Assembly: GCA_913047625.1 (NCBI GenBank)
Contig: CAJWUJ010000001.1
Coordinates: 1 to 64,000 of the forward strand
Length of the DNA stretch: 64,000 bases
Source of the DNA: an uncultured Dehalococcoidia bacterium
Lineage (GTDB): Bacteria; Chloroflexota; Dehalococcoidia; Lucifugimonadales; CAJWUJ01
Direction: 5' to 3'
Positions 1 through 64,000 of this stretch are shown piece after piece. The position numbers and the translations under genes were made by a program. Within the stretch, counting starts at the first letter, position 1. Each line of letters begins with the position of its first letter. The notes under the pieces were generated by a model, which worked only from the letters and a program-made list of their open reading frames with translations, was not told the origin of the DNA and made no database searches.

Positions 1-61
1 GATTCGAACCTGCGACCCGCTGCTTAGAAGGCAGCTGCTCTGTCCCCTGAGCTACTGGGAC
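1..61 (-). tRNA. tRNA-Arg(TCT), 3' end truncated by window edge
   Basis: Reverse complement reads GTCCCAG-TA-GCTC..GAGC D-arm, anticodon stem GCTGC-CTTCTAA-GCAGC (anticodon TCT), T-loop GGTTCGAATC. Confidence 0.9.
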
Positions 62-198
62 CGTCGGAAACTATAACAGTCATTCATAAGGTGGGTCAAA
101 CTTGGAGTTATACTAGAGAATCTTGATATCGTTGACTGTTTCGATGGCTATGACTACAATTATACAAGTCGATAATTGACGTATATTTAGAGGTTACC

Positions 199-1332
199 AT
201 GCGATTCACTTGCTTAAAAGAAAACTTAAATTCAGGTTTGGCGATTGTGAGTAGGGCTGTTGCTGGAAGAACAACACTACCTATTACCCAGAATATATTA
301 CTATCTGCAGGAGAAGGTCGCCTGAAACTGACGGCCACAAACCTTGAAATAGCTATTAGTACTTGGGTGGGTGGACAAGTTGATGAGGAAGGGGATTTGA
401 CTCTTCCTGCTCGGTTATTGATTGACCTAGTCAACACATTACCTGATGGATCTGTCGATTTAGTAACCGATTCGCGAAATCGTGGTCTCACTGTCAGATC
501 TGCTCGCTTTCAATCAACTGTACAAGGTACTGATGCCAGTGAATTTCCACCAATTCCAACAATCAAGGAATCAACGGTTGCTCAAATTTCCTCACAAGCA
601 ATAAAATCCGGCATTAACCAAGTAGCTTTTGCAGCAGCATCAGACGATAATCGTCCAGTATTGACCGGTGTCAAGCTTGAAATAGCACAAAACTCAATGA
701 TTATGGCGGCAGCAGACGGTTTTAGATTAGGTGTATATTACGGAAAATTAGTGGAAGATGCTTCTGATGTTATCGATGTCATTATTCCGGCCAAGTATCT
801 TATGGAATTAGCTCGTATTATTGGCGATACAGATGAGCCAGTCGAAATCTCTGTTACTCCCCAAAAGAATCAGTTGCAGTTCAAGTTTGGTGACGTCGAG
901 ATGACGACTCAACTTCTTTCAGGTACATTCCCTAATTATAGCCAACTCATACCTGTGGAATTCACTACGCGTGTTGAGGTTGACCTTAAGGAATTGCAAC
1001 AGGCTACTAAAATGGCTTCTATTTTTGCAAAAGACGGAAGTAATATTGTTAGGTTCCAGTTTGGAACTGAGTCTGGCTTAACTCAGGGAAAACTAACAAT
1101 TTCAGCTCGCACCGAAGAAGTGGGTGAAAATCGGGGTGAAATCGACGCAACTGTGGAGGGCGAAGGAGCAAAAATTGCCTTCAATAGCCGTTATCTTATG
1201 GATGTTTTTTCAGCAATTAATAGCCCGAGAGTCGCGTTGGAGATGACAGACCATTCTAGTCCTGGTGTTATTAAACCCGTAGGATCAGATCAGTCTGCAC
1301 ACGTCATTATGCCTATGTTCGTCCAGTGGTAG
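199..1332 (+). CDS. dnaN: DNA polymerase III subunit beta (sliding clamp)
   Basis: 377 aa; MRFTCLKENLNSGLAIVSRAVAGRTTLPITQNILL N-terminus and VIMPMFVQW C-terminus typical of DnaN. Confidence 0.95.
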   Translation: MRFTCLKENLNSGLAIVSRAVAGRTTLPITQNILLSAGEGRLKLTATNLEIAISTWVGGQVDEEGDLTLPARLLIDLVNTLPDGSVDLVTDSRNRGLTVRSARFQSTVQGTDASEFPPIPTIKESTVAQISSQAIKSGINQVAFAAASDDNRPVLTGVKLEIAQNSMIMAAADGFRLGVYYGKLVEDASDVIDVIIPAKYLMELARIIGDTDEPVEISVTPQKNQLQFKFGDVEMTTQLLSGTFPNYSQLIPVEFTTRVEVDLKELQQATKMASIFAKDGSNIVRFQFGTESGLTQGKLTISARTEEVGENRGEIDATVEGEGAKIAFNSRYLMDVFSAINSPRVALEMTDHSSPGVIKPVGSDQSAHVIMPMFVQW

Positions 1333-1429
1333 ACTGCGAATTCCTGAGACTGCAATCCTTAATCTTTCGTGATTATTCCCTGATCAGTTCCTTGTGTGTG
1401 GGTGATGATCCTTGTGTTTAGGATTTGTA

Positions 1430-1708
1430 CTATAATTTAACCGTGGATTCTTGCTTAAAGTGTCTGACAGCTTCTATTTTAACACCTCTAGATTCCCACT
1501 CTTTTAATACTTCAGGGGATTGTAAGAAATCATCAAATTTAGTGAAGTCTTCTCCTTCAAAGACTATCATTACAGTATTTGGGTACTCCTCACATCTGAA
1601 TATTTCCAAAATATTTGCTCCCAATTCCTTTAAGAGATCCTGACGGTTCATGAAGCGTGTGAACCAATAATCATAGTCTTCGACCTCAGTATAGAATGCT
1701 TTTTTCAA
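1430..1708 (-). CDS. Small hypothetical protein, possibly dimeric alpha/beta-barrel-like
   Basis: 92 aa intact ORF; no clear family motif. Confidence 0.55.
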   Translation of the reverse strand: MKKAFYTEVEDYDYWFTRFMNRQDLLKELGANILEIFRCEEYPNTVMIVFEGEDFTKFDDFLQSPEVLKEWESRGVKIEAVRHFKQESTVKL

Positions 1709-1847
1709 CGGTCAATCTCCTTTATTATCCTTAATACAGTAAGTATTTGCATACCTTCTGATGGATCTGTATGGGGTAGGTTCACAGAATAGCGGTATTT
1801 TGCAATCGTAGCAATATACAATTTGCTGACGTGGACTGAGGAAAAGA

Positions 1848-2687
1848 TTAAGTAGATCCTGATTGAGTCATCATGTGTTTTAAAGTGCTTGCCACTTGAG
1901 GAATCTTCTGGGCGATTAATTCCCGATCTAGCGACATAGCTATTGCAGGATAACCGGATCTGGTTACCATTGCAGGCAGTTTTTCAGAGTTTAGTAAATC
2001 GAGAGTCCATTGAACGGCATCTTTTACAACTGTTCTATCAATAAACATTCTCTCGTTGAGAAACAAGGGGCCATAGTGATAATGAGGGGATAGTCGAAAA
2101 CAGTCAAAGGTCATAATTTCAATAGGACCTTCTCGTAAATAACCTAGCAAATGAATTGCAGGCCCGCCATCTCCACCTTGTGCTCGTATTTCCAAGCCGA
2201 ATCCAATATTTCCAGCTTTAATGATAGGGTCTCCGTGGTTATGTTGGACAGTTCTTCTATTAGATTCCACCAAATCTTTCGCAGTAGAGGCAACTTTTTT
2301 TAGAGTAGATGCGACTATCTTCTTATTGAGGGATTTAGCTATAGCTGAAAATCCTGAGCGGACTAGCATGTCAGAAAGATTATTGTTTAATTGGTGCATT
2401 GACCAATTAATAGGGTTGTCTATAGTGTTTTTATCGATCATTATGCACGTATCCGTACCTGTAGGATCATAGTGATAATGCGGGTCCACCGGGAAGCAGT
2501 CAAAGCGTAAAAGATCTCTTTCCGTAGAACTGTCTTGCACCACAATTGATACTCCCTGTGTGGGATTCCAGCCACTTCTAGAACATGTATTGGGATCAGG
2601 GTTGGTATCTCCTGCATCAATATGACAGTAGAGTATCTTAAATTGGATATTGTCAGCTCTTATTGTAGTTTCGCTTTTTGATTGCAT
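1848..2687 (-). CDS. Uncharacterised protein made of two tandem copies of a domain with FDCF-x3-PHYHY motif
   Basis: Internal repeat: RFDCFPVDPHYHY...ARSGFSAIAKSLNKKIVASTLKKVAST-like half followed by TFDCFRLSPHYHY...TRSGYPAIAMSLDRELIAQKIPQVAST half. Confidence 0.7.
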   Translation of the reverse strand: MQSKSETTIRADNIQFKILYCHIDAGDTNPDPNTCSRSGWNPTQGVSIVVQDSSTERDLLRFDCFPVDPHYHYDPTGTDTCIMIDKNTIDNPINWSMHQLNNNLSDMLVRSGFSAIAKSLNKKIVASTLKKVASTAKDLVESNRRTVQHNHGDPIIKAGNIGFGLEIRAQGGDGGPAIHLLGYLREGPIEIMTFDCFRLSPHYHYGPLFLNERMFIDRTVVKDAVQWTLDLLNSEKLPAMVTRSGYPAIAMSLDRELIAQKIPQVASTLKHMMTQSGST

Positions 2688-2829
2688 AACTACCTCTTGC
2701 CTCCAAAAAAATATCTTTGGTCCAGTATACTACTGGTATAGTACCAGAGACTTTGTTTTTGTAAAATTCTTTGGTAAGCTGAGCGCCTGTACTTGGCAAA
2801 CCGGTGACTTATCTGTAAAGGAGCTAACG

Positions 2830-3981
2830 ATGGCAAAGAATGGTTACAAGATGATTGATGCAGAACTTCATGTGATGGAGCCTGTTGATTTGTGGGATAA
2901 ATATATAGCTGATGAGTTCAAGGATCGTGCTCCTAAGAGATTACAGGAAGGGCAGTGGGATTTACGTACTATGGTGGAAGGTGTGATGATGGCGACGATG
3001 CCGGAGGCAGGACCTCATTCCGAACCAGGTCGTATTAAGCCTGATGGGCAATTTAAATCAGAAGACGATGTTTTAGGTGCTCGATACAAAGATGATATTG
3101 CCCGTAACTTTGATCCGGAATCCTTGGTTATTGCGATGAGAAAAGAGGGTCTTGACCTCGCAGTTCTTTTCCCCACTTCAGGCATGTTTGTTACAGCAAA
3201 GAATGGGATGGATCCCAGGTTTGCAGCTGCTGCATGTGAGGCGTACAACAACTGGCTGTATGATTATATGCAGGCTGCTGATCCTAGTATTACGTTCGGT
3301 GCAGGGATAGTATCCCCACATGATGTGGAAAGTGCAGTGATTGAGACACGTCGATGTGTTGAAAAACTTGGATTTAAGGCCATTATGCTTCGACCCAATA
3401 TGTATAATAATACGCCATGGCATAATGGGTATTACGATCCTCTGTGGAAAGAATGTGAAGACCTTGGTATAGCAGCGACTTTCCACGAAACGACCGGTCA
3501 TCGCTTGCCTGCTTTAGGACAAGATCGATTTCCTTCGCAAGTTGGTATTGCTCATGTTGCCAGCCATTCTGGGGAGCAGATGATGGCATGTTTGGATATC
3601 ATAATGGGGGGTGTGATGGAGCGCTTTCCAAAACTTCAGTTTGCTTTTCTCGAAGGGCAGTGCGGATGGCTACCGTTCTGGCTTGGTCGAATGGATGAGC
3701 ACTACGAGTGGCGTGAGCCCTATGGTGAAATGGATCATCTGAAGATGGAACCTAGTGAATATTTTCGGAGACAGGGATATGCAGCGGTTGAAGCTGATGA
3801 GGAGTTTGTGAGTCATGTAGTGGATGCTTTTGGTGATGATAATTTACTCACTACTACAGACTATCCTCATGCAGATTCGAAGTTTCCCCACGCAACAGAT
3901 ACCTTTTTGGGATTGCCAATGCCTGATGCAAGTAAGAAGAAGATACTCTGGGATAATCCTACACGTTTGTATTCTCTTTAA
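2830..3981 (+). CDS. Amidohydrolase family 2 (ACMSD/decarboxylase-like), paralog 1
   Basis: ExH motif (AELHVMEP), TFHETTGHR, TTDYPHADSKFPH. The listed ORF starts at 2650, but homology to the paralogs at 61970 and 63149 (MAKNGYKMIDAELHVMEP) places the start at 2830. Confidence 0.9.
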   Translation: MAKNGYKMIDAELHVMEPVDLWDKYIADEFKDRAPKRLQEGQWDLRTMVEGVMMATMPEAGPHSEPGRIKPDGQFKSEDDVLGARYKDDIARNFDPESLVIAMRKEGLDLAVLFPTSGMFVTAKNGMDPRFAAAACEAYNNWLYDYMQAADPSITFGAGIVSPHDVESAVIETRRCVEKLGFKAIMLRPNMYNNTPWHNGYYDPLWKECEDLGIAATFHETTGHRLPALGQDRFPSQVGIAHVASHSGEQMMACLDIIMGGVMERFPKLQFAFLEGQCGWLPFWLGRMDEHYEWREPYGEMDHLKMEPSEYFRRQGYAAVEADEEFVSHVVDAFGDDNLLTTTDYPHADSKFPHATDTFLGLPMPDASKKKILWDNPTRLYSL

Positions 3982-3999
3982 AGTAGGAATTAGGCTTCT

Positions 4000-4635
4000 T
4001 TGGATACACCTCTTTTCTTTGCTAGTAGATCTAGGTTATATGCTTTCCTATACAACTTTAGATTTTACGGTAGGCTATCTCGGGCACTTGTTCAACACAG
4101 AAAGACGACAGCAGGCTTAGCTACAGGTAAGATCTTGGAATTGGGTCCTGGTACAGGTGCTAATTTAAGGTACTATAGAAAATCTGTTGAAGTAATACTA
4201 CTTGAAATCAACCCTTACATGATTAAGTCGTTGGTTAAGAAGTTGCCAGTTTCGGATTATCACTCTTCTGCTATTCGCGGTACTGCAGAAACATTACCAT
4301 TCAAAGACTGCGTGTTCGACTCGGTCGTAGTTACTTTAGCATTAGCTTCTATGGATCGATTAAACTTTGCTTTATTAGAAATATTGAGAGTGATGAAGAA
4401 AAATGGAAATCTTTATTTTCTTGAACACGTGAATGCACCTGATAAAAGGATACGTTTCTTGCAAAAGAGTATCGGTAAACTGTGGGGTTTTATGACGTGT
4501 GGGGATAAACTGAACTGTAATATAACTGAGGCTATTCATACTGTTGGCTTTGATCATATCAATAGTAATGACATCATCATTGAGGGTGCCTTCCCTTTTA
4601 CAAAGCATGCGGTAATAGGATCTGCTCGTAAGTAA
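4000..4635 (+). CDS. Class I SAM-dependent methyltransferase (METTL7-like)
   Basis: 211 aa; ILELGPGTGANLRYY SAM-binding motif and later DSVVVTLALASMDR. Confidence 0.85.
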   Translation: MDTPLFFASRSRLYAFLYNFRFYGRLSRALVQHRKTTAGLATGKILELGPGTGANLRYYRKSVEVILLEINPYMIKSLVKKLPVSDYHSSAIRGTAETLPFKDCVFDSVVVTLALASMDRLNFALLEILRVMKKNGNLYFLEHVNAPDKRIRFLQKSIGKLWGFMTCGDKLNCNITEAIHTVGFDHINSNDIIIEGAFPFTKHAVIGSARK

Positions 4636-4663
4636 TTAACTGTGCTGAATCTAATTAAAACCC

Positions 4664-4693
4664 TTGGATCTTGTTTCTCTAATTTGGTATACT
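4664..4693 (+). promoter_or_regulatory. Putative sigma-70-type promoter upstream of CADD-like gene
   Basis: TTGGAT, 18 nt spacer, TATACT. Confidence 0.4.
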
Positions 4694-4759
4694 AATATAC
4701 ATACCTTTTTATGTGGCGAAGTATGGTAAGTAGCCTAGGAATAAAGTCAAAGGAGAGAT

Positions 4760-5455
4760 ATGTTTCAGAGTACTAAACCATTAGATAGGAAGTCGTTTTT
4801 ACGGGAATTAGATTCAAATATTGCTAAGCGAGCTATGCTGACACATCCTTTTTATCAGGCATGGAATGAAGGTAAGCTTACGCTAGACATACTCGCTGAG
4901 TATTCCAAGCAATACTATGCTCAGGTTAAGGCTTTTCCGGGATATGTGGGTGCGGTTATTGCTCAATGCGAAGATGTTAAGACCCAACAGATGCTCCTCG
5001 AGAATTTGCAAGAAGAACTTGAAGGACCTGATAATCACCCAGAGTTGTGGCTGCGATTTGGCGAGTCTGTCGGAGCTGACCGAGAAGCAGTGAAAACTGC
5101 TGATTTACTGCCGTCGACTGTTGAATCAGTGGAGATCCTTAGAGATTTATCCTCTTCATCAGATTATAGGGTTGGTATATCAGCCTTGTATGCATACGAG
5201 TCTCAGATCCCTGCTGTAGCTGAAACTAAGCGGTTAGGCCTTCAGAATTTATATGGGATTAAACAAACACGAGCCTTGGAATTTTTCAGTGTGCATGAAG
5301 TTGCTGATTTAAGTCACCGACAAGTGGAGAAATCGATTTTGGGACGGAATTGCCTAGATCCTAAAAGCCAACGTGAAGCATTGGCATCGGCTTCAAGAGC
5401 TTCGGAGGCCCTTTGGACATTTCTTGATGGCATGCATGCGGAATATATCGCCTGA
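4760..5455 (+). CDS. CADD family / PqqC-TenA-like heme-oxygenase-fold protein
   Basis: 231 aa; LTHPFYQAWNEGKL, EYSKQYYAQVKAFPGYVGAV, LLENLQEELEG, ALYAYESQIPAVAETKRLGL, FFSVHEVADLSH, characteristic of the CADD/PqqC-like family. Confidence 0.85.
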   Translation: MFQSTKPLDRKSFLRELDSNIAKRAMLTHPFYQAWNEGKLTLDILAEYSKQYYAQVKAFPGYVGAVIAQCEDVKTQQMLLENLQEELEGPDNHPELWLRFGESVGADREAVKTADLLPSTVESVEILRDLSSSSDYRVGISALYAYESQIPAVAETKRLGLQNLYGIKQTRALEFFSVHEVADLSHRQVEKSILGRNCLDPKSQREALASASRASEALWTFLDGMHAEYIA

Positions 5456-5526
5456 ACTTCTTGGTTAAACAACCTATTGCCGTACTACTAGTTTAATTAA
5501 TAAGGTCTACTGGATGGTACAGGAGT

Positions 5527-6510
5527 TCAATTTTCAGTGTTATTCTTTTCGGTAATGGCTAGTACTGTTTGTACGGATACACCTAGTGCGTAAGCTATGA
5601 ATACTGAAGCTGTTTGACTAGGTACTGATACGTTAGTTAACCAATTATTGATTGTGTTAATGTCTATGTTTGTTATGGTTGCGAGATCATTAGGACTGAG
5701 ACCAGTGCGAATCATTTGATCTTTTAACCAGCTGGAAAATTCAGCCCTGTGCTCTTGATAAATAGCCTTGTGTTTTTTGTCCGATCTGCGCATATGTTTT
5801 GCTGAAATTGCGACAAATAATTTCATGCTTACTAACCCTGCGATAAAGCCTCCAATATGTGCCCAATATGCAATAGCACTTCCTCCCAAAGCACTCGATG
5901 ATCCAAGACCGTGATAAATTTGCATGAGAAACCAAATACCTAACAGTACTTTGGCTGGAATTTTCATAAATGTAATGAAAATGAACCAGACAATCGTTCT
6001 AATTTGGCTATTGGGATACAAAAGAATGTAAGCTCCCATAACTCCCGATATAGCACCACTTGCTCCAATCATAGGCACAGTAGATTGAGGATTAAACATT
6101 ATCTGGAATAGGGCTGCTGCTACTCCACAAAGTAGGTAAAAAACAAGGTACTTTACGTGACCTAGATAATCCTCAATGTTGTCACCAAATACCCATAGAA
6201 AGAGCATATTTCCTGCAAAGTGGAAGAATCCTCCGTGGAGAAACATGGAACTAAAAATAGTGGCCCAAGTTGGAATAGGAGACGTGCAATCTATTATTTG
6301 GTTATATCCTGCTAGGATTTCACCTTCGCAGAGAGTACCTGAAGTGATTTCAAACGGGATCAACCCGTATCTCATAATGAACTCGAAATCTTGTACTGCA
6401 TTAAACGCGAGAAACTGGACTGCAAATATCAAGATATTGATAATAATCAATGCCACGTTCACATAGGGGGTCGTATTTCTTTGTAGATCAGGATCTGAAA
6501 GGGGGATCAT
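5527..6510 (-). CDS. Rhomboid family intramembrane serine protease with C-terminal XRE-like HTH domain
   Basis: GASGAISGVMGAY (catalytic GxSG) and WAHIGGFIAGL (catalytic His); the C-terminus FSSWLKDQMIRTGLSPNDLATITNIDINTINNWL..PSQTASVFIAYALGVSVQTVL has the XRE HTH pattern. Confidence 0.88.
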   Translation of the reverse strand: MIPLSDPDLQRNTTPYVNVALIIINILIFAVQFLAFNAVQDFEFIMRYGLIPFEITSGTLCEGEILAGYNQIIDCTSPIPTWATIFSSMFLHGGFFHFAGNMLFLWVFGDNIEDYLGHVKYLVFYLLCGVAAALFQIMFNPQSTVPMIGASGAISGVMGAYILLYPNSQIRTIVWFIFITFMKIPAKVLLGIWFLMQIYHGLGSSSALGGSAIAYWAHIGGFIAGLVSMKLFVAISAKHMRRSDKKHKAIYQEHRAEFSSWLKDQMIRTGLSPNDLATITNIDINTINNWLTNVSVPSQTASVFIAYALGVSVQTVLAITEKNNTEN

Positions 6511-8381
6511 TTACTTTTCCGATATGTGTGGTTCACACTAGAAGAACTCACACGGAGATGTTGTTTAATCAGTTTTGCTAATTGTATGTTTATACCAGGG
6601 ATTGAAGCTATCTCTTCTACTTCAGATCCCCTAATATTTTGGATACTACTAAACTTCTCCATTAGATGTTTCTTTTTTATACTACCAATGCCCGGGATTG
6701 TATCTAGAGCAGAATATACGGAGCGCTTGCTCCTCTTTAATCGATGGAAAGTGATGGCAAAACGATGTGCTTCATCCCTTATCCTCTGTATAAGGTGCAT
6801 TTCTGGTGACTCATGTGCAAGATTTATTGGGGCAGGATTATCTGGGATAAAGACTTGCTCTTCTCTTTTTGCTATGCTGGCTAATGGAATCTGGGTCAAT
6901 CCCATATCTTCCAAAACTTGGATACCTGCGGACAGATGTCCTTTGCCTCCATCAATAAGTATAAGATCTGGGATTTGTCCAAAACTAGACTCACGGGATT
7001 CCCTGATAATGTAATTTAATCGCCTGTGCAATACTTCCTTCATCATTGCGTAGTCGTTGGGTTGATCAATCGATTTGATCGTAAATTTTCTGTAGTGAGG
7101 TTTATGAGGCTTTCCGCCAATAAAGACAACCATGCTTCCTACCGAGTCAGTTCCTTGGATATTTGAGATATCAAAACACTCAATTCGATTTGGTGTTTTT
7201 TGGAGATTTAGTAAGTGGCTAATACTTTGAAGAGTTTCTATATGGGTATGAGCGTTAGAATTGGATTGAAATTTAAGTTTCTTTAGTCCATAGCTAGCGT
7301 TGGTGTTAGCTAGTCGTAGAAGTTTTAATCGTTTACCTCTTTTAGGAACGTTCAATTTCACTTTTCTTTTGGCCACGGTTGCTAACCAGCTTGATACAGT
7401 TTCTAAGTCAGGAATAGGTGCCTGAGAAAGGATCAAGTGAGGTATCTGGGGTGATTTATCATAAAATTGCTTTATGAAACTGGCTAGAATTGAACCCGTA
7501 TCTTCATTATTAATCTTAACCATTTGGAAATTGTCACGTCCTGTAACTGTTCCATATCGTACATGTAGAACTTCTACCCACGCGATACTATTATCAATTG
7601 CTAATCCCAGTACATCTATATTTTCTTTATTTTTTGAAACGGTTGTCTGCGTTTCAGTAATGTGGGTAATTGATCGGATTTGATCCCGAAGTCTGGCTGC
7701 TTTTTCATATTCCATTGACTGTGATGCTGAATTCATACTGTTTTTTAAACTTTTGGTGACATCTTTGGTATTACCGTTTAAGAAGTTAATAAGTTGATTG
7801 ATAATCTCGTGATACTGCGCCGATGAAACTTCTCCAGTGCAAGGTGCAGCACACCTGTTAATATAGAACTCTAAGCAAGGTCTGGCGTCTGTACCTGTAA
7901 TGGTTTTTGAACAGGTACGATACGGGAATAACCTATTCAGAAGATTCATTGTTTGTCTTATAGACTTGACGTTGGTATAAGGTCCAAAATACTGTGCAGA
8001 GTCTTTGAGCCGTTCTCTAGTAATGTGTGGTTTAGGGAAGTCTTCCTTAAGATTTATTTTTATGTATGGATACGTTTTATCGTCTTTAAGTCTAATGTTG
8101 TAGTGGGGCTTATAACGTTTAATGTAAGTATTTTCCAGCATCAGTGCCTCTGTTTCTGAACCAGTTACTACATAATCAAAGTCAGACACTCTTTTTATGA
8201 GATGCTTCTGCTTTCCCACTAGTTTCGCGGGCGAGGAAAAATAATGTCGCAGCCTTGTTTTAAGACTAGAAGCTTTTCCAACATAAAGGATGGCATCAGC
8301 GGGGTCTTTTAAAAGATAAACTCCAGGCTTATCAGGGGTGACTTGTAACTTTTGGATCCGTTCTTCCCAAGTCATTGGCAC
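6507..8381 (-). CDS. uvrC: Excinuclease ABC subunit C
   Basis: 624 aa; GIY-YIG (PGVYLLKDPADAILYVGKA), RIECFDISNIQGTDSVGSMVVF, LILIDGGKGHLSAG, C-terminal HhH. Confidence 0.97.
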   Translation of the reverse strand: MPMTWEERIQKLQVTPDKPGVYLLKDPADAILYVGKASSLKTRLRHYFSSPAKLVGKQKHLIKRVSDFDYVVTGSETEALMLENTYIKRYKPHYNIRLKDDKTYPYIKINLKEDFPKPHITRERLKDSAQYFGPYTNVKSIRQTMNLLNRLFPYRTCSKTITGTDARPCLEFYINRCAAPCTGEVSSAQYHEIINQLINFLNGNTKDVTKSLKNSMNSASQSMEYEKAARLRDQIRSITHITETQTTVSKNKENIDVLGLAIDNSIAWVEVLHVRYGTVTGRDNFQMVKINNEDTGSILASFIKQFYDKSPQIPHLILSQAPIPDLETVSSWLATVAKRKVKLNVPKRGKRLKLLRLANTNASYGLKKLKFQSNSNAHTHIETLQSISHLLNLQKTPNRIECFDISNIQGTDSVGSMVVFIGGKPHKPHYRKFTIKSIDQPNDYAMMKEVLHRRLNYIIRESRESSFGQIPDLILIDGGKGHLSAGIQVLEDMGLTQIPLASIAKREEQVFIPDNPAPINLAHESPEMHLIQRIRDEAHRFAITFHRLKRSKRSVYSALDTIPGIGSIKKKHLMEKFSSIQNIRGSEVEEIASIPGINIQLAKLIKQHLRVSSSSVNHTYRKSK

Positions 8382-8425
8382 TCACCATAGGTATCCATTC
8401 GATTTTGGGTACTCCGAGGTGCTGT

Positions 8426-8794
8426 CTAAATAACAGCCGAAAACACGAATAATAAACCTACAATAGCAGCACTGATCGTAGCAATTCTAGTTAGTTCAGC
8501 TCTAACATACCGTTCTGGTTCGACACGAACTAACTTTTTGGATTTCTTGGCCGCTGTTTGAGGTTTTGGGGTCAAAGATGGTTCGGCTGTTGGTTTTTGC
8601 GACGCCTGTGGTTTGTCGTGTTCCGTTGGTTTTGTCTCCGACTGGCTTTCTTCCGTTTCCGTTGTTGCTTTGTTCAAAGCAGTTAAGTTTTGCTTAACTA
8701 TCGTAGAAACTGCTGCCTTAGCACCATCTTTTCTTTTTTTCCGGCTCTGGATGCTTGATTGCCTAGCTGCTGTTCGTTTAGATTTTGAGGGCAT
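8426..8794 (-). CDS. Hypothetical Lys/Thr/Glu-rich protein with single C-terminal transmembrane helix
   Basis: 122 aa; low-complexity charged N-terminus, C-terminal IATISAAIVGLLFVFSAVI. Confidence 0.6.
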   Translation of the reverse strand: MPSKSKRTAARQSSIQSRKKRKDGAKAAVSTIVKQNLTALNKATTETEESQSETKPTEHDKPQASQKPTAEPSLTPKPQTAAKKSKKLVRVEPERYVRAELTRIATISAAIVGLLFVFSAVI

Positions 8795-8817
8795 AATACT
8801 CTTCTTATGATTTTAGT

Positions 8818-9522
8818 TTAAGGAATACTTTGTGAACGCACATAGGACTCAATCAGTTTTGCTGCATCTTGCATTGACATTATGCCTGTGTTGATTATGG
8901 CATGGTAGTCATGCGGATTGGGATGTGTTGTTCCAAAATGTTTCTTAAAATAGTGTACCCTAGCATTGTCAACCTGTCTAATATATTTTTCGGCTTCTTC
9001 CTGATTGAGTTGTTCTCGTTCCATCACAACCGGAATTCTAAACTCAATGGGTGCTGAGACCCCTATGTGTAAACTATTTGGAGTATCTTTCAGTATTATA
9101 TTGGCTCCTCGTCCAATTATTACCAAATTGGGTTGTTCCGCCGCAATGCTTTCAATTACTTCTCGGGTTACATCCCAAAATATTGAGTCTTCGATTTCGT
9201 CTTGAGGCGTCACTTCTGCGTGAATGTCAGGATACTCTTTGCCTATCAAAGCTTCAAATCCTGGGCCGACATAAGGATCTCCTCCTATGCCTGAGGCTGC
9301 TGATCTTTCAAATGCTTTTGATAAAATAGTACCGAGCTTACTTAGAAATGAACTGGGATTTTGCTCTTTCTTTTCTAGGACTTCGATGTCAGTACCAATT
9401 TTCTCGGCGCTCATCTTCATGATCATCCGATCAATGTAGTCCAGTCCCATGGACTGGGCAACTAACGATCCTATTTCTTGAGAACCGCCTCCACATAGTC
9501 CGTTAAGTGTGATTATTGGCAT
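8818..9522 (-). CDS. Cytidylate kinase-like family protein
   Basis: MPIITLNGLCGGGSQEIGSLVAQSMGLDYIDR P-loop-like N-terminus; IIGRGANIIL; typical of the cytidylate-kinase-like family. Confidence 0.85.
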   Translation of the reverse strand: MPIITLNGLCGGGSQEIGSLVAQSMGLDYIDRMIMKMSAEKIGTDIEVLEKKEQNPSSFLSKLGTILSKAFERSAASGIGGDPYVGPGFEALIGKEYPDIHAEVTPQDEIEDSIFWDVTREVIESIAAEQPNLVIIGRGANIILKDTPNSLHIGVSAPIEFRIPVVMEREQLNQEEAEKYIRQVDNARVHYFKKHFGTTHPNPHDYHAIINTGIMSMQDAAKLIESYVRSQSIP

Positions 9523-9658
9523 ATTTACTTACCTCCCTGATAAGTGTGTAGTTATGTCAAAGAATTCGGGAGAAGATTTAATTGTTATTCCCGGTTCATC
9601 AGGCACGTGATTAGGTTTAATCTATTTGACGTCTGTATTATTGATTACAGATGACACT

Positions 9659-10606
9659 TTATAAACTAGGGTTTTGGGCTTTGTCAAATTCATCTCGTAG
9701 TTCTCGGTTCGACAAATGAGTGTAAATTTGTGTTGTAGATATGCTGGAGTGCCCTAACAGTTCTTGAACGTGTCTTATGGTTGCGCCCCGTTGCATAAGA
9801 TGTGTGGCGAAACTATGTCTAAGAACATGAGGTGAAACATGCCCGGTAATCGATTTTGCGGCGTAATTCTTAATGATGTTCCAACAGCTTTGCCGTGAAA
9901 GCCTATGGCCTCGCGTGTTGAGAAAGAATGCCTGTTGAGCCCATGTGGACTTGTAGTGTTTTAGTAAACGTGGTCTAGTTTCTTTCAGGTAATGGAGTAA
10001 TAAGTTGCTAGCTTGGTCATGGATCGGAACAATGCGCTCTTTGGATCCTTTCCCGATACATCTGATAAAGTTTTCTTTTAAGTTAATACTGTCCAAATCT
10101 AGAGACACCATCTCAGATACTCTTATACCAGTCGCGTAAAGTAATTCTAGTATTGACTGGTCTCTAATTTGTGTAGGAGCTTTGGAAAGTCTTGGTTGGT
10201 CAAGAAGCATGGCGATTTCTTGTTCACTGAGAGTTCTGGGTAATCGCTTTCCACCTCGAGAGACCTTGATATTTTGAGATGGATCGGAAGACAGTATATT
10301 TTCATCTGCTAAAAAGTGAAAAAGTGAGCGTAGAGAAGCTATCTTTCTTTTTACAGTACTAGTGGAATAAGAGTGTTTCCCTTCTTGTAGCATGTACATG
10401 TACTCAGTTAATACTTCCTTGGTTACTGAATGCCAGTGTGCAGTATTATCTAAGTTGATATCTTTGCCTGAGCAAAAAATTACGAATTGTTGGAGATCGT
10501 TTGTATAACCCAGTACAGTGTTCTGAGAAAGCTTGCGCTCAACTATAAGATGGTTGATAAAGCTAGCAATGGGACGTGGTAACGTGTTGGTAGATGGAAA
10601 GATCAT
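9659..10606 (-). CDS. Tyrosine recombinase XerC/XerD-type
   Basis: 315 aa; SAM-like N-terminus, LLYATGIRVSEM, GKGSKERIVP, HVLRHSFATHLMQRGATIRHVQELLGHSSISTTQIYTH. Confidence 0.93.
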   Translation of the reverse strand: MIFPSTNTLPRPIASFINHLIVERKLSQNTVLGYTNDLQQFVIFCSGKDINLDNTAHWHSVTKEVLTEYMYMLQEGKHSYSTSTVKRKIASLRSLFHFLADENILSSDPSQNIKVSRGGKRLPRTLSEQEIAMLLDQPRLSKAPTQIRDQSILELLYATGIRVSEMVSLDLDSINLKENFIRCIGKGSKERIVPIHDQASNLLLHYLKETRPRLLKHYKSTWAQQAFFLNTRGHRLSRQSCWNIIKNYAAKSITGHVSPHVLRHSFATHLMQRGATIRHVQELLGHSSISTTQIYTHLSNRELRDEFDKAQNPSL

Positions 10607-10726
10607 GGTAAATTCCGAAATGTATTGACTTCTTCGCTTAGTGAACCCGTTAATTGCTTTTATAGAGTTGAAACTCGTGCTATTATCATATACATCACTT
10701 TATACGTAATAAGATAACGTTTCCTT

Positions 10727-11527
10727 ATGATTGAAATAAATATCGATCCTTATTTGATCAATACTACTGTATTTGCAGTTACATGGCACGGCTTCTTTAC
10801 TTTTGTTGCCATAATCACAGCTATAGTCCTAGTAACTCGTTGGGCACCAAGATCCGGCATTCCTTCATATATGGTGCAAAACACTGCTATTTGGGCCATT
10901 TTAGGTGGAATAATTGGGGCAAGAATAGTACATGTTGTAGACTATTGGCACTATTATAGTGCCAATCTTGACCAAATTCTGGCTATATGGAACGGTGGAA
11001 TTGGTCTAATGGGGGCGTTTCTTGGTGGATTTGTGGGTGGTGCTATTTATGCATTTATTCAGAAATATCCGATAGGTCGCTTAGCTGATATTACAGCTCC
11101 GTCCTTATTAATGGCTGCTTTTATAGGTAGGATAGGTGATATTATTAATGGTGAGCATTGCGCTGCTGCTACTTCTTCCCCAGTTTCTATAAGTTATATC
11201 CATGCCAGTAGCAATGCTGCTAATTGTGCCAATGGTCTTGGTGTTGCATTACACCCAGTGATCATATATGAGATGTGTTGGTATTTGGCAGTGTTCGTAA
11301 TTATTTGGAAGCTTCGCGATCGTTTGGCTCCTCACGGAATCTTGTTTGTCCTGTTCCTTTCTCTATATTCATTAGGCAGATTTTTCATTACCTTCTATCG
11401 AGACGACAGAATTTGGGGATTGTCTTTGCAGGAGGCTCACTTTATTTCTTTGATCATATTGTTTTCTTCTTTAACATGGATGATATATAAGATTAGGTGG
11501 ACTAGTACAAATGACTCCGAGTCTTAA
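10727..11527 (+). CDS. lgt: Prolipoprotein diacylglyceryl transferase
   Basis: 266 aa; GGIIGARIVHVVDYWHYY, GGIGLMGAFLGG, RIGDIINGEHCAAAT, ALHPVIIYEM, GRFFITFYRDD. Confidence 0.92.
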   Translation: MIEINIDPYLINTTVFAVTWHGFFTFVAIITAIVLVTRWAPRSGIPSYMVQNTAIWAILGGIIGARIVHVVDYWHYYSANLDQILAIWNGGIGLMGAFLGGFVGGAIYAFIQKYPIGRLADITAPSLLMAAFIGRIGDIINGEHCAAATSSPVSISYIHASSNAANCANGLGVALHPVIIYEMCWYLAVFVIIWKLRDRLAPHGILFVLFLSLYSLGRFFITFYRDDRIWGLSLQEAHFISLIILFSSLTWMIYKIRWTSTNDSES

Positions 11528-11605
11528 CAACGCCTTTCTATACCATTCACGATAAGCTTCGAACAACTATTAAGGTAAATCGCTAGGGAGTTTATAGTGG
11601 TGGCT

Positions 11606-12841
11606 TTAATCGATGGATTTGAATATGAGAGAGGAATTATGCCCCCCAAAGCCGAGAGAGTTTGACATTGCCGTTTTCACTTGTTTGCTTCTACATGTGT
11701 TAGGAACATAATCTAAATCACAATCGGGATCACTATGAGAAAGATTTATGGTGGGGGGTATCATGCCTGTTTGCAGCACTTGTACACATATAGCAGCTTC
11801 CAGTGCCCCTGTTGCACCTAATAGATGACCCGTCATAGACTTTGTGGAACTAATTGCGAGTGATTGGGCATGGGTCTTAAAGACCTGCTTGAGTGCCATT
11901 GTTTCAAGTCTGTCATTGAGAGGAGTGGATGTGCCGTGAGCATTGACGTAATCAATTAGATCAGGTGTTGTGGAAGCCTTCCGCAGTGCGGTTGCCATTG
12001 CTTGAATTGCCCCTTTCCCTTCAGGGTCAGGTTGAGTGACGTGATGTGCATCGGAAGTAGCACCGTAACCTGATATAACAGCTAAAGGATGAACCTTTCT
12101 CTTGGCCACACTATCAGCACTTTCTAGGACTAGAATAGCTGATCCTTCTGACATGACAAATCCATCTCTATTTGCATCGAAAGGTCTGCTGGCAAGTTGT
12201 GGTTCGTCATTACGACGAGACAGTGCTTGGCAAGCATTAAAGCCTGCGACAGCTATGGGACAGATTGGTGCTTCAGTACCTCCTGCTATAGCAATTTCTA
12301 CATCTCCCTGTTGAATGAGCAGAGCAGCAGTACCGATAGCATCTGCTCCACTAGAACATGAGGAGACAGTAGTGAAATTTGGTCCTGTTGCCCCGAAAAT
12401 CATTGAGAGTTGTCCAGGTGCCATATCTGCCAGCATCATCGGCAAAAAGAAGGGATTAACTCTTTGGGGTCCTTGGGATTGCAAAACATCATATTGGTTC
12501 GAAATGGTTATGATCCCGCCTACTCCACTTCCGATAATCACTGCAACATTGTGTCCATCCTTGGGCATTTCGAGGTGGGCTTGAAGAAGTGCTTCTGCGG
12601 TGGCGGCAGCTGCTAGCTGAGAGAATCTATCCATTCTGCGAGCTTGTTTGCGATCAAGATAATTCAGTGGATCAAAATCTGGAATTTCCCCAGCTATGGT
12701 GGTGCTGAATTGTGTGGTATCGAAAGACTCAATAGTATTGATACCAGATTTACCTTGAAGCAAGGAAGACCACGTTGATTGGGTATCTAGACCCAATGGG
12801 CTAACGATACCGATTCCAGTGACATATACTTTAGTTTGCAT
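11606..12841 (-). CDS. fabF: Beta-ketoacyl-ACP synthase II
   Basis: 411 aa; VYVTGIGIVSPLG, TVSSCSSGADAIG, NAHGTSTPLND, KSMTGHLLGATGALEA, NSLGFGGHNSSLIF. Confidence 0.95.
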   Translation of the reverse strand: MQTKVYVTGIGIVSPLGLDTQSTWSSLLQGKSGINTIESFDTTQFSTTIAGEIPDFDPLNYLDRKQARRMDRFSQLAAAATAEALLQAHLEMPKDGHNVAVIIGSGVGGIITISNQYDVLQSQGPQRVNPFFLPMMLADMAPGQLSMIFGATGPNFTTVSSCSSGADAIGTAALLIQQGDVEIAIAGGTEAPICPIAVAGFNACQALSRRNDEPQLASRPFDANRDGFVMSEGSAILVLESADSVAKRKVHPLAVISGYGATSDAHHVTQPDPEGKGAIQAMATALRKASTTPDLIDYVNAHGTSTPLNDRLETMALKQVFKTHAQSLAISSTKSMTGHLLGATGALEAAICVQVLQTGMIPPTINLSHSDPDCDLDYVPNTCRSKQVKTAMSNSLGFGGHNSSLIFKSID

Positions 12842-12981
12842 ATTAAGACGATCTAGAATAGAACCTTAAGGTGGTCCAACTGTATTTTGGGGTCATCACT
12901 GTAATACTATAACTTACGGTGATAACTGTACAGTACTGGGGTCTCTGTGTAGCTTTCATTAGGAGTGTTTTACCTGTACCA

Positions 12982-13929
12982 CTAGTTAAGTGATTGACTC
13001 ATATAATGACCATAAACTTCATTTTTGGAAGGCTGACTATCCACAGCTCCTCTTTTCCTGCATTTAAGACCGCTCGCAATTAAAGCTAGTTGAGTGGCTT
13101 TGGTTGGATCCATGCCTTGGGCGATTCCATGTAGAAAAGCTCCGTTAAAGGCATCTCCAGCACCGGTGGTGTCGTTTATATCAAGCCCTTTGATAGCAGG
13201 GTAGCAAGTGGATTGCCCTTGGTGAATTAATTCGCAGCCATTTGCTCCTTTTTTAATGACGATGGTTTTTATACCTAAGCTAGTGGTTCGGTCTATTGCT
13301 GTTGACAGAGACTTGGTTTTATTTAGGGCTAATAATTCTTCTTGGCTAGGCAATAAGATATCGATATAGCAAGCAACTTTTTGAAAGTTGTTTCTCGCAG
13401 TTTGTAGGGAACATAGTTTGGTTCGAATATTCGGGTCATAAGATATTGTGACACCGCTATTTTTCCCTGTAGCAAAAGCATGAGTTACTGTCAAAGATGA
13501 AGATTTAGATATTGCTTGAGTGATACCACTTGAATGTAAGATTTTGGTGTTGCATAAATAACCTGAATCCAAATCTTGAACAGTCAATCTACTTGCCGCA
13601 CTTTTTGATCTGTAATATATGAATTGTCTTTCTCCGTGATCTGCCAAGGTAACAAAATAAATACCTGTATAACCATCACATGACGCTATCGAGTCTATAT
13701 TTATTTTTCGATCCAAGAATGATTTTCGTAAGAAACTTGCAAAGGTATCATTGCCTAACTTGGTAACGAACCCAGTTCTGCTACCAAGACGTTGAGCCAT
13801 CGAGAGGAGATTAAAGGCATCTCCTCCTAGTGTCTTTTCGAAGTTGGTTGTTATTTCTATTGGGGTGTTGCTGTAGAGTTCGACCATACACTCCCCGATA
13901 GAGACAATATCATTCAAATCTTCACCCAT
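12982..13929 (-). CDS. PfkB-family carbohydrate kinase (2-keto-3-deoxygluconate kinase-like)
   Basis: IVSIGECMVELYSN, GGDAFNLLSMAQRLGS, DTTGAGDAFNGAFLHG. Confidence 0.88.
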   Translation of the reverse strand: MGEDLNDIVSIGECMVELYSNTPIEITTNFEKTLGGDAFNLLSMAQRLGSRTGFVTKLGNDTFASFLRKSFLDRKINIDSIASCDGYTGIYFVTLADHGERQFIYYRSKSAASRLTVQDLDSGYLCNTKILHSSGITQAISKSSSLTVTHAFATGKNSGVTISYDPNIRTKLCSLQTARNNFQKVACYIDILLPSQEELLALNKTKSLSTAIDRTTSLGIKTIVIKKGANGCELIHQGQSTCYPAIKGLDINDTTGAGDAFNGAFLHGIAQGMDPTKATQLALIASGLKCRKRGAVDSQPSKNEVYGHYMSQSLN

Positions 13930-14043
13930 ATTAGTAAAATAAAGAGTATTTTTTTAGGGTACTGATTTTCAGTCTAGCTATAAGTTATGATAACATAATT
14001 ACTTAGATTCCTTATTGAGTCCGCGTATTCCTGATTTATTTGC

Positions 14044-15360
14044 ATGTCTACCATTACGAAACAAGACTTCACGAAGAAACCAATATCCGTTGTTATTGAA
14101 ACTCACGGATGTAAACTCAATCAGGCTGATTCTCAAGAAATGCGTGCCGAATTTCTCCAACAAGGATGTGAATTGGTTTCTATTGATCAGCGCCATGATA
14201 TTTATATTTTAAATACGTGTACTGTTACTCATGTTGCTGATGCAAAAGCACGCCAACGGTTGCGATCGGTGCGTCGAAATAATCCTGATGCCTATGTTGT
14301 TGCAACAGGGTGTTATGCAGAAAGGGATAGACAAGACATTATGGAACGTACCGAAGTCGATTTAGTGGTGGGAAATAAAGGCAAACAATTTCTCGTAAAA
14401 AATATCCTAGATGGGTGGGATCTTCATTTGATTCAGGAAGGAAACACGCATAATGATTACATCTCGGATGCTGGAAGAGTGCGTTCGATGGTTAAAATAC
14501 AAGAAGGATGTAATCAAGTTTGTGCTTACTGTATTGTACCTAAGGTACGGGGAAGAGAAAAAAGCATTTCTCCTTTCCAACTTATTGAGAATATTCAATC
14601 ACTGGTAAGCAAGGGTTGTAGGGAAATTGTTTTAACAGGAACGCAACTGGGTTCATACGGTTTTGATTTAGAGGATTTCAATTTAATAAAATTGATTAGG
14701 TTAATTTTGAATAAGACTGACGTAGAGCGATTAAGGGTGTCATCAATTCAGCCGCAAGAATTCAGTGCTGAATTGATAGAACTCTGGGATGACAAGAGGT
14801 TATGTCCTCATTTTCACATTCCTATGCAAAGTGGAAGTGATAAAATTTTGGAAAGTATGAGAAGGAGATACACCTCGAAAGATTATTTGCACACTGTCGA
14901 AACTGTAAGGCATGCGATTCCTCGCGCAACTGTCACAGCTGATGTGATCGTTGGATTTCCTGGAGAATCTGAACAAGATTTTATGGACACCTATGAATTG
15001 TGTGATTCGCTAAGCTTGGCAGATATCCACTTGTTCCGCTATTCAAAGCGTCCAGGAACCAGTGCACATTATTTTCATAGGCAGGTACTTGAGATTACAA
15101 AGCGTGAAAGAATGGATTTAATTAGTACCTTGGTGGAGAATCAGAAGAAGAACTTTTGGGCTTCTGAAGTAGGGGAAACTCATTATGTCTTGTGGGAAAG
15201 TAGCAAGGTTCGAAACGGGGATAACTATTGGTCAGGTTTGACAGAAACTTATGTTCCAGTTGAGACAAAAACTGATCATAGTTTGCTCAATACTATAACT
15301 CCAGTTAGATTGACCGGGGTAGTTTCGAATACCTTAGAAGCTGTTGTACTTGCCTACTAG
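14044..15360 (+). CDS. mtaB: tRNA (t6A37-C2)-methylthiotransferase, MtaB type
   Basis: Radical SAM VKIQEGCNQVCAYCIVPKVRGREKS, ETHGCKLNQADSQ N-terminus, VIVGFPGESEQDF, TRAM-like C-terminus. Confidence 0.92.
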   Translation: MSTITKQDFTKKPISVVIETHGCKLNQADSQEMRAEFLQQGCELVSIDQRHDIYILNTCTVTHVADAKARQRLRSVRRNNPDAYVVATGCYAERDRQDIMERTEVDLVVGNKGKQFLVKNILDGWDLHLIQEGNTHNDYISDAGRVRSMVKIQEGCNQVCAYCIVPKVRGREKSISPFQLIENIQSLVSKGCREIVLTGTQLGSYGFDLEDFNLIKLIRLILNKTDVERLRVSSIQPQEFSAELIELWDDKRLCPHFHIPMQSGSDKILESMRRRYTSKDYLHTVETVRHAIPRATVTADVIVGFPGESEQDFMDTYELCDSLSLADIHLFRYSKRPGTSAHYFHRQVLEITKRERMDLISTLVENQKKNFWASEVGETHYVLWESSKVRNGDNYWSGLTETYVPVETKTDHSLLNTITPVRLTGVVSNTLEAVVLAY

Positions 15361-15361
15361 A

Positions 15362-16198
15362 TTATAAGTCCACTACTCTAAGCTGAGGCTTACCGTTCCT
15401 TCTTTCTATGTAACCGGCTCTGTCTTCAAGCGCATGTGGGAAGATTATCATCCAGCCATCTTTTTCGGCTTGTTCTAGAATACTCCGTTTTTGTTCGAGC
15501 GTTTGCTCGGGAGCATAATCAAATGATGTAATACACGGTAGACCTAAGTGATGTTTAGTAGGAACAAGATCTCCAAGAAAGACTACTCTTTCTCCGCCAC
15601 ACTTCATAAGAACGATTTGGTGGCCTCTGGTATGTCCATTAGTTAGCTGCACACTTATTCCAGGATATATTTCTGTATTTCCAGTAATGATTTCTAACTG
15701 CCCTGATTCCTTTAGAGGATATAAGTCGTCATTATGATAGCCTGCACGGGCTCTTTCATTTGGATTCATGGCGTCGTTCCAGGCGTCATTTTGTACATAA
15801 TACTTTGCCTTAGGAAATGTGGGTACTGGGAATCCGGAGCGGTCAAATCTTGTAGCACCGCCTGCATGATCAAAATGTAAGTGAGAAAGTATTACAGCAG
15901 AGATATCTTTTGGAGTAAGACCTTCTGTCTTCAATTGGCGAACCAATCTTCCGCTTGATAGTCCATAAAATTCTTTGAGGTTGAGTGGTTCCTTAGTACC
16001 CACTCCAGTATCGATCAGTATATTTGCCGAATCATTTTGGAGTAGTAGGCAATTGAGACCCATTTTGATACGGTTCTTTCGATCTGCAGTAACTTTTTCT
16101 TCCCACATTACTTTTGGTACCGGACCAAAAACAGATCCTCCATCTAATTTATAAGTACCATCACTAAGTATCTTTATAGAAAACGGTTTCGATGCCAA
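15362..16198 (-). CDS. MBL-fold metallo-hydrolase (lactonase-like)
   Basis: ILSHLHFDHAGG, NGHTRGHQIVLM, VFLGDLVPTKHH. Confidence 0.9.
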   Translation of the reverse strand: MASKPFSIKILSDGTYKLDGGSVFGPVPKVMWEEKVTADRKNRIKMGLNCLLLQNDSANILIDTGVGTKEPLNLKEFYGLSSGRLVRQLKTEGLTPKDISAVILSHLHFDHAGGATRFDRSGFPVPTFPKAKYYVQNDAWNDAMNPNERARAGYHNDDLYPLKESGQLEIITGNTEIYPGISVQLTNGHTRGHQIVLMKCGGERVVFLGDLVPTKHHLGLPCITSFDYAPEQTLEQKRSILEQAEKDGWMIIFPHALEDRAGYIERRNGKPQLRVVDL

Positions 16199-16586
16199 AA
16201 AAAGAACTCCCTTTGTTTAATCCGACAACCAAATATGCGACGCTAATAAAAATTGCCGAGCTAGCAAATGCTTGGGGCAAAGTTCTATGTCATGTGACTA
16301 AATATGATCTTGACCAGACCTGTCCTTTGCCTTGCAACACTATAGACTGCATTAATGATAAATAGGTAAAATCTGGTGGTGGTTGCGCTGATATCAACCT
16401 TATCAGACCCTAGAATCTTGTCAAGCTATATGCTCACAATCTACTACCTGAATTTAGTGGTAGTATTCGATCGAGATGGCTTTCCCAATCAGAGGATTCT
16501 TTTAGAGACGTGACACTGAGCCGATTAGTCCAAACTAAAATGAGAAATGCTACCAGACACTATCCTTAAGGTAATAGTGGATGAAT

Positions 16587-18281
16587 TTATCCAGCCGCAC
16601 TGGGTATAAGACGAGGATCTTCGAGCGTTTCAGCCAGAGAGGATCCTGGTGGTACCATTGGGTAAACATTCTCTTCAGATCGGACTACGAAATCGATCAG
16701 GAAGGGGCCAGATGAACTTTCAGCCTGTTCTAATGCCGGATCTACTTCTTGTTCAGTGGTTACCCGAATTGCTGGGAAGCCATAGGCTTTTGCTAATAAA
16801 ACGTAATCAGGGCTGTCTACAGGAACAGCACTATACCGCTTTTCATAGAAAAGCTCTTGCCATTGTCTAACCATTCCAAGGTAGCCATTGTTAAATAGGG
16901 CTATCTTTACGGGGATGTTTTCCTGTTTTAAAGTAGCAAATTCTTGTAATGTCATCTGGATGCCCCCATCTCCTGCGATACTCCAAACAATGCTGTCAGG
17001 TCTTCCGATTTGCGCGCCAAGAGCGGCGGGAATTTCAAAGCCCATTACTCCCAGTCCCCCTGATGATATGAACCTTTCAGGGGTATTAAGATACTGAGCT
17101 GCCCACATTTGGTGTTGGCCAACTCCCGTAATTACAATGGATTGTTTATCTTGTTGGGCAATTCTTGAATTGATTCTGGATAGAACGTATTGAGGCAATA
17201 ATTCACTTGTGACTGGGATGTCGAGACTCGGATGGTTTTCGCGAAGTGATGCGATTTGTTTAATCCAGGTTGTATGCTTTTTAGGTTTTACATAGGATAT
17301 TAGACGCGTTAATGTTTCCTTTGCGTCACCGTAGAGAGGAACATCTGCGACGACATTCTTACTCACTTGGGTATGTTCAATTTCAACATGAATGATTTTG
17401 GCATTGGGAGCAAAAGTTCCCGGTCTTCCAGTAATCCGGTCATCAAATCTTAAACCTACTCCCAAAATGAGATCTGCTTGTTGGACTGCCAGGTTACACC
17501 AATACAGACCGTGCATACCAAGCATTCCTATATGGAGAGGGTGTTCATATGGCATAATCCCTGATCCGTGTAATGTATTAATCACGGGTATGTTCAGTTT
17601 TTCTGCAATCTCCATCAATTCTGTTCTAGCTTGGGACAATAAGACCCCATGGCCTGCAAGTATCAGTGGCTGTTTGGCTTGGGCGATTAACTGTGCTGCT
17701 TGTTCTAATGCTTCCGTAGAGCCATAGTATTCCCGCTCTACTAGTGAGGGTTCTGAAGAACCTAAATCAACTTCAGTTAATTGTGCTTGGACATCTTTGG
17801 GTATGTCGATTAAGACTGGGCCTGGCCTACCACTTTTAGCGACGTAGAAAGCCTCATGAACTACTGATTCAATATCCTCAGGTCGTAAAACAAGATAGCA
17901 TCGTTTTGTTACAGGCTTAGCTATGCCTGTGGTGTCACATTCTTGAAAAGCTTCTTTACCCATCACTGAACGCGGAACTTGGCCAGTTATAGCGACAATA
18001 GGCACTGAATCCATTTTTGCAGCTGCTAGACCTGTAATAAGGTTGGTGGCACCTGGACCTGATGTTGCGACACATACACCAACTTTATCTGTTGCTCGAG
18101 CATAGCCTTCTGCTGCGTGGGCAGCTGATTGTTCGTGTCTGGTCAGAACGTGTCGGATGTCAGTATGTTCAGTTAATGCGTCATAGAAAGGTAGAATGGC
18201 TCCTCCAGGATGACCAAAAATACAGTCTACCCCTACTGATTTCAAAGCTTCACAGAGTATTTGTGCTCCCGTCAGTTTCAT
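16587..18281 (-). CDS. ilvB: Acetolactate synthase large subunit
   Basis: MKLTGAQILCEALKSVGVDCIFGHPGGAILPFYDAL..., ThDP motif GDGGIQMTLQEFATLKQENIPVKIALFNN. The listed ORF starts at 18410 but its first 43 codons lie in the T-box leader; start set at 18281. Confidence 0.95.
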   Translation of the reverse strand: MKLTGAQILCEALKSVGVDCIFGHPGGAILPFYDALTEHTDIRHVLTRHEQSAAHAAEGYARATDKVGVCVATSGPGATNLITGLAAAKMDSVPIVAITGQVPRSVMGKEAFQECDTTGIAKPVTKRCYLVLRPEDIESVVHEAFYVAKSGRPGPVLIDIPKDVQAQLTEVDLGSSEPSLVEREYYGSTEALEQAAQLIAQAKQPLILAGHGVLLSQARTELMEIAEKLNIPVINTLHGSGIMPYEHPLHIGMLGMHGLYWCNLAVQQADLILGVGLRFDDRITGRPGTFAPNAKIIHVEIEHTQVSKNVVADVPLYGDAKETLTRLISYVKPKKHTTWIKQIASLRENHPSLDIPVTSELLPQYVLSRINSRIAQQDKQSIVITGVGQHQMWAAQYLNTPERFISSGGLGVMGFEIPAALGAQIGRPDSIVWSIAGDGGIQMTLQEFATLKQENIPVKIALFNNGYLGMVRQWQELFYEKRYSAVPVDSPDYVLLAKAYGFPAIRVTTEQEVDPALEQAESSSGPFLIDFVVRSEENVYPMVPPGSSLAETLEDPRLIPSAAG

Positions 18282-18307
18282 GACATAGCCCCTTTTAATT
18301 CCTAAAA

Positions 18308-18570
18308 TAAAAAAACCCGATCCCCTTAGGGACGGGTTCTCTAGTATTCTCCCGCGGTACCACCCTATTTGCTCAAACCAATGGTGAGCCACCTCATCGA
18401 GCACAAACATGCTCTGCAGCTATAACGGACTACATCCGGCTCAGCTTACTCGATAACCATTCAGCTTGCAGCTCCAGAGTGATTTTCACGGTACTTCTAC
18501 ATTCCGGCTTTCACCATACCCGGTTCGCTTCCTATGTATATGAGCCGCTACTCTTCTCTTTCAACGCTTT
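18308..18570 (-). promoter_or_regulatory. T-box leader (probable isoleucine AUC specifier) upstream of ilvB
   Basis: Minus strand contains GGGTGGTACCGCGGGAG (T-box motif), stem-I-like GAAAGAGAAGAGTAG...GGTATGGTGAAAGCCGG, GTGAAAATCACTCTGGAG specifier region, and a downstream terminator. Confidence 0.93.
18309..18338 (-). terminator. Regulated intrinsic terminator of the ilvB T-box
   Basis: AACCCGTCCCTAAGGGGATCGGGTTTTTTT hairpin plus T-run on minus strand. Confidence 0.88.
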
Positions 18571-18598
18571 TATTTTATATTCAGTTTTCAGCTGTGCC

Positions 18599-18627
18599 AC
18601 AGTACAACGAATATGGGTAATTGTCAA
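18599..18627 (-). promoter_or_regulatory. Sigma-70-like promoter for T-box/ilvB
   Basis: TTGACA (18627-18622), 17 nt spacer, TACTGT (18604-18599), directly upstream of the T-box. Confidence 0.7.
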
Positions 18628-18656
18628 ATAGACTAGTGCTTATCAGAAGACGGAAT

Positions 18657-19826
18657 TCAAGCGAGAACTTTAAACCGATAACTTAGTTGATTCGTCTCAC
18701 CTGTGGAGAATCTATCAGCTTTGAGCGGTGTAATGTCTGGTTTATCAACCTTTCCGGTTAGGATTAATTCAGAGACGATTCTTCCTATCGCTGGAGACTC
18801 CTTATAGCCATGACCGCTAAATCCACTGCATAGGTACAACCCCTCAACTTGAGAACAGGTGTCTACTATCGGATGGTCATCAGGAGTACTTGTATACAAA
18901 CCTGAATAACCGGTGAAATACTTGGCATTGGCTAGGTTTGGAACTCGGTTTGTCATTCTGTGCCAAACATCCTGTACATAGTCCATTTCTGGTTGCGCTT
19001 TATAAGTATCGGGATCAACGATTTCTTCATGATTTCCGTTTCCGATTAACCAATAGGCATCACCTTCCGGCCTGAAATAGACCAAGTGTCCTGTATCGCA
19101 TCCTGCAGGATGCCTATCAAGTAGATTATCGGGTCTTTGTAGGAGGATAACAGAGTGTCTTGTGGGCACTAAGGGAAGGTCTATATTTAATTGGCTGAGT
19201 ATTTGACTTGACCACGGTCCGGTTGCGAGAATTACAGTATCAGTTTGAATAGTGCCTTGTTTGGTTTGGACTCCCCTAATACGATCTCCTGTACGGTTTA
19301 TCTTAATTAAAGGGTTTTCCAATAGAATTTCAACACCCATTTCTCGTGCTCGGGTCGCATAACCTAGTGTTACTCCTGAAGGGTCTCCGTAACCAGATTC
19401 AGGTTCATAACCAATTGCGCCTACTCCTGAATAATCGAATCCCGGAGCTATTTCTTTTGCTTCAGCTACTGAAATAATATTGGTGTCTACTCCGACTGAC
19501 TTATGTAGCACAATGTTTTTCTTTAGACCATCAACTTCATCAGGACCCACTATGATCATAAAGCCCGTCTTAACCCATCCACCGTTACCCCCGACTATTT
19601 CGTCGAAGTTGCGCAGTGTTTCAAAACTTTCCCATGCTAATCGGGTATTTATCTCAGTCGAATAATGCATTCGAATTATACCGGACGATCGTCCGGTCGA
19701 TCCGGATCCAAGGGAGTCACGTTCTACTAATACGATGTCCCTTACTCCCTTTGAAGCTAGGTGATAGGCAATGCTGCAGCCCATCACTCCTCCCCCGACT
19801 ATAACTACTGATGCATGCGATTTCAT
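18657..19826 (-). CDS. FAD-dependent oxidoreductase (DAO / sarcosine oxidase-like)
   Basis: VVIVGGGVMGCSIAYHLASKG Rossmann motif; YLCSGFSGHGYKESPAIG C-terminal motif. Confidence 0.9.
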   Translation of the reverse strand: MKSHASVVIVGGGVMGCSIAYHLASKGVRDIVLVERDSLGSGSTGRSSGIIRMHYSTEINTRLAWESFETLRNFDEIVGGNGGWVKTGFMIIVGPDEVDGLKKNIVLHKSVGVDTNIISVAEAKEIAPGFDYSGVGAIGYEPESGYGDPSGVTLGYATRAREMGVEILLENPLIKINRTGDRIRGVQTKQGTIQTDTVILATGPWSSQILSQLNIDLPLVPTRHSVILLQRPDNLLDRHPAGCDTGHLVYFRPEGDAYWLIGNGNHEEIVDPDTYKAQPEMDYVQDVWHRMTNRVPNLANAKYFTGYSGLYTSTPDDHPIVDTCSQVEGLYLCSGFSGHGYKESPAIGRIVSELILTGKVDKPDITPLKADRFSTGETNQLSYRFKVLA

Positions 19827-19841
19827 TTTGTGTCCTTAGTC

Positions 19842-21878
19842 TTATAATTGCCTGCCAAGTTTATGGCCCTCTAGTATAGCGTCATGAACTGGTCTTGGTG
19901 CAACTGCATCTCCAATGACATATGTATCACTTATGATTGATTTTGCTACTGGATAAAGGTCATTAACCGACTGATGAGAAGTTAAGAGCACTACGGCTTG
20001 CGTAGTAGTTTCCCAGTGTATTCCGGAATAAACATTAAAGAGAGTTATGGATTGTTCATTGATTGATTTAATGAAAGTATCGGGAGTAATCGTAATATTT
20101 GGTGTCGAATGAATACGTTCTAAATGAGCTATGTGATTACCTATAGTATATGGGGACGAAGCAACCGTCGCCCACTGAGTGATGATTTCTACATTGGTAA
20201 TAGATTGTGCTAGAAGTAATGCTAATCCTGGAGCAATTTCGTCTGAAAAATCATCAATGATGGTGATGTGGTTTACGTTTTGATATGCGCCATTCAGAAT
20301 GGATTCATAGGTATAAACAGGCATTGTGTGATTGATATCTATTGGAGCTCCAAATAATAATACCGGGTTAGTAGTGGAGGTTTGAGAACCTGTCGCAATA
20401 ACGACTTTGTCTGGCCCTTGTTGCTTGAGAATAGAAGGTAGATTGTCGGGCGTAATAGTTTGGTTCACAAGTGTCTGGACTGAAAGAGATTTGAAGGTAT
20501 GTTCATACCAAGCTATGGTTTTACCCCATTCATACTGGAATGGTAGTTTAGCTTGCAGACGTAGCCGGCCACCAACGTTACTTTGTTGTTCGTAAAGAAC
20601 TACATGATGACCTTTTTCTGCTGCAACCCGTGCAACTTCGAGCCCGCTGGGTCCACCTCCTATAACTATGATACCCCGCGGTGAAGGCGTCTGCTGTAAT
20701 GAACCAGCTCCCCAATAACTTTCTCTTCCATGTGATGGATTCTGGAAACAACTTACACGTAAAGATCTAATGCCTCTTCCAATACAAAAATTTGCCCGTA
20801 CGCATGGCCGGATATCATCTGCTTTATTTGCCATTGCTTTATTTGCAAATTCAGGATCAGCAAAGAGTTGTCGTGCCATCAGGATCAGGTCACACTGGTT
20901 TTTCTCGAGGGCCTGTTCAGCTTGTAAGGGATGATTAATACTACCGATTCCAAAAACTGGCACAGAGGAAATGTCTTTGATTTGTTTGGTGTAAGGTAAC
21001 TGAAACCCTGCTTCTCCATAACCCATGGGTTGGATTCTGTATTCAGAAAAATGATTACCGATAGTAACGTTGACGTAGTCTACTTGAACATTAGAATTGA
21101 TGAATTGAACAATCTCTTGAACATCCTTTATGGTCAGATCTCCTGAACACAATCCATCACTGTTTATCCGGTATCCTAACACTATTTCATGTCCTGCTTC
21201 TTTGCGAATCATCTGCAAAATATTTAGGAGAAATCGACACCGATTTTCCATACTTCCGCCATATTCATCGTTCCTTTTGTTGAAATAAGGGCTGAGAAAT
21301 TGCCATGGAAGCATAGAATGGGAGGCAGCTATCTCTACACCGTCTACTTTGGCTAAAACTGCTCTGAGAGCTGCTTGGGAATAGTCTTGGGTGATTTGTT
21401 GAATTTCTCCCAAGTCCACCTCTTTTACATTGACCCCTGGTATTCCAAAGCTAGAGTAGGCAGTTGGGGCAGAAAAAACTGTGGATACATCAGGATCTTT
21501 GTAGAGTGCATTTTGCTGGAACTCCATGCTTCTTCCAATCGAGGTGTGGAAAAGCTGTATAAACAGCTTAGCGCCGTATGATTGGACCTTGGTAGCAATT
21601 TTGTGCAATGGTTGAATATTCGAGTCATCGAAGAGCTGAGGATCCAAATACGGGTAGTAGGTGGTGCTTTTCGAAACTCTTGTATTTCCAATAATGATTA
21701 ATCCCTGTCCACCTTTTGCGCGTTCTCCATAATAGGAAACTGAATCTTCATCAAATGTTCCTTCTGCCTGCTTCCCACTTGTAACTGGACAGTTTGGGGC
21801 GAAGCCTAGCCTATTTTTTAGAACAGTGGAGCCGATTTCTAACGGGGTGAACAAGTGTTTGAATTGTTTTTGAGTCAT
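19842..21878 (-). CDS. Old yellow enzyme-type NADH:flavin oxidoreductase with FAD/NAD domain (TMADH / 2,4-dienoyl-CoA reductase-like)
   Basis: FTPLEIGSTVLKNRLGFAPN, DGVEIAASHSMLPWQFLSPYFNKRNDEYGGSMENRCRF, IVIGGGPSGLEVARVAAEKGHHVVLYE. Confidence 0.92.
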   Translation of the reverse strand: MTQKQFKHLFTPLEIGSTVLKNRLGFAPNCPVTSGKQAEGTFDEDSVSYYGERAKGGQGLIIIGNTRVSKSTTYYPYLDPQLFDDSNIQPLHKIATKVQSYGAKLFIQLFHTSIGRSMEFQQNALYKDPDVSTVFSAPTAYSSFGIPGVNVKEVDLGEIQQITQDYSQAALRAVLAKVDGVEIAASHSMLPWQFLSPYFNKRNDEYGGSMENRCRFLLNILQMIRKEAGHEIVLGYRINSDGLCSGDLTIKDVQEIVQFINSNVQVDYVNVTIGNHFSEYRIQPMGYGEAGFQLPYTKQIKDISSVPVFGIGSINHPLQAEQALEKNQCDLILMARQLFADPEFANKAMANKADDIRPCVRANFCIGRGIRSLRVSCFQNPSHGRESYWGAGSLQQTPSPRGIIVIGGGPSGLEVARVAAEKGHHVVLYEQQSNVGGRLRLQAKLPFQYEWGKTIAWYEHTFKSLSVQTLVNQTITPDNLPSILKQQGPDKVVIATGSQTSTTNPVLLFGAPIDINHTMPVYTYESILNGAYQNVNHITIIDDFSDEIAPGLALLLAQSITNVEIITQWATVASSPYTIGNHIAHLERIHSTPNITITPDTFIKSINEQSITLFNVYSGIHWETTTQAVVLLTSHQSVNDLYPVAKSIISDTYVIGDAVAPRPVHDAILEGHKLGRQL

Positions 21879-22114
21879 AGGACCATCTGGATTATGAAAG
21901 AGCTAATTCGAGGCGAAGGATAACATTTAGGGTTCTGTTGGGCAAGAAAACAGGCTGGTTATCAAGAGAGATTTAATTCACAAAAGGCGCTTGGTGATAG
22001 GGTTTTCCAACATTGTTTTTTTGAAGCCTCTCAGGGTATGGTATTATTCCTTTAGAAGCATTATGGTAAACCTTTAAGTAGTGTTTCTGGATACGATTTT
22101 ATTATGATGGGAGT

Positions 22115-22915
22115 ATGGAAGTCATGCCTAATTTTGCAGCGAACATAACGATGATGTTTAATGAAGTTGAATTCCTCGAACGCTTTCAACAAGCCTCTCA
22201 GGTTGGTTTTAAAGGAGTTGAATATTTGGTTCCTTATGCATTTGAGGCAGAGGCGATTGCTGAACAGTTGCATAAATATAACCTGAAGCAAGTTTTATTT
22301 GACTTGCCTGTGGGTGACTGGGATGGTGGCGAACGAGGCTATGCTTGTCATCCAGACCGTGTCGAAGAATTTAAAGAAGGTGTGGAATTAGCCATTAAAT
22401 ATGCAGGTATTACAGGTTGTACTCAACTTTGTTGTTTAGCAGGTAAGGTTCCCGTAAATGTCAGCGAAGAAGAAATTCGGTCAACTTTGATATCTAATTT
22501 GTCATATGCAGCAGCCAAATTGCAGGACAAAGGGATTAGTCTTTTACTTGAGCCGATTAATTCAAAAGTTGATATCCCTGGATTTTACCTAGAGACCAGT
22601 GCTCAGGCACTTGATATCATAAAAGACGTGCCTAGTGACAATGTATTTTTGCAATACGATGTGTATCATATGCAGATTATGGAAGGTGATCTGGCTAGGA
22701 CAATGGAACGATGCCTTGATCAAATAAAGCATATTCAAATTGCGGATCATCCAGGGAGACATGAACCTGGTACTGGAGAGATTAATTATAGTTTCCTTTT
22801 TGATCATCTGGATCAGATTGGCTACAAGAACTGGATCGGATGCGAATATCGTCCAGTTGGGGGAACATTGCCAGGATTAACATGGGCTGCTCCTTACTTG
22901 GAAAGCTTGACTTAG
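22115..22915 (+). CDS. Hydroxypyruvate isomerase-like TIM barrel protein
   Basis: MPNFAANITMMFNEVEFLERFQQASQVGFKGVEYL, LLEPINSKVDIPGFYLET, QYDVYHMQIMEGDL, HIQIADHPGRHEPGTGEINY. Start could be 22124. Confidence 0.92.
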   Translation: MEVMPNFAANITMMFNEVEFLERFQQASQVGFKGVEYLVPYAFEAEAIAEQLHKYNLKQVLFDLPVGDWDGGERGYACHPDRVEEFKEGVELAIKYAGITGCTQLCCLAGKVPVNVSEEEIRSTLISNLSYAAAKLQDKGISLLLEPINSKVDIPGFYLETSAQALDIIKDVPSDNVFLQYDVYHMQIMEGDLARTMERCLDQIKHIQIADHPGRHEPGTGEINYSFLFDHLDQIGYKNWIGCEYRPVGGTLPGLTWAAPYLESLT

Positions 22916-23003
22916 TCCTAGCCATGAAGATCTGATTCAGTCAAGCCAAAGATGTCGAAACTATATACAACCTTAATGTATTAGATTCCTTTGGAGATTT
23001 AAT

Positions 23004-23807
23004 ATGAGCATTGGAAAAACTACAAAGTATAGCTCTGATATTCATGACCTAAGAATGAAAATTCGCATGAACGAATGGTCGAGTCAGACTACAGGTATGG
23101 CACCCCAGAACGTGCAAACTAACTTAGCAGTTCTTCCAGAAGAATATGCTTTTGACTTCTTGCTCTATTGCCAGAGAAATCCACAAGCATGCCCAGTTAT
23201 CGAAGTGTTGCGTCCTGGGGTATCACAGCCTTCTTTTGTATCGAATCGTGCGGATATTCGTACTGATTTACCCAAGTATGTAATCTATGAACATGGCAAA
23301 AAAATATGTGAGGTTGAGGATATTCAATCCTACTGGCGGGATGATCTAGTTACTTTTTTAATAGGCTGTGCATTTACATTTCAGGGACCTTTATTGGATG
23401 CTGGTATACATATTCGACATTTGGAAGAAGGAAGAAGTGACCCAACGTATATTACTAGTATTGCTACAAGACGTGCCGGTATTTTCTACGGTCCATTAGT
23501 TGTTTCCATGTGGCCTGTGAAATGGAAGGACGTAGCTAAGGTGGTGCAAATTACGGGGCGATTGCCATTGGCGCATGGATCTCCCGTACATGTTGGTGAT
23601 CCAAAACATTTAGGAATAGTTGATTTGGATCACCCTGAATACGGAGAGGCAGTGTCATTGCAGGAAGATGAAGTTCCAGTCTTTTGGGCATGTGGTGTAA
23701 CCCCTCAACAGGCAGCAGCAAAAGCGAAACCCTCGTTAATGATTACTCATTCATCAAGCCATATGTTCATCACGGATTTGTCCTACAGGCACTTGGATAT
23801 TATGTGA
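23004..23807 (+). CDS. DUF1445 family (D-glutamate cyclase-like / putative hydro-lyase)
   Basis: NVQTNLAVLPEEYAFDFLLYCQRNPQACPVIEV, FLIGCAFTFQGPL, VFWACGVTPQQA. Confidence 0.87.
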   Translation: MSIGKTTKYSSDIHDLRMKIRMNEWSSQTTGMAPQNVQTNLAVLPEEYAFDFLLYCQRNPQACPVIEVLRPGVSQPSFVSNRADIRTDLPKYVIYEHGKKICEVEDIQSYWRDDLVTFLIGCAFTFQGPLLDAGIHIRHLEEGRSDPTYITSIATRRAGIFYGPLVVSMWPVKWKDVAKVVQITGRLPLAHGSPVHVGDPKHLGIVDLDHPEYGEAVSLQEDEVPVFWACGVTPQQAAAKAKPSLMITHSSSHMFITDLSYRHLDIM

Positions 23808-23930
23808 GGTTCTTTCCTGTAGATAGAATCATCATATATTTCCATAAGTTGACTTGATAATTTGACAGTATGTACACTTTGTAGAGAAGAGATCTAAAAA
23901 ATCTCGGTCGTGAAATGAGGTTTGTTGTTG

Positions 23931-24851
23931 ATGGAAATAGGTGCTTTTGAGATTGAAGATGATGTTCTGAACCTTGAACATCCCAGAATGATTGTTACTC
24001 TTCGCCCATGGATAGATGTAGGATCAGTAGGCACGATGGCGTTTTCTTATCTCGACAACTTTTTTGATATTCAACCCTTTTTTACTACTCATCCTGTGGG
24101 CAAACTTAGTCATCCAGGACGGTTCTACGATTTTACTCGTTACAGGCCTACAATGTATCGAGTAGAGGGGGTTAGAAATATTGATGTACCCAATTCCAGT
24201 CTACGGGGGATCAAAAACCATATGGGTCATGACTATTTGTTTTTGAGAATTTTGGAACCCCATTCAAATAGTGAACTAGTGTTGGATTCTATAGTAGAAG
24301 TTGCCGAGTACTATGGTGCCAGTATGTATTGGCAGATTGGTAGTATGTACGGAGCGACACCCCATACAAGACCATTAACGATCACAGGTTGGTCAAGTGA
24401 AGAGAAGATCCAACAGTGTTTTGAAGAGTTAAACATTCATGCAAGTACATATGAAGGTCCTACTAGTATTATGAGTATGGCAACAGAGAAATTGAGAGAT
24501 AAAGGGATTTCTACAAGTCATACACTGGTGCAATTACCTCCATATGCGAGGCTAGAAGAGGACTATCGAGGACAGGAACAAATACTGGCATTATTGGATA
24601 AAGTTTATGATTTTGGATTTGATTTAACAGAAATTATAAAGAAGGCTGATGAGCAATATAGTCATTTAGATGGCTTAGTGCAGGCAGACCCTGCAGTAAA
24701 GTCAATGGTTAAGAAACTTGAGCAACTCTACGATGCTCAATCACGTGAGCCAAATGAACCAGATGTGAAGTTACCTGGATCAGTCGACGCGTTGCTCAGA
24801 GACTTGGAAAAAAATGCCGACAATGATGATCCCGTCGAACCGACTAGCTAG
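23931..24851 (+). CDS. PAC2 family protein
   Basis: MIVTLRPWIDVGSVGTMAFSYLDNFF...GRFYDFTRYRP; ATG at 23931 preferred over TTG at 23922. Confidence 0.8.
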   Translation: MEIGAFEIEDDVLNLEHPRMIVTLRPWIDVGSVGTMAFSYLDNFFDIQPFFTTHPVGKLSHPGRFYDFTRYRPTMYRVEGVRNIDVPNSSLRGIKNHMGHDYLFLRILEPHSNSELVLDSIVEVAEYYGASMYWQIGSMYGATPHTRPLTITGWSSEEKIQQCFEELNIHASTYEGPTSIMSMATEKLRDKGISTSHTLVQLPPYARLEEDYRGQEQILALLDKVYDFGFDLTEIIKKADEQYSHLDGLVQADPAVKSMVKKLEQLYDAQSREPNEPDVKLPGSVDALLRDLEKNADNDDPVEPTS

Positions 24852-24876
24852 CTAAAGGACAGCTGAACTGATACGT

Positions 24877-26154
24877 CTAAACTAGTGTGTTCTTGTATGC
24901 TTTTCCACCTTTCATGATTAACGGTAGATGCTTACCTTGTTCTTGTAGTAGGTTGAGATCTGCGAGAGGATTGCCATCAACTACCAATATATCCGCCAGT
25001 GCTCCATTCTGAATAACACCAAGCTCCCCTGTTCTCTTAACAAGTTCCGCATTGATCACTGTCGCACTTTGGATAACTTCAAAAGGAGTTAGGATTTGAG
25101 CTCGAATTGAGAATTCGAGGCTTTGATAGTGATGAAGTTCCCCAAGTAAATCAGTTCCGAAACCAACTTTCACCCCTTCTTTATGGGTCATTTCTAGTAT
25201 ATCCAATCCTGCTTTTCGAACGATTTGTAGTTTGTCCATGCTTACCTGAGGCAAACCCCACGATGTGCCTTCTTTTTGCATTGCATCTAGTGTTACTAGT
25301 GTTGGAATAAGAAACGCATCTTTGCGAACCATTAACTGAGCTGTTTTTTTATCTATGAGGTTTCCATGTTCAATACATCGGACTCCGTATTCAATCGCCC
25401 TGGTAACAGCTTCAGAAGTGTAGGCATGTGCCATTACATATTTGTCCCAGGATTGAGCTTCCCAAACTATTGCCCTAATTTCTTCCTCCGAATATTGAAG
25501 GTTCCAGATGGGGTCGGTTGGTGAAGCTACTCCACCAGACGCCATTATCTTAATTTGGCTAGCCCCTTTCCTTAATTCCTCGCGGGCTGCCTTCCTCACT
25601 GCAGATACACCATCTGCTACAATTGACAGGTCATAATGGCTTGAAAAACAGGTACAGTGGTCCCAGTGTGCTGTGCTAGCCCTGAAGTCACCATGGCCAC
25701 CTGTTTGGCTCAATGCTTTTCCAGCGAAAAATACCCTTGGTCCTGCTACGATTCCTTGATCTATAGCTGCCGTTAATCCCCAGTCTGCACCTGCAGCATC
25801 TCTCACTGAGGTAAAACCTCGCATTAACATATCTTCAGCAATTTTGTGAGCTCGGAGTACTGTTAGACTTGCTGGTTCATTAATGAGCTTAGATAGGTCG
25901 ACAGTTGTGGCGATAAGATGAACGTGTGCGTCAATCAGGCCAGGCATCACAGTTTTGCCTTTGACGTCAATCACATGAGCAGTACTCGATTTAATTGGGG
26001 TTTCAGAAACCTCAGTGATCCGATCTTCTGTTATTAAGATATGAATGTTTTCTTGAAGTTCTGGGGAGTCACTATTGAGTAGGGTACAATTCTTTAGAAG
26101 GATCGATGTCATTAGAAACCTCGCTTTGAATAGAGCTTCTCGCTGTTTTCGCAC
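24877..26154 (-). CDS. Amidohydrolase (imidazolonepropionase/prolidase-like)
   Basis: GKTVMPGLIDAHVHL, KIMASGGVASPTD, MAHAYTSEAVTRAIEYGVRCIEHG, GFGTDLLGE. Start may be 26112 (MTSILLKNC). Confidence 0.9.
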   Translation of the reverse strand: MRKQREALFKARFLMTSILLKNCTLLNSDSPELQENIHILITEDRITEVSETPIKSSTAHVIDVKGKTVMPGLIDAHVHLIATTVDLSKLINEPASLTVLRAHKIAEDMLMRGFTSVRDAAGADWGLTAAIDQGIVAGPRVFFAGKALSQTGGHGDFRASTAHWDHCTCFSSHYDLSIVADGVSAVRKAAREELRKGASQIKIMASGGVASPTDPIWNLQYSEEEIRAIVWEAQSWDKYVMAHAYTSEAVTRAIEYGVRCIEHGNLIDKKTAQLMVRKDAFLIPTLVTLDAMQKEGTSWGLPQVSMDKLQIVRKAGLDILEMTHKEGVKVGFGTDLLGELHHYQSLEFSIRAQILTPFEVIQSATVINAELVKRTGELGVIQNGALADILVVDGNPLADLNLLQEQGKHLPLIMKGGKAYKNTLV

Positions 26155-26389
26155 AGAATCTAAACTTAACTAGACCTGAGAGTATTAGTTTAGCCCTTAC
26201 TATGGTGATAAGTGTATCAGATATTTTACAATGAGGTTACTTGGTTTAAACAACAGAATATTTATTGGAATAAAAAACCATGTTGTTACAAATTAATGAC
26301 AACTGAAACAGATATAAATCAAAGGTGTAGAATTGTGCCATCGTAGATTAGATCCTAGTGGCATCTTACTTGTCTAAAATTCAAATAGT

Positions 26390-27640
26390 ATGCTTAGTTC
26401 AAAATCATCAAATCGTGTATCCCTTTTTTCCTGGGTTCTTTATGACGTAGGGAACACTATATTTTTCACTGGTATTGTGGGTCTCTTTTTCCCTCTTTGG
26501 GTCGTCACTGAGATGGAGGGAACAGATTCTGACTATGGTTTTACATTGTCTGCTTCCATGTTTGTAGTGTTACTCATAGCTCCTTTTGTTGGAGCTGTTT
26601 GCGATCGAGTACGTAATTTAAAATATGGAGTCTCAGCTTGTACATTGATTGCGGTTTTTGCAATCTTTCTGGCAGGATTTAATATCGAAATATTATTGGT
26701 TGGACTAGTCCTTTTTGGGGTTTCATTTATCTTTATGAATATGGCAGAAATTTTTTACAACTCAGGTTTATCCCTCATATCTACCAATCAAAATATTGGC
26801 AGGATTGGTGGTATAGCTATAGGCATTGGTTATATTGGAGCTTTGGTAGCAGTGTTGATAGGAGTAGTGGGAGTTGAACACTACGGTTACGACTATGGGT
26901 TATCTTTTCAGATTATTGCTGGCTTTATTTTATTGGTGAGTATACCTATGAGTATATTTTTTAAGGATCAACAGAAGCTATCTTCAAAACACGCATTTCC
27001 TGCCATTGGCTTAGCTACTCTACGACAGTTTTTTGCTGGAGTCAGGTATATTTTCAGATCACCCTCGATTCGTATATTCATGGTTGCTCGTTTTTGGTAC
27101 ATGTGGGCCATTGGAGTAGGATCTAGTTTTGTGGCGCTTTATGGATTAGACACATTAGGTCTTACCTCTTTCCAAATTGAAATGATTCTACTTGTCGGTG
27201 TTATTTTTGCAATGCCGTTTGGAATGCTGTGGGGAGTTTTAGTAGATCGATTGGGATCAAAACTTTGTCTCCAGTTAGTATTGACTGGTTGGGCGATCGT
27301 TTTTTTGTTAGCAATAATGGTCCCCCTTTTTAATTGGTCGACAGAGATATGGTGGTTATTTGGTATCTTGGTTGGTTGCTTATACGGTGGGTTATGGACT
27401 GCAGATAGGCCTCTGCTTATAAGTTTAAGTCCCGAAGGATTCCTAGGGGAATCGTTCGGATTCTACTCTTTGATGGCAAGATTTGCGTATTTAGTGGGAA
27501 CGTTTGTATGGGCTATTCTCTCGGATACGTTCGCACAGGGCCAAATTATGGCTGTAGGGACTCTATTTCTAAGTACCCTGATAGGATTAGCTTGCGTTTG
27601 TATGATTTCAAATACAGGCACTCGGGTTATTAACAAATAA
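26390..27640 (+). CDS. MFS transporter, UMF1/Atg22-like
   Basis: SLFSWVLYDVGNTIFFTGIVGLFFPLWV; about 12 hydrophobic segments. Confidence 0.85.
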   Translation: MLSSKSSNRVSLFSWVLYDVGNTIFFTGIVGLFFPLWVVTEMEGTDSDYGFTLSASMFVVLLIAPFVGAVCDRVRNLKYGVSACTLIAVFAIFLAGFNIEILLVGLVLFGVSFIFMNMAEIFYNSGLSLISTNQNIGRIGGIAIGIGYIGALVAVLIGVVGVEHYGYDYGLSFQIIAGFILLVSIPMSIFFKDQQKLSSKHAFPAIGLATLRQFFAGVRYIFRSPSIRIFMVARFWYMWAIGVGSSFVALYGLDTLGLTSFQIEMILLVGVIFAMPFGMLWGVLVDRLGSKLCLQLVLTGWAIVFLLAIMVPLFNWSTEIWWLFGILVGCLYGGLWTADRPLLISLSPEGFLGESFGFYSLMARFAYLVGTFVWAILSDTFAQGQIMAVGTLFLSTLIGLACVCMISNTGTRVINK

Positions 27641-27806
27641 TGAGGCATTCTTGATACTTTGCCCATAGGTTGTCTCTGGAGATCGTTTTGGAGATGACTC
27701 AAGGAATTCTATAAGGTTTGTATTTTCATAGCGTTATAGCTATTGTTTCAAAGATAGTGTGACGATAGAATCAGGAAACCATTTGTAGTGAAAGGAGCAG
27801 GAAGTA

Positions 27807-28895
27807 ATGATTAACACCCAGAGATTGGTGGATACATTTTGTGAGATAGTACAAATTGATAGTGTTTCTCGTGAAGAGGATGCCATTGCTAAAGATTTGA
27901 CATATCGTTTGAAAGACTTAGGACTAGATGTTGTAGAAGATAAGTTTGGTAATCTTGTCACCATCCAAAAAGAAGTAAACCCTTTAATTTTATCTGCTCA
28001 TATGGATACTGTAGAGCCAGGAAGAGGTATTAAACCTAAAGTGGTAGATGGGAGAATTGTCTCTGACGGGACCACCATTTTAGGTGGAGATTGCAAGGCA
28101 GGTGTTGCGAGCATCTTAGAGGCAATAGCGTCCTTACGTGATGACAATACTGAGCATATTCCATTTCAAGTAGTCTTTACTCGAGGAGAAGAAATAGGTC
28201 TGATTGGTGCTGCTCATTTGGACTTTGATTTATTGCATGGCCAGAACATTGTTGTTTTCGACGGCAATGGTCCTGTGAATACCATTACATCCATGAGTCC
28301 AACTTCAGTACATTTTGATGTCAAGGTTGTTGGTAGGGCTGCTCATGCTGGAGTTGAGCCGGAAAAAGGCCTTTCTGCCATTCGGATTGCTGCAGACATT
28401 ATCATGAGACTACCCCAAGGAAGATTGGATCCTGAAACAACTATGAATATAGGGAAAATCTCAGGTGGATTAGTTCGGAATGCGGTACCTGCTGAGGCGG
28501 AGTTTGCGGGAGAGTTTCGCAGTCGTAATGCAGAAACAGTTGAGTTACTGAAACTTCAAGTATCTTCTATTCTTGAACACGCTCGAGACACATATAAAGA
28601 CGCTAAAATTGAACAAGATGCGGAAGTGATGTTTAAGATGTATCAATTGGATAGTGAAGATCCGATAGTAAAAATGGTGTCTTCTATTATGAACACTATG
28701 GGATTGAATCCCAATCCTCGTCCATCAGGCGGTGGTACAGATGCAAACATTTTTATAGACAAAGGATTTAATGCTGTAGTGGTTGGTATGGCTACTAATG
28801 CAATGCATACTGTGAATGAATATGTGATTGTAGACGAGTTACGTGATGCTGCCACCTTTTGTGAACATTTAGTTAAGCCGGTAGCTAGCAAATAG
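27807..28895 (+). CDS. M20 family metallopeptidase (peptidase T-like)
   Basis: LILSAHMDTVEPG, GGDCKAGVASILEA, VFTRGEEIGLIGA, SGGGTDANIF. Confidence 0.92.
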   Translation: MINTQRLVDTFCEIVQIDSVSREEDAIAKDLTYRLKDLGLDVVEDKFGNLVTIQKEVNPLILSAHMDTVEPGRGIKPKVVDGRIVSDGTTILGGDCKAGVASILEAIASLRDDNTEHIPFQVVFTRGEEIGLIGAAHLDFDLLHGQNIVVFDGNGPVNTITSMSPTSVHFDVKVVGRAAHAGVEPEKGLSAIRIAADIIMRLPQGRLDPETTMNIGKISGGLVRNAVPAEAEFAGEFRSRNAETVELLKLQVSSILEHARDTYKDAKIEQDAEVMFKMYQLDSEDPIVKMVSSIMNTMGLNPNPRPSGGGTDANIFIDKGFNAVVVGMATNAMHTVNEYVIVDELRDAATFCEHLVKPVASK

Positions 28896-28941
28896 AAAAC
28901 GGATCTACTACAAAATTTTTGCTGTACAAAGGATAGTAATT

Positions 28942-29694
28942 ATGCATAGAAAAGAGTTTAAGAAGTCATTGAAGGAAGGAAAGCACGTATTCGGAACAAA
29001 TTTGCCAGTTCAATCGGCAGATTTGATCGAAAGAATTGGTTATATTGGCTATGATTGGGTCATGATTGACGATGAACACGTGTTCAACAATGATGAAACA
29101 ATGGCGAATATGATAAGGGCAGCAGAGGTTGCAAATATGACACCGCTCATACGATTGAGAGATCCTAGCCCTTCCTGGTGTTACCAGTTCTTGGATATGG
29201 GTGTCGGGGGAATTATCCTTTCCCATACAGAATCGGCAGAAGAAGTTCTCGGTCTTATAGATGCATGCAAGTTTCCCCCGGAAGGACACAGGGGTGCGAC
29301 CAATAAAGCACGGGCTATGAAATTTGGTTTGGACTATATTGGGCAAGATAAAAGACTTGCGGATCTGAACGAGGAGACCTTTCTAATGCCCTTAGTCGAA
29401 ACACTGGCCGGGATTGAGCAGCTGGAAGCTATCGCTGGTGTTGATGGGGTAGATGGAGTATTTATCGGCCCCGGAGACCTTGCTTTGGATATGGGTGTTC
29501 CTTTTGGGTCAGATGAAGTGCTAGAGAAAGTAGATCAAGCTATTGCTACTGTGGTAAAAGCAGGTAAGTTTCCATGTACGATATCTTCAGGGTCGATGGC
29601 CAAGTCTTATATAGGAAAAGGTGTTAGCTTGGTATTAGCAATGATTAATTATGATGCACCTATAGTTAATTGGCTGCAAGAAGCAAAAGCTTAA
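28942..29694 (+). CDS. HpcH/HpaI aldolase family protein
   Basis: YDWVMIDDEHVFNND, RLRDPSPSWCYQFLDMGVGGIILSHTESAEEV, VDGVFIGPGDLALDMG. Confidence 0.92.
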   Translation: MHRKEFKKSLKEGKHVFGTNLPVQSADLIERIGYIGYDWVMIDDEHVFNNDETMANMIRAAEVANMTPLIRLRDPSPSWCYQFLDMGVGGIILSHTESAEEVLGLIDACKFPPEGHRGATNKARAMKFGLDYIGQDKRLADLNEETFLMPLVETLAGIEQLEAIAGVDGVDGVFIGPGDLALDMGVPFGSDEVLEKVDQAIATVVKAGKFPCTISSGSMAKSYIGKGVSLVLAMINYDAPIVNWLQEAKA

Positions 29695-29740
29695 TAGTGA
29701 ACATTGGACATCCTAAGGGCGAAATACGGTTGGTGAAATC

Positions 29741-30841
29741 ATGGCGCAACAAAAATTGCGAGTAGGTCTTATTGGAGCTAACGGAAGTCCTGATCGATGG
29801 GGTTCTCGGGCACATGTTCCTGCTCTCATGGCTCTGGATGAAATTGAATTAATAGCTGTAGGTACTGCCCATGAAGACACAGCGAGAAACGCCCAAAGAA
29901 GAACCGGATCTAAGTTGGCATTTTCTGATTATCGAGACTTAGTATCATCGTCCGAGGTTGATGCGGTTGCAGTCTCGGTTCGCATTTCACTTCACCATCC
30001 CATAGTCATGGCAGCATTGGCAGCGAAAAAACACGTTTTTTGTGAATGGCCGTTAGCGTTGAATGCAGTGCAGGCTACAGAAATGGAACTGGCCGCAAGA
30101 GATGCCAGTGTCTACCATGCAGTAGGCACCCAGTCACGATTTTCTCCCGGACTGCAGTATATGCGTGAGCTAATCAAGGATGGTTTTATTGGTGATCCCT
30201 TGTTTTTCAACTTTCAACATCACCTGGGTGCTATGGTAGCACCACCATCTCATAGGTGGTGGCAATTGCGAACAGATGAAGGAGGAGGAGCGATACTTAT
30301 CACGACTGGTCACCCTTTAGATGTTGTACGGTGGATGCTAGGTGATGTCTATGCCGTTTCTGGCACTGCTGATACCGTTTTGAAAGAAATCGAATTTACA
30401 GATACGAAAGAGAAACAGTCAGTTTCAGCTATCGATACGATATGTTTTGCAGTACAACTGGACGGCGGTGTACTTGGAGTGGCTAGTGCGAGTATTGTAT
30501 GCAAGGGCTGGGGTGGGTTTCGATTAGAAGTAAATGGTACAAAAGGGCGGCTGCTAGCAGAAACCTCACATATGGTTCAGTATTCTCCATCAACGATTTG
30601 GTCAGATGTAGGGGGATCCATAAAACAACTGCAAATTCCTGAACACTTTACAACTGTTCAGACCCTAGAGAAAGAGAGCCATGCATTTCATTTAGCACAG
30701 GCTATGAGGAGTTTTGCTGGAGCTATACAAGAGGGTTCCTCGTTTCAGCCTAGTTTTACCGAGGGACTTAGTTTACATAAGATACTCGAAGCGTTGAACC
30801 GGTCCACAGAGAGCGGTCGTTGGGAAATGGTTGTCAAATAA
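29741..30841 (+). CDS. Gfo/Idh/MocA family oxidoreductase
   Basis: RVGLIGANGSPDRWGSRAHVPALMAL, HVFCEWPLALN, GTQSRFSPGLQYMRELI. Confidence 0.92.
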   Translation: MAQQKLRVGLIGANGSPDRWGSRAHVPALMALDEIELIAVGTAHEDTARNAQRRTGSKLAFSDYRDLVSSSEVDAVAVSVRISLHHPIVMAALAAKKHVFCEWPLALNAVQATEMELAARDASVYHAVGTQSRFSPGLQYMRELIKDGFIGDPLFFNFQHHLGAMVAPPSHRWWQLRTDEGGGAILITTGHPLDVVRWMLGDVYAVSGTADTVLKEIEFTDTKEKQSVSAIDTICFAVQLDGGVLGVASASIVCKGWGGFRLEVNGTKGRLLAETSHMVQYSPSTIWSDVGGSIKQLQIPEHFTTVQTLEKESHAFHLAQAMRSFAGAIQEGSSFQPSFTEGLSLHKILEALNRSTESGRWEMVVK

Positions 30842-30987
30842 AACCAGTTCAGCGCGTAATTGCAGCGATAATTAGTGATGTTCAAGAGGAAAACTAAATT
30901 GCGGAGGGGCTTACTCGGTTTTCACCTCAATACGGATGGAGCCCCCCCATTGGTTTTTTTCAGTTATCATCAATTGTTTAATATTGA

Positions 30988-31866
30988 TTAGGTCCTGCGA
31001 AAGCGAATTATTTGTTGCTCCCAACAGACTGCCAGATATACATCCCCGTTGGGAGTAACCCATAACTGGTGTCCATAAGGTGCATCAATTGTGTGAAGTA
31101 AGTTCCCGTTCTTGTCTCGAATTGAAATCTTAGGGTCTCTGGTAACATCGCCTTCCAGAAGGTAAAAATTACCTTCTGGATCCATGCATATGTCTCCTGG
31201 CATATCCAAATCAGTCCACTCACTAAGGAAGTCACCTGTAGCAGACATAACTTGCACCCGATTGTTTTTGCGATCACATACATACATGGTCCCGTCGCTA
31301 GTTATCCACAAACTGTGAGGTAAATGAAATAAACCTAGATCAGTTTTCCCAGGTTCGCCCCAAGAATTAAGTAGTGTTCCTTTGCTATCAAACTCGTGGA
31401 TTCGACAGTTCCGATATCCATCCGAGACGTAAATACTTCCAGTAGGCGAAGGAAACATTCTTGTTGGCATATTGAAAGGTCCTGCTGATCTTTCTACTGT
31501 CATTTTAAGTTCCCAGTTTTTCCAACTCCCTGTATCTGACGGGTTCCTTCGTTCCCCGATGCTGAATATTAAATTGCCTTCAAGATCAAACTTATGCACC
31601 ATGTGAGCTCCTCGGTCAGGGGCGTATAAGAATCCATCGGTTCCTATTGTTAGGATATGTACTTCATCGATTACTTCTGAGCCCCATCCAGTTACATAGT
31701 CTCCGTTCTTATCAAAGACAAGAATAGGGGGATTTTGACGTTGCTGACCGACATAAACGTTACCAGCTTGGTCAGCAGTAACCCCGGTCATGATTCCAAA
31801 CTTCATGGAGGATGGCAACTTTGCCCAGTTGTCTTCCCTTGTGTATGCAAATTGAGTACTTGTCAT
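30988..31866 (-). CDS. NHL-repeat beta-propeller protein (peptidyl-alpha-hydroxyglycine lyase-like)
   Basis: Repeated blades: GNVYVGQQRQNPPILVFDKNGDYVTGWG, FLYAPDRGAHMVHKFDLEGN, SIYVSDGYRNCRIHEFDSKGTLLNSWG. Confidence 0.85.
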   Translation of the reverse strand: MTSTQFAYTREDNWAKLPSSMKFGIMTGVTADQAGNVYVGQQRQNPPILVFDKNGDYVTGWGSEVIDEVHILTIGTDGFLYAPDRGAHMVHKFDLEGNLIFSIGERRNPSDTGSWKNWELKMTVERSAGPFNMPTRMFPSPTGSIYVSDGYRNCRIHEFDSKGTLLNSWGEPGKTDLGLFHLPHSLWITSDGTMYVCDRKNNRVQVMSATGDFLSEWTDLDMPGDICMDPEGNFYLLEGDVTRDPKISIRDKNGNLLHTIDAPYGHQLWVTPNGDVYLAVCWEQQIIRFRRT

Positions 31867-32123
31867 AATTATCTTGATCTGCTCCTTATTTGAGGTTTAA
31901 TTGATTACAAGATACTAACCTACCAGCGAAGGATTGAGAATAGGGTAGCTGGGCCAATTGTTTAGTATTCATCCTTTTGTTGCAAGGAATTGCGCAATAT
32001 GGTACGTATGTTAGGCCTTCTTGGTTCCTTGTCAGGCAGTATTGTCGGTGATTAATGTGGTAAACGTAATTTCGTACAGATGAGGAAACGATTGAAAATA
32101 AGCCTATTAGACTTCTGAAAGGT

Positions 32124-32960
32124 ATGGAATTGTATATGAAAGCTCGTTTATCGCGTAAGGTTGCTGTAATAACAGGTGCTGGCTCTTCTTCTGACGGCAT
32201 TGGTACGGGTCAAGCGATTTCGATAGCACTAGCACGGGAAGGATGTAAGGTTTTGCTAGTAGATATTGATTCAGAGAGAGTTGCCAACACATTATCAATA
32301 ATAGAAGCAGAAGGCGGATCCGCGCAGGTATTTACAGGTGACATTACTCAGGAGATAGTAGCTAAAGAGATGATTAATTACGCTGTTAGCTGTTTCGGAA
32401 CTCTTGATATTCTGGTGAATAATTTGGGTGTTATGTTTTACGGAGATGTTCTCACTGCGTCAGAACATGACTGGGAAGAAAGCTATCGACTCAATGTTCG
32501 GTCCATGATTTATTGTTCAAAGTATGCAATTCCTGTACTGGAACAACAGAAACAAGGTTCCATTATCAATTTATCCTCATCTTTGGCATTGCGTGCAGCT
32601 AGTCAGTCACTTCCCTTGCCGTATAGTGTAGCAAAAGGCGCCGTGATTTCGTTGACAACAACTATGGCAGTGCAACACGGCAAAGATAGTATTAGAGTGA
32701 ACGCAATTCTACCTGGTCTGTTGCGAACGCCTATGGCCACAAAAGGCTTAAGTCAAGATGAATTGGAGACACGTCGAAAATCAGTACCTCTACAAACACA
32801 AGGAGATGCCTGGGATGTGGCTATGGCTGCGGTGTTTCTGGCAAGCGATGAAAGTAAATGGATTACCGGTGTTGTTCTTCCAGTCGATGGTGGTATGCTT
32901 GTGACCACCCCTTTATCCATGTTGGATAGCTTGGGCCTTACACCGGATTCTAGTAGCTAG
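32124..32960 (+). CDS. SDR family oxidoreductase
   Basis: KVAVITGAGSSSDGIGTGQAIS, LDILVNNLGVM, YSVAKGAVISLT, VVLPVDGGML. Confidence 0.92.
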   Translation: MELYMKARLSRKVAVITGAGSSSDGIGTGQAISIALAREGCKVLLVDIDSERVANTLSIIEAEGGSAQVFTGDITQEIVAKEMINYAVSCFGTLDILVNNLGVMFYGDVLTASEHDWEESYRLNVRSMIYCSKYAIPVLEQQKQGSIINLSSSLALRAASQSLPLPYSVAKGAVISLTTTMAVQHGKDSIRVNAILPGLLRTPMATKGLSQDELETRRKSVPLQTQGDAWDVAMAAVFLASDESKWITGVVLPVDGGMLVTTPLSMLDSLGLTPDSSS

Positions 32961-33093
32961 AATCCTGTTTGAAATTTTATTTGTAAAGGCAAACTGAGGA
33001 ACCAAAAAGATATGCCTGGGATTTAATCGAAAAGAATGAGGACAGATATGGGCTCTGTGAAAAGGTATGTCAAATTAAGTATCGGAGGAGTAT

Positions 33094-34020
33094 GTGATGG
33101 ATAAGAGTGATCAAAGAATCGTTTATGTTAATGGGGAGTATGTGAATGCCTATGAGGCCACAGTATCTGTCTTTGATAGAGGCTTCCGATGGGGTGATGC
33201 AGTCTATGAAGTTGAACGGACATTTGCTGGGAAAGTTTATGAGACGGAAGCTCACGTGATTCGGCTTCTTAACTCCTTGCGTTATACAGGTATTGAACCA
33301 AATATATCAAAGCAAGACTTCGTGAATATTGTCGAAAAAGTATCTGATTTGAATGCCCAGGCCTTTGGTGACGATAGTGATTACGAAGTAGTGCAGGTTG
33401 TTTCGAGGGGCGAAGTACTTCCTGATCGGACAGCCGTTAGTTTTCCTACGGTAGTCTGTTACTGCGAGCCACTTGCCTTATCATCTTGGGCACATCAGTA
33501 CATAGAAGGAGTAAGATTGGTTGTTCCGTCAACAAGACGAACACCCCCGCAGTCACTATCTCCAAAAGCTAAAATCTCCAATAAAATGAATCACTTTGTT
33601 GCACAAAGAGAGGCATCTAATATCGATCCTCAGGCAATGGCTCTTTTATTGGACGATGCAGGGAATATAACGGAAGCACCAGGGGGAAATTTTTTGTTTC
33701 TATCAGGGGATGTTTTATGTGTGCCTAATACGAATAAAGTATTAGGTGGAATTAGTATGTTATCTGTGATTGAAGTAGCCCAAGGATTAGGAATTAAAGT
33801 ACAAGAGAAAGAATATACACCGTTTGATGTTTATCATGCCCAGGAAGCTTTTGTAACTAGTACTCCATACATGATGTTGCCGGTAGCATCTCTAAATGGC
33901 ATGCCCATCGGTAATGGTAAGCCTGGTCCCGTAGGAAAGCAAATACTTGCTGCTTTAAGTGAAAAAGTGGGCTTGGACATTGTTGATCAAGCACTAAAGA
34001 GCTTACCGAATTCGCAATAA
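33094..34020 (+). CDS. Aminotransferase class IV (BCAT/D-amino acid transaminase-like)
   Basis: YVNGEYVNAYEATVSVFDRGFRWGDAVYEVERTFAGKVY, LLLDDAGNITEAPGGNFLF, EAFVTSTPYMMLPV. Confidence 0.9.
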   Translation: MMDKSDQRIVYVNGEYVNAYEATVSVFDRGFRWGDAVYEVERTFAGKVYETEAHVIRLLNSLRYTGIEPNISKQDFVNIVEKVSDLNAQAFGDDSDYEVVQVVSRGEVLPDRTAVSFPTVVCYCEPLALSSWAHQYIEGVRLVVPSTRRTPPQSLSPKAKISNKMNHFVAQREASNIDPQAMALLLDDAGNITEAPGGNFLFLSGDVLCVPNTNKVLGGISMLSVIEVAQGLGIKVQEKEYTPFDVYHAQEAFVTSTPYMMLPVASLNGMPIGNGKPGPVGKQILAALSEKVGLDIVDQALKSLPNSQ

Positions 34021-34135
34021 AATCACCTTTCTGTGGTGTAATTCGCTATGGTATAATGGGCTATGGGTGGTTTACGTAACATCCTGTAAGTATGCAACGA
34101 TTCTTAGTTGTGTCTTCAAACAAAGGAGGTCTGAC

Positions 34136-34804
34136 ATGGATCTTTATACAAGGCGTGCAACATCTATTTTGATGATTGTGGCTCCAGTCGTTACGTTAAT
34201 TGTCTGGGCAATTCATAGCACAAGCGTGCTAGAGAGTGCATTACCGAGTGAGATTGGTAAAATTATTCCTTTACTTGCTGCTAATGCAGGGCTCACCCAG
34301 ATTAACTTTATTATTATTTGGGCAGGACTAATTCTCTGGATTGTGGCAGTGATAAAGCTTGCTGTTTCAATGCTCGACGGAGCAGGAGGATTTTCTGCCA
34401 GAATGGCTATAACTTTGCTCAGCGGTATGGTGGCCGTACACTCTCTTAATATAGCAGTTGGGCTTGGAGCCCTTGGCGCAGCTGAGGCTGGTGTTGCTGG
34501 TTCTGCCCCATCGGTACAGGCAGCTACAACCCTGTTAACAGCTGGAATCGGCATCGGTATTATTGCAGACTTGCTGTTTTATCTATCTTTACTGGTTCTT
34601 GGTGTGGCAATCATCCAAGGTAAGGCCTTTCATCAGGCATTTGGATGGGTCATTATTACAGGTTCCACCGTTGGTATCATTAATACCCTAGTGGCTGGAT
34701 CTTCGGCTGAGTCTATCAATGTGACTGTTCAGATGCTAACATACATTGTAGGGGTTTCATGGTCAGTCGTACTTGGCGTGACACTTATGAGAGCTTCTAA
34801 ATAG
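34136..34804 (+). CDS. Integral membrane protein of unknown function
   Basis: Multiple hydrophobic segments; ATG at 34136 preceded by AAAGGAGGT. The listed upstream GTG (34067) is less likely. Confidence 0.7.
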   Translation: MDLYTRRATSILMIVAPVVTLIVWAIHSTSVLESALPSEIGKIIPLLAANAGLTQINFIIIWAGLILWIVAVIKLAVSMLDGAGGFSARMAITLLSGMVAVHSLNIAVGLGALGAAEAGVAGSAPSVQAATTLLTAGIGIGIIADLLFYLSLLVLGVAIIQGKAFHQAFGWVIITGSTVGIINTLVAGSSAESINVTVQMLTYIVGVSWSVVLGVTLMRASK

Positions 34805-34852
34805 TATTTAGAGAAAACCCTGAAAACAACACGATAAAATAGGAGATGTGCC

Positions 34853-35353
34853 ATGGTTGCATTTAGTCTAGTTAGTCCTGACTTTAAGGATGGAGATTAT
34901 ATTCCCATGGCACATGCTTTAAGCGCAGACTTTGGATTTGGCTGTGCAGGGCAAAACCGTTCACCGGTTTTGGAATGGACTAATCCGCCGGCAGGAACAA
35001 AGTCTTTTGCTGTCACGTTATTTGATCCTGATGCCCCCACTGGTAGTGGGTTTTGGCATTGGGTGGTGGTTAATATTCCCTCATTAGCGAATTCCTTAGA
35101 TTTAGGTGTTGATGGTCTTGAAAAGCCATTACCGGGTTCTGCCTTGCAGACCAGGACAGACTTCGGTAAACCAGGCTACGGAGGGCCTTGTCCTCCCGAA
35201 GGTGATCATGCGCATCGCTACTATTTTACTGTTCATGCTGTTGGAGTGGATGCACTGGACGTTAATGCAGAGACATCGGCAGCTGTTATAGGATTTCAGC
35301 TCCACTTTAACACGATAGCAAAAACTTCACTTATGGCACTCTTCAAGCGTTAA
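34853..35353 (+). CDS. YbhB/YbcL family Raf kinase inhibitor-like (PEBP) protein
   Basis: NRSPVLEWTNPPAGTKSFAVTLFDPDAPTGSGFWHWVVVNIP, DFGKPGYGGPCPPEGDHAHRYYFTVHAV. Confidence 0.95.
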   Translation: MVAFSLVSPDFKDGDYIPMAHALSADFGFGCAGQNRSPVLEWTNPPAGTKSFAVTLFDPDAPTGSGFWHWVVVNIPSLANSLDLGVDGLEKPLPGSALQTRTDFGKPGYGGPCPPEGDHAHRYYFTVHAVGVDALDVNAETSAAVIGFQLHFNTIAKTSLMALFKR

Positions 35354-35748
35354 GATTCATATTTTGAGTGATCTATACTCAGTGGGTCGTATGACGAGAC
35401 TTCATTCCATTTTGCAGTGACTGTTTGGTTGTCATTTATTCTCACGGCGTAGCCTGGAACTCCCTGACGTTTTCCGTGACCTGCTTGGTTATCAAGAAGT
35501 AGGTTTCTGATAAATATTCTTTTTGAAAGTGTCCCTTTAAGTCCTGCGAATTGACCTGATGTGATCGTAACTGGGGTTCCTAAGACTAGCTGATATCTAC
35601 TATCTGACAACTGGTTAAGATAGTCTGTTACGGGTGAACAATCGCTATTAGGAGAACAACATTCCAGTGATTTAATTTTCATGTCGTGAGAATGATACAG
35701 GTTCACTTCATTTGTTGTACATATAATAAAGAGAGGTATGCCTGCCAT
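35350..35748 (-). CDS. Hypothetical protein with KOW-like segment
   Basis: LGTPVTITSGQFAGLKGTLSKR resembles a KOW motif; start uncertain (35748 or 35682). Confidence 0.5.
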   Translation of the reverse strand: MAGIPLFIICTTNEVNLYHSHDMKIKSLECCSPNSDCSPVTDYLNQLSDSRYQLVLGTPVTITSGQFAGLKGTLSKRIFIRNLLLDNQAGHGKRQGVPGYAVRINDNQTVTAKWNEVSSYDPLSIDHSKYES

Positions 35749-35840
35749 GCAAAAGATTAACGTTTTACAATGAATTCTTATATAGAGTAATGTATGGTTG
35801 TTGTTACTCTACATCTACTAAATCAAACAAAGGAGCAATT

Positions 35841-36542
35841 ATGACCTATACCGTGATGGGAAGATGCCCTAAAACAAATCAGCTGGGAATAGCAATAGCG
35901 ACTAATTCTCTTGGGGTCGGGGGGTACTGTTTGTATTTCGATCCTAAGGTGGGAGCAGTCTCCACACAAGCATATGCTAATCCGCGATTGGGGCCGATTG
36001 CTTTGGACCTTTTGCGAGAAGGTAATAGCCCTGAAAAAGTTAATGAAAAGCTTGCTTCCTACGATTCCTATTTTCCCTATAGGCAGGTTGGTATAGTTAG
36101 TGCCAATGGCAGTATGGACGTTCATACTGGCCCCAAGGCACGTCAGTGGGCTGGCCATTTTCTAGGTAATGATTCATTAGCAATGGGAAATGTGCTTGAT
36201 TCTGAAAAAGTGGCTACTGCAATGCTCAGTACATTTGAGGAGAACGGTGATCTTGAATTATCTGATAGGCTCATGCAATCACTTGAAGCTGGACGGGATG
36301 CTGGTGGTCAAGGAGATCTTGCTGATCGTTCTGCTGCACTCGTCGTTTATGATCAAGAGACCTATCCTTTGATGGATTTGAGAGTAGATTATAGTCAACA
36401 TGCAATTCGTGATTTACGGGGAGTTTACACAGAGTATCGGCCCTATATTCCTCTGTATTATGGTGTGAGGGTGAATGACCCACCGAATTCACCTCCTCAG
36501 GGAGTATGGATCCAAAGACTAAAAGATGAAGGACTCCTTTAG
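35841..36542 (+). CDS. DUF1028 family protein
   Basis: MTYTVMGRCPKTNQLGIAIATNSLGVGGYC, GAVSTQAYANPRLGPIALDLLREG, ATAMLSTFEENGDLELSDRLMQSLEAGRDAGGQ; AAGGAG RBS before ATG at 35841. Confidence 0.85.
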   Translation: MTYTVMGRCPKTNQLGIAIATNSLGVGGYCLYFDPKVGAVSTQAYANPRLGPIALDLLREGNSPEKVNEKLASYDSYFPYRQVGIVSANGSMDVHTGPKARQWAGHFLGNDSLAMGNVLDSEKVATAMLSTFEENGDLELSDRLMQSLEAGRDAGGQGDLADRSAALVVYDQETYPLMDLRVDYSQHAIRDLRGVYTEYRPYIPLYYGVRVNDPPNSPPQGVWIQRLKDEGLL

Positions 36543-36686
36543 TGAAGACTTTACGACTGGTTTCCAGTAGCCAGATTACTAATTGATTTGTGTTTTTAAA
36601 GAGTAAGTGTGTGTTGTATAATACGGCATCGCTAATTAGTGGAATAATTGAAAGAAGTAATTGATGTTCATTCAGGAGGTCATCCT

Positions 36687-38381
36687 ATGAAAATGAAAAA
36701 ATCACCTTTAATAGTGGTAGCTGCAATCATGGTTTCGATGTTTACCTTGGCATCTGGTCCCTGCGGTGTAGACACCGAACAGGCCCAGGCTGTCGTAGAC
36801 AAGAAGCAAGAAATCATGCGGCTTAAACAGGAAGTAATTAGGCCTCTTGGAGCGGAGATTGAGGCATTTACTCAGGAACAGATCGAACCTGTCGAAGATG
36901 AAATTGAAGAACTGGAACGGGGTATTGATGACACGTATCAGGCAGTAGAAGCAGTATTTAGAAACGAGTTGGAACCAATGTTTCGACAGCTTGATGAATA
37001 CTGGTCTCCAGGAAGTCCCGCACGTGAAATACAAGATTCCATAGAGCAGCAGTTTCGAGATCTTGAAATGGAAATGAGACAAGTGGACTTGGAACGGCAG
37101 CAACTTGAAGAACAAATGAGGAATCAACCTCAGGGCCCTAGTGATGAAGAGATGAAATGGAGGCAGTTCCAAGACGAAAGGGAAGCATCATTCAAGGCGT
37201 TTGATCAGGCGGATAGGGATGCCCGAAACGCCAAGGAAGATGCACGAGCGATGCAGGAAGTGGAGGCAAGGGCTCTAGAAGAGCAACGGAATGCGATTTG
37301 GGAACAATTAGAAGATCTTAGAAGATCTGGTGAAGACCAGATTCAGCAACTTGAAGCCCAGCGCCAAGCGGCAGAACAAAATCCAGCTATTGCTGAATTG
37401 CGGGGTGCTACACAACAGTTACAGGAAGCACAGAGCAGGCTCGATAATGTGAACAAACTTATTGAGGAACTTAAAGTCAAACTGGCTGATGTAGATGCTC
37501 AACTATTGGATACACCAGATAAATTGGAAGATGGCACTCCCAATGAGACTTATGGTGTAATTAATGGACAAAGACAAGCCATAATGAATGATATTCAGGC
37601 ACAGAATTCGCAGGCAGCTACCATCGGTGCAGAAGTAGTACAAGCTCAGGCAACTGTTGATACCTTGAATCCAGGGGGCACTTTGATTACCCCTGAAAGT
37701 CTGAATACGCAAATCGAACAACTTCGTAGTGATCGCAATGCTAATGAAAGGTCCTTAGAAGATCAGGGGCGTGCTATGGATGACCAGATTGAAGCAATTT
37801 GGAAGAGTATGAACGAAGACCCCATGGCCAGAAGGGCAGAGGATCGGGCAAGAGAAGACGCTCGAATTGCCTTCGAGACAGAGTGGGAACAGCGGGAAAA
37901 ACAATTTCAAGCTGATATGGATGCCAATCGGGGAGGAGATGGGCCCCCTGATTGGATGATTGCTATCGAAGCGAAATTTAGGGATATAGATCAAAGAAGA
38001 CAAGCACTCGATGATTATGCCTACGGGGAACGGAACAGACTTGAAGCTGAGTTTGAGCAGATGCAACAAGACATTCGTGCTTTTGAAGATACTAGGATGA
38101 CAGAAGTTGAAGAAGAAGCCAAAGCTTTGCAGGAGAATCTGGAAGCAAAATATGATTTACTCGATTCTCTGTATGAAGAACGTGAACTCTTGATTGATCA
38201 AATGAGAGAGGCAGAGCAAGAAGTATCCATGCTGTCTGATGAGGCAGAAACAGAACTGTTGCAGTTCGTTCAAGGGGTTCTTGATACAGCAACAGAGATG
38301 GACAAACAATACGAAGAATCAGAAATTGACTTTTCAGCTGATGGCCTTGACCAACAGTTTAATGACGGACCTGGAGGATGA
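36687..38381 (+). CDS. Secreted, very long charged coiled-coil protein of unknown function
   Basis: Signal-peptide-like MKMKKSPLIVVAAIMVSMFTLASGPC followed by about 530 aa of E/Q/R/A-rich heptad-like sequence. Confidence 0.75.
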   Translation: MKMKKSPLIVVAAIMVSMFTLASGPCGVDTEQAQAVVDKKQEIMRLKQEVIRPLGAEIEAFTQEQIEPVEDEIEELERGIDDTYQAVEAVFRNELEPMFRQLDEYWSPGSPAREIQDSIEQQFRDLEMEMRQVDLERQQLEEQMRNQPQGPSDEEMKWRQFQDEREASFKAFDQADRDARNAKEDARAMQEVEARALEEQRNAIWEQLEDLRRSGEDQIQQLEAQRQAAEQNPAIAELRGATQQLQEAQSRLDNVNKLIEELKVKLADVDAQLLDTPDKLEDGTPNETYGVINGQRQAIMNDIQAQNSQAATIGAEVVQAQATVDTLNPGGTLITPESLNTQIEQLRSDRNANERSLEDQGRAMDDQIEAIWKSMNEDPMARRAEDRAREDARIAFETEWEQREKQFQADMDANRGGDGPPDWMIAIEAKFRDIDQRRQALDDYAYGERNRLEAEFEQMQQDIRAFEDTRMTEVEEEAKALQENLEAKYDLLDSLYEERELLIDQMREAEQEVSMLSDEAETELLQFVQGVLDTATEMDKQYEESEIDFSADGLDQQFNDGPGG

Positions 38382-38414
38382 TACAACTGATTTAAGCAAG
38401 TGATGATGTAAGGT

Positions 38415-38458
38415 AAGGGGGGTTTCTCGGGCATTACAGCTCTTGAAACCTCCCTTTT
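38415..38458 (+). terminator. Intrinsic terminator after coiled-coil gene
   Basis: AAGGGGGGTTTC ... GAAACCTCCCTTTTC inverted repeat ending in a T-run. Confidence 0.75.
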
Positions 38459-38534
38459 CATTTGTTGAAGCCAGTGATATAAGGTAGCGATAGGCTCCGA
38501 GTACGGGTGCTTATATAGTGAATAATACCACCGA

Positions 38535-39566
38535 ATGGAGGATACTCTTGTGAATGAACATACTGTGGATTTTCTAGATGTCCATCGCAATGTGCTTACC
38601 TATGATGCAGTAAGCCCACTAGCTCAGGACGAACGATATCTTGACCTCATGATTGATGGTGGTTTGAACGTCGTCGCTGCCACTATAGGCGGGATGGATA
38701 CACTAGAAAGTACTATGCACTCTATCAGTATGTGGTACGAGAGAATTCGTAGACGGTCAGATGAACTGATGTTGGTGACAAGTGTGGATCAAATGGAAGA
38801 AGCAAAAGAGCTGGGTAAGCTTGGTATCATTTTCCATCTGCAAGGGGCAGTTCCTTTGGATAGGGACATCAATACGATCCAGACCTATTATCAACTTGGT
38901 GTTCGGGTTATCCAACTCACCTATAATCTCAAAGACTTTGTCGGTGACGGTTGCGAGGAACCTGGGGATGGAGGATTGAGTACTTTTGGGCGGAATGTTA
39001 TTGCGGAAATGAATAAAGTTGGCATGGTAGTGGATCTCTCTCATACAGGCTATCGTACAACAATGGAAGCTATGGAGATTTCTCAGGATCCATGCATATT
39101 TTCACACTCTAATTGCAACGCTGTGAAACATACAAACAGGAATCTTCAAGATGACCAGATTAAAAAGGTAGCGTCAATGGGTGGAGTGATTGGGATAGCA
39201 GGGTATCCATACATGGTCGCGGATACTTCCCATCCCAGCAAGCAACAATTGCTTGCTCATTTTGATCATATTGTTAATGTAGTAGGGATTGATCATGTCG
39301 GTGTTGGGTGTGATTACTTCAATGGACAAGAACACATTGCCAGTATAGAAGAAGCACGGATTATTCATAATTCTTGGATACAGGCAGGATTGTGGACTTT
39401 GGAGACCTATCCACCTCCTCCTTGGGAGTGGCCTGAAACTATCGAAACTCCTGATAAATTACCTAATCTTACAAAGATGTTACTTGAGCACGAATATTCT
39501 TCAGATGATGTTGCAAAAATTTGGGCACAAAACTTTATGCGAGTGTATAAAAATGTATGGAAATAA
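38535..39566 (+). CDS. Membrane dipeptidase (peptidase M19, renal dipeptidase family)
   Basis: FLDVHRNVLTYD, GIIFHLQGAVPLDRDINTIQTYYQLGVRVIQLTYN, VVDLSHTGYRTTMEAMEIS, IFSHSNCNAVKHTNRNL, DHVGVGCDYFNG. Confidence 0.92.
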   Translation: MEDTLVNEHTVDFLDVHRNVLTYDAVSPLAQDERYLDLMIDGGLNVVAATIGGMDTLESTMHSISMWYERIRRRSDELMLVTSVDQMEEAKELGKLGIIFHLQGAVPLDRDINTIQTYYQLGVRVIQLTYNLKDFVGDGCEEPGDGGLSTFGRNVIAEMNKVGMVVDLSHTGYRTTMEAMEISQDPCIFSHSNCNAVKHTNRNLQDDQIKKVASMGGVIGIAGYPYMVADTSHPSKQQLLAHFDHIVNVVGIDHVGVGCDYFNGQEHIASIEEARIIHNSWIQAGLWTLETYPPPPWEWPETIETPDKLPNLTKMLLEHEYSSDDVAKIWAQNFMRVYKNVWK

Positions 39567-39712
39567 TCAGTGTGATTTATCTTGACATTATATGTGTCAA
39601 TATATTAGACTCCGCGGATCCGTATACTTGAGCAGTCTACGTTCGGTCGGTAACTACATGCCTGATGCGGAATACGAAAAGTACATACTATAAAGTTAAA
39701 GAGGAGTGAAAT

Positions 39713-40849
39713 ATGAAAAAAGTTTTACTTGTCATGGTCGTCCTTGGATCGTTCGGTCTACTCGCATGTAGTACAGCTGAACCAGAGACGATTATTGTTG
39801 AAAAAGAAGTTGTAAAAGAGGTTATTAAGGAAGTACCTGTAGAAGTTGAGACAGTGAAAGAGGTTACGAAAGAAGTCGTAGTCGAGAAGGAAGTTCTTGT
39901 CGAGAAAGAAACTTTGAACTGGGTATTCCCTGGAACCTATAACCCGGGTCACTTTGGCCGTTCAAACCAGGAGAAAGCAAACCTCATGGTTTACCAGGCA
40001 ACAGAGGGTGGCTTGGAAATAGAATACAAGCAATTTGGTGAAATTGGTCTTAAGGGTGGCGAAGGTCTCACACTTATCCGAGACGGTGTCTATCCTATGT
40101 TTGAGATCATACCTGCCTATGTTGCTGGTGACAGACCTGAGATGAACTTGTACTATCTTATGGGCTTAGCCTTCGACATGGATCAGATCTATCAGGTTAG
40201 TGATGGTACTGTAGGAATGCGTGACGAAGTTTATGCAGCTTACGGTGGTTCCAGACTGCCTATCTATGGTGACTTTTCTTTTGCACCACAGGGTTTGTTC
40301 ACTAAGGACGAAATCAAGAATATTGATGACCTGCAGGGTGTTAAAGTACGACACTATTCAACTCTTGGTGCTGACTTGATCAGGAGAGTTGGAATGGACC
40401 CACAAATTATTGCGTGGGCAGAGGTGTATACAGCATTGCAGCGTGGTGTTGTTGATGCAGCTATCACTACTCCAAGTTCTGGTACAAAAGCCGGATTTGG
40501 TGAAGTCACCAACTATCTGACCGTTATCCCTCAGGGTGGTGGTTTGATGGATGCTATCTTCAATATTGATGCTCTCAATGCATTACCTTCTGATTACCAA
40601 GCTGCCATTGAGGAAGCCGGACAGGTTTCTTCTGATGGTATCAAGGCTCAGTGGGAGTCAGAGGCATCCGGAAATGGCCCAGCTAAAGTTGCCCTTGATG
40701 GTAACCTACAGCACTGGGTTATGGATGATGAATTGGTTAACGAGTTCGTAACAAGGACAGCTCCTGGTTTCGACGAGTGGGCCAAGGCTTCCGGTCCTAA
40801 CGCACGCAAGTGGTTAGACAAGGCTTTAGAGATCTTAGGACGGAAATAA
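39713..40849 (+). CDS. TRAP-type (DctP-like) substrate-binding lipoprotein with Glu/Val/Lys repeat stalk
   Basis: Lipobox LLACS; VEKEVVKEVIKEVPVEVETVKEVTKEVVVEKEV stalk; DLQGVKVRHYSTLGADLIRRVGMDPQIIAWAEVYTALQRGVVDAAIT. Confidence 0.9.
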   Translation: MKKVLLVMVVLGSFGLLACSTAEPETIIVEKEVVKEVIKEVPVEVETVKEVTKEVVVEKEVLVEKETLNWVFPGTYNPGHFGRSNQEKANLMVYQATEGGLEIEYKQFGEIGLKGGEGLTLIRDGVYPMFEIIPAYVAGDRPEMNLYYLMGLAFDMDQIYQVSDGTVGMRDEVYAAYGGSRLPIYGDFSFAPQGLFTKDEIKNIDDLQGVKVRHYSTLGADLIRRVGMDPQIIAWAEVYTALQRGVVDAAITTPSSGTKAGFGEVTNYLTVIPQGGGLMDAIFNIDALNALPSDYQAAIEEAGQVSSDGIKAQWESEASGNGPAKVALDGNLQHWVMDDELVNEFVTRTAPGFDEWAKASGPNARKWLDKALEILGRK

Positions 40850-40880
40850 TCCTAATAAGTTTCTAATAACCGGAAATAAT

Positions 40881-40917
40881 AAAAAGGGGAGAGCCTTAAA
40901 ACTCTCCCCTTTTTTTG
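40881..40917 (+). terminator. Intrinsic terminator
   Basis: AAAAAGGGGAGAG-CCTTAAAA-CTCTCCCCTTTTTTT. Confidence 0.92.
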
Positions 40918-41000
40918 TGCCAAAATTTTCAATGGTTAATGTACTTCTATCAGGCACTATGCTAGGATCTCCTCATCTTTGAAGATCTTAGGAGAACACC

Positions 41001-42242
41001 ATGGCTAAACTTATAGTCCACAATGCGCGAGTTTTTACTGGAACAAGCGATGATTATGTGGAGCGTAGTGGACTTTTTGTAGTGGACGGAATCATTCAAG
41101 CTGTAGCGCCTGATAGCAAGTTACCTACTCCTGATGATGAGACGACGGTGGTTGATGCCTCCGGCGCAGTAATAATACCCGGATTAATTAACTGTCACGT
41201 TCATATTTCACGCAGGCATATCCATCGCTATCCCTTGGATAGGACTTTTAGAGGTGTTGTGCCAGGAATTGAATCTCAAAATTCAGCTCAACGGATATTA
41301 TTTGCTATGAAAAATGCGTGGCACGAACTTATGGAGGGCACCACTGTTTTTCGAGATACGGGATCTCGCCATCAAGTGAGTTTGGAATTGCGGAAAGCTA
41401 TATCGAGTGGAAAAATCAATGGCCCCTGGATGCTATCGTGCGGAGAAGGCATTGCTATGACTGGAGGTCATGGAACCCATCGTGACTATACGGCGATTGA
41501 AGCAGATGGGGTAGATGCTGTTCGTAAAGAAGTTCGTAATCAACTTCGCTCTGGGGTTGATTGGATTAAATTAATGGCTTCAGGTGGACTCGGAGGAATG
41601 CCAGAGAGTGAGGATCCACGCTGGTGTGAATATAGCATCGAAGAAATGGCTGTGGCAGTGGAGGAAGCGCACAAACGATGGAAAAAAGTGTGTACACATT
41701 GTGGTTCAGCAGAGTCTGTAAAAAATTCTGTCAAAGCAGGTGTTGATAGTATCGAGCACGGTATGCTACTTGATGAAGAAGCGGTAGCCATGATGAAAGA
41801 TACTGATACCTCATATGTGCCTACACTCCATTGTATTTATTCTGTTTATGCAAGAGAGGAGTACACAGCAAAATCAGAATTTTCAGAATTCTTGAAAACA
41901 GAAGTATGTGCGCCTCATCGAGAGGGTGTCAAGATGGCTTACGAAGCTGGTGTTGTAACAGTTACTGGAACGGATACTCTTGGCAATATGGTTGAAGAAA
42001 TGAAGATGCTGGAAGATATCTGTTTTACAAGGGATGAGGCACTACGGGCAGCAACAAAGCAGGCAGCGTGTGCGATGGGGATCGATGATAAAGTCGGTAC
42101 TCTGGAGGCTGGTAAATTAGCAGACTTTGTTCTTATTGATGGCAGCCCACTTGACAGTCTTGACGCACTATATAATGTAAAAAGTGTTTATAAAACAGGC
42201 AATCGAGTGACATATGATTGGTTGGTGAATCTCCCTCTGTAA
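41001..42242 (+). CDS. Amidohydrolase (imidazolonepropionase-like)
   Basis: GAVIIPGLINCHVHISRRH, WIKLMASGGLGGMPES, VDSIEHGMLLDEEA, TVTGTDTLGN. Confidence 0.9.
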   Translation: MAKLIVHNARVFTGTSDDYVERSGLFVVDGIIQAVAPDSKLPTPDDETTVVDASGAVIIPGLINCHVHISRRHIHRYPLDRTFRGVVPGIESQNSAQRILFAMKNAWHELMEGTTVFRDTGSRHQVSLELRKAISSGKINGPWMLSCGEGIAMTGGHGTHRDYTAIEADGVDAVRKEVRNQLRSGVDWIKLMASGGLGGMPESEDPRWCEYSIEEMAVAVEEAHKRWKKVCTHCGSAESVKNSVKAGVDSIEHGMLLDEEAVAMMKDTDTSYVPTLHCIYSVYAREEYTAKSEFSEFLKTEVCAPHREGVKMAYEAGVVTVTGTDTLGNMVEEMKMLEDICFTRDEALRAATKQAACAMGIDDKVGTLEAGKLADFVLIDGSPLDSLDALYNVKSVYKTGNRVTYDWLVNLPL

Positions 42243-42251
42243 GTATGGATC

Positions 42252-42755
42252 GTGGCTATGAATAATAACAAACATCAGAGTTCAAGCAGCTTGAACGAAG
42301 AAGTAGGAGTATTAAAGCGCAGGGAAATAGAAGCAGAGGTTCTTGGTCCCTTGTTGAGAAAGATAGAACAGCAATTGGGTCGAACAAAGACTAGGGCGCT
42401 GTTACAGGAAACCATCATCGATATAGCTAAACAGCAGGGTGCTGAGTTAGCTTCGAGAAGCGGAAACCCAACCCTGGGTAGCTTTGCTTCGCTTAAGGAA
42501 CCATGGATACGGGGTGGTGCACTCGAAATTGATGTGCTTGACAAATCCGAGACGGAATATTCGTTCAATGTGACTCGTTGTCGATATGCAGAGATGTATA
42601 AAAAACTTGGCTTGGAGGATCTTGGATCATTATTGTCCTGTGCTAGGGACTTTAATATGGCAACAGGCTTCAATAAAAGAATTAAATTACGCCGGACACA
42701 GACAATTATGGATGGAGCTTCCCACTGTGATTTTCGATATACGATAAGGAATTAG
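42252..42755 (+). CDS. L-2-amino-thiazoline-4-carboxylic acid hydrolase family protein
   Basis: FNVTRCRYAEMYKKLGLEDLGSLLSCARDFNMATGFNKRIKLRRTQTIMDGASHCDFRY is diagnostic of this family. Confidence 0.85.
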   Translation: MAMNNNKHQSSSSLNEEVGVLKRREIEAEVLGPLLRKIEQQLGRTKTRALLQETIIDIAKQQGAELASRSGNPTLGSFASLKEPWIRGGALEIDVLDKSETEYSFNVTRCRYAEMYKKLGLEDLGSLLSCARDFNMATGFNKRIKLRRTQTIMDGASHCDFRYTIRN

Positions 42756-42900
42756 TGACCTTGCAAGACTGTCTTTAAGCCTTACTATGCGTATTGACAC
42801 AGGGAATTGATCATGATATACAATCTTGGTCACTTCGCTTTCACTAGGGAAGCGAGTCGTGGATAGATCATATTTGAAATATTTAAGAGGGAGTATCAAT

Positions 42901-44628
42901 ATGAGAAGTTTTCGTTTGTCTGCTTTAGCAGTACTTTCTGCGTCGTTGCTAGTTGGGTTAATGATGGGCTGCAGCGGTGAGGCTACCGAAGTTATCGTGG
43001 AGAAAGAGGTAATTAAGGAAGTTGAAGTAGAGAAGATTGTTAAAGAAGAGGTTATTAAAGAAGTTGAAGTTATCAAGGAAGTTCCTGTAGAGAAAATTGT
43101 GGTAGCAACGCCTGTTCCTGCCCCAATACGAATTCCGGAACTGATCCTTACTCAGACTGGTAACCCAGTATGCTTGGGAGCAGACTGTGCATCCAGTGTT
43201 GATGAGATGGACATCTTCACTCAGTTCACTGAGCCTTTGATGTTACTGGATCCTGATAATAATTTGATTCCTTGGCTGGCAGAAAGCTTGGTCATGCATT
43301 CTCCAACTGACTGGACCATGACTCTCCGTAAAGGAGTGAAATTCCACGAGGCAGAGTATGGCACAATGACAGCTAAAGACGTCATTGCTAGCTACTATCA
43401 CGACGTTCGTGAAGGAACTGCCAACAAGAAACGCGTACCAGCCTCTATGCAGGAAGCTGTTTTAACAGCAACTGATGGTGATGATGGATACGTTATTGAC
43501 TGGAAACTTTCAGGTGATGGAACTGCATCACTACCTAACCACCTTGCTGCCATGAGGACCGTTGTCACGGCCAAAGGGTATATCGACGTGGTTGGTGAGC
43601 AAACCAGTCGTCATCCGATGGGTACTGGACCGTTCGTTTTCCAACAGTGGCAGCCGAACGTAAAAATTACTGGTTCACGTTTTGACGATTACTGGAGGGG
43701 AGCACCTCCAATCCAGAAGGTCGTCTGGAAAATTATTCCTGATGCATTCACCAGGAAACAAGAATTAATGACTGGCGGAGCTCATATTCTTCGAGCACTA
43801 GAGCCTGATTCATTTGATGAAGTCAATAATAATGACGGAACACGAGCAATTTCAGTTCTAAGTTCCAGGTACGTATACGTTGTTCTTGACGTCGATGAGG
43901 CACCTTTTGATAATCAGAAGTTCCGACAAGCCCTGAACTATGCTGTGAACAAGCAGGAAATAGTTGATACTCTGTTTGGTGGTTTTGGCGCAGCTGCAGT
44001 GAACGGTGTTACTCATCCGTTCCTTTGTGAGAATGACGGTGGTCCTCCTGTGTACCAGTATGACCTTGCAAAAGCCAAGTCTTTGATAGATGAGGCCAGA
44101 GCTGAGGGCGCACCTGTAGATGATGTCATTAAATTGTATGCACCTAACGACCGTTACGTGCTGGATAAGGAAACCGGAGAAGCAGTGTTAGGTTACTGGA
44201 AAGCTGCAGGACTTAATGTGGAATACTATCCACAGTCCCGTTCAGTATTGTTCCCATTGGCCTTGCGTTCCTTCACTGAATACAAAGCTGATATCGATGG
44301 ACCGTTCCTGATTGGTAATGGTAACGGTTTGGGTCGAGCTGAGTTCCCGTATGAGCTGTGGCTAGAAAATAAAGATGGCGGTCGTGGAAGAGCATTTGCT
44401 TCACCACATCCTGCCTCATGGGAAGAAGACCTAGATAAGGCCCGTCTGTTAGCTAGCTGTAGTGACGAGTCGAAGGCATTACTTGCCAAGATGAATAAAG
44501 ATGTCGTTGATTTTGCACCTTGGGTATTCTTAGTTAACTTTAATGACCTGTACGGTGTGAGTGACGAGATTGAATGGCGACCATGGTCTACCGAAATCAG
44601 AATGCTTTACGAGGTCGACCTTAGATAG
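42901..44628 (+). CDS. ABC transporter substrate-binding lipoprotein (SBP_bac_5-like)
   Basis: MRSFRLSALAVLSASLLVGLMMGCSG lipobox; VEKEVIKEVEVEKIV stalk; SPTDWTMTLRKGVKFHE; RQALNYAVNKQEIVDTLFGGFG. Start moved from 42826 to 42901. Confidence 0.9.
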   Translation: MRSFRLSALAVLSASLLVGLMMGCSGEATEVIVEKEVIKEVEVEKIVKEEVIKEVEVIKEVPVEKIVVATPVPAPIRIPELILTQTGNPVCLGADCASSVDEMDIFTQFTEPLMLLDPDNNLIPWLAESLVMHSPTDWTMTLRKGVKFHEAEYGTMTAKDVIASYYHDVREGTANKKRVPASMQEAVLTATDGDDGYVIDWKLSGDGTASLPNHLAAMRTVVTAKGYIDVVGEQTSRHPMGTGPFVFQQWQPNVKITGSRFDDYWRGAPPIQKVVWKIIPDAFTRKQELMTGGAHILRALEPDSFDEVNNNDGTRAISVLSSRYVYVVLDVDEAPFDNQKFRQALNYAVNKQEIVDTLFGGFGAAAVNGVTHPFLCENDGGPPVYQYDLAKAKSLIDEARAEGAPVDDVIKLYAPNDRYVLDKETGEAVLGYWKAAGLNVEYYPQSRSVLFPLALRSFTEYKADIDGPFLIGNGNGLGRAEFPYELWLENKDGGRGRAFASPHPASWEEDLDKARLLASCSDESKALLAKMNKDVVDFAPWVFLVNFNDLYGVSDEIEWRPWSTEIRMLYEVDLR

Positions 44629-44664
44629 TTCGCTTCGTGGAACATAAAAATTAGCCGGTAAATT

Positions 44665-44703
44665 AGAATAGGCTCCCCATTAAAAGGGAGCCTATTCTTT
44701 TTT
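44665..44703 (+). terminator. Intrinsic terminator
   Basis: AGAATAGGCTCCC-CATTAAAA-GGGAGCCTATTCTTTTTT. Confidence 0.92.
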
Positions 44704-44947
44704 GGTTTCAGTTTAGTATTCCAATAGATTAAGCAGAAGAGGATAAAAAAGCCTTTTAGCCAAAGAATTATCAAAAATACTGGAAAGAATACTCGACCAC
44801 TGATAAGGAATCATGGACGGTGCTATGTCTATAAGGGATAACTCTTTTTACTGACAAGCTTGATGACTATAGGTAATTATGGGTCTAATAGAGGCTTAGG
44901 TACGGGATGACAGGTAGAGAGAAACAGCAGCAGCGAAGGAGAAACAA

Positions 44948-45154
44948 ATGATTAGTTTCCATTGTAAGAAGTGCGATTCCACGTGGGTATAAAGGATAGA
45001 TGTGCGTTGCCTGGAGTGGGACATGGAATTCCATGTGTGGATACCTCTACTGACTGAACGCACCTACACATTCGGGTGGTGCAGAACTTGCTCAAAGAAG
45101 CGAAAGATTATAGAGAAAGAAGTTGATATGGTTGAAGAGAAGGATGAATCTTGA
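44948..45154 (+). pseudogene. Small zinc-ribbon-like ORF interrupted by in-frame TAA (44990-44992)
   Basis: MISFHCKKCDSTWV*RIDVRCLEWDMEFHVWIPLLTERTYTFGWCRTCSKKRKIIEKEVDMVEEKDES; CxxC pairs on both sides of TAA; GAAGGAGA RBS upstream. Confidence 0.5.
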
Positions 45155-45163
45155 TACTGATGC

Positions 45164-47641
45164 TCAGGATTTCAGTCGCTCCATCGTTGGATCAAAAAGA
45201 GGCTCTTCACTGACTATTGCATCTAGAGTAGTACCCAGATACTGGATATTGACCCGTGTTCCCGGTGTTGCATGTTCTATTGGGAGGTATCCATAGGCGA
45301 TGTTTTCAGCCACGGTATATCCGTAATCTCCACTCGTCACGTATCCTAGGAGAATATTGTTCTTCAGGATAGGCTCATTCCCCATGATAGGTGTGGTGGT
45401 GTTTTGAATAAGAAGGCATGATAGCACAGACGACTGGCTGTTTTCCTGTGCTTGAAGAAGGGGTTCTCTGCCAATAAATGGGGTATCTTTAATTCTGGAT
45501 GGCTTCGGATGTGAATTATCCCGGAGAAGTCCAGCTTGGAACGGGTTGAATCCAGTGTGCAGATCAGTACCCCACATTCTATATCCTTTCTCAAGGCGTA
45601 GAGACGAGAGGTACCCACTAATACCACATGCGGTGAGTCCAAAAGATTGCCCTGCATGCCATAGGGTATCCCATAGAAGACTGCCGAATTCTGTTTTGGT
45701 GTAGATCTCCCATCCAAGCTCTCCAACAAACGAAACCCGCAGGGCTAGGGCAGGGATATTACCAATGACAATTGACTTGGCTTGTCCAAAAGGAAAAGCT
45801 TCATTTGAAATATCCTCGGAACAGACCGTTTCTAATATGTTCCGTGCGTGGGGTCCCCATAATCCTACGGCACAGTAAGTAGATGTAATATCCTCCAGAT
45901 ACACTCCTCCGCCGTCTGGTAGATTACTGGTGAACCAAGCGAGATCTCGGGCTCCTGAAGCTGCTCCGGTTATTATCCGAAAATGATCTTCTCCTAATCG
46001 GGTAATTGTTAGATCTGCTTCTATTCCACCGTTTGGACTTAGAAGGGCCGTATAAACTATTTTTCCGATCGGCCGATCAATTTTTTGAACACATAAATAT
46101 TCCAGGAATGATAAGGCCTGAGAGCCCCGTACATCTACCTTTGTGAAGCCAGTCATATCAAAGAGCCCTGCTGCATGCCGAACCGCTTGATGCTCAGCTC
46201 CTATAATTGGATCCCACCATCGCTTGTCCCATCCTTTGCGATCTGGAACAGTGTATGTAGAGAGAAGTGCTTTGTTGGCTTTATACCATTGCGGTCGTTC
46301 CCAACCTGCAGTCTCATAAAAGACTCCGCCCAGTTTTGCCTGTTGGCTTCGGAAAGGACTTATTCTCTTATTACGTGAAGAAGCCCATTGTTCCCTTGGG
46401 TGAATGATCCCGTAGACTTTATTGAAACTTTCTGATGCTCTTGCGAGAACATGACTGGATACGACTTCATGTTCGGTAAACCGGTTAATATTAATTAATC
46501 GGGTATCAATACTTGGATGGCCATCAACTATCCACTCTGCCATGATTTTTCCAATACCTGGGCCATCTTTGACCCATACTGCCTCTGCAACCCAAAATCC
46601 TTGAACTTTAGAGGAAGGTCCGGCTAACTGCATCCCATCTGGTGTTACAGAAAGAAGACCATTGAATCCGAAACGAAAGCCGGCATTAGCAAGTACTGGC
46701 ATGAGTTCCGTAATATCAGCTAATGGCTTTTCAAAATGTTCAGGAGTAAATGGGCGCATCGTTGGGCTTAGTTGTGCCTCGGATGGATCTGGGATGTCTG
46801 AAGGTGCAGTAAATAAAGCAGGGTGTTGGTAGGAGCCTATTTCCCAGAAATCGTTTTCTTGCCGTACATACATGGACAAATCCTGATCTCTTAACAGAGG
46901 CCATTCTATTCGTTCCTTATAGGTGGAAAGCTCTTTGACGGGACTTGTATAGACTAATTGATGAACGAGTGGTGCCAATGGGATGGGGCATCCTGCCATT
47001 TCCCCAATTAATGGTCCCCAGACACCTGCGGTGCAGACTATACTATTGCATGCAAAATATCCGGCCGATGTTTCTACTCCTTGCACTTTGCCGTTTACTA
47101 CATCAATGTCTACTACAGCAGTATTCGGAAGGATATGACCTGCTTGAGTTTCAGTTACATATTCGATCATTACTTGAGCCGCATCTACAGAACGTGTAAC
47201 TAGACCTGCGGTAGGGGAGTACATAGCTCCTCTTATTGTTTTGGGATTAATGAAAGGGAAAAGATCATAGGTTTCATTCGGAGATATCATCTCTGCAGGT
47301 ATTCCCCACGATTTTCCAACCCCAACCTTGCGTTTGAGTTCTAGCATCCGTGCAGAGCTACGAGCAACTTCAATACCACCTGACTGGATATAACAAGGCT
47401 TGCCGTTAGCAATTAATTGAGGATAGAACTTGGTACCGTAATCTGATAATTTGGCGGTGATTTCCGTGTGATCTATAGGAAAAATAAAGTTTGATGCATG
47501 ACTTGTAGAACCTCCGGGTTCAGGAAATTTGTCCTGCTCAATGACTAGGATATTGCGGACGCCTTTCTTTGCTAAGTGATATGCAACACTGCATCCAACA
47601 ATGCCAGCACCGATTATGATTATGTTGTATCTAGATTCCAT
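45164..47641 (-). CDS. FAD-dependent dimethylglycine/sarcosine dehydrogenase-like protein with C-terminal GcvT domain
   Basis: IIIIGAGIVGCSVAYHLAKKGVRN; AGLFDMTGFTKVDVRGSQALSFLEYL; VSFVGELGWEIYTKTEFGSLLWDTLW; 825 aa. Confidence 0.93.
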   Translation of the reverse strand: MESRYNIIIIGAGIVGCSVAYHLAKKGVRNILVIEQDKFPEPGGSTSHASNFIFPIDHTEITAKLSDYGTKFYPQLIANGKPCYIQSGGIEVARSSARMLELKRKVGVGKSWGIPAEMISPNETYDLFPFINPKTIRGAMYSPTAGLVTRSVDAAQVMIEYVTETQAGHILPNTAVVDIDVVNGKVQGVETSAGYFACNSIVCTAGVWGPLIGEMAGCPIPLAPLVHQLVYTSPVKELSTYKERIEWPLLRDQDLSMYVRQENDFWEIGSYQHPALFTAPSDIPDPSEAQLSPTMRPFTPEHFEKPLADITELMPVLANAGFRFGFNGLLSVTPDGMQLAGPSSKVQGFWVAEAVWVKDGPGIGKIMAEWIVDGHPSIDTRLININRFTEHEVVSSHVLARASESFNKVYGIIHPREQWASSRNKRISPFRSQQAKLGGVFYETAGWERPQWYKANKALLSTYTVPDRKGWDKRWWDPIIGAEHQAVRHAAGLFDMTGFTKVDVRGSQALSFLEYLCVQKIDRPIGKIVYTALLSPNGGIEADLTITRLGEDHFRIITGAASGARDLAWFTSNLPDGGGVYLEDITSTYCAVGLWGPHARNILETVCSEDISNEAFPFGQAKSIVIGNIPALALRVSFVGELGWEIYTKTEFGSLLWDTLWHAGQSFGLTACGISGYLSSLRLEKGYRMWGTDLHTGFNPFQAGLLRDNSHPKPSRIKDTPFIGREPLLQAQENSQSSVLSCLLIQNTTTPIMGNEPILKNNILLGYVTSGDYGYTVAENIAYGYLPIEHATPGTRVNIQYLGTTLDAIVSEEPLFDPTMERLKS

Positions 47642-47684
47642 ACTCCACCATCCATATGCTTGGACAGTAATGCGATATCAGAAA

Positions 47685-48587
47685 TTAGAATCCGATTGCT
47701 TGGGCAGGGTTGTCCACGAGCATAGTTTGAATATTTGAATCACTGATTCCTTGTTGCTTAAGTTGAGGGAGGAAACTTGTGATTAAGTGGTCATACCCTG
47801 TTCCTCCAAACCAGTGAAGACGAGATTTAAAACACACGTCCATGGATATTAGCACCTGATTAAGATGACCAGCTTCAAGAAGTTGCTTTACGAGTAAAGA
47901 CCTAGCGTGGTCACGCTGTCTATCTTCTAGTCCTACATGGTCAATTTGAACGAATGGTCCTCGTTTTGCCACTGACAGTAGGAATTCAATATCTCTTTTA
48001 TCGCCTAGATGACCAATTATGACCTTTGTAAGATCAACGCCTTCCTCTTGTAGGATATCAAGTTGGTCATGAACTAACTGATCAAGGTATGTATGTGTAG
48101 TAATTGGAACGGTGGTTTGAAGGTGTGCACGAGCTGCTGCTCTAAAAACGCGTTCTTCAGCCGGCTTAATGTAATCTCGAATTGTTCCTATTTCTCCTAT
48201 GATGCCAGCCTTAATATCAGTATTGTCAATGCCTACAGTTAGTTCCTTTATCATAACGTCTGCAAGAGCGTTAGTACCTAGTTCGTACACCTCGAGAGGA
48301 TAATACGGTTCGGTGTAGTAGCCAGTAGCAGTTATGATGTGTAAGTCTGTAGCTTTGGAGATTTCCCGTAGACTTTTTGCATCCCTGCCCATACAAGCGT
48401 TTGTAACATCTACAATACTTGCCCCGCCTACTTTTTTATATGCCAGGAGTTCTTCTATGGCGAGAGGTATATCGTCGAGGACTCCGTCATAGCCCCAATG
48501 GCGCAGATCGGAGATAGTATGTTCATGTGTCATTGTAATGCCAAGTTCGCTCGGATCTATAGGTCCGTTTACGGTCATGACCTTCAT
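47685..48587 (-). CDS. Phosphotriesterase family (lactonase-like) hydrolase
   Basis: LGITMTHEHTISDL, GIIGEIGTIRDYIKPAEERVFRAAARAHLQTTVPITTHT, KVIIGHLGDKRDIEFL, QIDHVGL. Confidence 0.92.
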   Translation of the reverse strand: MKVMTVNGPIDPSELGITMTHEHTISDLRHWGYDGVLDDIPLAIEELLAYKKVGGASIVDVTNACMGRDAKSLREISKATDLHIITATGYYTEPYYPLEVYELGTNALADVMIKELTVGIDNTDIKAGIIGEIGTIRDYIKPAEERVFRAAARAHLQTTVPITTHTYLDQLVHDQLDILQEEGVDLTKVIIGHLGDKRDIEFLLSVAKRGPFVQIDHVGLEDRQRDHARSLLVKQLLEAGHLNQVLISMDVCFKSRLHWFGGTGYDHLITSFLPQLKQQGISDSNIQTMLVDNPAQAIGF

Positions 48588-48754
48588 AGCAGCCTCCGTT
48601 GCATGTAGAGTATTAGTTCTCGCTAATTAAAGCAATAATATATGAAGATTTACAAAAGATTAGTATACTGCGTTTATCGCTTTAAGCTAAACCGAAAACG
48701 CAATTGGAAGCAGTATAACGTGAACACTGATACACCATCACAATGAAGAAATAA

Positions 48755-49252
48755 ATGCGTTTATTTGGTCTTATAAATGAAAATTCATTTTTAATTGTCG
48801 CTTCCTTACTGCTTGCAGTAGGCGGCTTTCTATTGTGGAAGTATGTTCCCTTTTGGCTGCGGTTCCCGCTTCTATCTGTAATAGTACTTCTCTTTGTAGG
48901 ATTCTTTTATGTTAACAAGGCAGATTTACCGTACCAAGAGAACATGGGAGTTGCTCAGCAGATTTTTGAGAGAGAATCACCTATATTAGTGGAACTCTAT
49001 TCAGATTTCTGACTTGGCTGCCTATCCATAAAGCCTATCGTTGATAGGCTTGAGAAAAAATTGCACGGTACTTGTTCGGTGGTTCAAGTAAATATTCGAA
49101 GTCCACTAGGAAGGGAACTTGCACAGACATGGAATGCGAAAGCCGTACCCTTCTTCATTCTGATATCTGATCAAGGAGAAGAAATACTACGTAGTCAGGG
49201 TGGACCCCCTGAGTATGATGATATTGTAATGAGCCTCGTACAAGACTCTTGA
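48755..49252 (+). CDS. Membrane-anchored thioredoxin-like candidate selenoprotein; UxxC active site, TGA at 49010-49012 read as Sec
   Basis: Continuous frame across TGA: ...ESPILVELYSDF-U-LGCLSIKPIVDRLEKKL...VQVNIRSPLGRELAQTWNAKAVPFFILISDQGEEILRSQGG; two N-terminal TM segments; TGA is exactly at the first Cys of the Trx CxxC. The ORF track splits it into 48755..49012 and 49061..49252. Confidence 0.85.
49032..49050 (+). promoter_or_regulatory. Putative bacterial SECIS hairpin
   Basis: AGCCTATC-GTT-GATAGGCT, 8 bp perfect stem, G first in loop, loop begins 27 nt after the TGA. Confidence 0.7.
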
Positions 49253-49272
49253 AAACGGTAGATAATGTCCCT

Positions 49273-49464
49273 CTATGAAGCGTGCATTTCATGCCCGCAG
49301 CACATCGGGGACTTGATTTTCCCACAGCCGTTTGGGCATTCTGATACGCCTACTTTAGATCCATCATCTTTCGTTATTTCTACAAAAACGAGCTCGTTGT
49401 TGCAACTGGCACAGGTCAGACCAGCTACGCCCATTCCACAGTTGGTGCAAGAATAAGTTGTCAT
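49273..49464 (-). CDS. Small zinc-ribbon protein
   Basis: 63 aa: YSCTNCGMGVAGLTCASCNNELVFVEI...SECPNGCGKIKSPMCCGHEM; multiple CxxC-type pairs. Confidence 0.65.
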   Translation of the reverse strand: MTTYSCTNCGMGVAGLTCASCNNELVFVEITKDDGSKVGVSECPNGCGKIKSPMCCGHEMHAS

Positions 49465-49514
49465 GATTATGGCACTCCTTTAGATGTAATAGATACTTGT
49501 ATAGAGCGATACTG

Positions 49515-50936
49515 CTAATGTTCTGGAATCAGCATATTAGTAAGATCGTTTGTATTTTCTAATGTGTCAAGGTTCGTGATTGCTTGAATCACTTCCGCAC
49601 TCTGTTTGTTACTGAAACCCCTGGCGGTTGTTAATACGGTAAATTTTCCGTGGAGTTCGTCTTTGGTGATAGGATTTTCTGGTTCTCCTTTAGGTAAATC
49701 TACCCTGCGCTTAAAGCTTCCTTCATTGGTGGTTAAGGTTACTTCAGCTCCAATTTTATCCGGGAAGTCTTGCATGAGTTCTTGATCATGAACGATATTA
49801 ATTTTGCCCATCATTGCTTGTAATTTAGATTCATTGACTTTCTCAAGGGAATACTCTGGATTAAAAAGTTCCCATAGCCCTTTCTCCCCTTCTTGCAGAA
49901 CCAGTGCTAAATTAAATTGAGCGCTAAAGCTTGGCCCGTAAATCCCCTTGCCTTTAGCCCATGGCTCAGGATCATCAACGTAATCTGCGCCAATTTCGTA
50001 AATTCGGGCCGTAACCTGCTCTACATCGTCCAGTGTCAGATTGGATTTTCCAATTTCTGATTTTAGAATGTCAATTAGAGCATCACGGGATGAATGTAGG
50101 TGCCTGCATCCTGGAAATGGCTTGTGTGCGACTTCTAGAATTTTCCTAGGCCCATTAAGGTCCGTAGTCAACTCTTCAATGTTATGGGTGTCGGAATAGA
50201 GAGCGAGAAATCCCTTAGGATTTTCTATGGCGTTGGTACCACCGGTAAAATTATTCTTTCCCAAAAGTGCGGCTAAAACGCCGTTGGACGCTGCCCGTCC
50301 TGGGTTAAAATCCTTCATCATGGCACGTTCGCCCAAATGGGCAAAATTTCCAGCAACTTGACCCCCAGCAATAGCGACTGTCTGAGTTGCTTGTTCGTCA
50401 GTATGATTCAATAATTTCCCTGCAGCCATCGCTGCACCAAAAGTATTGATACTTCCTGAGGGGTGCCACCCTTTTGTATAGTGAGATGGCATTCCTGCTA
50501 ATCCAACCCGTATAGCCATTTCGTATCCGCATGTAATAGCTGTCAGTAGTTCTTTTCCATCAGAAGATTGTTTTTCTGCTATGGCTAAAGCTGCAGCTAA
50601 AACACTGTCGCCTACGTGTGACTGAGTTCCCCTGTGGGAATCATCTAATTCCGCCATGTGACCAGCTGACCCATTTAGGAAAGCAGCATTTACCGAGGGG
50701 AGTCGTAGATTGTGGCCTAGGACAATTGACTCTTTTGGTCCTCCTAGATCTGTGAATGTTTTTCGAAGGATTCTTGCAGGGTTTTCATCACTACCGTAAA
50801 TGGTGTAACCAAGATAATCCAAGAGCAGATCTTTTGCTTTTTCCACGCTTTCTGGTGGAAGATCTTCGTATTGTAAGTTATTCAAATGACTACTTAGAAT
50901 TGTTGTAAGTGAGGCCACAGTTTTCCTCCTGATCAA
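49515..50936 (-). CDS. MmgE/PrpD family protein
   Basis: LLDYLGYTIYGSDENPA, NAAFLNGSAGHMAELDDSHRGTQSHVGDSVLAAALAIAE, HKPFPGCRHLHSSRDA. Confidence 0.92.
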   Translation of the reverse strand: MIRRKTVASLTTILSSHLNNLQYEDLPPESVEKAKDLLLDYLGYTIYGSDENPARILRKTFTDLGGPKESIVLGHNLRLPSVNAAFLNGSAGHMAELDDSHRGTQSHVGDSVLAAALAIAEKQSSDGKELLTAITCGYEMAIRVGLAGMPSHYTKGWHPSGSINTFGAAMAAGKLLNHTDEQATQTVAIAGGQVAGNFAHLGERAMMKDFNPGRAASNGVLAALLGKNNFTGGTNAIENPKGFLALYSDTHNIEELTTDLNGPRKILEVAHKPFPGCRHLHSSRDALIDILKSEIGKSNLTLDDVEQVTARIYEIGADYVDDPEPWAKGKGIYGPSFSAQFNLALVLQEGEKGLWELFNPEYSLEKVNESKLQAMMGKINIVHDQELMQDFPDKIGAEVTLTTNEGSFKRRVDLPKGEPENPITKDELHGKFTVLTTARGFSNKQSAEVIQAITNLDTLENTNDLTNMLIPEH

Positions 50937-51124
50937 AGAACGTATGTATGGAGAGTATAGGTTAATTTCATCAACTGATCCAGACCTGATACTTTAATAG
51001 GTGGCGTTATAATATTTACTAAGCTCATCTATTTGATCATCCACTCTACTCCCGGTATATAGGTGGGATAGAAAAAGAGCACGAGCGGTGGTTCTTGCGA
51101 CTTGATCTTTGATACCCGAGTTAG

Positions 51125-52471
51125 CTAGTAAGTGGTAACCCCGTTTTCTACTACTATCTTGCCCCCGATAATCACAGCATTGACCTTCGATATTGATTTG
51201 GGATCTACCACGACTAAGTCAGCTATTTTACCCTCTTTGATTTCCCCTCTATTGGGGGCGATGTTGGGGATAGCATCAGTGACGTTTTTTGTGGCCAGAG
51301 CAATTGCTTTGGGTAACGTTACGACTCGTTGCTCGATAAAATACTCTAATACTTTGAGAATGGAATCCCAGTACCCGCCACTAGTATCGGTTGAAATCAT
51401 ATCTGCAAGACCTTCCTGCAGAAGGGCCAAGGATAAAATGTGATTAGGGGTTACTTGTCCCGCTCTGAAGAAGTCACCAGTACTCATGTCTATCCACCCG
51501 CCTGCTTTCTTAACAGCCTTTGCAACCTCTACGCATTCACTTGGGGAGTAGAAAAGATTACTATGTGCAGCATGAAAGAGTGAATTCAGTTGACTGGAAT
51601 AAGTGAGAATTTGTTCCCTCGTTTGTGGTGCGTTATGGAAATCTATGGGGACATTTAGTTTCTTGGCATATTGAGTTGCCTCTTCGCCTGCTTCTAGATT
51701 AAGCCATGCATTTTCACTACTATTCTCTACAAGCGCTTCTAATTTACTTCTTGCATCCAGAACACCAAACTGTTCCATGAGCTGGGGAAGTTTGGACTTT
51801 TTCCCTTCAGCAGTTGTTGCTGCTTCACGGAATTTTCTAGCATCTTCCCAGGATACTGGCTTGCCTGTCTCTACTCGAACCATCAAGGGAATGTACATGA
51901 AGTCTGTATAACTTATATCTGGTTCTTTTCCGCAACAAGGGGTAGGGATACCAAATGCTCCTACTTCACCAATTCCTATGGCTCCTTGCTTGATTCGTTC
52001 CTCTGCTGTAGTTGCATAATGAGTGTCAGTAAGACCTCCGCAGCTAAATGTTTTTGCCTTTTCGAAATGCTTTGGTGTGTTAATAGTGTACGTTTGGAGT
52101 AGCTGAGGAGTGAAAGATCTTGCTTTCTCCAGTTCCTCGTTAGTACCAAAGCCGTCTTGGCTTATAAGAGTCGTTTCACCTTCAAGGAGGTGTTGCTTTA
52201 AGTTCTGGCGCACTCTGGCTTCTGGCAGGGCTGGCAAGGCATAGTCTGTAGCATAAGGACCCATGGTAATACAGTGCGTATGACGATTAATTAGCCCGGG
52301 AATAACAAATCCTCCTCTGGCGTCAATCGCGTAATCAGCAAAATCGTACATTGGATAGGGAACTGTATAGATACTATCGATTATATTATCTTCAAGAATC
52401 AGAGATCGATTTTCTAAGATAGTAGATCCATCACCGGTTACAACATTGGCATTGTAGATGAGTGTACGCAT
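51125..52471 (-). CDS. Amidohydrolase family protein
   Basis: MRTLIYNANVVTGDGSTILENRSLILED, GGFVIPGLINRHTHC, ADLVVVDPKSISKVNAVIIGGKIVVENG. Start moved from 52528 to 52471. Confidence 0.87.
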   Translation of the reverse strand: MRTLIYNANVVTGDGSTILENRSLILEDNIIDSIYTVPYPMYDFADYAIDARGGFVIPGLINRHTHCITMGPYATDYALPALPEARVRQNLKQHLLEGETTLISQDGFGTNEELEKARSFTPQLLQTYTINTPKHFEKAKTFSCGGLTDTHYATTAEERIKQGAIGIGEVGAFGIPTPCCGKEPDISYTDFMYIPLMVRVETGKPVSWEDARKFREAATTAEGKKSKLPQLMEQFGVLDARSKLEALVENSSENAWLNLEAGEEATQYAKKLNVPIDFHNAPQTREQILTYSSQLNSLFHAAHSNLFYSPSECVEVAKAVKKAGGWIDMSTGDFFRAGQVTPNHILSLALLQEGLADMISTDTSGGYWDSILKVLEYFIEQRVVTLPKAIALATKNVTDAIPNIAPNRGEIKEGKIADLVVVDPKSISKVNAVIIGGKIVVENGVTTY

Positions 52472-52675
52472 TGTAGTATCCTTTCTTGTACCTTTAAGGG
52501 TACATTGCTCTTCGTTGACTCTGATCATTCAACATCAGGGTGCGATGGATTATAGCAACTCTTAAGGGAGATGTGAATTTATTGCCGATTGGCACCAGCG
52601 GTATTAGTATAAATATTTATGGACCTAAGTGTACACTGATTGGTGCAAGCACCTTTGCTGGAGGTAATAGTGATT

Positions 52676-54310
52676 ATGAATAACGTTTCACAGGACAAAT
52701 ATGACTTGGGATTGGAAAAAGGAGCAGCCAACTATCAACCTTTAACACCCCTTACTTTTTTAGCTTGGGCTGAACTTACCTACCCTGCCAAACCTGCTGT
52801 TATTGAAGGAGATCTTGTATTCACCTACCGAGACTTTGCTACGAGATGCCGAAAATTAGCTGGAGCATTGTCAGTAAGTGGGGTAGGGAAAAATAGTACC
52901 GTCAGTATTATGGCACCCAATATTCACGCTATGTTGGAGGCGCATTATGCGATTCCAATGACTGGAGGTGTCTTAAATGCGTTAAATTATCGGCTAGATG
53001 CTAAAACTATAGCTTTCATTTTGAATCATGCTGAGACAGAAGTCTTACTTACTGCGAAACAGTTTTCAGCAGTCATTGCAGAGGCTCTTGTAGATGTTAA
53101 GAGGGATATTCTCGTTATTGATATAGATGATGACTCTGAAGGTACACGATTACTAGGGGATATCACATATGAGGAGTTTCTCTCTAAAGGCGATGCCAAT
53201 ACTTGTACTACTACTATTAATGACGAATGGGATGCCATTTCACTAAACTATACTTCTGGCACTACTGGGAATCCTAAAGGTGTGGTTTATCATCACCGCG
53301 GAGCATTCTTGAATGCATTGGGTAATGTCATATCATTTGCTTTAAACTCTGATACGGTTTATTTATGGACCTTGCCTATGTTTCACTGTAATGGTTGGAC
53401 TTATCCTTGGGCTGTCACTGCAGTTGGAGGTACGCATGTTTGCTTACCTAAGCTCGAACCCTCAGCGGTATTTTCACTTATTGAAGAACATAACGTGAGT
53501 CACATGTGCGGAGCGCCAGTAGTACTGAATATGTTGATTCATGCAGGAAAAACGGATAAAACGCAACGTGAAAAGCCTGTGAATATAGCTACTGGTGGCG
53601 CGTCTCCTCCAAGTTCTGTGATTAGAAAAATGGAGCAATTGGGATTTCGGGTTACTCATGTATATGGATTAACTGAGTCATACGGCCCTGCTACTTCATG
53701 TGCTTGGCAGAGGGACTGGGACTCGTTGTCTTTGGATGATCAGGCTTTGAAACTTTCTCGCCAGGGCGTAAGGTTTGCGACGGTAGAGGATGTTCAGGTA
53801 TTAGATCCGAGTTCTTACGTAAGTGTTCCTGCAGACAGTACTACCTTGGGTGAGATTATGATCCGAGGTAATACGGTGATGAAGGGTTATCTCAAGAATG
53901 ACCAAGCGACTGAAGCAGCATTTCAGAATGGATGGTTTCATTCAGGAGATTTGGCAGTAGTCCATTCCGATCAATACATTGAGATTAAAGATCGTTCTAA
54001 GGATGTTATTATTTCAGGGGGTGAAAATATTTCTAGCCTTGAAATAGAAGAGGCTTTGTATAAACATCCTGATATTATGGAAGCAGCAGTTGTAGCAAAA
54101 CCTGATGAGCAATGGGGGGAGGTTCCGTGTGCTTTTGTGACATTAATTGAAGATCACGGTGAGATAACTGATAAAGATATTATCAAATGGTGTAGAGACA
54201 ATATGGCTCACTATAAGACACCCAAATTTGTTGTGTTCTGCGACTTACCTAAAACTTCTACTGGAAAAGTGCAAAAGTTTGCTTTGCGAAAATTGGCTGC
54301 TGAGATGTAA
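52676..54310 (+). CDS. AMP-binding acyl-CoA synthetase
   Basis: LNYTSGTTGNPKGVVYHHRG, THVYGLTESYGPATSCAWQ, GWFHSGDLAVVHSDQYIEIKDRSKDVIISGGENISSLEIEEALYKHP, PKTSTGKVQKFALR. Start moved from 52640 to 52676. Confidence 0.95.
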   Translation: MNNVSQDKYDLGLEKGAANYQPLTPLTFLAWAELTYPAKPAVIEGDLVFTYRDFATRCRKLAGALSVSGVGKNSTVSIMAPNIHAMLEAHYAIPMTGGVLNALNYRLDAKTIAFILNHAETEVLLTAKQFSAVIAEALVDVKRDILVIDIDDDSEGTRLLGDITYEEFLSKGDANTCTTTINDEWDAISLNYTSGTTGNPKGVVYHHRGAFLNALGNVISFALNSDTVYLWTLPMFHCNGWTYPWAVTAVGGTHVCLPKLEPSAVFSLIEEHNVSHMCGAPVVLNMLIHAGKTDKTQREKPVNIATGGASPPSSVIRKMEQLGFRVTHVYGLTESYGPATSCAWQRDWDSLSLDDQALKLSRQGVRFATVEDVQVLDPSSYVSVPADSTTLGEIMIRGNTVMKGYLKNDQATEAAFQNGWFHSGDLAVVHSDQYIEIKDRSKDVIISGGENISSLEIEEALYKHPDIMEAAVVAKPDEQWGEVPCAFVTLIEDHGEITDKDIIKWCRDNMAHYKTPKFVVFCDLPKTSTGKVQKFALRKLAAEM

Positions 54311-54337
54311 CTTTCCCTCCAACTCTGTGTAACTGGT

Positions 54338-54631
54338 TTAGTTTAGGATATCGAGAAACTCTTGTTCAGGAGGTTTTGCCCAGAATGTACCTGTTTTACT
54401 GGCAGCAGTGGCTTGTTGCCGTTCTTCGCTTTTGAACCATTCCTGTTGATGAGCTATTGATTCCCAGGTAGTTAAGGTCACAAGCTCAAGAGAGTTTTCT
54501 TGTGACTGAAGAGTTTCTCTTGAAATGTAACCTTTGAATTTACTTTGGGCGAGTCCTGCAGTGTTCAACAATGCTTTGGAAACTTCCAGATTTTCTTCTT
54601 TGCAGTAATGTCTGCTAATAATAGTGATCAT
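54338..54631 (-). CDS. Antibiotic biosynthesis monooxygenase (ABM)-like small protein
   Basis: 97 aa; SRHYCKEENLEVSKALLNTAGLAQSKFKGYISRETL...LVTLTTWESIAHQQEWFKSEER. Confidence 0.75.
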   Translation of the reverse strand: MITIISRHYCKEENLEVSKALLNTAGLAQSKFKGYISRETLQSQENSLELVTLTTWESIAHQQEWFKSEERQQATAASKTGTFWAKPPEQEFLDILN

Positions 54632-55218
54632 TGATTCTCCTTGATGATGATTGATCCTCTTTCTGCGTCATACATCCCTTTACTTGGAACAGGCCTATGT
54701 TCGCTGTTCATAGATATAATATCGGTATCCCAAAGATGAGAAAAAGTGAGTGCTCGAGGGCAGTGTGCATATGATTCTTCCACTGTGACTAATAATCCTT
54801 GTAAGTAAATGGATTTATCATCTGTTTCATATAGATGAAGAACCATTTTTTGCTCGTCCATATCTTTTTTGGTAACAAATTGAGCAGGTCCATTGACTCG
54901 AACAGTTTCATTTACTCCAGGAATAAAGAAAATCAACCCTACATTTGGGTTTTCGTCCAGATTGTTGTATGACTGGAATAATTTATTTCCAGCTACGTCA
55001 GGAATCAAAATACGGGTATCATCGATGATTTTGACGAAACCGGGGGCTCCTCCTTTGGGGGAAGCATCGCATCGACCGTTAGCGTTTGATGTAGCCATTA
55101 TGAGAAATGGCGTTTTTTCAATGAATTGCTGGACAAAAGGGCTGAGATAAGAGACTACTTTCCCTTTTGCTCTTTCTGATGGTGCTCCGTATTGGCTTGC
55201 AAACTTTTCTGCAGTCAT
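54628..55218 (-). CDS. Pyridoxamine 5'-phosphate oxidase-family (FMN-binding split barrel) protein
   Basis: FLIMATSNANGRCDASPKGGAPGFVKIIDDTRILIPDVAGNKLFQSYNNLDENPNVGLIFFIPGVNETVRVNG. Confidence 0.9.
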   Translation of the reverse strand: MTAEKFASQYGAPSERAKGKVVSYLSPFVQQFIEKTPFLIMATSNANGRCDASPKGGAPGFVKIIDDTRILIPDVAGNKLFQSYNNLDENPNVGLIFFIPGVNETVRVNGPAQFVTKKDMDEQKMVLHLYETDDKSIYLQGLLVTVEESYAHCPRALTFSHLWDTDIISMNSEHRPVPSKGMYDAERGSIIIKENQ

Positions 55219-55351
55219 ATTGGTCCTTTAAAATGCTTGCTACAAGGAGTTCTAGTAAAACTATCTTTTTGATTCCAGAAAGTCAACTCAAAGACTCAAG
55301 TCAGCACTCTTTGTTATAATGACTTTGAAGGTCTATATTAAGGAGTTCTAT

Positions 55352-55612
55352 ATGCTAGGTGACGTTTCTTCACGACCTCTTGTAACTATTGAATATTGCG
55401 TTCCTTGAGACTATGTTCCCCAAGCAGTTGGCTTGGCAGAAAAGATTATGGAGTTATTTTCTTGGGATATTAAGGGAGTGACATTGATTCCGGCAGATGG
55501 AGGTGCATTCGAGGTATCTGTTGGTGGCGTATTAATGTACTCAAAACTTAAACAGGGACAATTTCCTGATCAAAAGCAATTAGTTGATCAGATTCGTGAG
55601 CAATTATTGTAG
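55352..55612 (+). CDS. SelW/Rdx-family candidate selenoprotein; CxxU motif, TGA at 55406-55408 read as Sec
   Basis: MLGDVSSRPLVTIEYCVP-U-DYVPQAVGLAEKIMELFSWDIKGVTLIPADGGAFEVSVGGVLMYSKLKQGQFPDQKQLVDQIREQLL; aligns throughout with SelW (YCxxU, GxFEVxVxGxLxxSK). Missing from the ORF track; AAGGAG RBS upstream. Confidence 0.9.
55420..55436 (+). promoter_or_regulatory. Putative bacterial SECIS hairpin
   Basis: CCAAGC-AGTTG-GCTTGG, 6 bp perfect stem, G at second loop position, loop begins 17 nt after the TGA. Confidence 0.68.
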
Positions 55613-55669
55613 TGAATCTAGTCCTATTGCCTGGTTTGGTGGCTGGGCTTAATAGAGATAAGGAGAGAA

Positions 55670-57103
55670 ATGACCGCTTTTCCAGAACTTGACAAGTACG
55701 ATGCCACTGGCTTGGCAGAATTAGTGAAAAAACATCAGGTGAAACCGGAAGAATTGGTTGATGAAACAATCGACCGAATAGAGAAACTGAATCCTGTATT
55801 GAACGCAATTAACTTGAAAATGTACGAGCATGCTAAGAATTTGGCAGGTAGCGTTGACATGAGTGCACCTTTTGCGGGAGTACCGTTCCTGTTGAAAGAT
55901 TTTTTGGCAGAATATGCTGGTTTTCCACTTACTTGGTGCAGTAAGTTTGTTGGAAATTTTATTCCTGACGTTGATAGTGAGCTGGTTAAGCGGTATCGTT
56001 CTGCCGGGTTTATTACTGTAGCTAAAACTATTGCTCCGGAATTTGCTATTGGTGCTAGTACTGAGCCTGTTTTATTTGGCCCAGTCCATAATCCGTGGAA
56101 TCTGGACAGAACTAGCGGTGGTTCTAGCGGTGGATCAGCTGCAGCTATAGCCTCAGGAATTGTTCCGGTTGCTCATGGTAATGATTGGGGAGGATCAATT
56201 CGTATTCCTGCCTCAGCGTGCGGTCTTTTTGGCATGAAACCGACTCGTGGAAGAAATCCTTTAGGTCCTTATTTTGGTGATATCAATAATGGTTTAGTAG
56301 CTGAACACGTACTTACTAGATCTGTTCGTGATAGTGCAGGTGTTTTAGATGCAACGTCAGGTTCGGATATAGGAGATCCTTATCCTTGCCCTGTGTCCGT
56401 TGATTCATTCGAAGCAGAGTCCCGTCGGCAACCTGATCGATTGAGAATCGGATTTTCTGTAGAATCCCCTTTAGGAACAACTGTTCATAAAGATTGTATT
56501 ACGGCGGTAAAGAATGCGATGGATCTTTGCGAAGATCTTGGACATATAGTTGAAGAAGCAAGCCCATCTTTTGATGGAGAGATGCTTTGGTCTAACTATA
56601 CAAATATGTGTGCAGCTGGCGTATCATGGGCAGCAGATACTTGGAGTAAAAGACTGAATAAATCCCTAAATAAAGACGAATTCGAACCGTTTATTTGGGA
56701 TTTAATTCAAAGAGGCCACACTATTACTGCACCAGAGTACTTAATGTACAATCAAACCTTGCAGAGTATTTACCGAGAAATGGCTGCATTTTATGAGACA
56801 TATGATGTGTGGGTGACAAGCACTCTGGGAGAACCTCCTATTGTATTAGGAAGCCTTGCCTACGATGGATCAGGACCAATTGCTCAAAGACGAAAACAAG
56901 CTACTTTTTCTCCTTATACCTACATATCTAATGTGACTGGTCAACCTTCAATGACTGTTCCTTTGCACTGGAACTCGGAGGATCTTCCTATTGGTGTTCA
57001 TTTCACATCTGGATATGGAAATGAAGGATTGCTCTTTCGGCTTGCTCATCAACTAGAGCTAGCTGCACCTTGGTGGGATCGCAGGCCGCCAGTTTATGCT
57101 TGA
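55670..57103 (+). CDS. Amidase signature family protein
   Basis: [62 protein letters not shown]. Confidence 0.95.
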
Positions 57104-57172
57104 TAGCTTCAGTAATCGAGTGTATATGCCTTATTACCGATTACATATTAAAGTTGCTGAGAGGAGTAGACC

Positions 57173-57460
57173 ATGTATGTCGTAATTTCACACCATTACG
57201 TTATTGCAGAGCAGCTAGAAGTAGGCCAACAAGCTTTGACTGAAATGTATGAAGCCATGAAAAACTATGAGGGTTTTATCAACCGCCATAATTTAACAGC
57301 AGATGATAATTCTCTACATATTACCTCTGTAACCTATTGGCAAAATAAGATACATGCACAAGCTTGGGACAATGGTCCGGACAGAGCTAGGATTCGAGGT
57401 TATTCTTCCGAATGTTGGACAGAACCACCTTATCGGACAGGGTTTACCCAGTTTGAATGA
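57173..57460 (+). CDS. ABM-like small protein
   Basis: 95 aa; VISHHYVIAEQLEVGQQALTEMYEAMKNYEGFINRHNL...SVTYWQNKIHAQAWDNGPDR; similar layout to 54338..54631. Confidence 0.7.
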   Translation: MYVVISHHYVIAEQLEVGQQALTEMYEAMKNYEGFINRHNLTADDNSLHITSVTYWQNKIHAQAWDNGPDRARIRGYSSECWTEPPYRTGFTQFE

Positions 57461-57485
57461 GATAAGGACTCACAGTAAAAGTGAT

Positions 57486-58406
57486 ATGACGGATTTTGCT
57501 ATTCGGGTGAAGGGGCTTTCTAAGTCCTACGGACAACAAACAGTTGTGAACGATATTACTTTTGACGTTCGGCGGGGTGAGGTGTTTGCACTATTAGGAC
57601 CTAATGGAGCCGGGAAAACGACCACCGTTGAAATTCTAGAGGGACATAGGAAACGTGATAAAGGAAATGTTGAAGTCCTTGGATACGATCCAATTAATGC
57701 TGAGAAGCAGTTTAGAGAGCAAATAGGGATCGTTCTTCAAGGTACAGGGGTAGAGCCACAACTGAAAGTTGGTGAAACCGTTGAAATGTTCAGAGGCTAC
57801 TATCCTGATCCATTTCCGCTTGAAGAGGTTTTGGATGTAGTAGGACTTACATCGGAAAGAAACAAGTTAGTAAGGCAGCTATCGGGTGGTCAGCAACGTC
57901 GTTTGGATGTCGGTGTTGCATTGGCAGGAAATCCCCAATTGTTGTTTTTGGATGAACCTACAACCGGCTTTGATCCTTCGGCTAGACGGGATGCTTGGGA
58001 TATGATATCCAACCTTAGGTTAATGGGGAGAACAGTGGTTTTGACCACTCACTACATGGATGAAGCTGAACATTTAGCTGATCACATTGCCCTTATGTCT
58101 AAAGGTTCTATTCTCTCATATGGTACCGTTGCAGAAATTATTGCGAGACAATCAGGGACTGTATTAGGTTTTAAGCTGGAAGATGCAAAAACGGTATTGC
58201 CGAAAAACTTCTCGGATGCAGCCACTATAAAGGGCAATAAAGTCACTATGAGAACAAATGCTCCAATTCCGCTTCTGTATAACCTCACCTCTTGGGCTTT
58301 AGACAATGACCAGAACCTTGACGATTTACGTGTGGAAAAGCCTACTTTGGAAGATGTATATCTTGATATTGTCAGGTCATCCACTGAGAAGGATGCAAAA
58401 TTGTGA
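57486..58406 (+). CDS. ABC transporter ATP-binding protein (ABC-2 type)
   Basis: LLGPNGAGKTTTVEIL, RQLSGGQQRRLDVGVALAGNPQLLFLDEPTTGFD. Start moved from 57354 to 57486. Confidence 0.95.
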   Translation: MTDFAIRVKGLSKSYGQQTVVNDITFDVRRGEVFALLGPNGAGKTTTVEILEGHRKRDKGNVEVLGYDPINAEKQFREQIGIVLQGTGVEPQLKVGETVEMFRGYYPDPFPLEEVLDVVGLTSERNKLVRQLSGGQQRRLDVGVALAGNPQLLFLDEPTTGFDPSARRDAWDMISNLRLMGRTVVLTTHYMDEAEHLADHIALMSKGSILSYGTVAEIIARQSGTVLGFKLEDAKTVLPKNFSDAATIKGNKVTMRTNAPIPLLYNLTSWALDNDQNLDDLRVEKPTLEDVYLDIVRSSTEKDAKL

Positions 58407-59176
58407 GTACTGTTCGGCTTACGATAAGACAGATCAAGTATGAGAACAAGGCTTTTTGGAGAAATCCAGCTGCTGTCTTTTTTACGTTTATTTTCCCGCT
58501 GGTTTTTCTTGTGATCTTTAATGTATTGTTTGGAAGTGATCCATTGGAGTTGCCCGAAGGCGTTACTCACCTATCCACTTTTTACGTTCCTGGCATAGCT
58601 GCATTGTCGGTGGTGAGTGCCTCTTATACGAATGTAGCTATGAGGATATCATTTTCGCGAGACCAAGGGGTTCTTAAAAGAATTAAAGGATCACCGCTTC
58701 CTAGTGTGTCATTTGTAATCGCGCGTATAGTACATTCTACAGGTATATCGATGCTATTGGTCTTGATTGTGGTGAGCGCAGGGATTTTAGTTTATAACGT
58801 AGATCCTCCAACTAACACTATACCTGCACTGATTGTTACCTTACTAGTTGGATCTGCGGCTTTTAGTGCCTTAGGATTTGCTATAACGGTTATTGTTCCT
58901 AATGTAGATGCCGCACCTGCTGTTGTGAATGCCTCTATCTTGCCCGTTTTATTTATTTCTGATGTTTTTATTCCTATGCAGAGCGCTCCTTCTTGGCTCA
59001 CTATATTCGCGCAGATTTTCCCGGTCTATCATTTCTCCGCTGCGTTACAAGCTGGGTTTAATCCCTTTGAAACTGGACTAGGATTTGAGCTAGATCATTT
59101 ATTAGTAATGGGTATCTGGCTACTCGTAGGAATAATTGTGACGGTGAGGTTCTTTTCGTGGGAACCTCGTAGGTAG
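58403..59176 (+). CDS. ABC-2 type transporter permease
   Basis: 257 aa membrane protein overlapping the ATPase stop by 4 nt (GTGA). Confidence 0.92.
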   Translation: MSTVRLTIRQIKYENKAFWRNPAAVFFTFIFPLVFLVIFNVLFGSDPLELPEGVTHLSTFYVPGIAALSVVSASYTNVAMRISFSRDQGVLKRIKGSPLPSVSFVIARIVHSTGISMLLVLIVVSAGILVYNVDPPTNTIPALIVTLLVGSAAFSALGFAITVIVPNVDAAPAVVNASILPVLFISDVFIPMQSAPSWLTIFAQIFPVYHFSAALQAGFNPFETGLGFELDHLLVMGIWLLVGIIVTVRFFSWEPRR

Positions 59177-59214
59177 ATAAATACAGCCCTAGGACCTATG
59201 GAACCTGAATTAGA

Positions 59215-61806
59215 TTATTGTGATGTAAGCCAATCCTCTAGCGCTTTATCGTTGTATTTGATCCATGCTATGTTCAGATCAATGCGTTCCAGTACCTGTT
59301 GAATAGTTCTGGTAGCAGAAGGTACCGGATTTTTTTGAAAGAAGGATTCCACATCATCTTTATCATCTTTGGTTGTAAATCTTCCAGCGATCGACACTAG
59401 ATTCATCATGGCAAATCCACCTTGCCCATATCGTCTGTCAAGCTCTTGCCAGTTTTCTTTCATGAACTGCCAGGTTAAATCTAGACCTTTCTGGGGATTT
59501 CCTGATGTTTGTGCTATCAAGGCAACCGTGTCTTGTGATCTCACTTCATCAGACAATGATAAATTGAGTGTTTGTTGTATTGACTCGATCTGAGGGAAAC
59601 GGGTCAATGAATAATAGAGCCGTAGCCGTTCTTCTTGAAAGACTTGCTTCTGGGCCATTGCATGCATAGTGTCATAGGTGGCACTGTCTCCGTTTCTCGC
59701 AGCAAGTGTGTATACACACCCTTTGATTTCTGGAGCTAGGCTATCTGGGTTATTTACTGCACTATTGAACCGTTCTGACGCTTCGTTTAATACTGACTTG
59801 TTGCCAAAAGCTCCACTCGAATCTAGTACAGTACTTCGCAGCATAGACTGGAGATGGCTTTCTTCTGGTACTGGATCCCATCCCAAGTTTTCAGCGATAG
59901 TGGAGACTAAATTCCTACATAGTGTCTTATATTCCTCTATATACGGTTTGTAAGCTATAAGGGACTGAATGGATCTTAGGCTGCCAAGTATGTCAGCCCA
60001 GACCCCGTAGTCTGACTCATTCTGGAAGGCTTGTGTCAGCTCTAGAAAATACTTAATAGGGAGCATTCGGGCTCGCGATAAGGCATATGCGTCTGTTACT
60101 AGTCCTAACCGATCTACAGAAGGAAGCTCTTTTGACTGTATTTGTTCTTTGAATCTCAATAAATCATCAGGAGTATAAGCTGTTCTGTAAAAGCCTGTAT
60201 GATTACGATTGAGTTTCACCCAAGTTGTTGGATTCTTATCATCTGAATTCGGTATTACCAGTGATGCAGTACGTGTGTCCATGATCGTTGAGTGATCTTC
60301 ATTGGTGTTGGTTACATACGTTACGGGTATTTCCCATAACGTTTGGTCATTTTGGGAACCGGAAAAAAGAAATCTATGTTGCTTGAGCAGAATGTCCTGC
60401 TGTTTATCCGTACAAGATAGTGATAGGTCTACTACAGGATAGCCTGACTGTTTAATCCAACTGTTCATCATTGAAACTATCGGTTTTCCGGATGCTTGCT
60501 CCATTGCAGTCCAGAGATCAACTCCTTTTGCGTTGGAATATGTGTGATCACTGAGATAGTCATACAGCCCTTTTTGGAACATTTCTGCTCCAATGAACTG
60601 TTCTAACATACGGATAATGGACGCACCCTTGCTGTAACTGATTGCATCAAACAACTGATTAATTTCTGTAGGATCCTTTACTTCCTGCTCTATTGGATGT
60701 GAATTTTCAAGTCCATCCAGTCCCATGCCTGCATTAACATCCATTACGATGAATTGGGTCCACATTTCCCATTCAGGGTAGAGATGATCCATTGCCTTGA
60801 TTGCCATCCATGAAGCGAAGCTTTCATTTAGCCATAAATCGTTCCACCATTCCATGGTAACGAGGTCCCCAAACCACATATGGGCCATTTCATGAGCAAC
60901 AATTTCAGTTATACGTTGTTTTGTGGCAGGTGATGACTTATCTTTATCGAAGAGCAAGGCTACTTCCCTATAGGTGATAGCCCCCCAGTTTTCCATTGCA
61001 CCTGCTGCAAAATCAGGGATGGCGAGGTGATCTAGTTTCTCTAGAGGGTAGGGTATTTGGAAGTAGTCGTTGAAATAATCCAGTAATTTCTTGGAAACGT
61101 CCAAAGCAAATTGTCCCTGTGCTATTTTCCCTCGTGTGGCAAAAACACGGATTAAAGTTCCGTCTTTTGTTTTTGTTTCGATGGATTCTAGGTCTCCTAC
61201 AATAAACGCTAGAAGATAGGTGGACATTTTGGGAGTAATTTTGAAAGTCAGGCTTTTTAAGTCATCGGTTATGTGTTCTTCTTGATCAACCAACGTATTT
61301 GAAACGGCCGTGAGAACAGATGGGATGATTAATGTCACTCCAAAGGTCGCTTTGATACTAGGTTCATCCCAGCAGGGAAACGCTCGACGGGCATCAGTAG
61401 GTTCAAATTGAGTCGCCGCCATGAACATCTCCTGACTCTGTTCATTTAAATAACTACTTCGGTAAAACCCATGAAGTCGGTCGTTTAGAATGCCTGTACA
61501 TTCTATATGGAGAATCGCTGAACCACTGGGTATCGTTTGATTAAATACAAAAGAGACAGTTTCCCGTGCTGAATCGTAGGTGATTTCTGTAGTGGTAAGG
61601 GACACACTTTCTTGAGTTTCTATCTTCGCTGATTGGATATCTAATTCAATAGCGTTTAATGTAAGTGTTTTGGTTGGAGTAAGAACAGTTATGTTGATAG
61701 ATTCCTTCACATGGAAAGTTGCTTGTTCCATATCAGGCGTGATTATTAGATTGTATTGTGTTGGGAACGCGTTTTCAGGTAATTGGAAAAATATAGGTTT
61801 AGTCAT
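59215..61806 (-). CDS. M1 family aminopeptidase
   Basis: GAMENWGAITYRE, IVAHEMAHMWFGDLVTMEWWNDLWLNESFA zinc motif HExxH-x18-E; 863 aa. Confidence 0.96.
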   Translation of the reverse strand: MTKPIFFQLPENAFPTQYNLIITPDMEQATFHVKESINITVLTPTKTLTLNAIELDIQSAKIETQESVSLTTTEITYDSARETVSFVFNQTIPSGSAILHIECTGILNDRLHGFYRSSYLNEQSQEMFMAATQFEPTDARRAFPCWDEPSIKATFGVTLIIPSVLTAVSNTLVDQEEHITDDLKSLTFKITPKMSTYLLAFIVGDLESIETKTKDGTLIRVFATRGKIAQGQFALDVSKKLLDYFNDYFQIPYPLEKLDHLAIPDFAAGAMENWGAITYREVALLFDKDKSSPATKQRITEIVAHEMAHMWFGDLVTMEWWNDLWLNESFASWMAIKAMDHLYPEWEMWTQFIVMDVNAGMGLDGLENSHPIEQEVKDPTEINQLFDAISYSKGASIIRMLEQFIGAEMFQKGLYDYLSDHTYSNAKGVDLWTAMEQASGKPIVSMMNSWIKQSGYPVVDLSLSCTDKQQDILLKQHRFLFSGSQNDQTLWEIPVTYVTNTNEDHSTIMDTRTASLVIPNSDDKNPTTWVKLNRNHTGFYRTAYTPDDLLRFKEQIQSKELPSVDRLGLVTDAYALSRARMLPIKYFLELTQAFQNESDYGVWADILGSLRSIQSLIAYKPYIEEYKTLCRNLVSTIAENLGWDPVPEESHLQSMLRSTVLDSSGAFGNKSVLNEASERFNSAVNNPDSLAPEIKGCVYTLAARNGDSATYDTMHAMAQKQVFQEERLRLYYSLTRFPQIESIQQTLNLSLSDEVRSQDTVALIAQTSGNPQKGLDLTWQFMKENWQELDRRYGQGGFAMMNLVSIAGRFTTKDDKDDVESFFQKNPVPSATRTIQQVLERIDLNIAWIKYNDKALEDWLTSQ

Positions 61807-61969
61807 ATGCTCTCGGCTAACTCCTGTTCTGTGTTTTCAAAAACTCTTCTCTTTAGTATCAGTAGTTGAATTGGTTTTATAGTGGTCTGTACTCACACTG
61901 TTCATCCTACGAAATTTTTACTAAAATGAACAGCGGTTACTACACAATTTTCCGCTAAAGAGGTGTCGT

Positions 61970-63100
61970 ATGGCAAAGAACGGTTACAAGATGATTGATG
62001 CAGAACTCCATGTGATGGAGCCTGTTGATCTATGGGACAACTATATAGCTGACGAATTCAAGGACCGAGCTCCTCGGCGTATGGCTGAAGGGCATTGGGA
62101 TATTAGGACTTTAGTGGAGGGCGAGATGATGGCTTATGTCCCCAGTATTGATCCCCACTATAACCGAGGTAGTTCTGTGGAAGATAAGGTGTTGTGGAAT
62201 CGCTATAAAGAAGATATTGAGCGAAACTTTGACCCCCAGTCAGTGGTGCTTGCGATGAAGAAAGAAGGACTTGATCTTGCTGTCCTCTTTCCCACTTCAG
62301 GAATGTATGTGACAGCCATGAATGGGATGGATCCCAGGTTTGCTGCAGCAACATGCGTTGCATATAACAACTGGCTGTATGATTACATGCAGGCTGGTGA
62401 TCCCACTATTACATTCGGTGCAGGAATTGTTTCACCCCATGACGTGGAAAGTGCTGTAATTGAAACCCGTCGTTGTGCTACAGAGCTTGGGTTTAAAGCT
62501 ATTATGCTCCGACCAAATATGTACAATAACACGCCATGGCACAACAAATATTACGATCCTCTATGGAAGGAATGTGAAGATCTGGGTATAGCGGCTACAT
62601 TCCATGAAACCACAGGAGCTCGTCTACCTGCAGCTGGGGCTGACCGTTTTCCGGATCAGTTGGGTATAGCTCATATTGCTACCCACTCAGTGGAACAGAT
62701 GATGGCATGCCTGGATATTATAATGGGTGGTGTAATGGAGCGGTTCCCTTCGCTACAGTTCGGTTTCTTAGAAGGGCAATGCGGGTGGCTTCCGTTCTGG
62801 CTTGGCCGGATGGATGAGCACTACGAATGGCGTGAACCGTACGGTGAAATGGACCATTTAAAGATGGATCCCAGTGAATATTTCCGGAGACAGGGTTATG
62901 CGGCGGTTGAAGCTGATGAGGAGTTTGTGAGTCATGTAGTGGATGCTTTTGGTGACGACAAACTTGTGACTACTACAGACTATCCTCATGGTGATTCGAA
63001 GTATCCCCATGCAACAGACACTTTCTTGGGGTTGTCGATGCCTGATGCAAGTAAAAGGAAAATTCTTTGGGATAATCCCGTTAGGCTTTATAGTTTGTAG
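61970..63100 (+). CDS. Amidohydrolase family 2, paralog 2
   Basis: MAKNGYKMIDAELHVMEPVDLWDNYIADEF...TTDYPHGDSKYPHATDTFLG; strongly similar to 2830..3981 and 63149..64000. Confidence 0.92.
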   Translation: MAKNGYKMIDAELHVMEPVDLWDNYIADEFKDRAPRRMAEGHWDIRTLVEGEMMAYVPSIDPHYNRGSSVEDKVLWNRYKEDIERNFDPQSVVLAMKKEGLDLAVLFPTSGMYVTAMNGMDPRFAAATCVAYNNWLYDYMQAGDPTITFGAGIVSPHDVESAVIETRRCATELGFKAIMLRPNMYNNTPWHNKYYDPLWKECEDLGIAATFHETTGARLPAAGADRFPDQLGIAHIATHSVEQMMACLDIIMGGVMERFPSLQFGFLEGQCGWLPFWLGRMDEHYEWREPYGEMDHLKMDPSEYFRRQGYAAVEADEEFVSHVVDAFGDDKLVTTTDYPHGDSKYPHATDTFLGLSMPDASKRKILWDNPVRLYSL

Positions 63101-63148
63101 TTCCTAGTATATGGAAGTTGAAAACGTTTATACAGTGAGGAGTAGTTA

Positions 63149-64000
63149 ATGTCCAAGAATGGTTACAAGATGGTAGATTCCGAACTTCATGTGATGGAGC
63201 CCGTGGATCTTTGGGATAAGTATATTGCTGATGAGTTCAAAGATCGTGCTCCTCGTAGAATGCAGGAAGGGTTTTGGGATATAAGAACCTTGGTCGAAGG
63301 TGAAATGATGGTGACCATGCCTGAAAATGGTCCTTTTTCAGAAGCTGCAAAGGTTAGTGCCAAGGGGGGAAATGGCAAAGAGGATCAGGTTCTCGGTGAG
63401 CGCTATAAGGATGACATAGCCAGGAATTTTGATCCAGAATCAGTACTCCTTGCAATGAGAAAGGAAGGGCTTGACCTCGCTGTTCTCTTTCCTACCTCAG
63501 GAATGTTTGTGACTGCAATAAACGGTATGGATCCCAAATTTGCGGCCGCTGCATGTGAGGCATATAACAACTGGATTTATGACTATATGCAGGCTGGTGA
63601 TCCTAGTATTACTTTTGGTGCAGGGATTGTTTCTCCCCACGATGTTGAAAGTGCAGTAATTGAGACATACCGTTGTGTTGAAGAACTTGGGTTTAAAGCC
63701 ATTATGCTCCGACCAAATATGTACAATAATACGCCATGGCACAACAAATATTACGATCCTCTATGGAAGGCATGTGAAGGACTACAGATACCAGTTACAT
63801 TTCACGAAACCTCTGGATCTCGAATGCCAGCCTTAGGTGCAGACCGATTCCCTTCTAATATGGGTATCGCACGTATTGCCACACATTCTGTAGAACAGAT
63901 GATGGCATGTTTGGATATTGTCATGGGGGGTGTTATGGAGCGTTTCCCTACAGTGCAATTTGCTTTTCTTGAAGGGCAATGCGGGTGGCTACCATTCTGG
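63149..64000 (+). CDS. Amidohydrolase family 2, paralog 3, 3' end beyond window
   Basis: Manual translation MSKNGYKMVDSELHVMEPVDLWDKYIADEFKDRAPRRMQEGFWDIRTLVEGEMM...MERFPTVQFAFLEGQCGWLPFW. Not in the ORF track because no stop is reached. Confidence 0.92.
   Translation, partial: MSKNGYKMVDSELHVMEPVDLWDKYIADEFKDRAPRRMQEGFWDIRTLVEGEMMVTMPENGPFSEAAKVSAKGGNGKEDQVLGERYKDDIARNFDPESVLLAMRKEGLDLAVLFPTSGMFVTAINGMDPKFAAAACEAYNNWIYDYMQAGDPSITFGAGIVSPHDVESAVIETYRCVEELGFKAIMLRPNMYNNTPWHNKYYDPLWKACEGLQIPVTFHETSGSRMPALGADRFPSNMGIARIATHSVEQMMACLDIVMGGVMERFPTVQFAFLEGQCGWLPFW

Follow-up and report, generated by a model that had tools for sequence, protein, structure and literature searches.

The gene at positions 5527 to 6510 of the window (the whole 64,000-nucleotide stretch of DNA analyzed here) encodes a rhomboid protein with a helix-turn-helix (HTH) domain of the Cro/C1 (XRE) type at its C-terminus, an architecture that is new for this known protease family and has been seen once. 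The HTH domain may serve as a permanently tethered, cytosolic accessory module of the protease, a role to which we assign a probability of roughly 0.5. The features concerned are:

5527..6510, minus strand: rhomboid-HTH fusion gene, 327 amino acids plus stop, with a PF01694 match and with PF01381 over the C-terminal tail
5818..6267, minus strand: rhomboid domain (PF01694 match), with H92, H97, N101, Ser151 (GASG), and His218 (AHIGG)
5740..5811, minus strand: basic juxtamembrane linker, about residues 234-257 (AISAKHMRRSDKKHKAIYQEHRAE), with 7 K/R and 3 D/E
5551..5739, minus strand: Cro/C1 (XRE)-type HTH domain, residues ∼258-320, placed by PF01381, hhalign, and helix order
6507..8381, minus strand: uvrC, whose end shares 4 nt (ATGA) with the rhomboid start, the probable upstream operon neighbor

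The open reading frame runs unbroken from an ATG start through 327 codons to its stop. Over the HTH tail the codon score is 0.097, in comparison with 0.153 ± 0.057 for the training windows (roughly one standard deviation lower than the average for genes of the window), and the GC3 value of 0.33 is normal (0.35 ± 0.06). Taken with the intact frame, these values point to a native coding segment and speak against a frameshift or read-through artifact. The rhomboid profile (PF01694) covers residues 82-231 with 112 bits (cut-off 22.6; E=3.4e-32), and this gene is the sole rhomboid match over the cut-off in its genome, which is 1.55 Mb in size and 91% complete. Both the catalytic serine of the GxSG motif (S151) and the catalytic histidine (H218) are present, and these residues, along with H92, H97, and N101, do not vary in any of the 66 aligned relatives; by analogy with the family, the oxyanion-hole His/Asn are expected among the conserved residues. 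A hydropathy scan finds most of the transmembrane (TM) segments, and the helix near residues 82-108 falls below its threshold. The protein is apparently a rhomboid intramembrane serine protease with six TM helices and a Ser151-His218 dyad, and its residues predict proteolytic activity. It shares this Ser/His pair and the conserved H92/H97/N101 set with bacterial rhomboids (PF01694, MEROPS S54; N-terminal MIPLxD type), and its identity to many homologs from the same phylum is ∼40-55%.

The initial annotation had proposed that this core is fused to a C-terminal XRE-like HTH, and profile comparisons bear this out. Residues 265-314 match HTH_3 (PF01381) with 20 bits when the whole protein is scored, below the cut-off of 23, and the match rises over that cut-off when the tail is scored alone (23.6 bits) and in a genome-wide profile search (23.8 bits), where nothing else in the source genome scored over the cut-off for HTH_3. 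None of nine shuffled tails matched any HTH family. Alignment of the tail with ten XRE domains of the order by hhalign gave a probability of 97.4% over 67 columns, whereas the best of 40 shuffled controls reached 1.6%. Searches of PDB sequences with the tail and with the whole protein returned nothing significant. As sequence homology, judged from these profile scores, the HTH domain is real.

The further description of the tail as a full XRE HTH holds for its sequence and predicted helix order, and falls short in the match to solved folds. A single-sequence AlphaFold model of the 97-residue C-terminal piece (mean pLDDT 72) has a long helix ending near residue 269, followed by helices at 276-279, 284-293, 298-309, and 313-326, which is the helix order of an XRE domain. 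Against solved XRE domains this model scores TM ∼0.2-0.3 with E>1, which is not significant, and its best structural neighbors, likewise at E>1, include the 434 repressor, CylR2, controller proteins, and DdrO; models made from single sequences are too poor to test the HTH fold.

The six-helix core of rhomboids has an N-in/C-in topology. Given this topology and the basic segment that follows TM6 (7 K/R, 3 D/E; positive-inside rule), the tail is predicted to be cytosolic, in agreement with how it was first described. Its autoproteolytic release, which had also been suggested, fits this arrangement poorly: the active site of rhomboids is accessible from the periplasm (PMC7593790), and this tail continues directly from TM6, the helix that bears the catalytic His218, so that it would hang from a catalytic element on the face opposite the active site. 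More broadly, a cut by the rhomboid itself, or a cut in the linker by another protease, could free the HTH to regulate transcription in soluble form. TM6 and the HTH are joined by a linker, and XRE domains can act alone, but cleavage in cis would have to break the core of the enzyme itself, and inspection by eye of the region before residue 240 revealed no internal start preceded by a convincing ribosome-binding site. We regard such a releasable regulator as very improbable.

Rhomboid core homologs were found, at the thresholds used, in 147 of 393 genomes of the class sample and in 186 of 400 genomes of the phylum sample. The whole-protein search for further rhomboid-HTH fusions, which covered 59 relatives and these class and phylum genomes, yielded none, and none was found in genome contigs or viral contigs. 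A tail-only search of 250 genomes of the order likewise gave no second fusion; it returned weakly similar stretches, some of them in ordinary free-standing HTH proteins, and a search of the tail against phages found no fusion. At ∼85 loci, counted as those with an open frame through TM6 (a few frames are interrupted near the C-terminus), the C-terminal tails were read by eye and none was recognized as an HTH. The inspected bacterial rhomboids differ from the fusion protein in that they stop soon after TM6 or bear short, Arg/Pro-rich, TPR-like, zinc-ribbon-like, or low-complexity tails, or run into other sequence. Two candidates for a second fusion were set aside: a phylum match (G782) that extends to query residue 296 passes two stop codons and is probably a chance extension, and a locus from the genome contigs (L033) that aligns to residue 287 continues into what looks, by eye, like another type of domain. 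Within the collections searched, the HTH tail is thus far confined to one lineage and appears to be specific to it. Among the relatives returned there is no other genome from the window's own family or genus, and for this reason the age and conservation of the fusion are not measurable; constraint on the tail is not measurable either, given that the collections searched hold no second copy.

This distribution bears on the reading that an HTH fragment was joined to the rhomboid by deletion or recombination and has been tolerated without function. The fusion occurs once, and every inspected relative with a readable tail region lacks it. In the class and phylum surveys (the phylum sample being judged from the alignment reach of its matches alone) no match aligns to the tail in an unbroken frame; in addition, the HTH score is weak and consensus positions are divergent. 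Set against this, the open frame and ordinary codon usage of a predicted full-length domain of five helices, in a genome of small size, suggest that the tail is maintained. A neutral fusion is rated as quite unlikely, below either of the functional readings in which the domain stays on the membrane and above release.

In the favored reading, the single rhomboid of this lineage would have acquired a Cro/C1-type HTH at its cytosolic C-terminus, where the domain would remain membrane-tethered as a module for dimerization, protein docking, or sensing, and would modulate or localize the protease as the cytosolic domains of other rhomboids do. We rank this role first, followed in order by a tethered DNA binder, a neutral fusion, and release, because, where cytosolic domains of rhomboids are known, it is the protease that they act on. 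A close comparison is Bacillus subtilis YqgP (GluP), which is also a rhomboid with a cytosolic accessory domain, and whose N-terminal domain binds Mn/Zn and facilitates, or modulates, substrate cleavage (PMC7231995). In YqgP this domain is N-terminal and has a restriction-endonuclease-like fold, and the C-terminal TPRs are extracellular, whereas the HTH of the fusion protein is C-terminal. The N-terminal domain of GlpG provides a further precedent for a cytosolic rhomboid accessory domain (PMC12615303), and zinc fingers found in Streptomyces rhomboids have been suggested to affect oligomerization (PMC4467639). Little is known of what bacterial rhomboids do, and their extramembrane domains provide some of the rare hints; an HTH-tailed rhomboid gives experiments a way into the question of how such a protease may be sensed, localized, or coupled to gene control, although restriction to one lineage with a small genome limits its generality.

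Two other systems resemble the fusion in part. RodZ shares an XRE-like HTH that is anchored to the membrane in the cytosol, and MreB depends on the HTH region of RodZ for its normal curvature localization (PMC6052060, PMC5073135); it differs in having one TM helix, an N-terminal HTH, and no protease. A RodZ-like role with MreB is unlikely here, as the source genome has no HTH_25 match over the cut-off, its MreB-profile matches are partial only (in frames of 647 and 435 amino acids), and the HTH is C-terminal on a rhomboid. The second system was noted in relatives of the same order (L145:6541-7443, L146:332-1204, and L148:1059-1910), which encode a ∼300-amino-acid B12-binding protein with a C-terminal HTH_3 (Pfam), and frames similar to it occur at L147 and L149. 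This is a CarH-like arrangement with an XRE domain in place of the MerR-type HTH. Like the rhomboid fusion, it has its HTH_3 at the C-terminus, attached to an unrelated domain, here a sensor; unlike the fusion, its partner domain is soluble and cobalamin-binding, and its HTH retains the usual consensus.

Most XRE domains bind DNA, and the anchored domain could also do so, binding an operator and linking transcription to the rhomboid's membrane state or its occupancy by substrate. The XRE homology is real, the tail is the genome's only HTH_3 match over the cut-off, and a basic segment precedes the domain. Few basic residues and the loss of two usual polar consensus positions weigh on the other side: only 2 of the 63 residues of the HTH are Lys/Arg, whereas the ten other HTHs from the order used for comparison have 6-12. 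Helix 2 begins, in the hhalign and phmmer alignments, with Pro where Gln is usual, and the Glu that usually follows the Trp is replaced by Leu. The net charge of the domain, -1, is not exceptional, as the same ten HTHs span -2 to +4. Since charge and two consensus positions are weak predictors of DNA binding, these features are weak signs against it, and a tethered DNA binder is a tentative second to the accessory module. The stronger proposal, that an intramembrane protease with its own DNA-binding domain would act as a one-protein switch coupling membrane proteolysis to transcription from the membrane, is doubtful; if true, it would be a rhomboid-based one-component regulator, undescribed in the papers searched. 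No rhomboid-HTH fusion is described in that literature, which comprised open-access papers in the form of titles, abstracts, and some passages.

The target of a tethered DNA binder could possibly be its own, uvrC-containing operon. The 4-nt overlap with uvrC given in the initial annotation is correct: the rhomboid start ATGA at 6510-6507 lies over the uvrC stop TGA at 6509-6507. Two further minus-strand genes are located just upstream of the pair, and the overlap together with these same-strand genes makes an operon, and the co-transcription of the rhomboid with uvrC that the overlap predicts, plausible. Neither the promoter scan (10 found, 11.5 expected) nor the terminator scan (5 found, 3.6 expected) was above chance. 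Upstream of the probable operon, at 9627-9656, there is an imperfect inverted repeat with 11-nt arms that are 82% complementary and an 8-nt gap, which could serve as an operator, although it is a single weak match, scored without a control, and corresponds to no established operator. Also counting against regulation of this operon, the neighborhood is not conserved. The other 29 uvrC loci from the order all lack a rhomboid (flanks up to ∼1.5 kb, shorter in a few), and no uvrC was found beside those rhomboid genes that had their flanks checked; a conserved uvrC linkage is rejected for these loci. The pairing thus occurs in the window only, at one of 30 uvrC loci within flanks of up to ∼1.5 kb, and the functional link with uvrC that had been drawn from it, and with it a role of the rhomboid-HTH protein in DNA repair, is not supported.

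Between uvrC and a cytidylate-kinase-like gene, positions 8426-8794 (minus strand) encode a Lys/Gln-rich protein of 122 amino acids, which has a single hydrophobic segment, at the C-terminus, and matches no Pfam family at E<0.1. In several relatives (L078, L079, L084, L088, L089, L090, and others), the uvrC neighbor, a gene on the opposite strand, looks by eye as if it encodes a membrane protein of the stomatin/slipin type.
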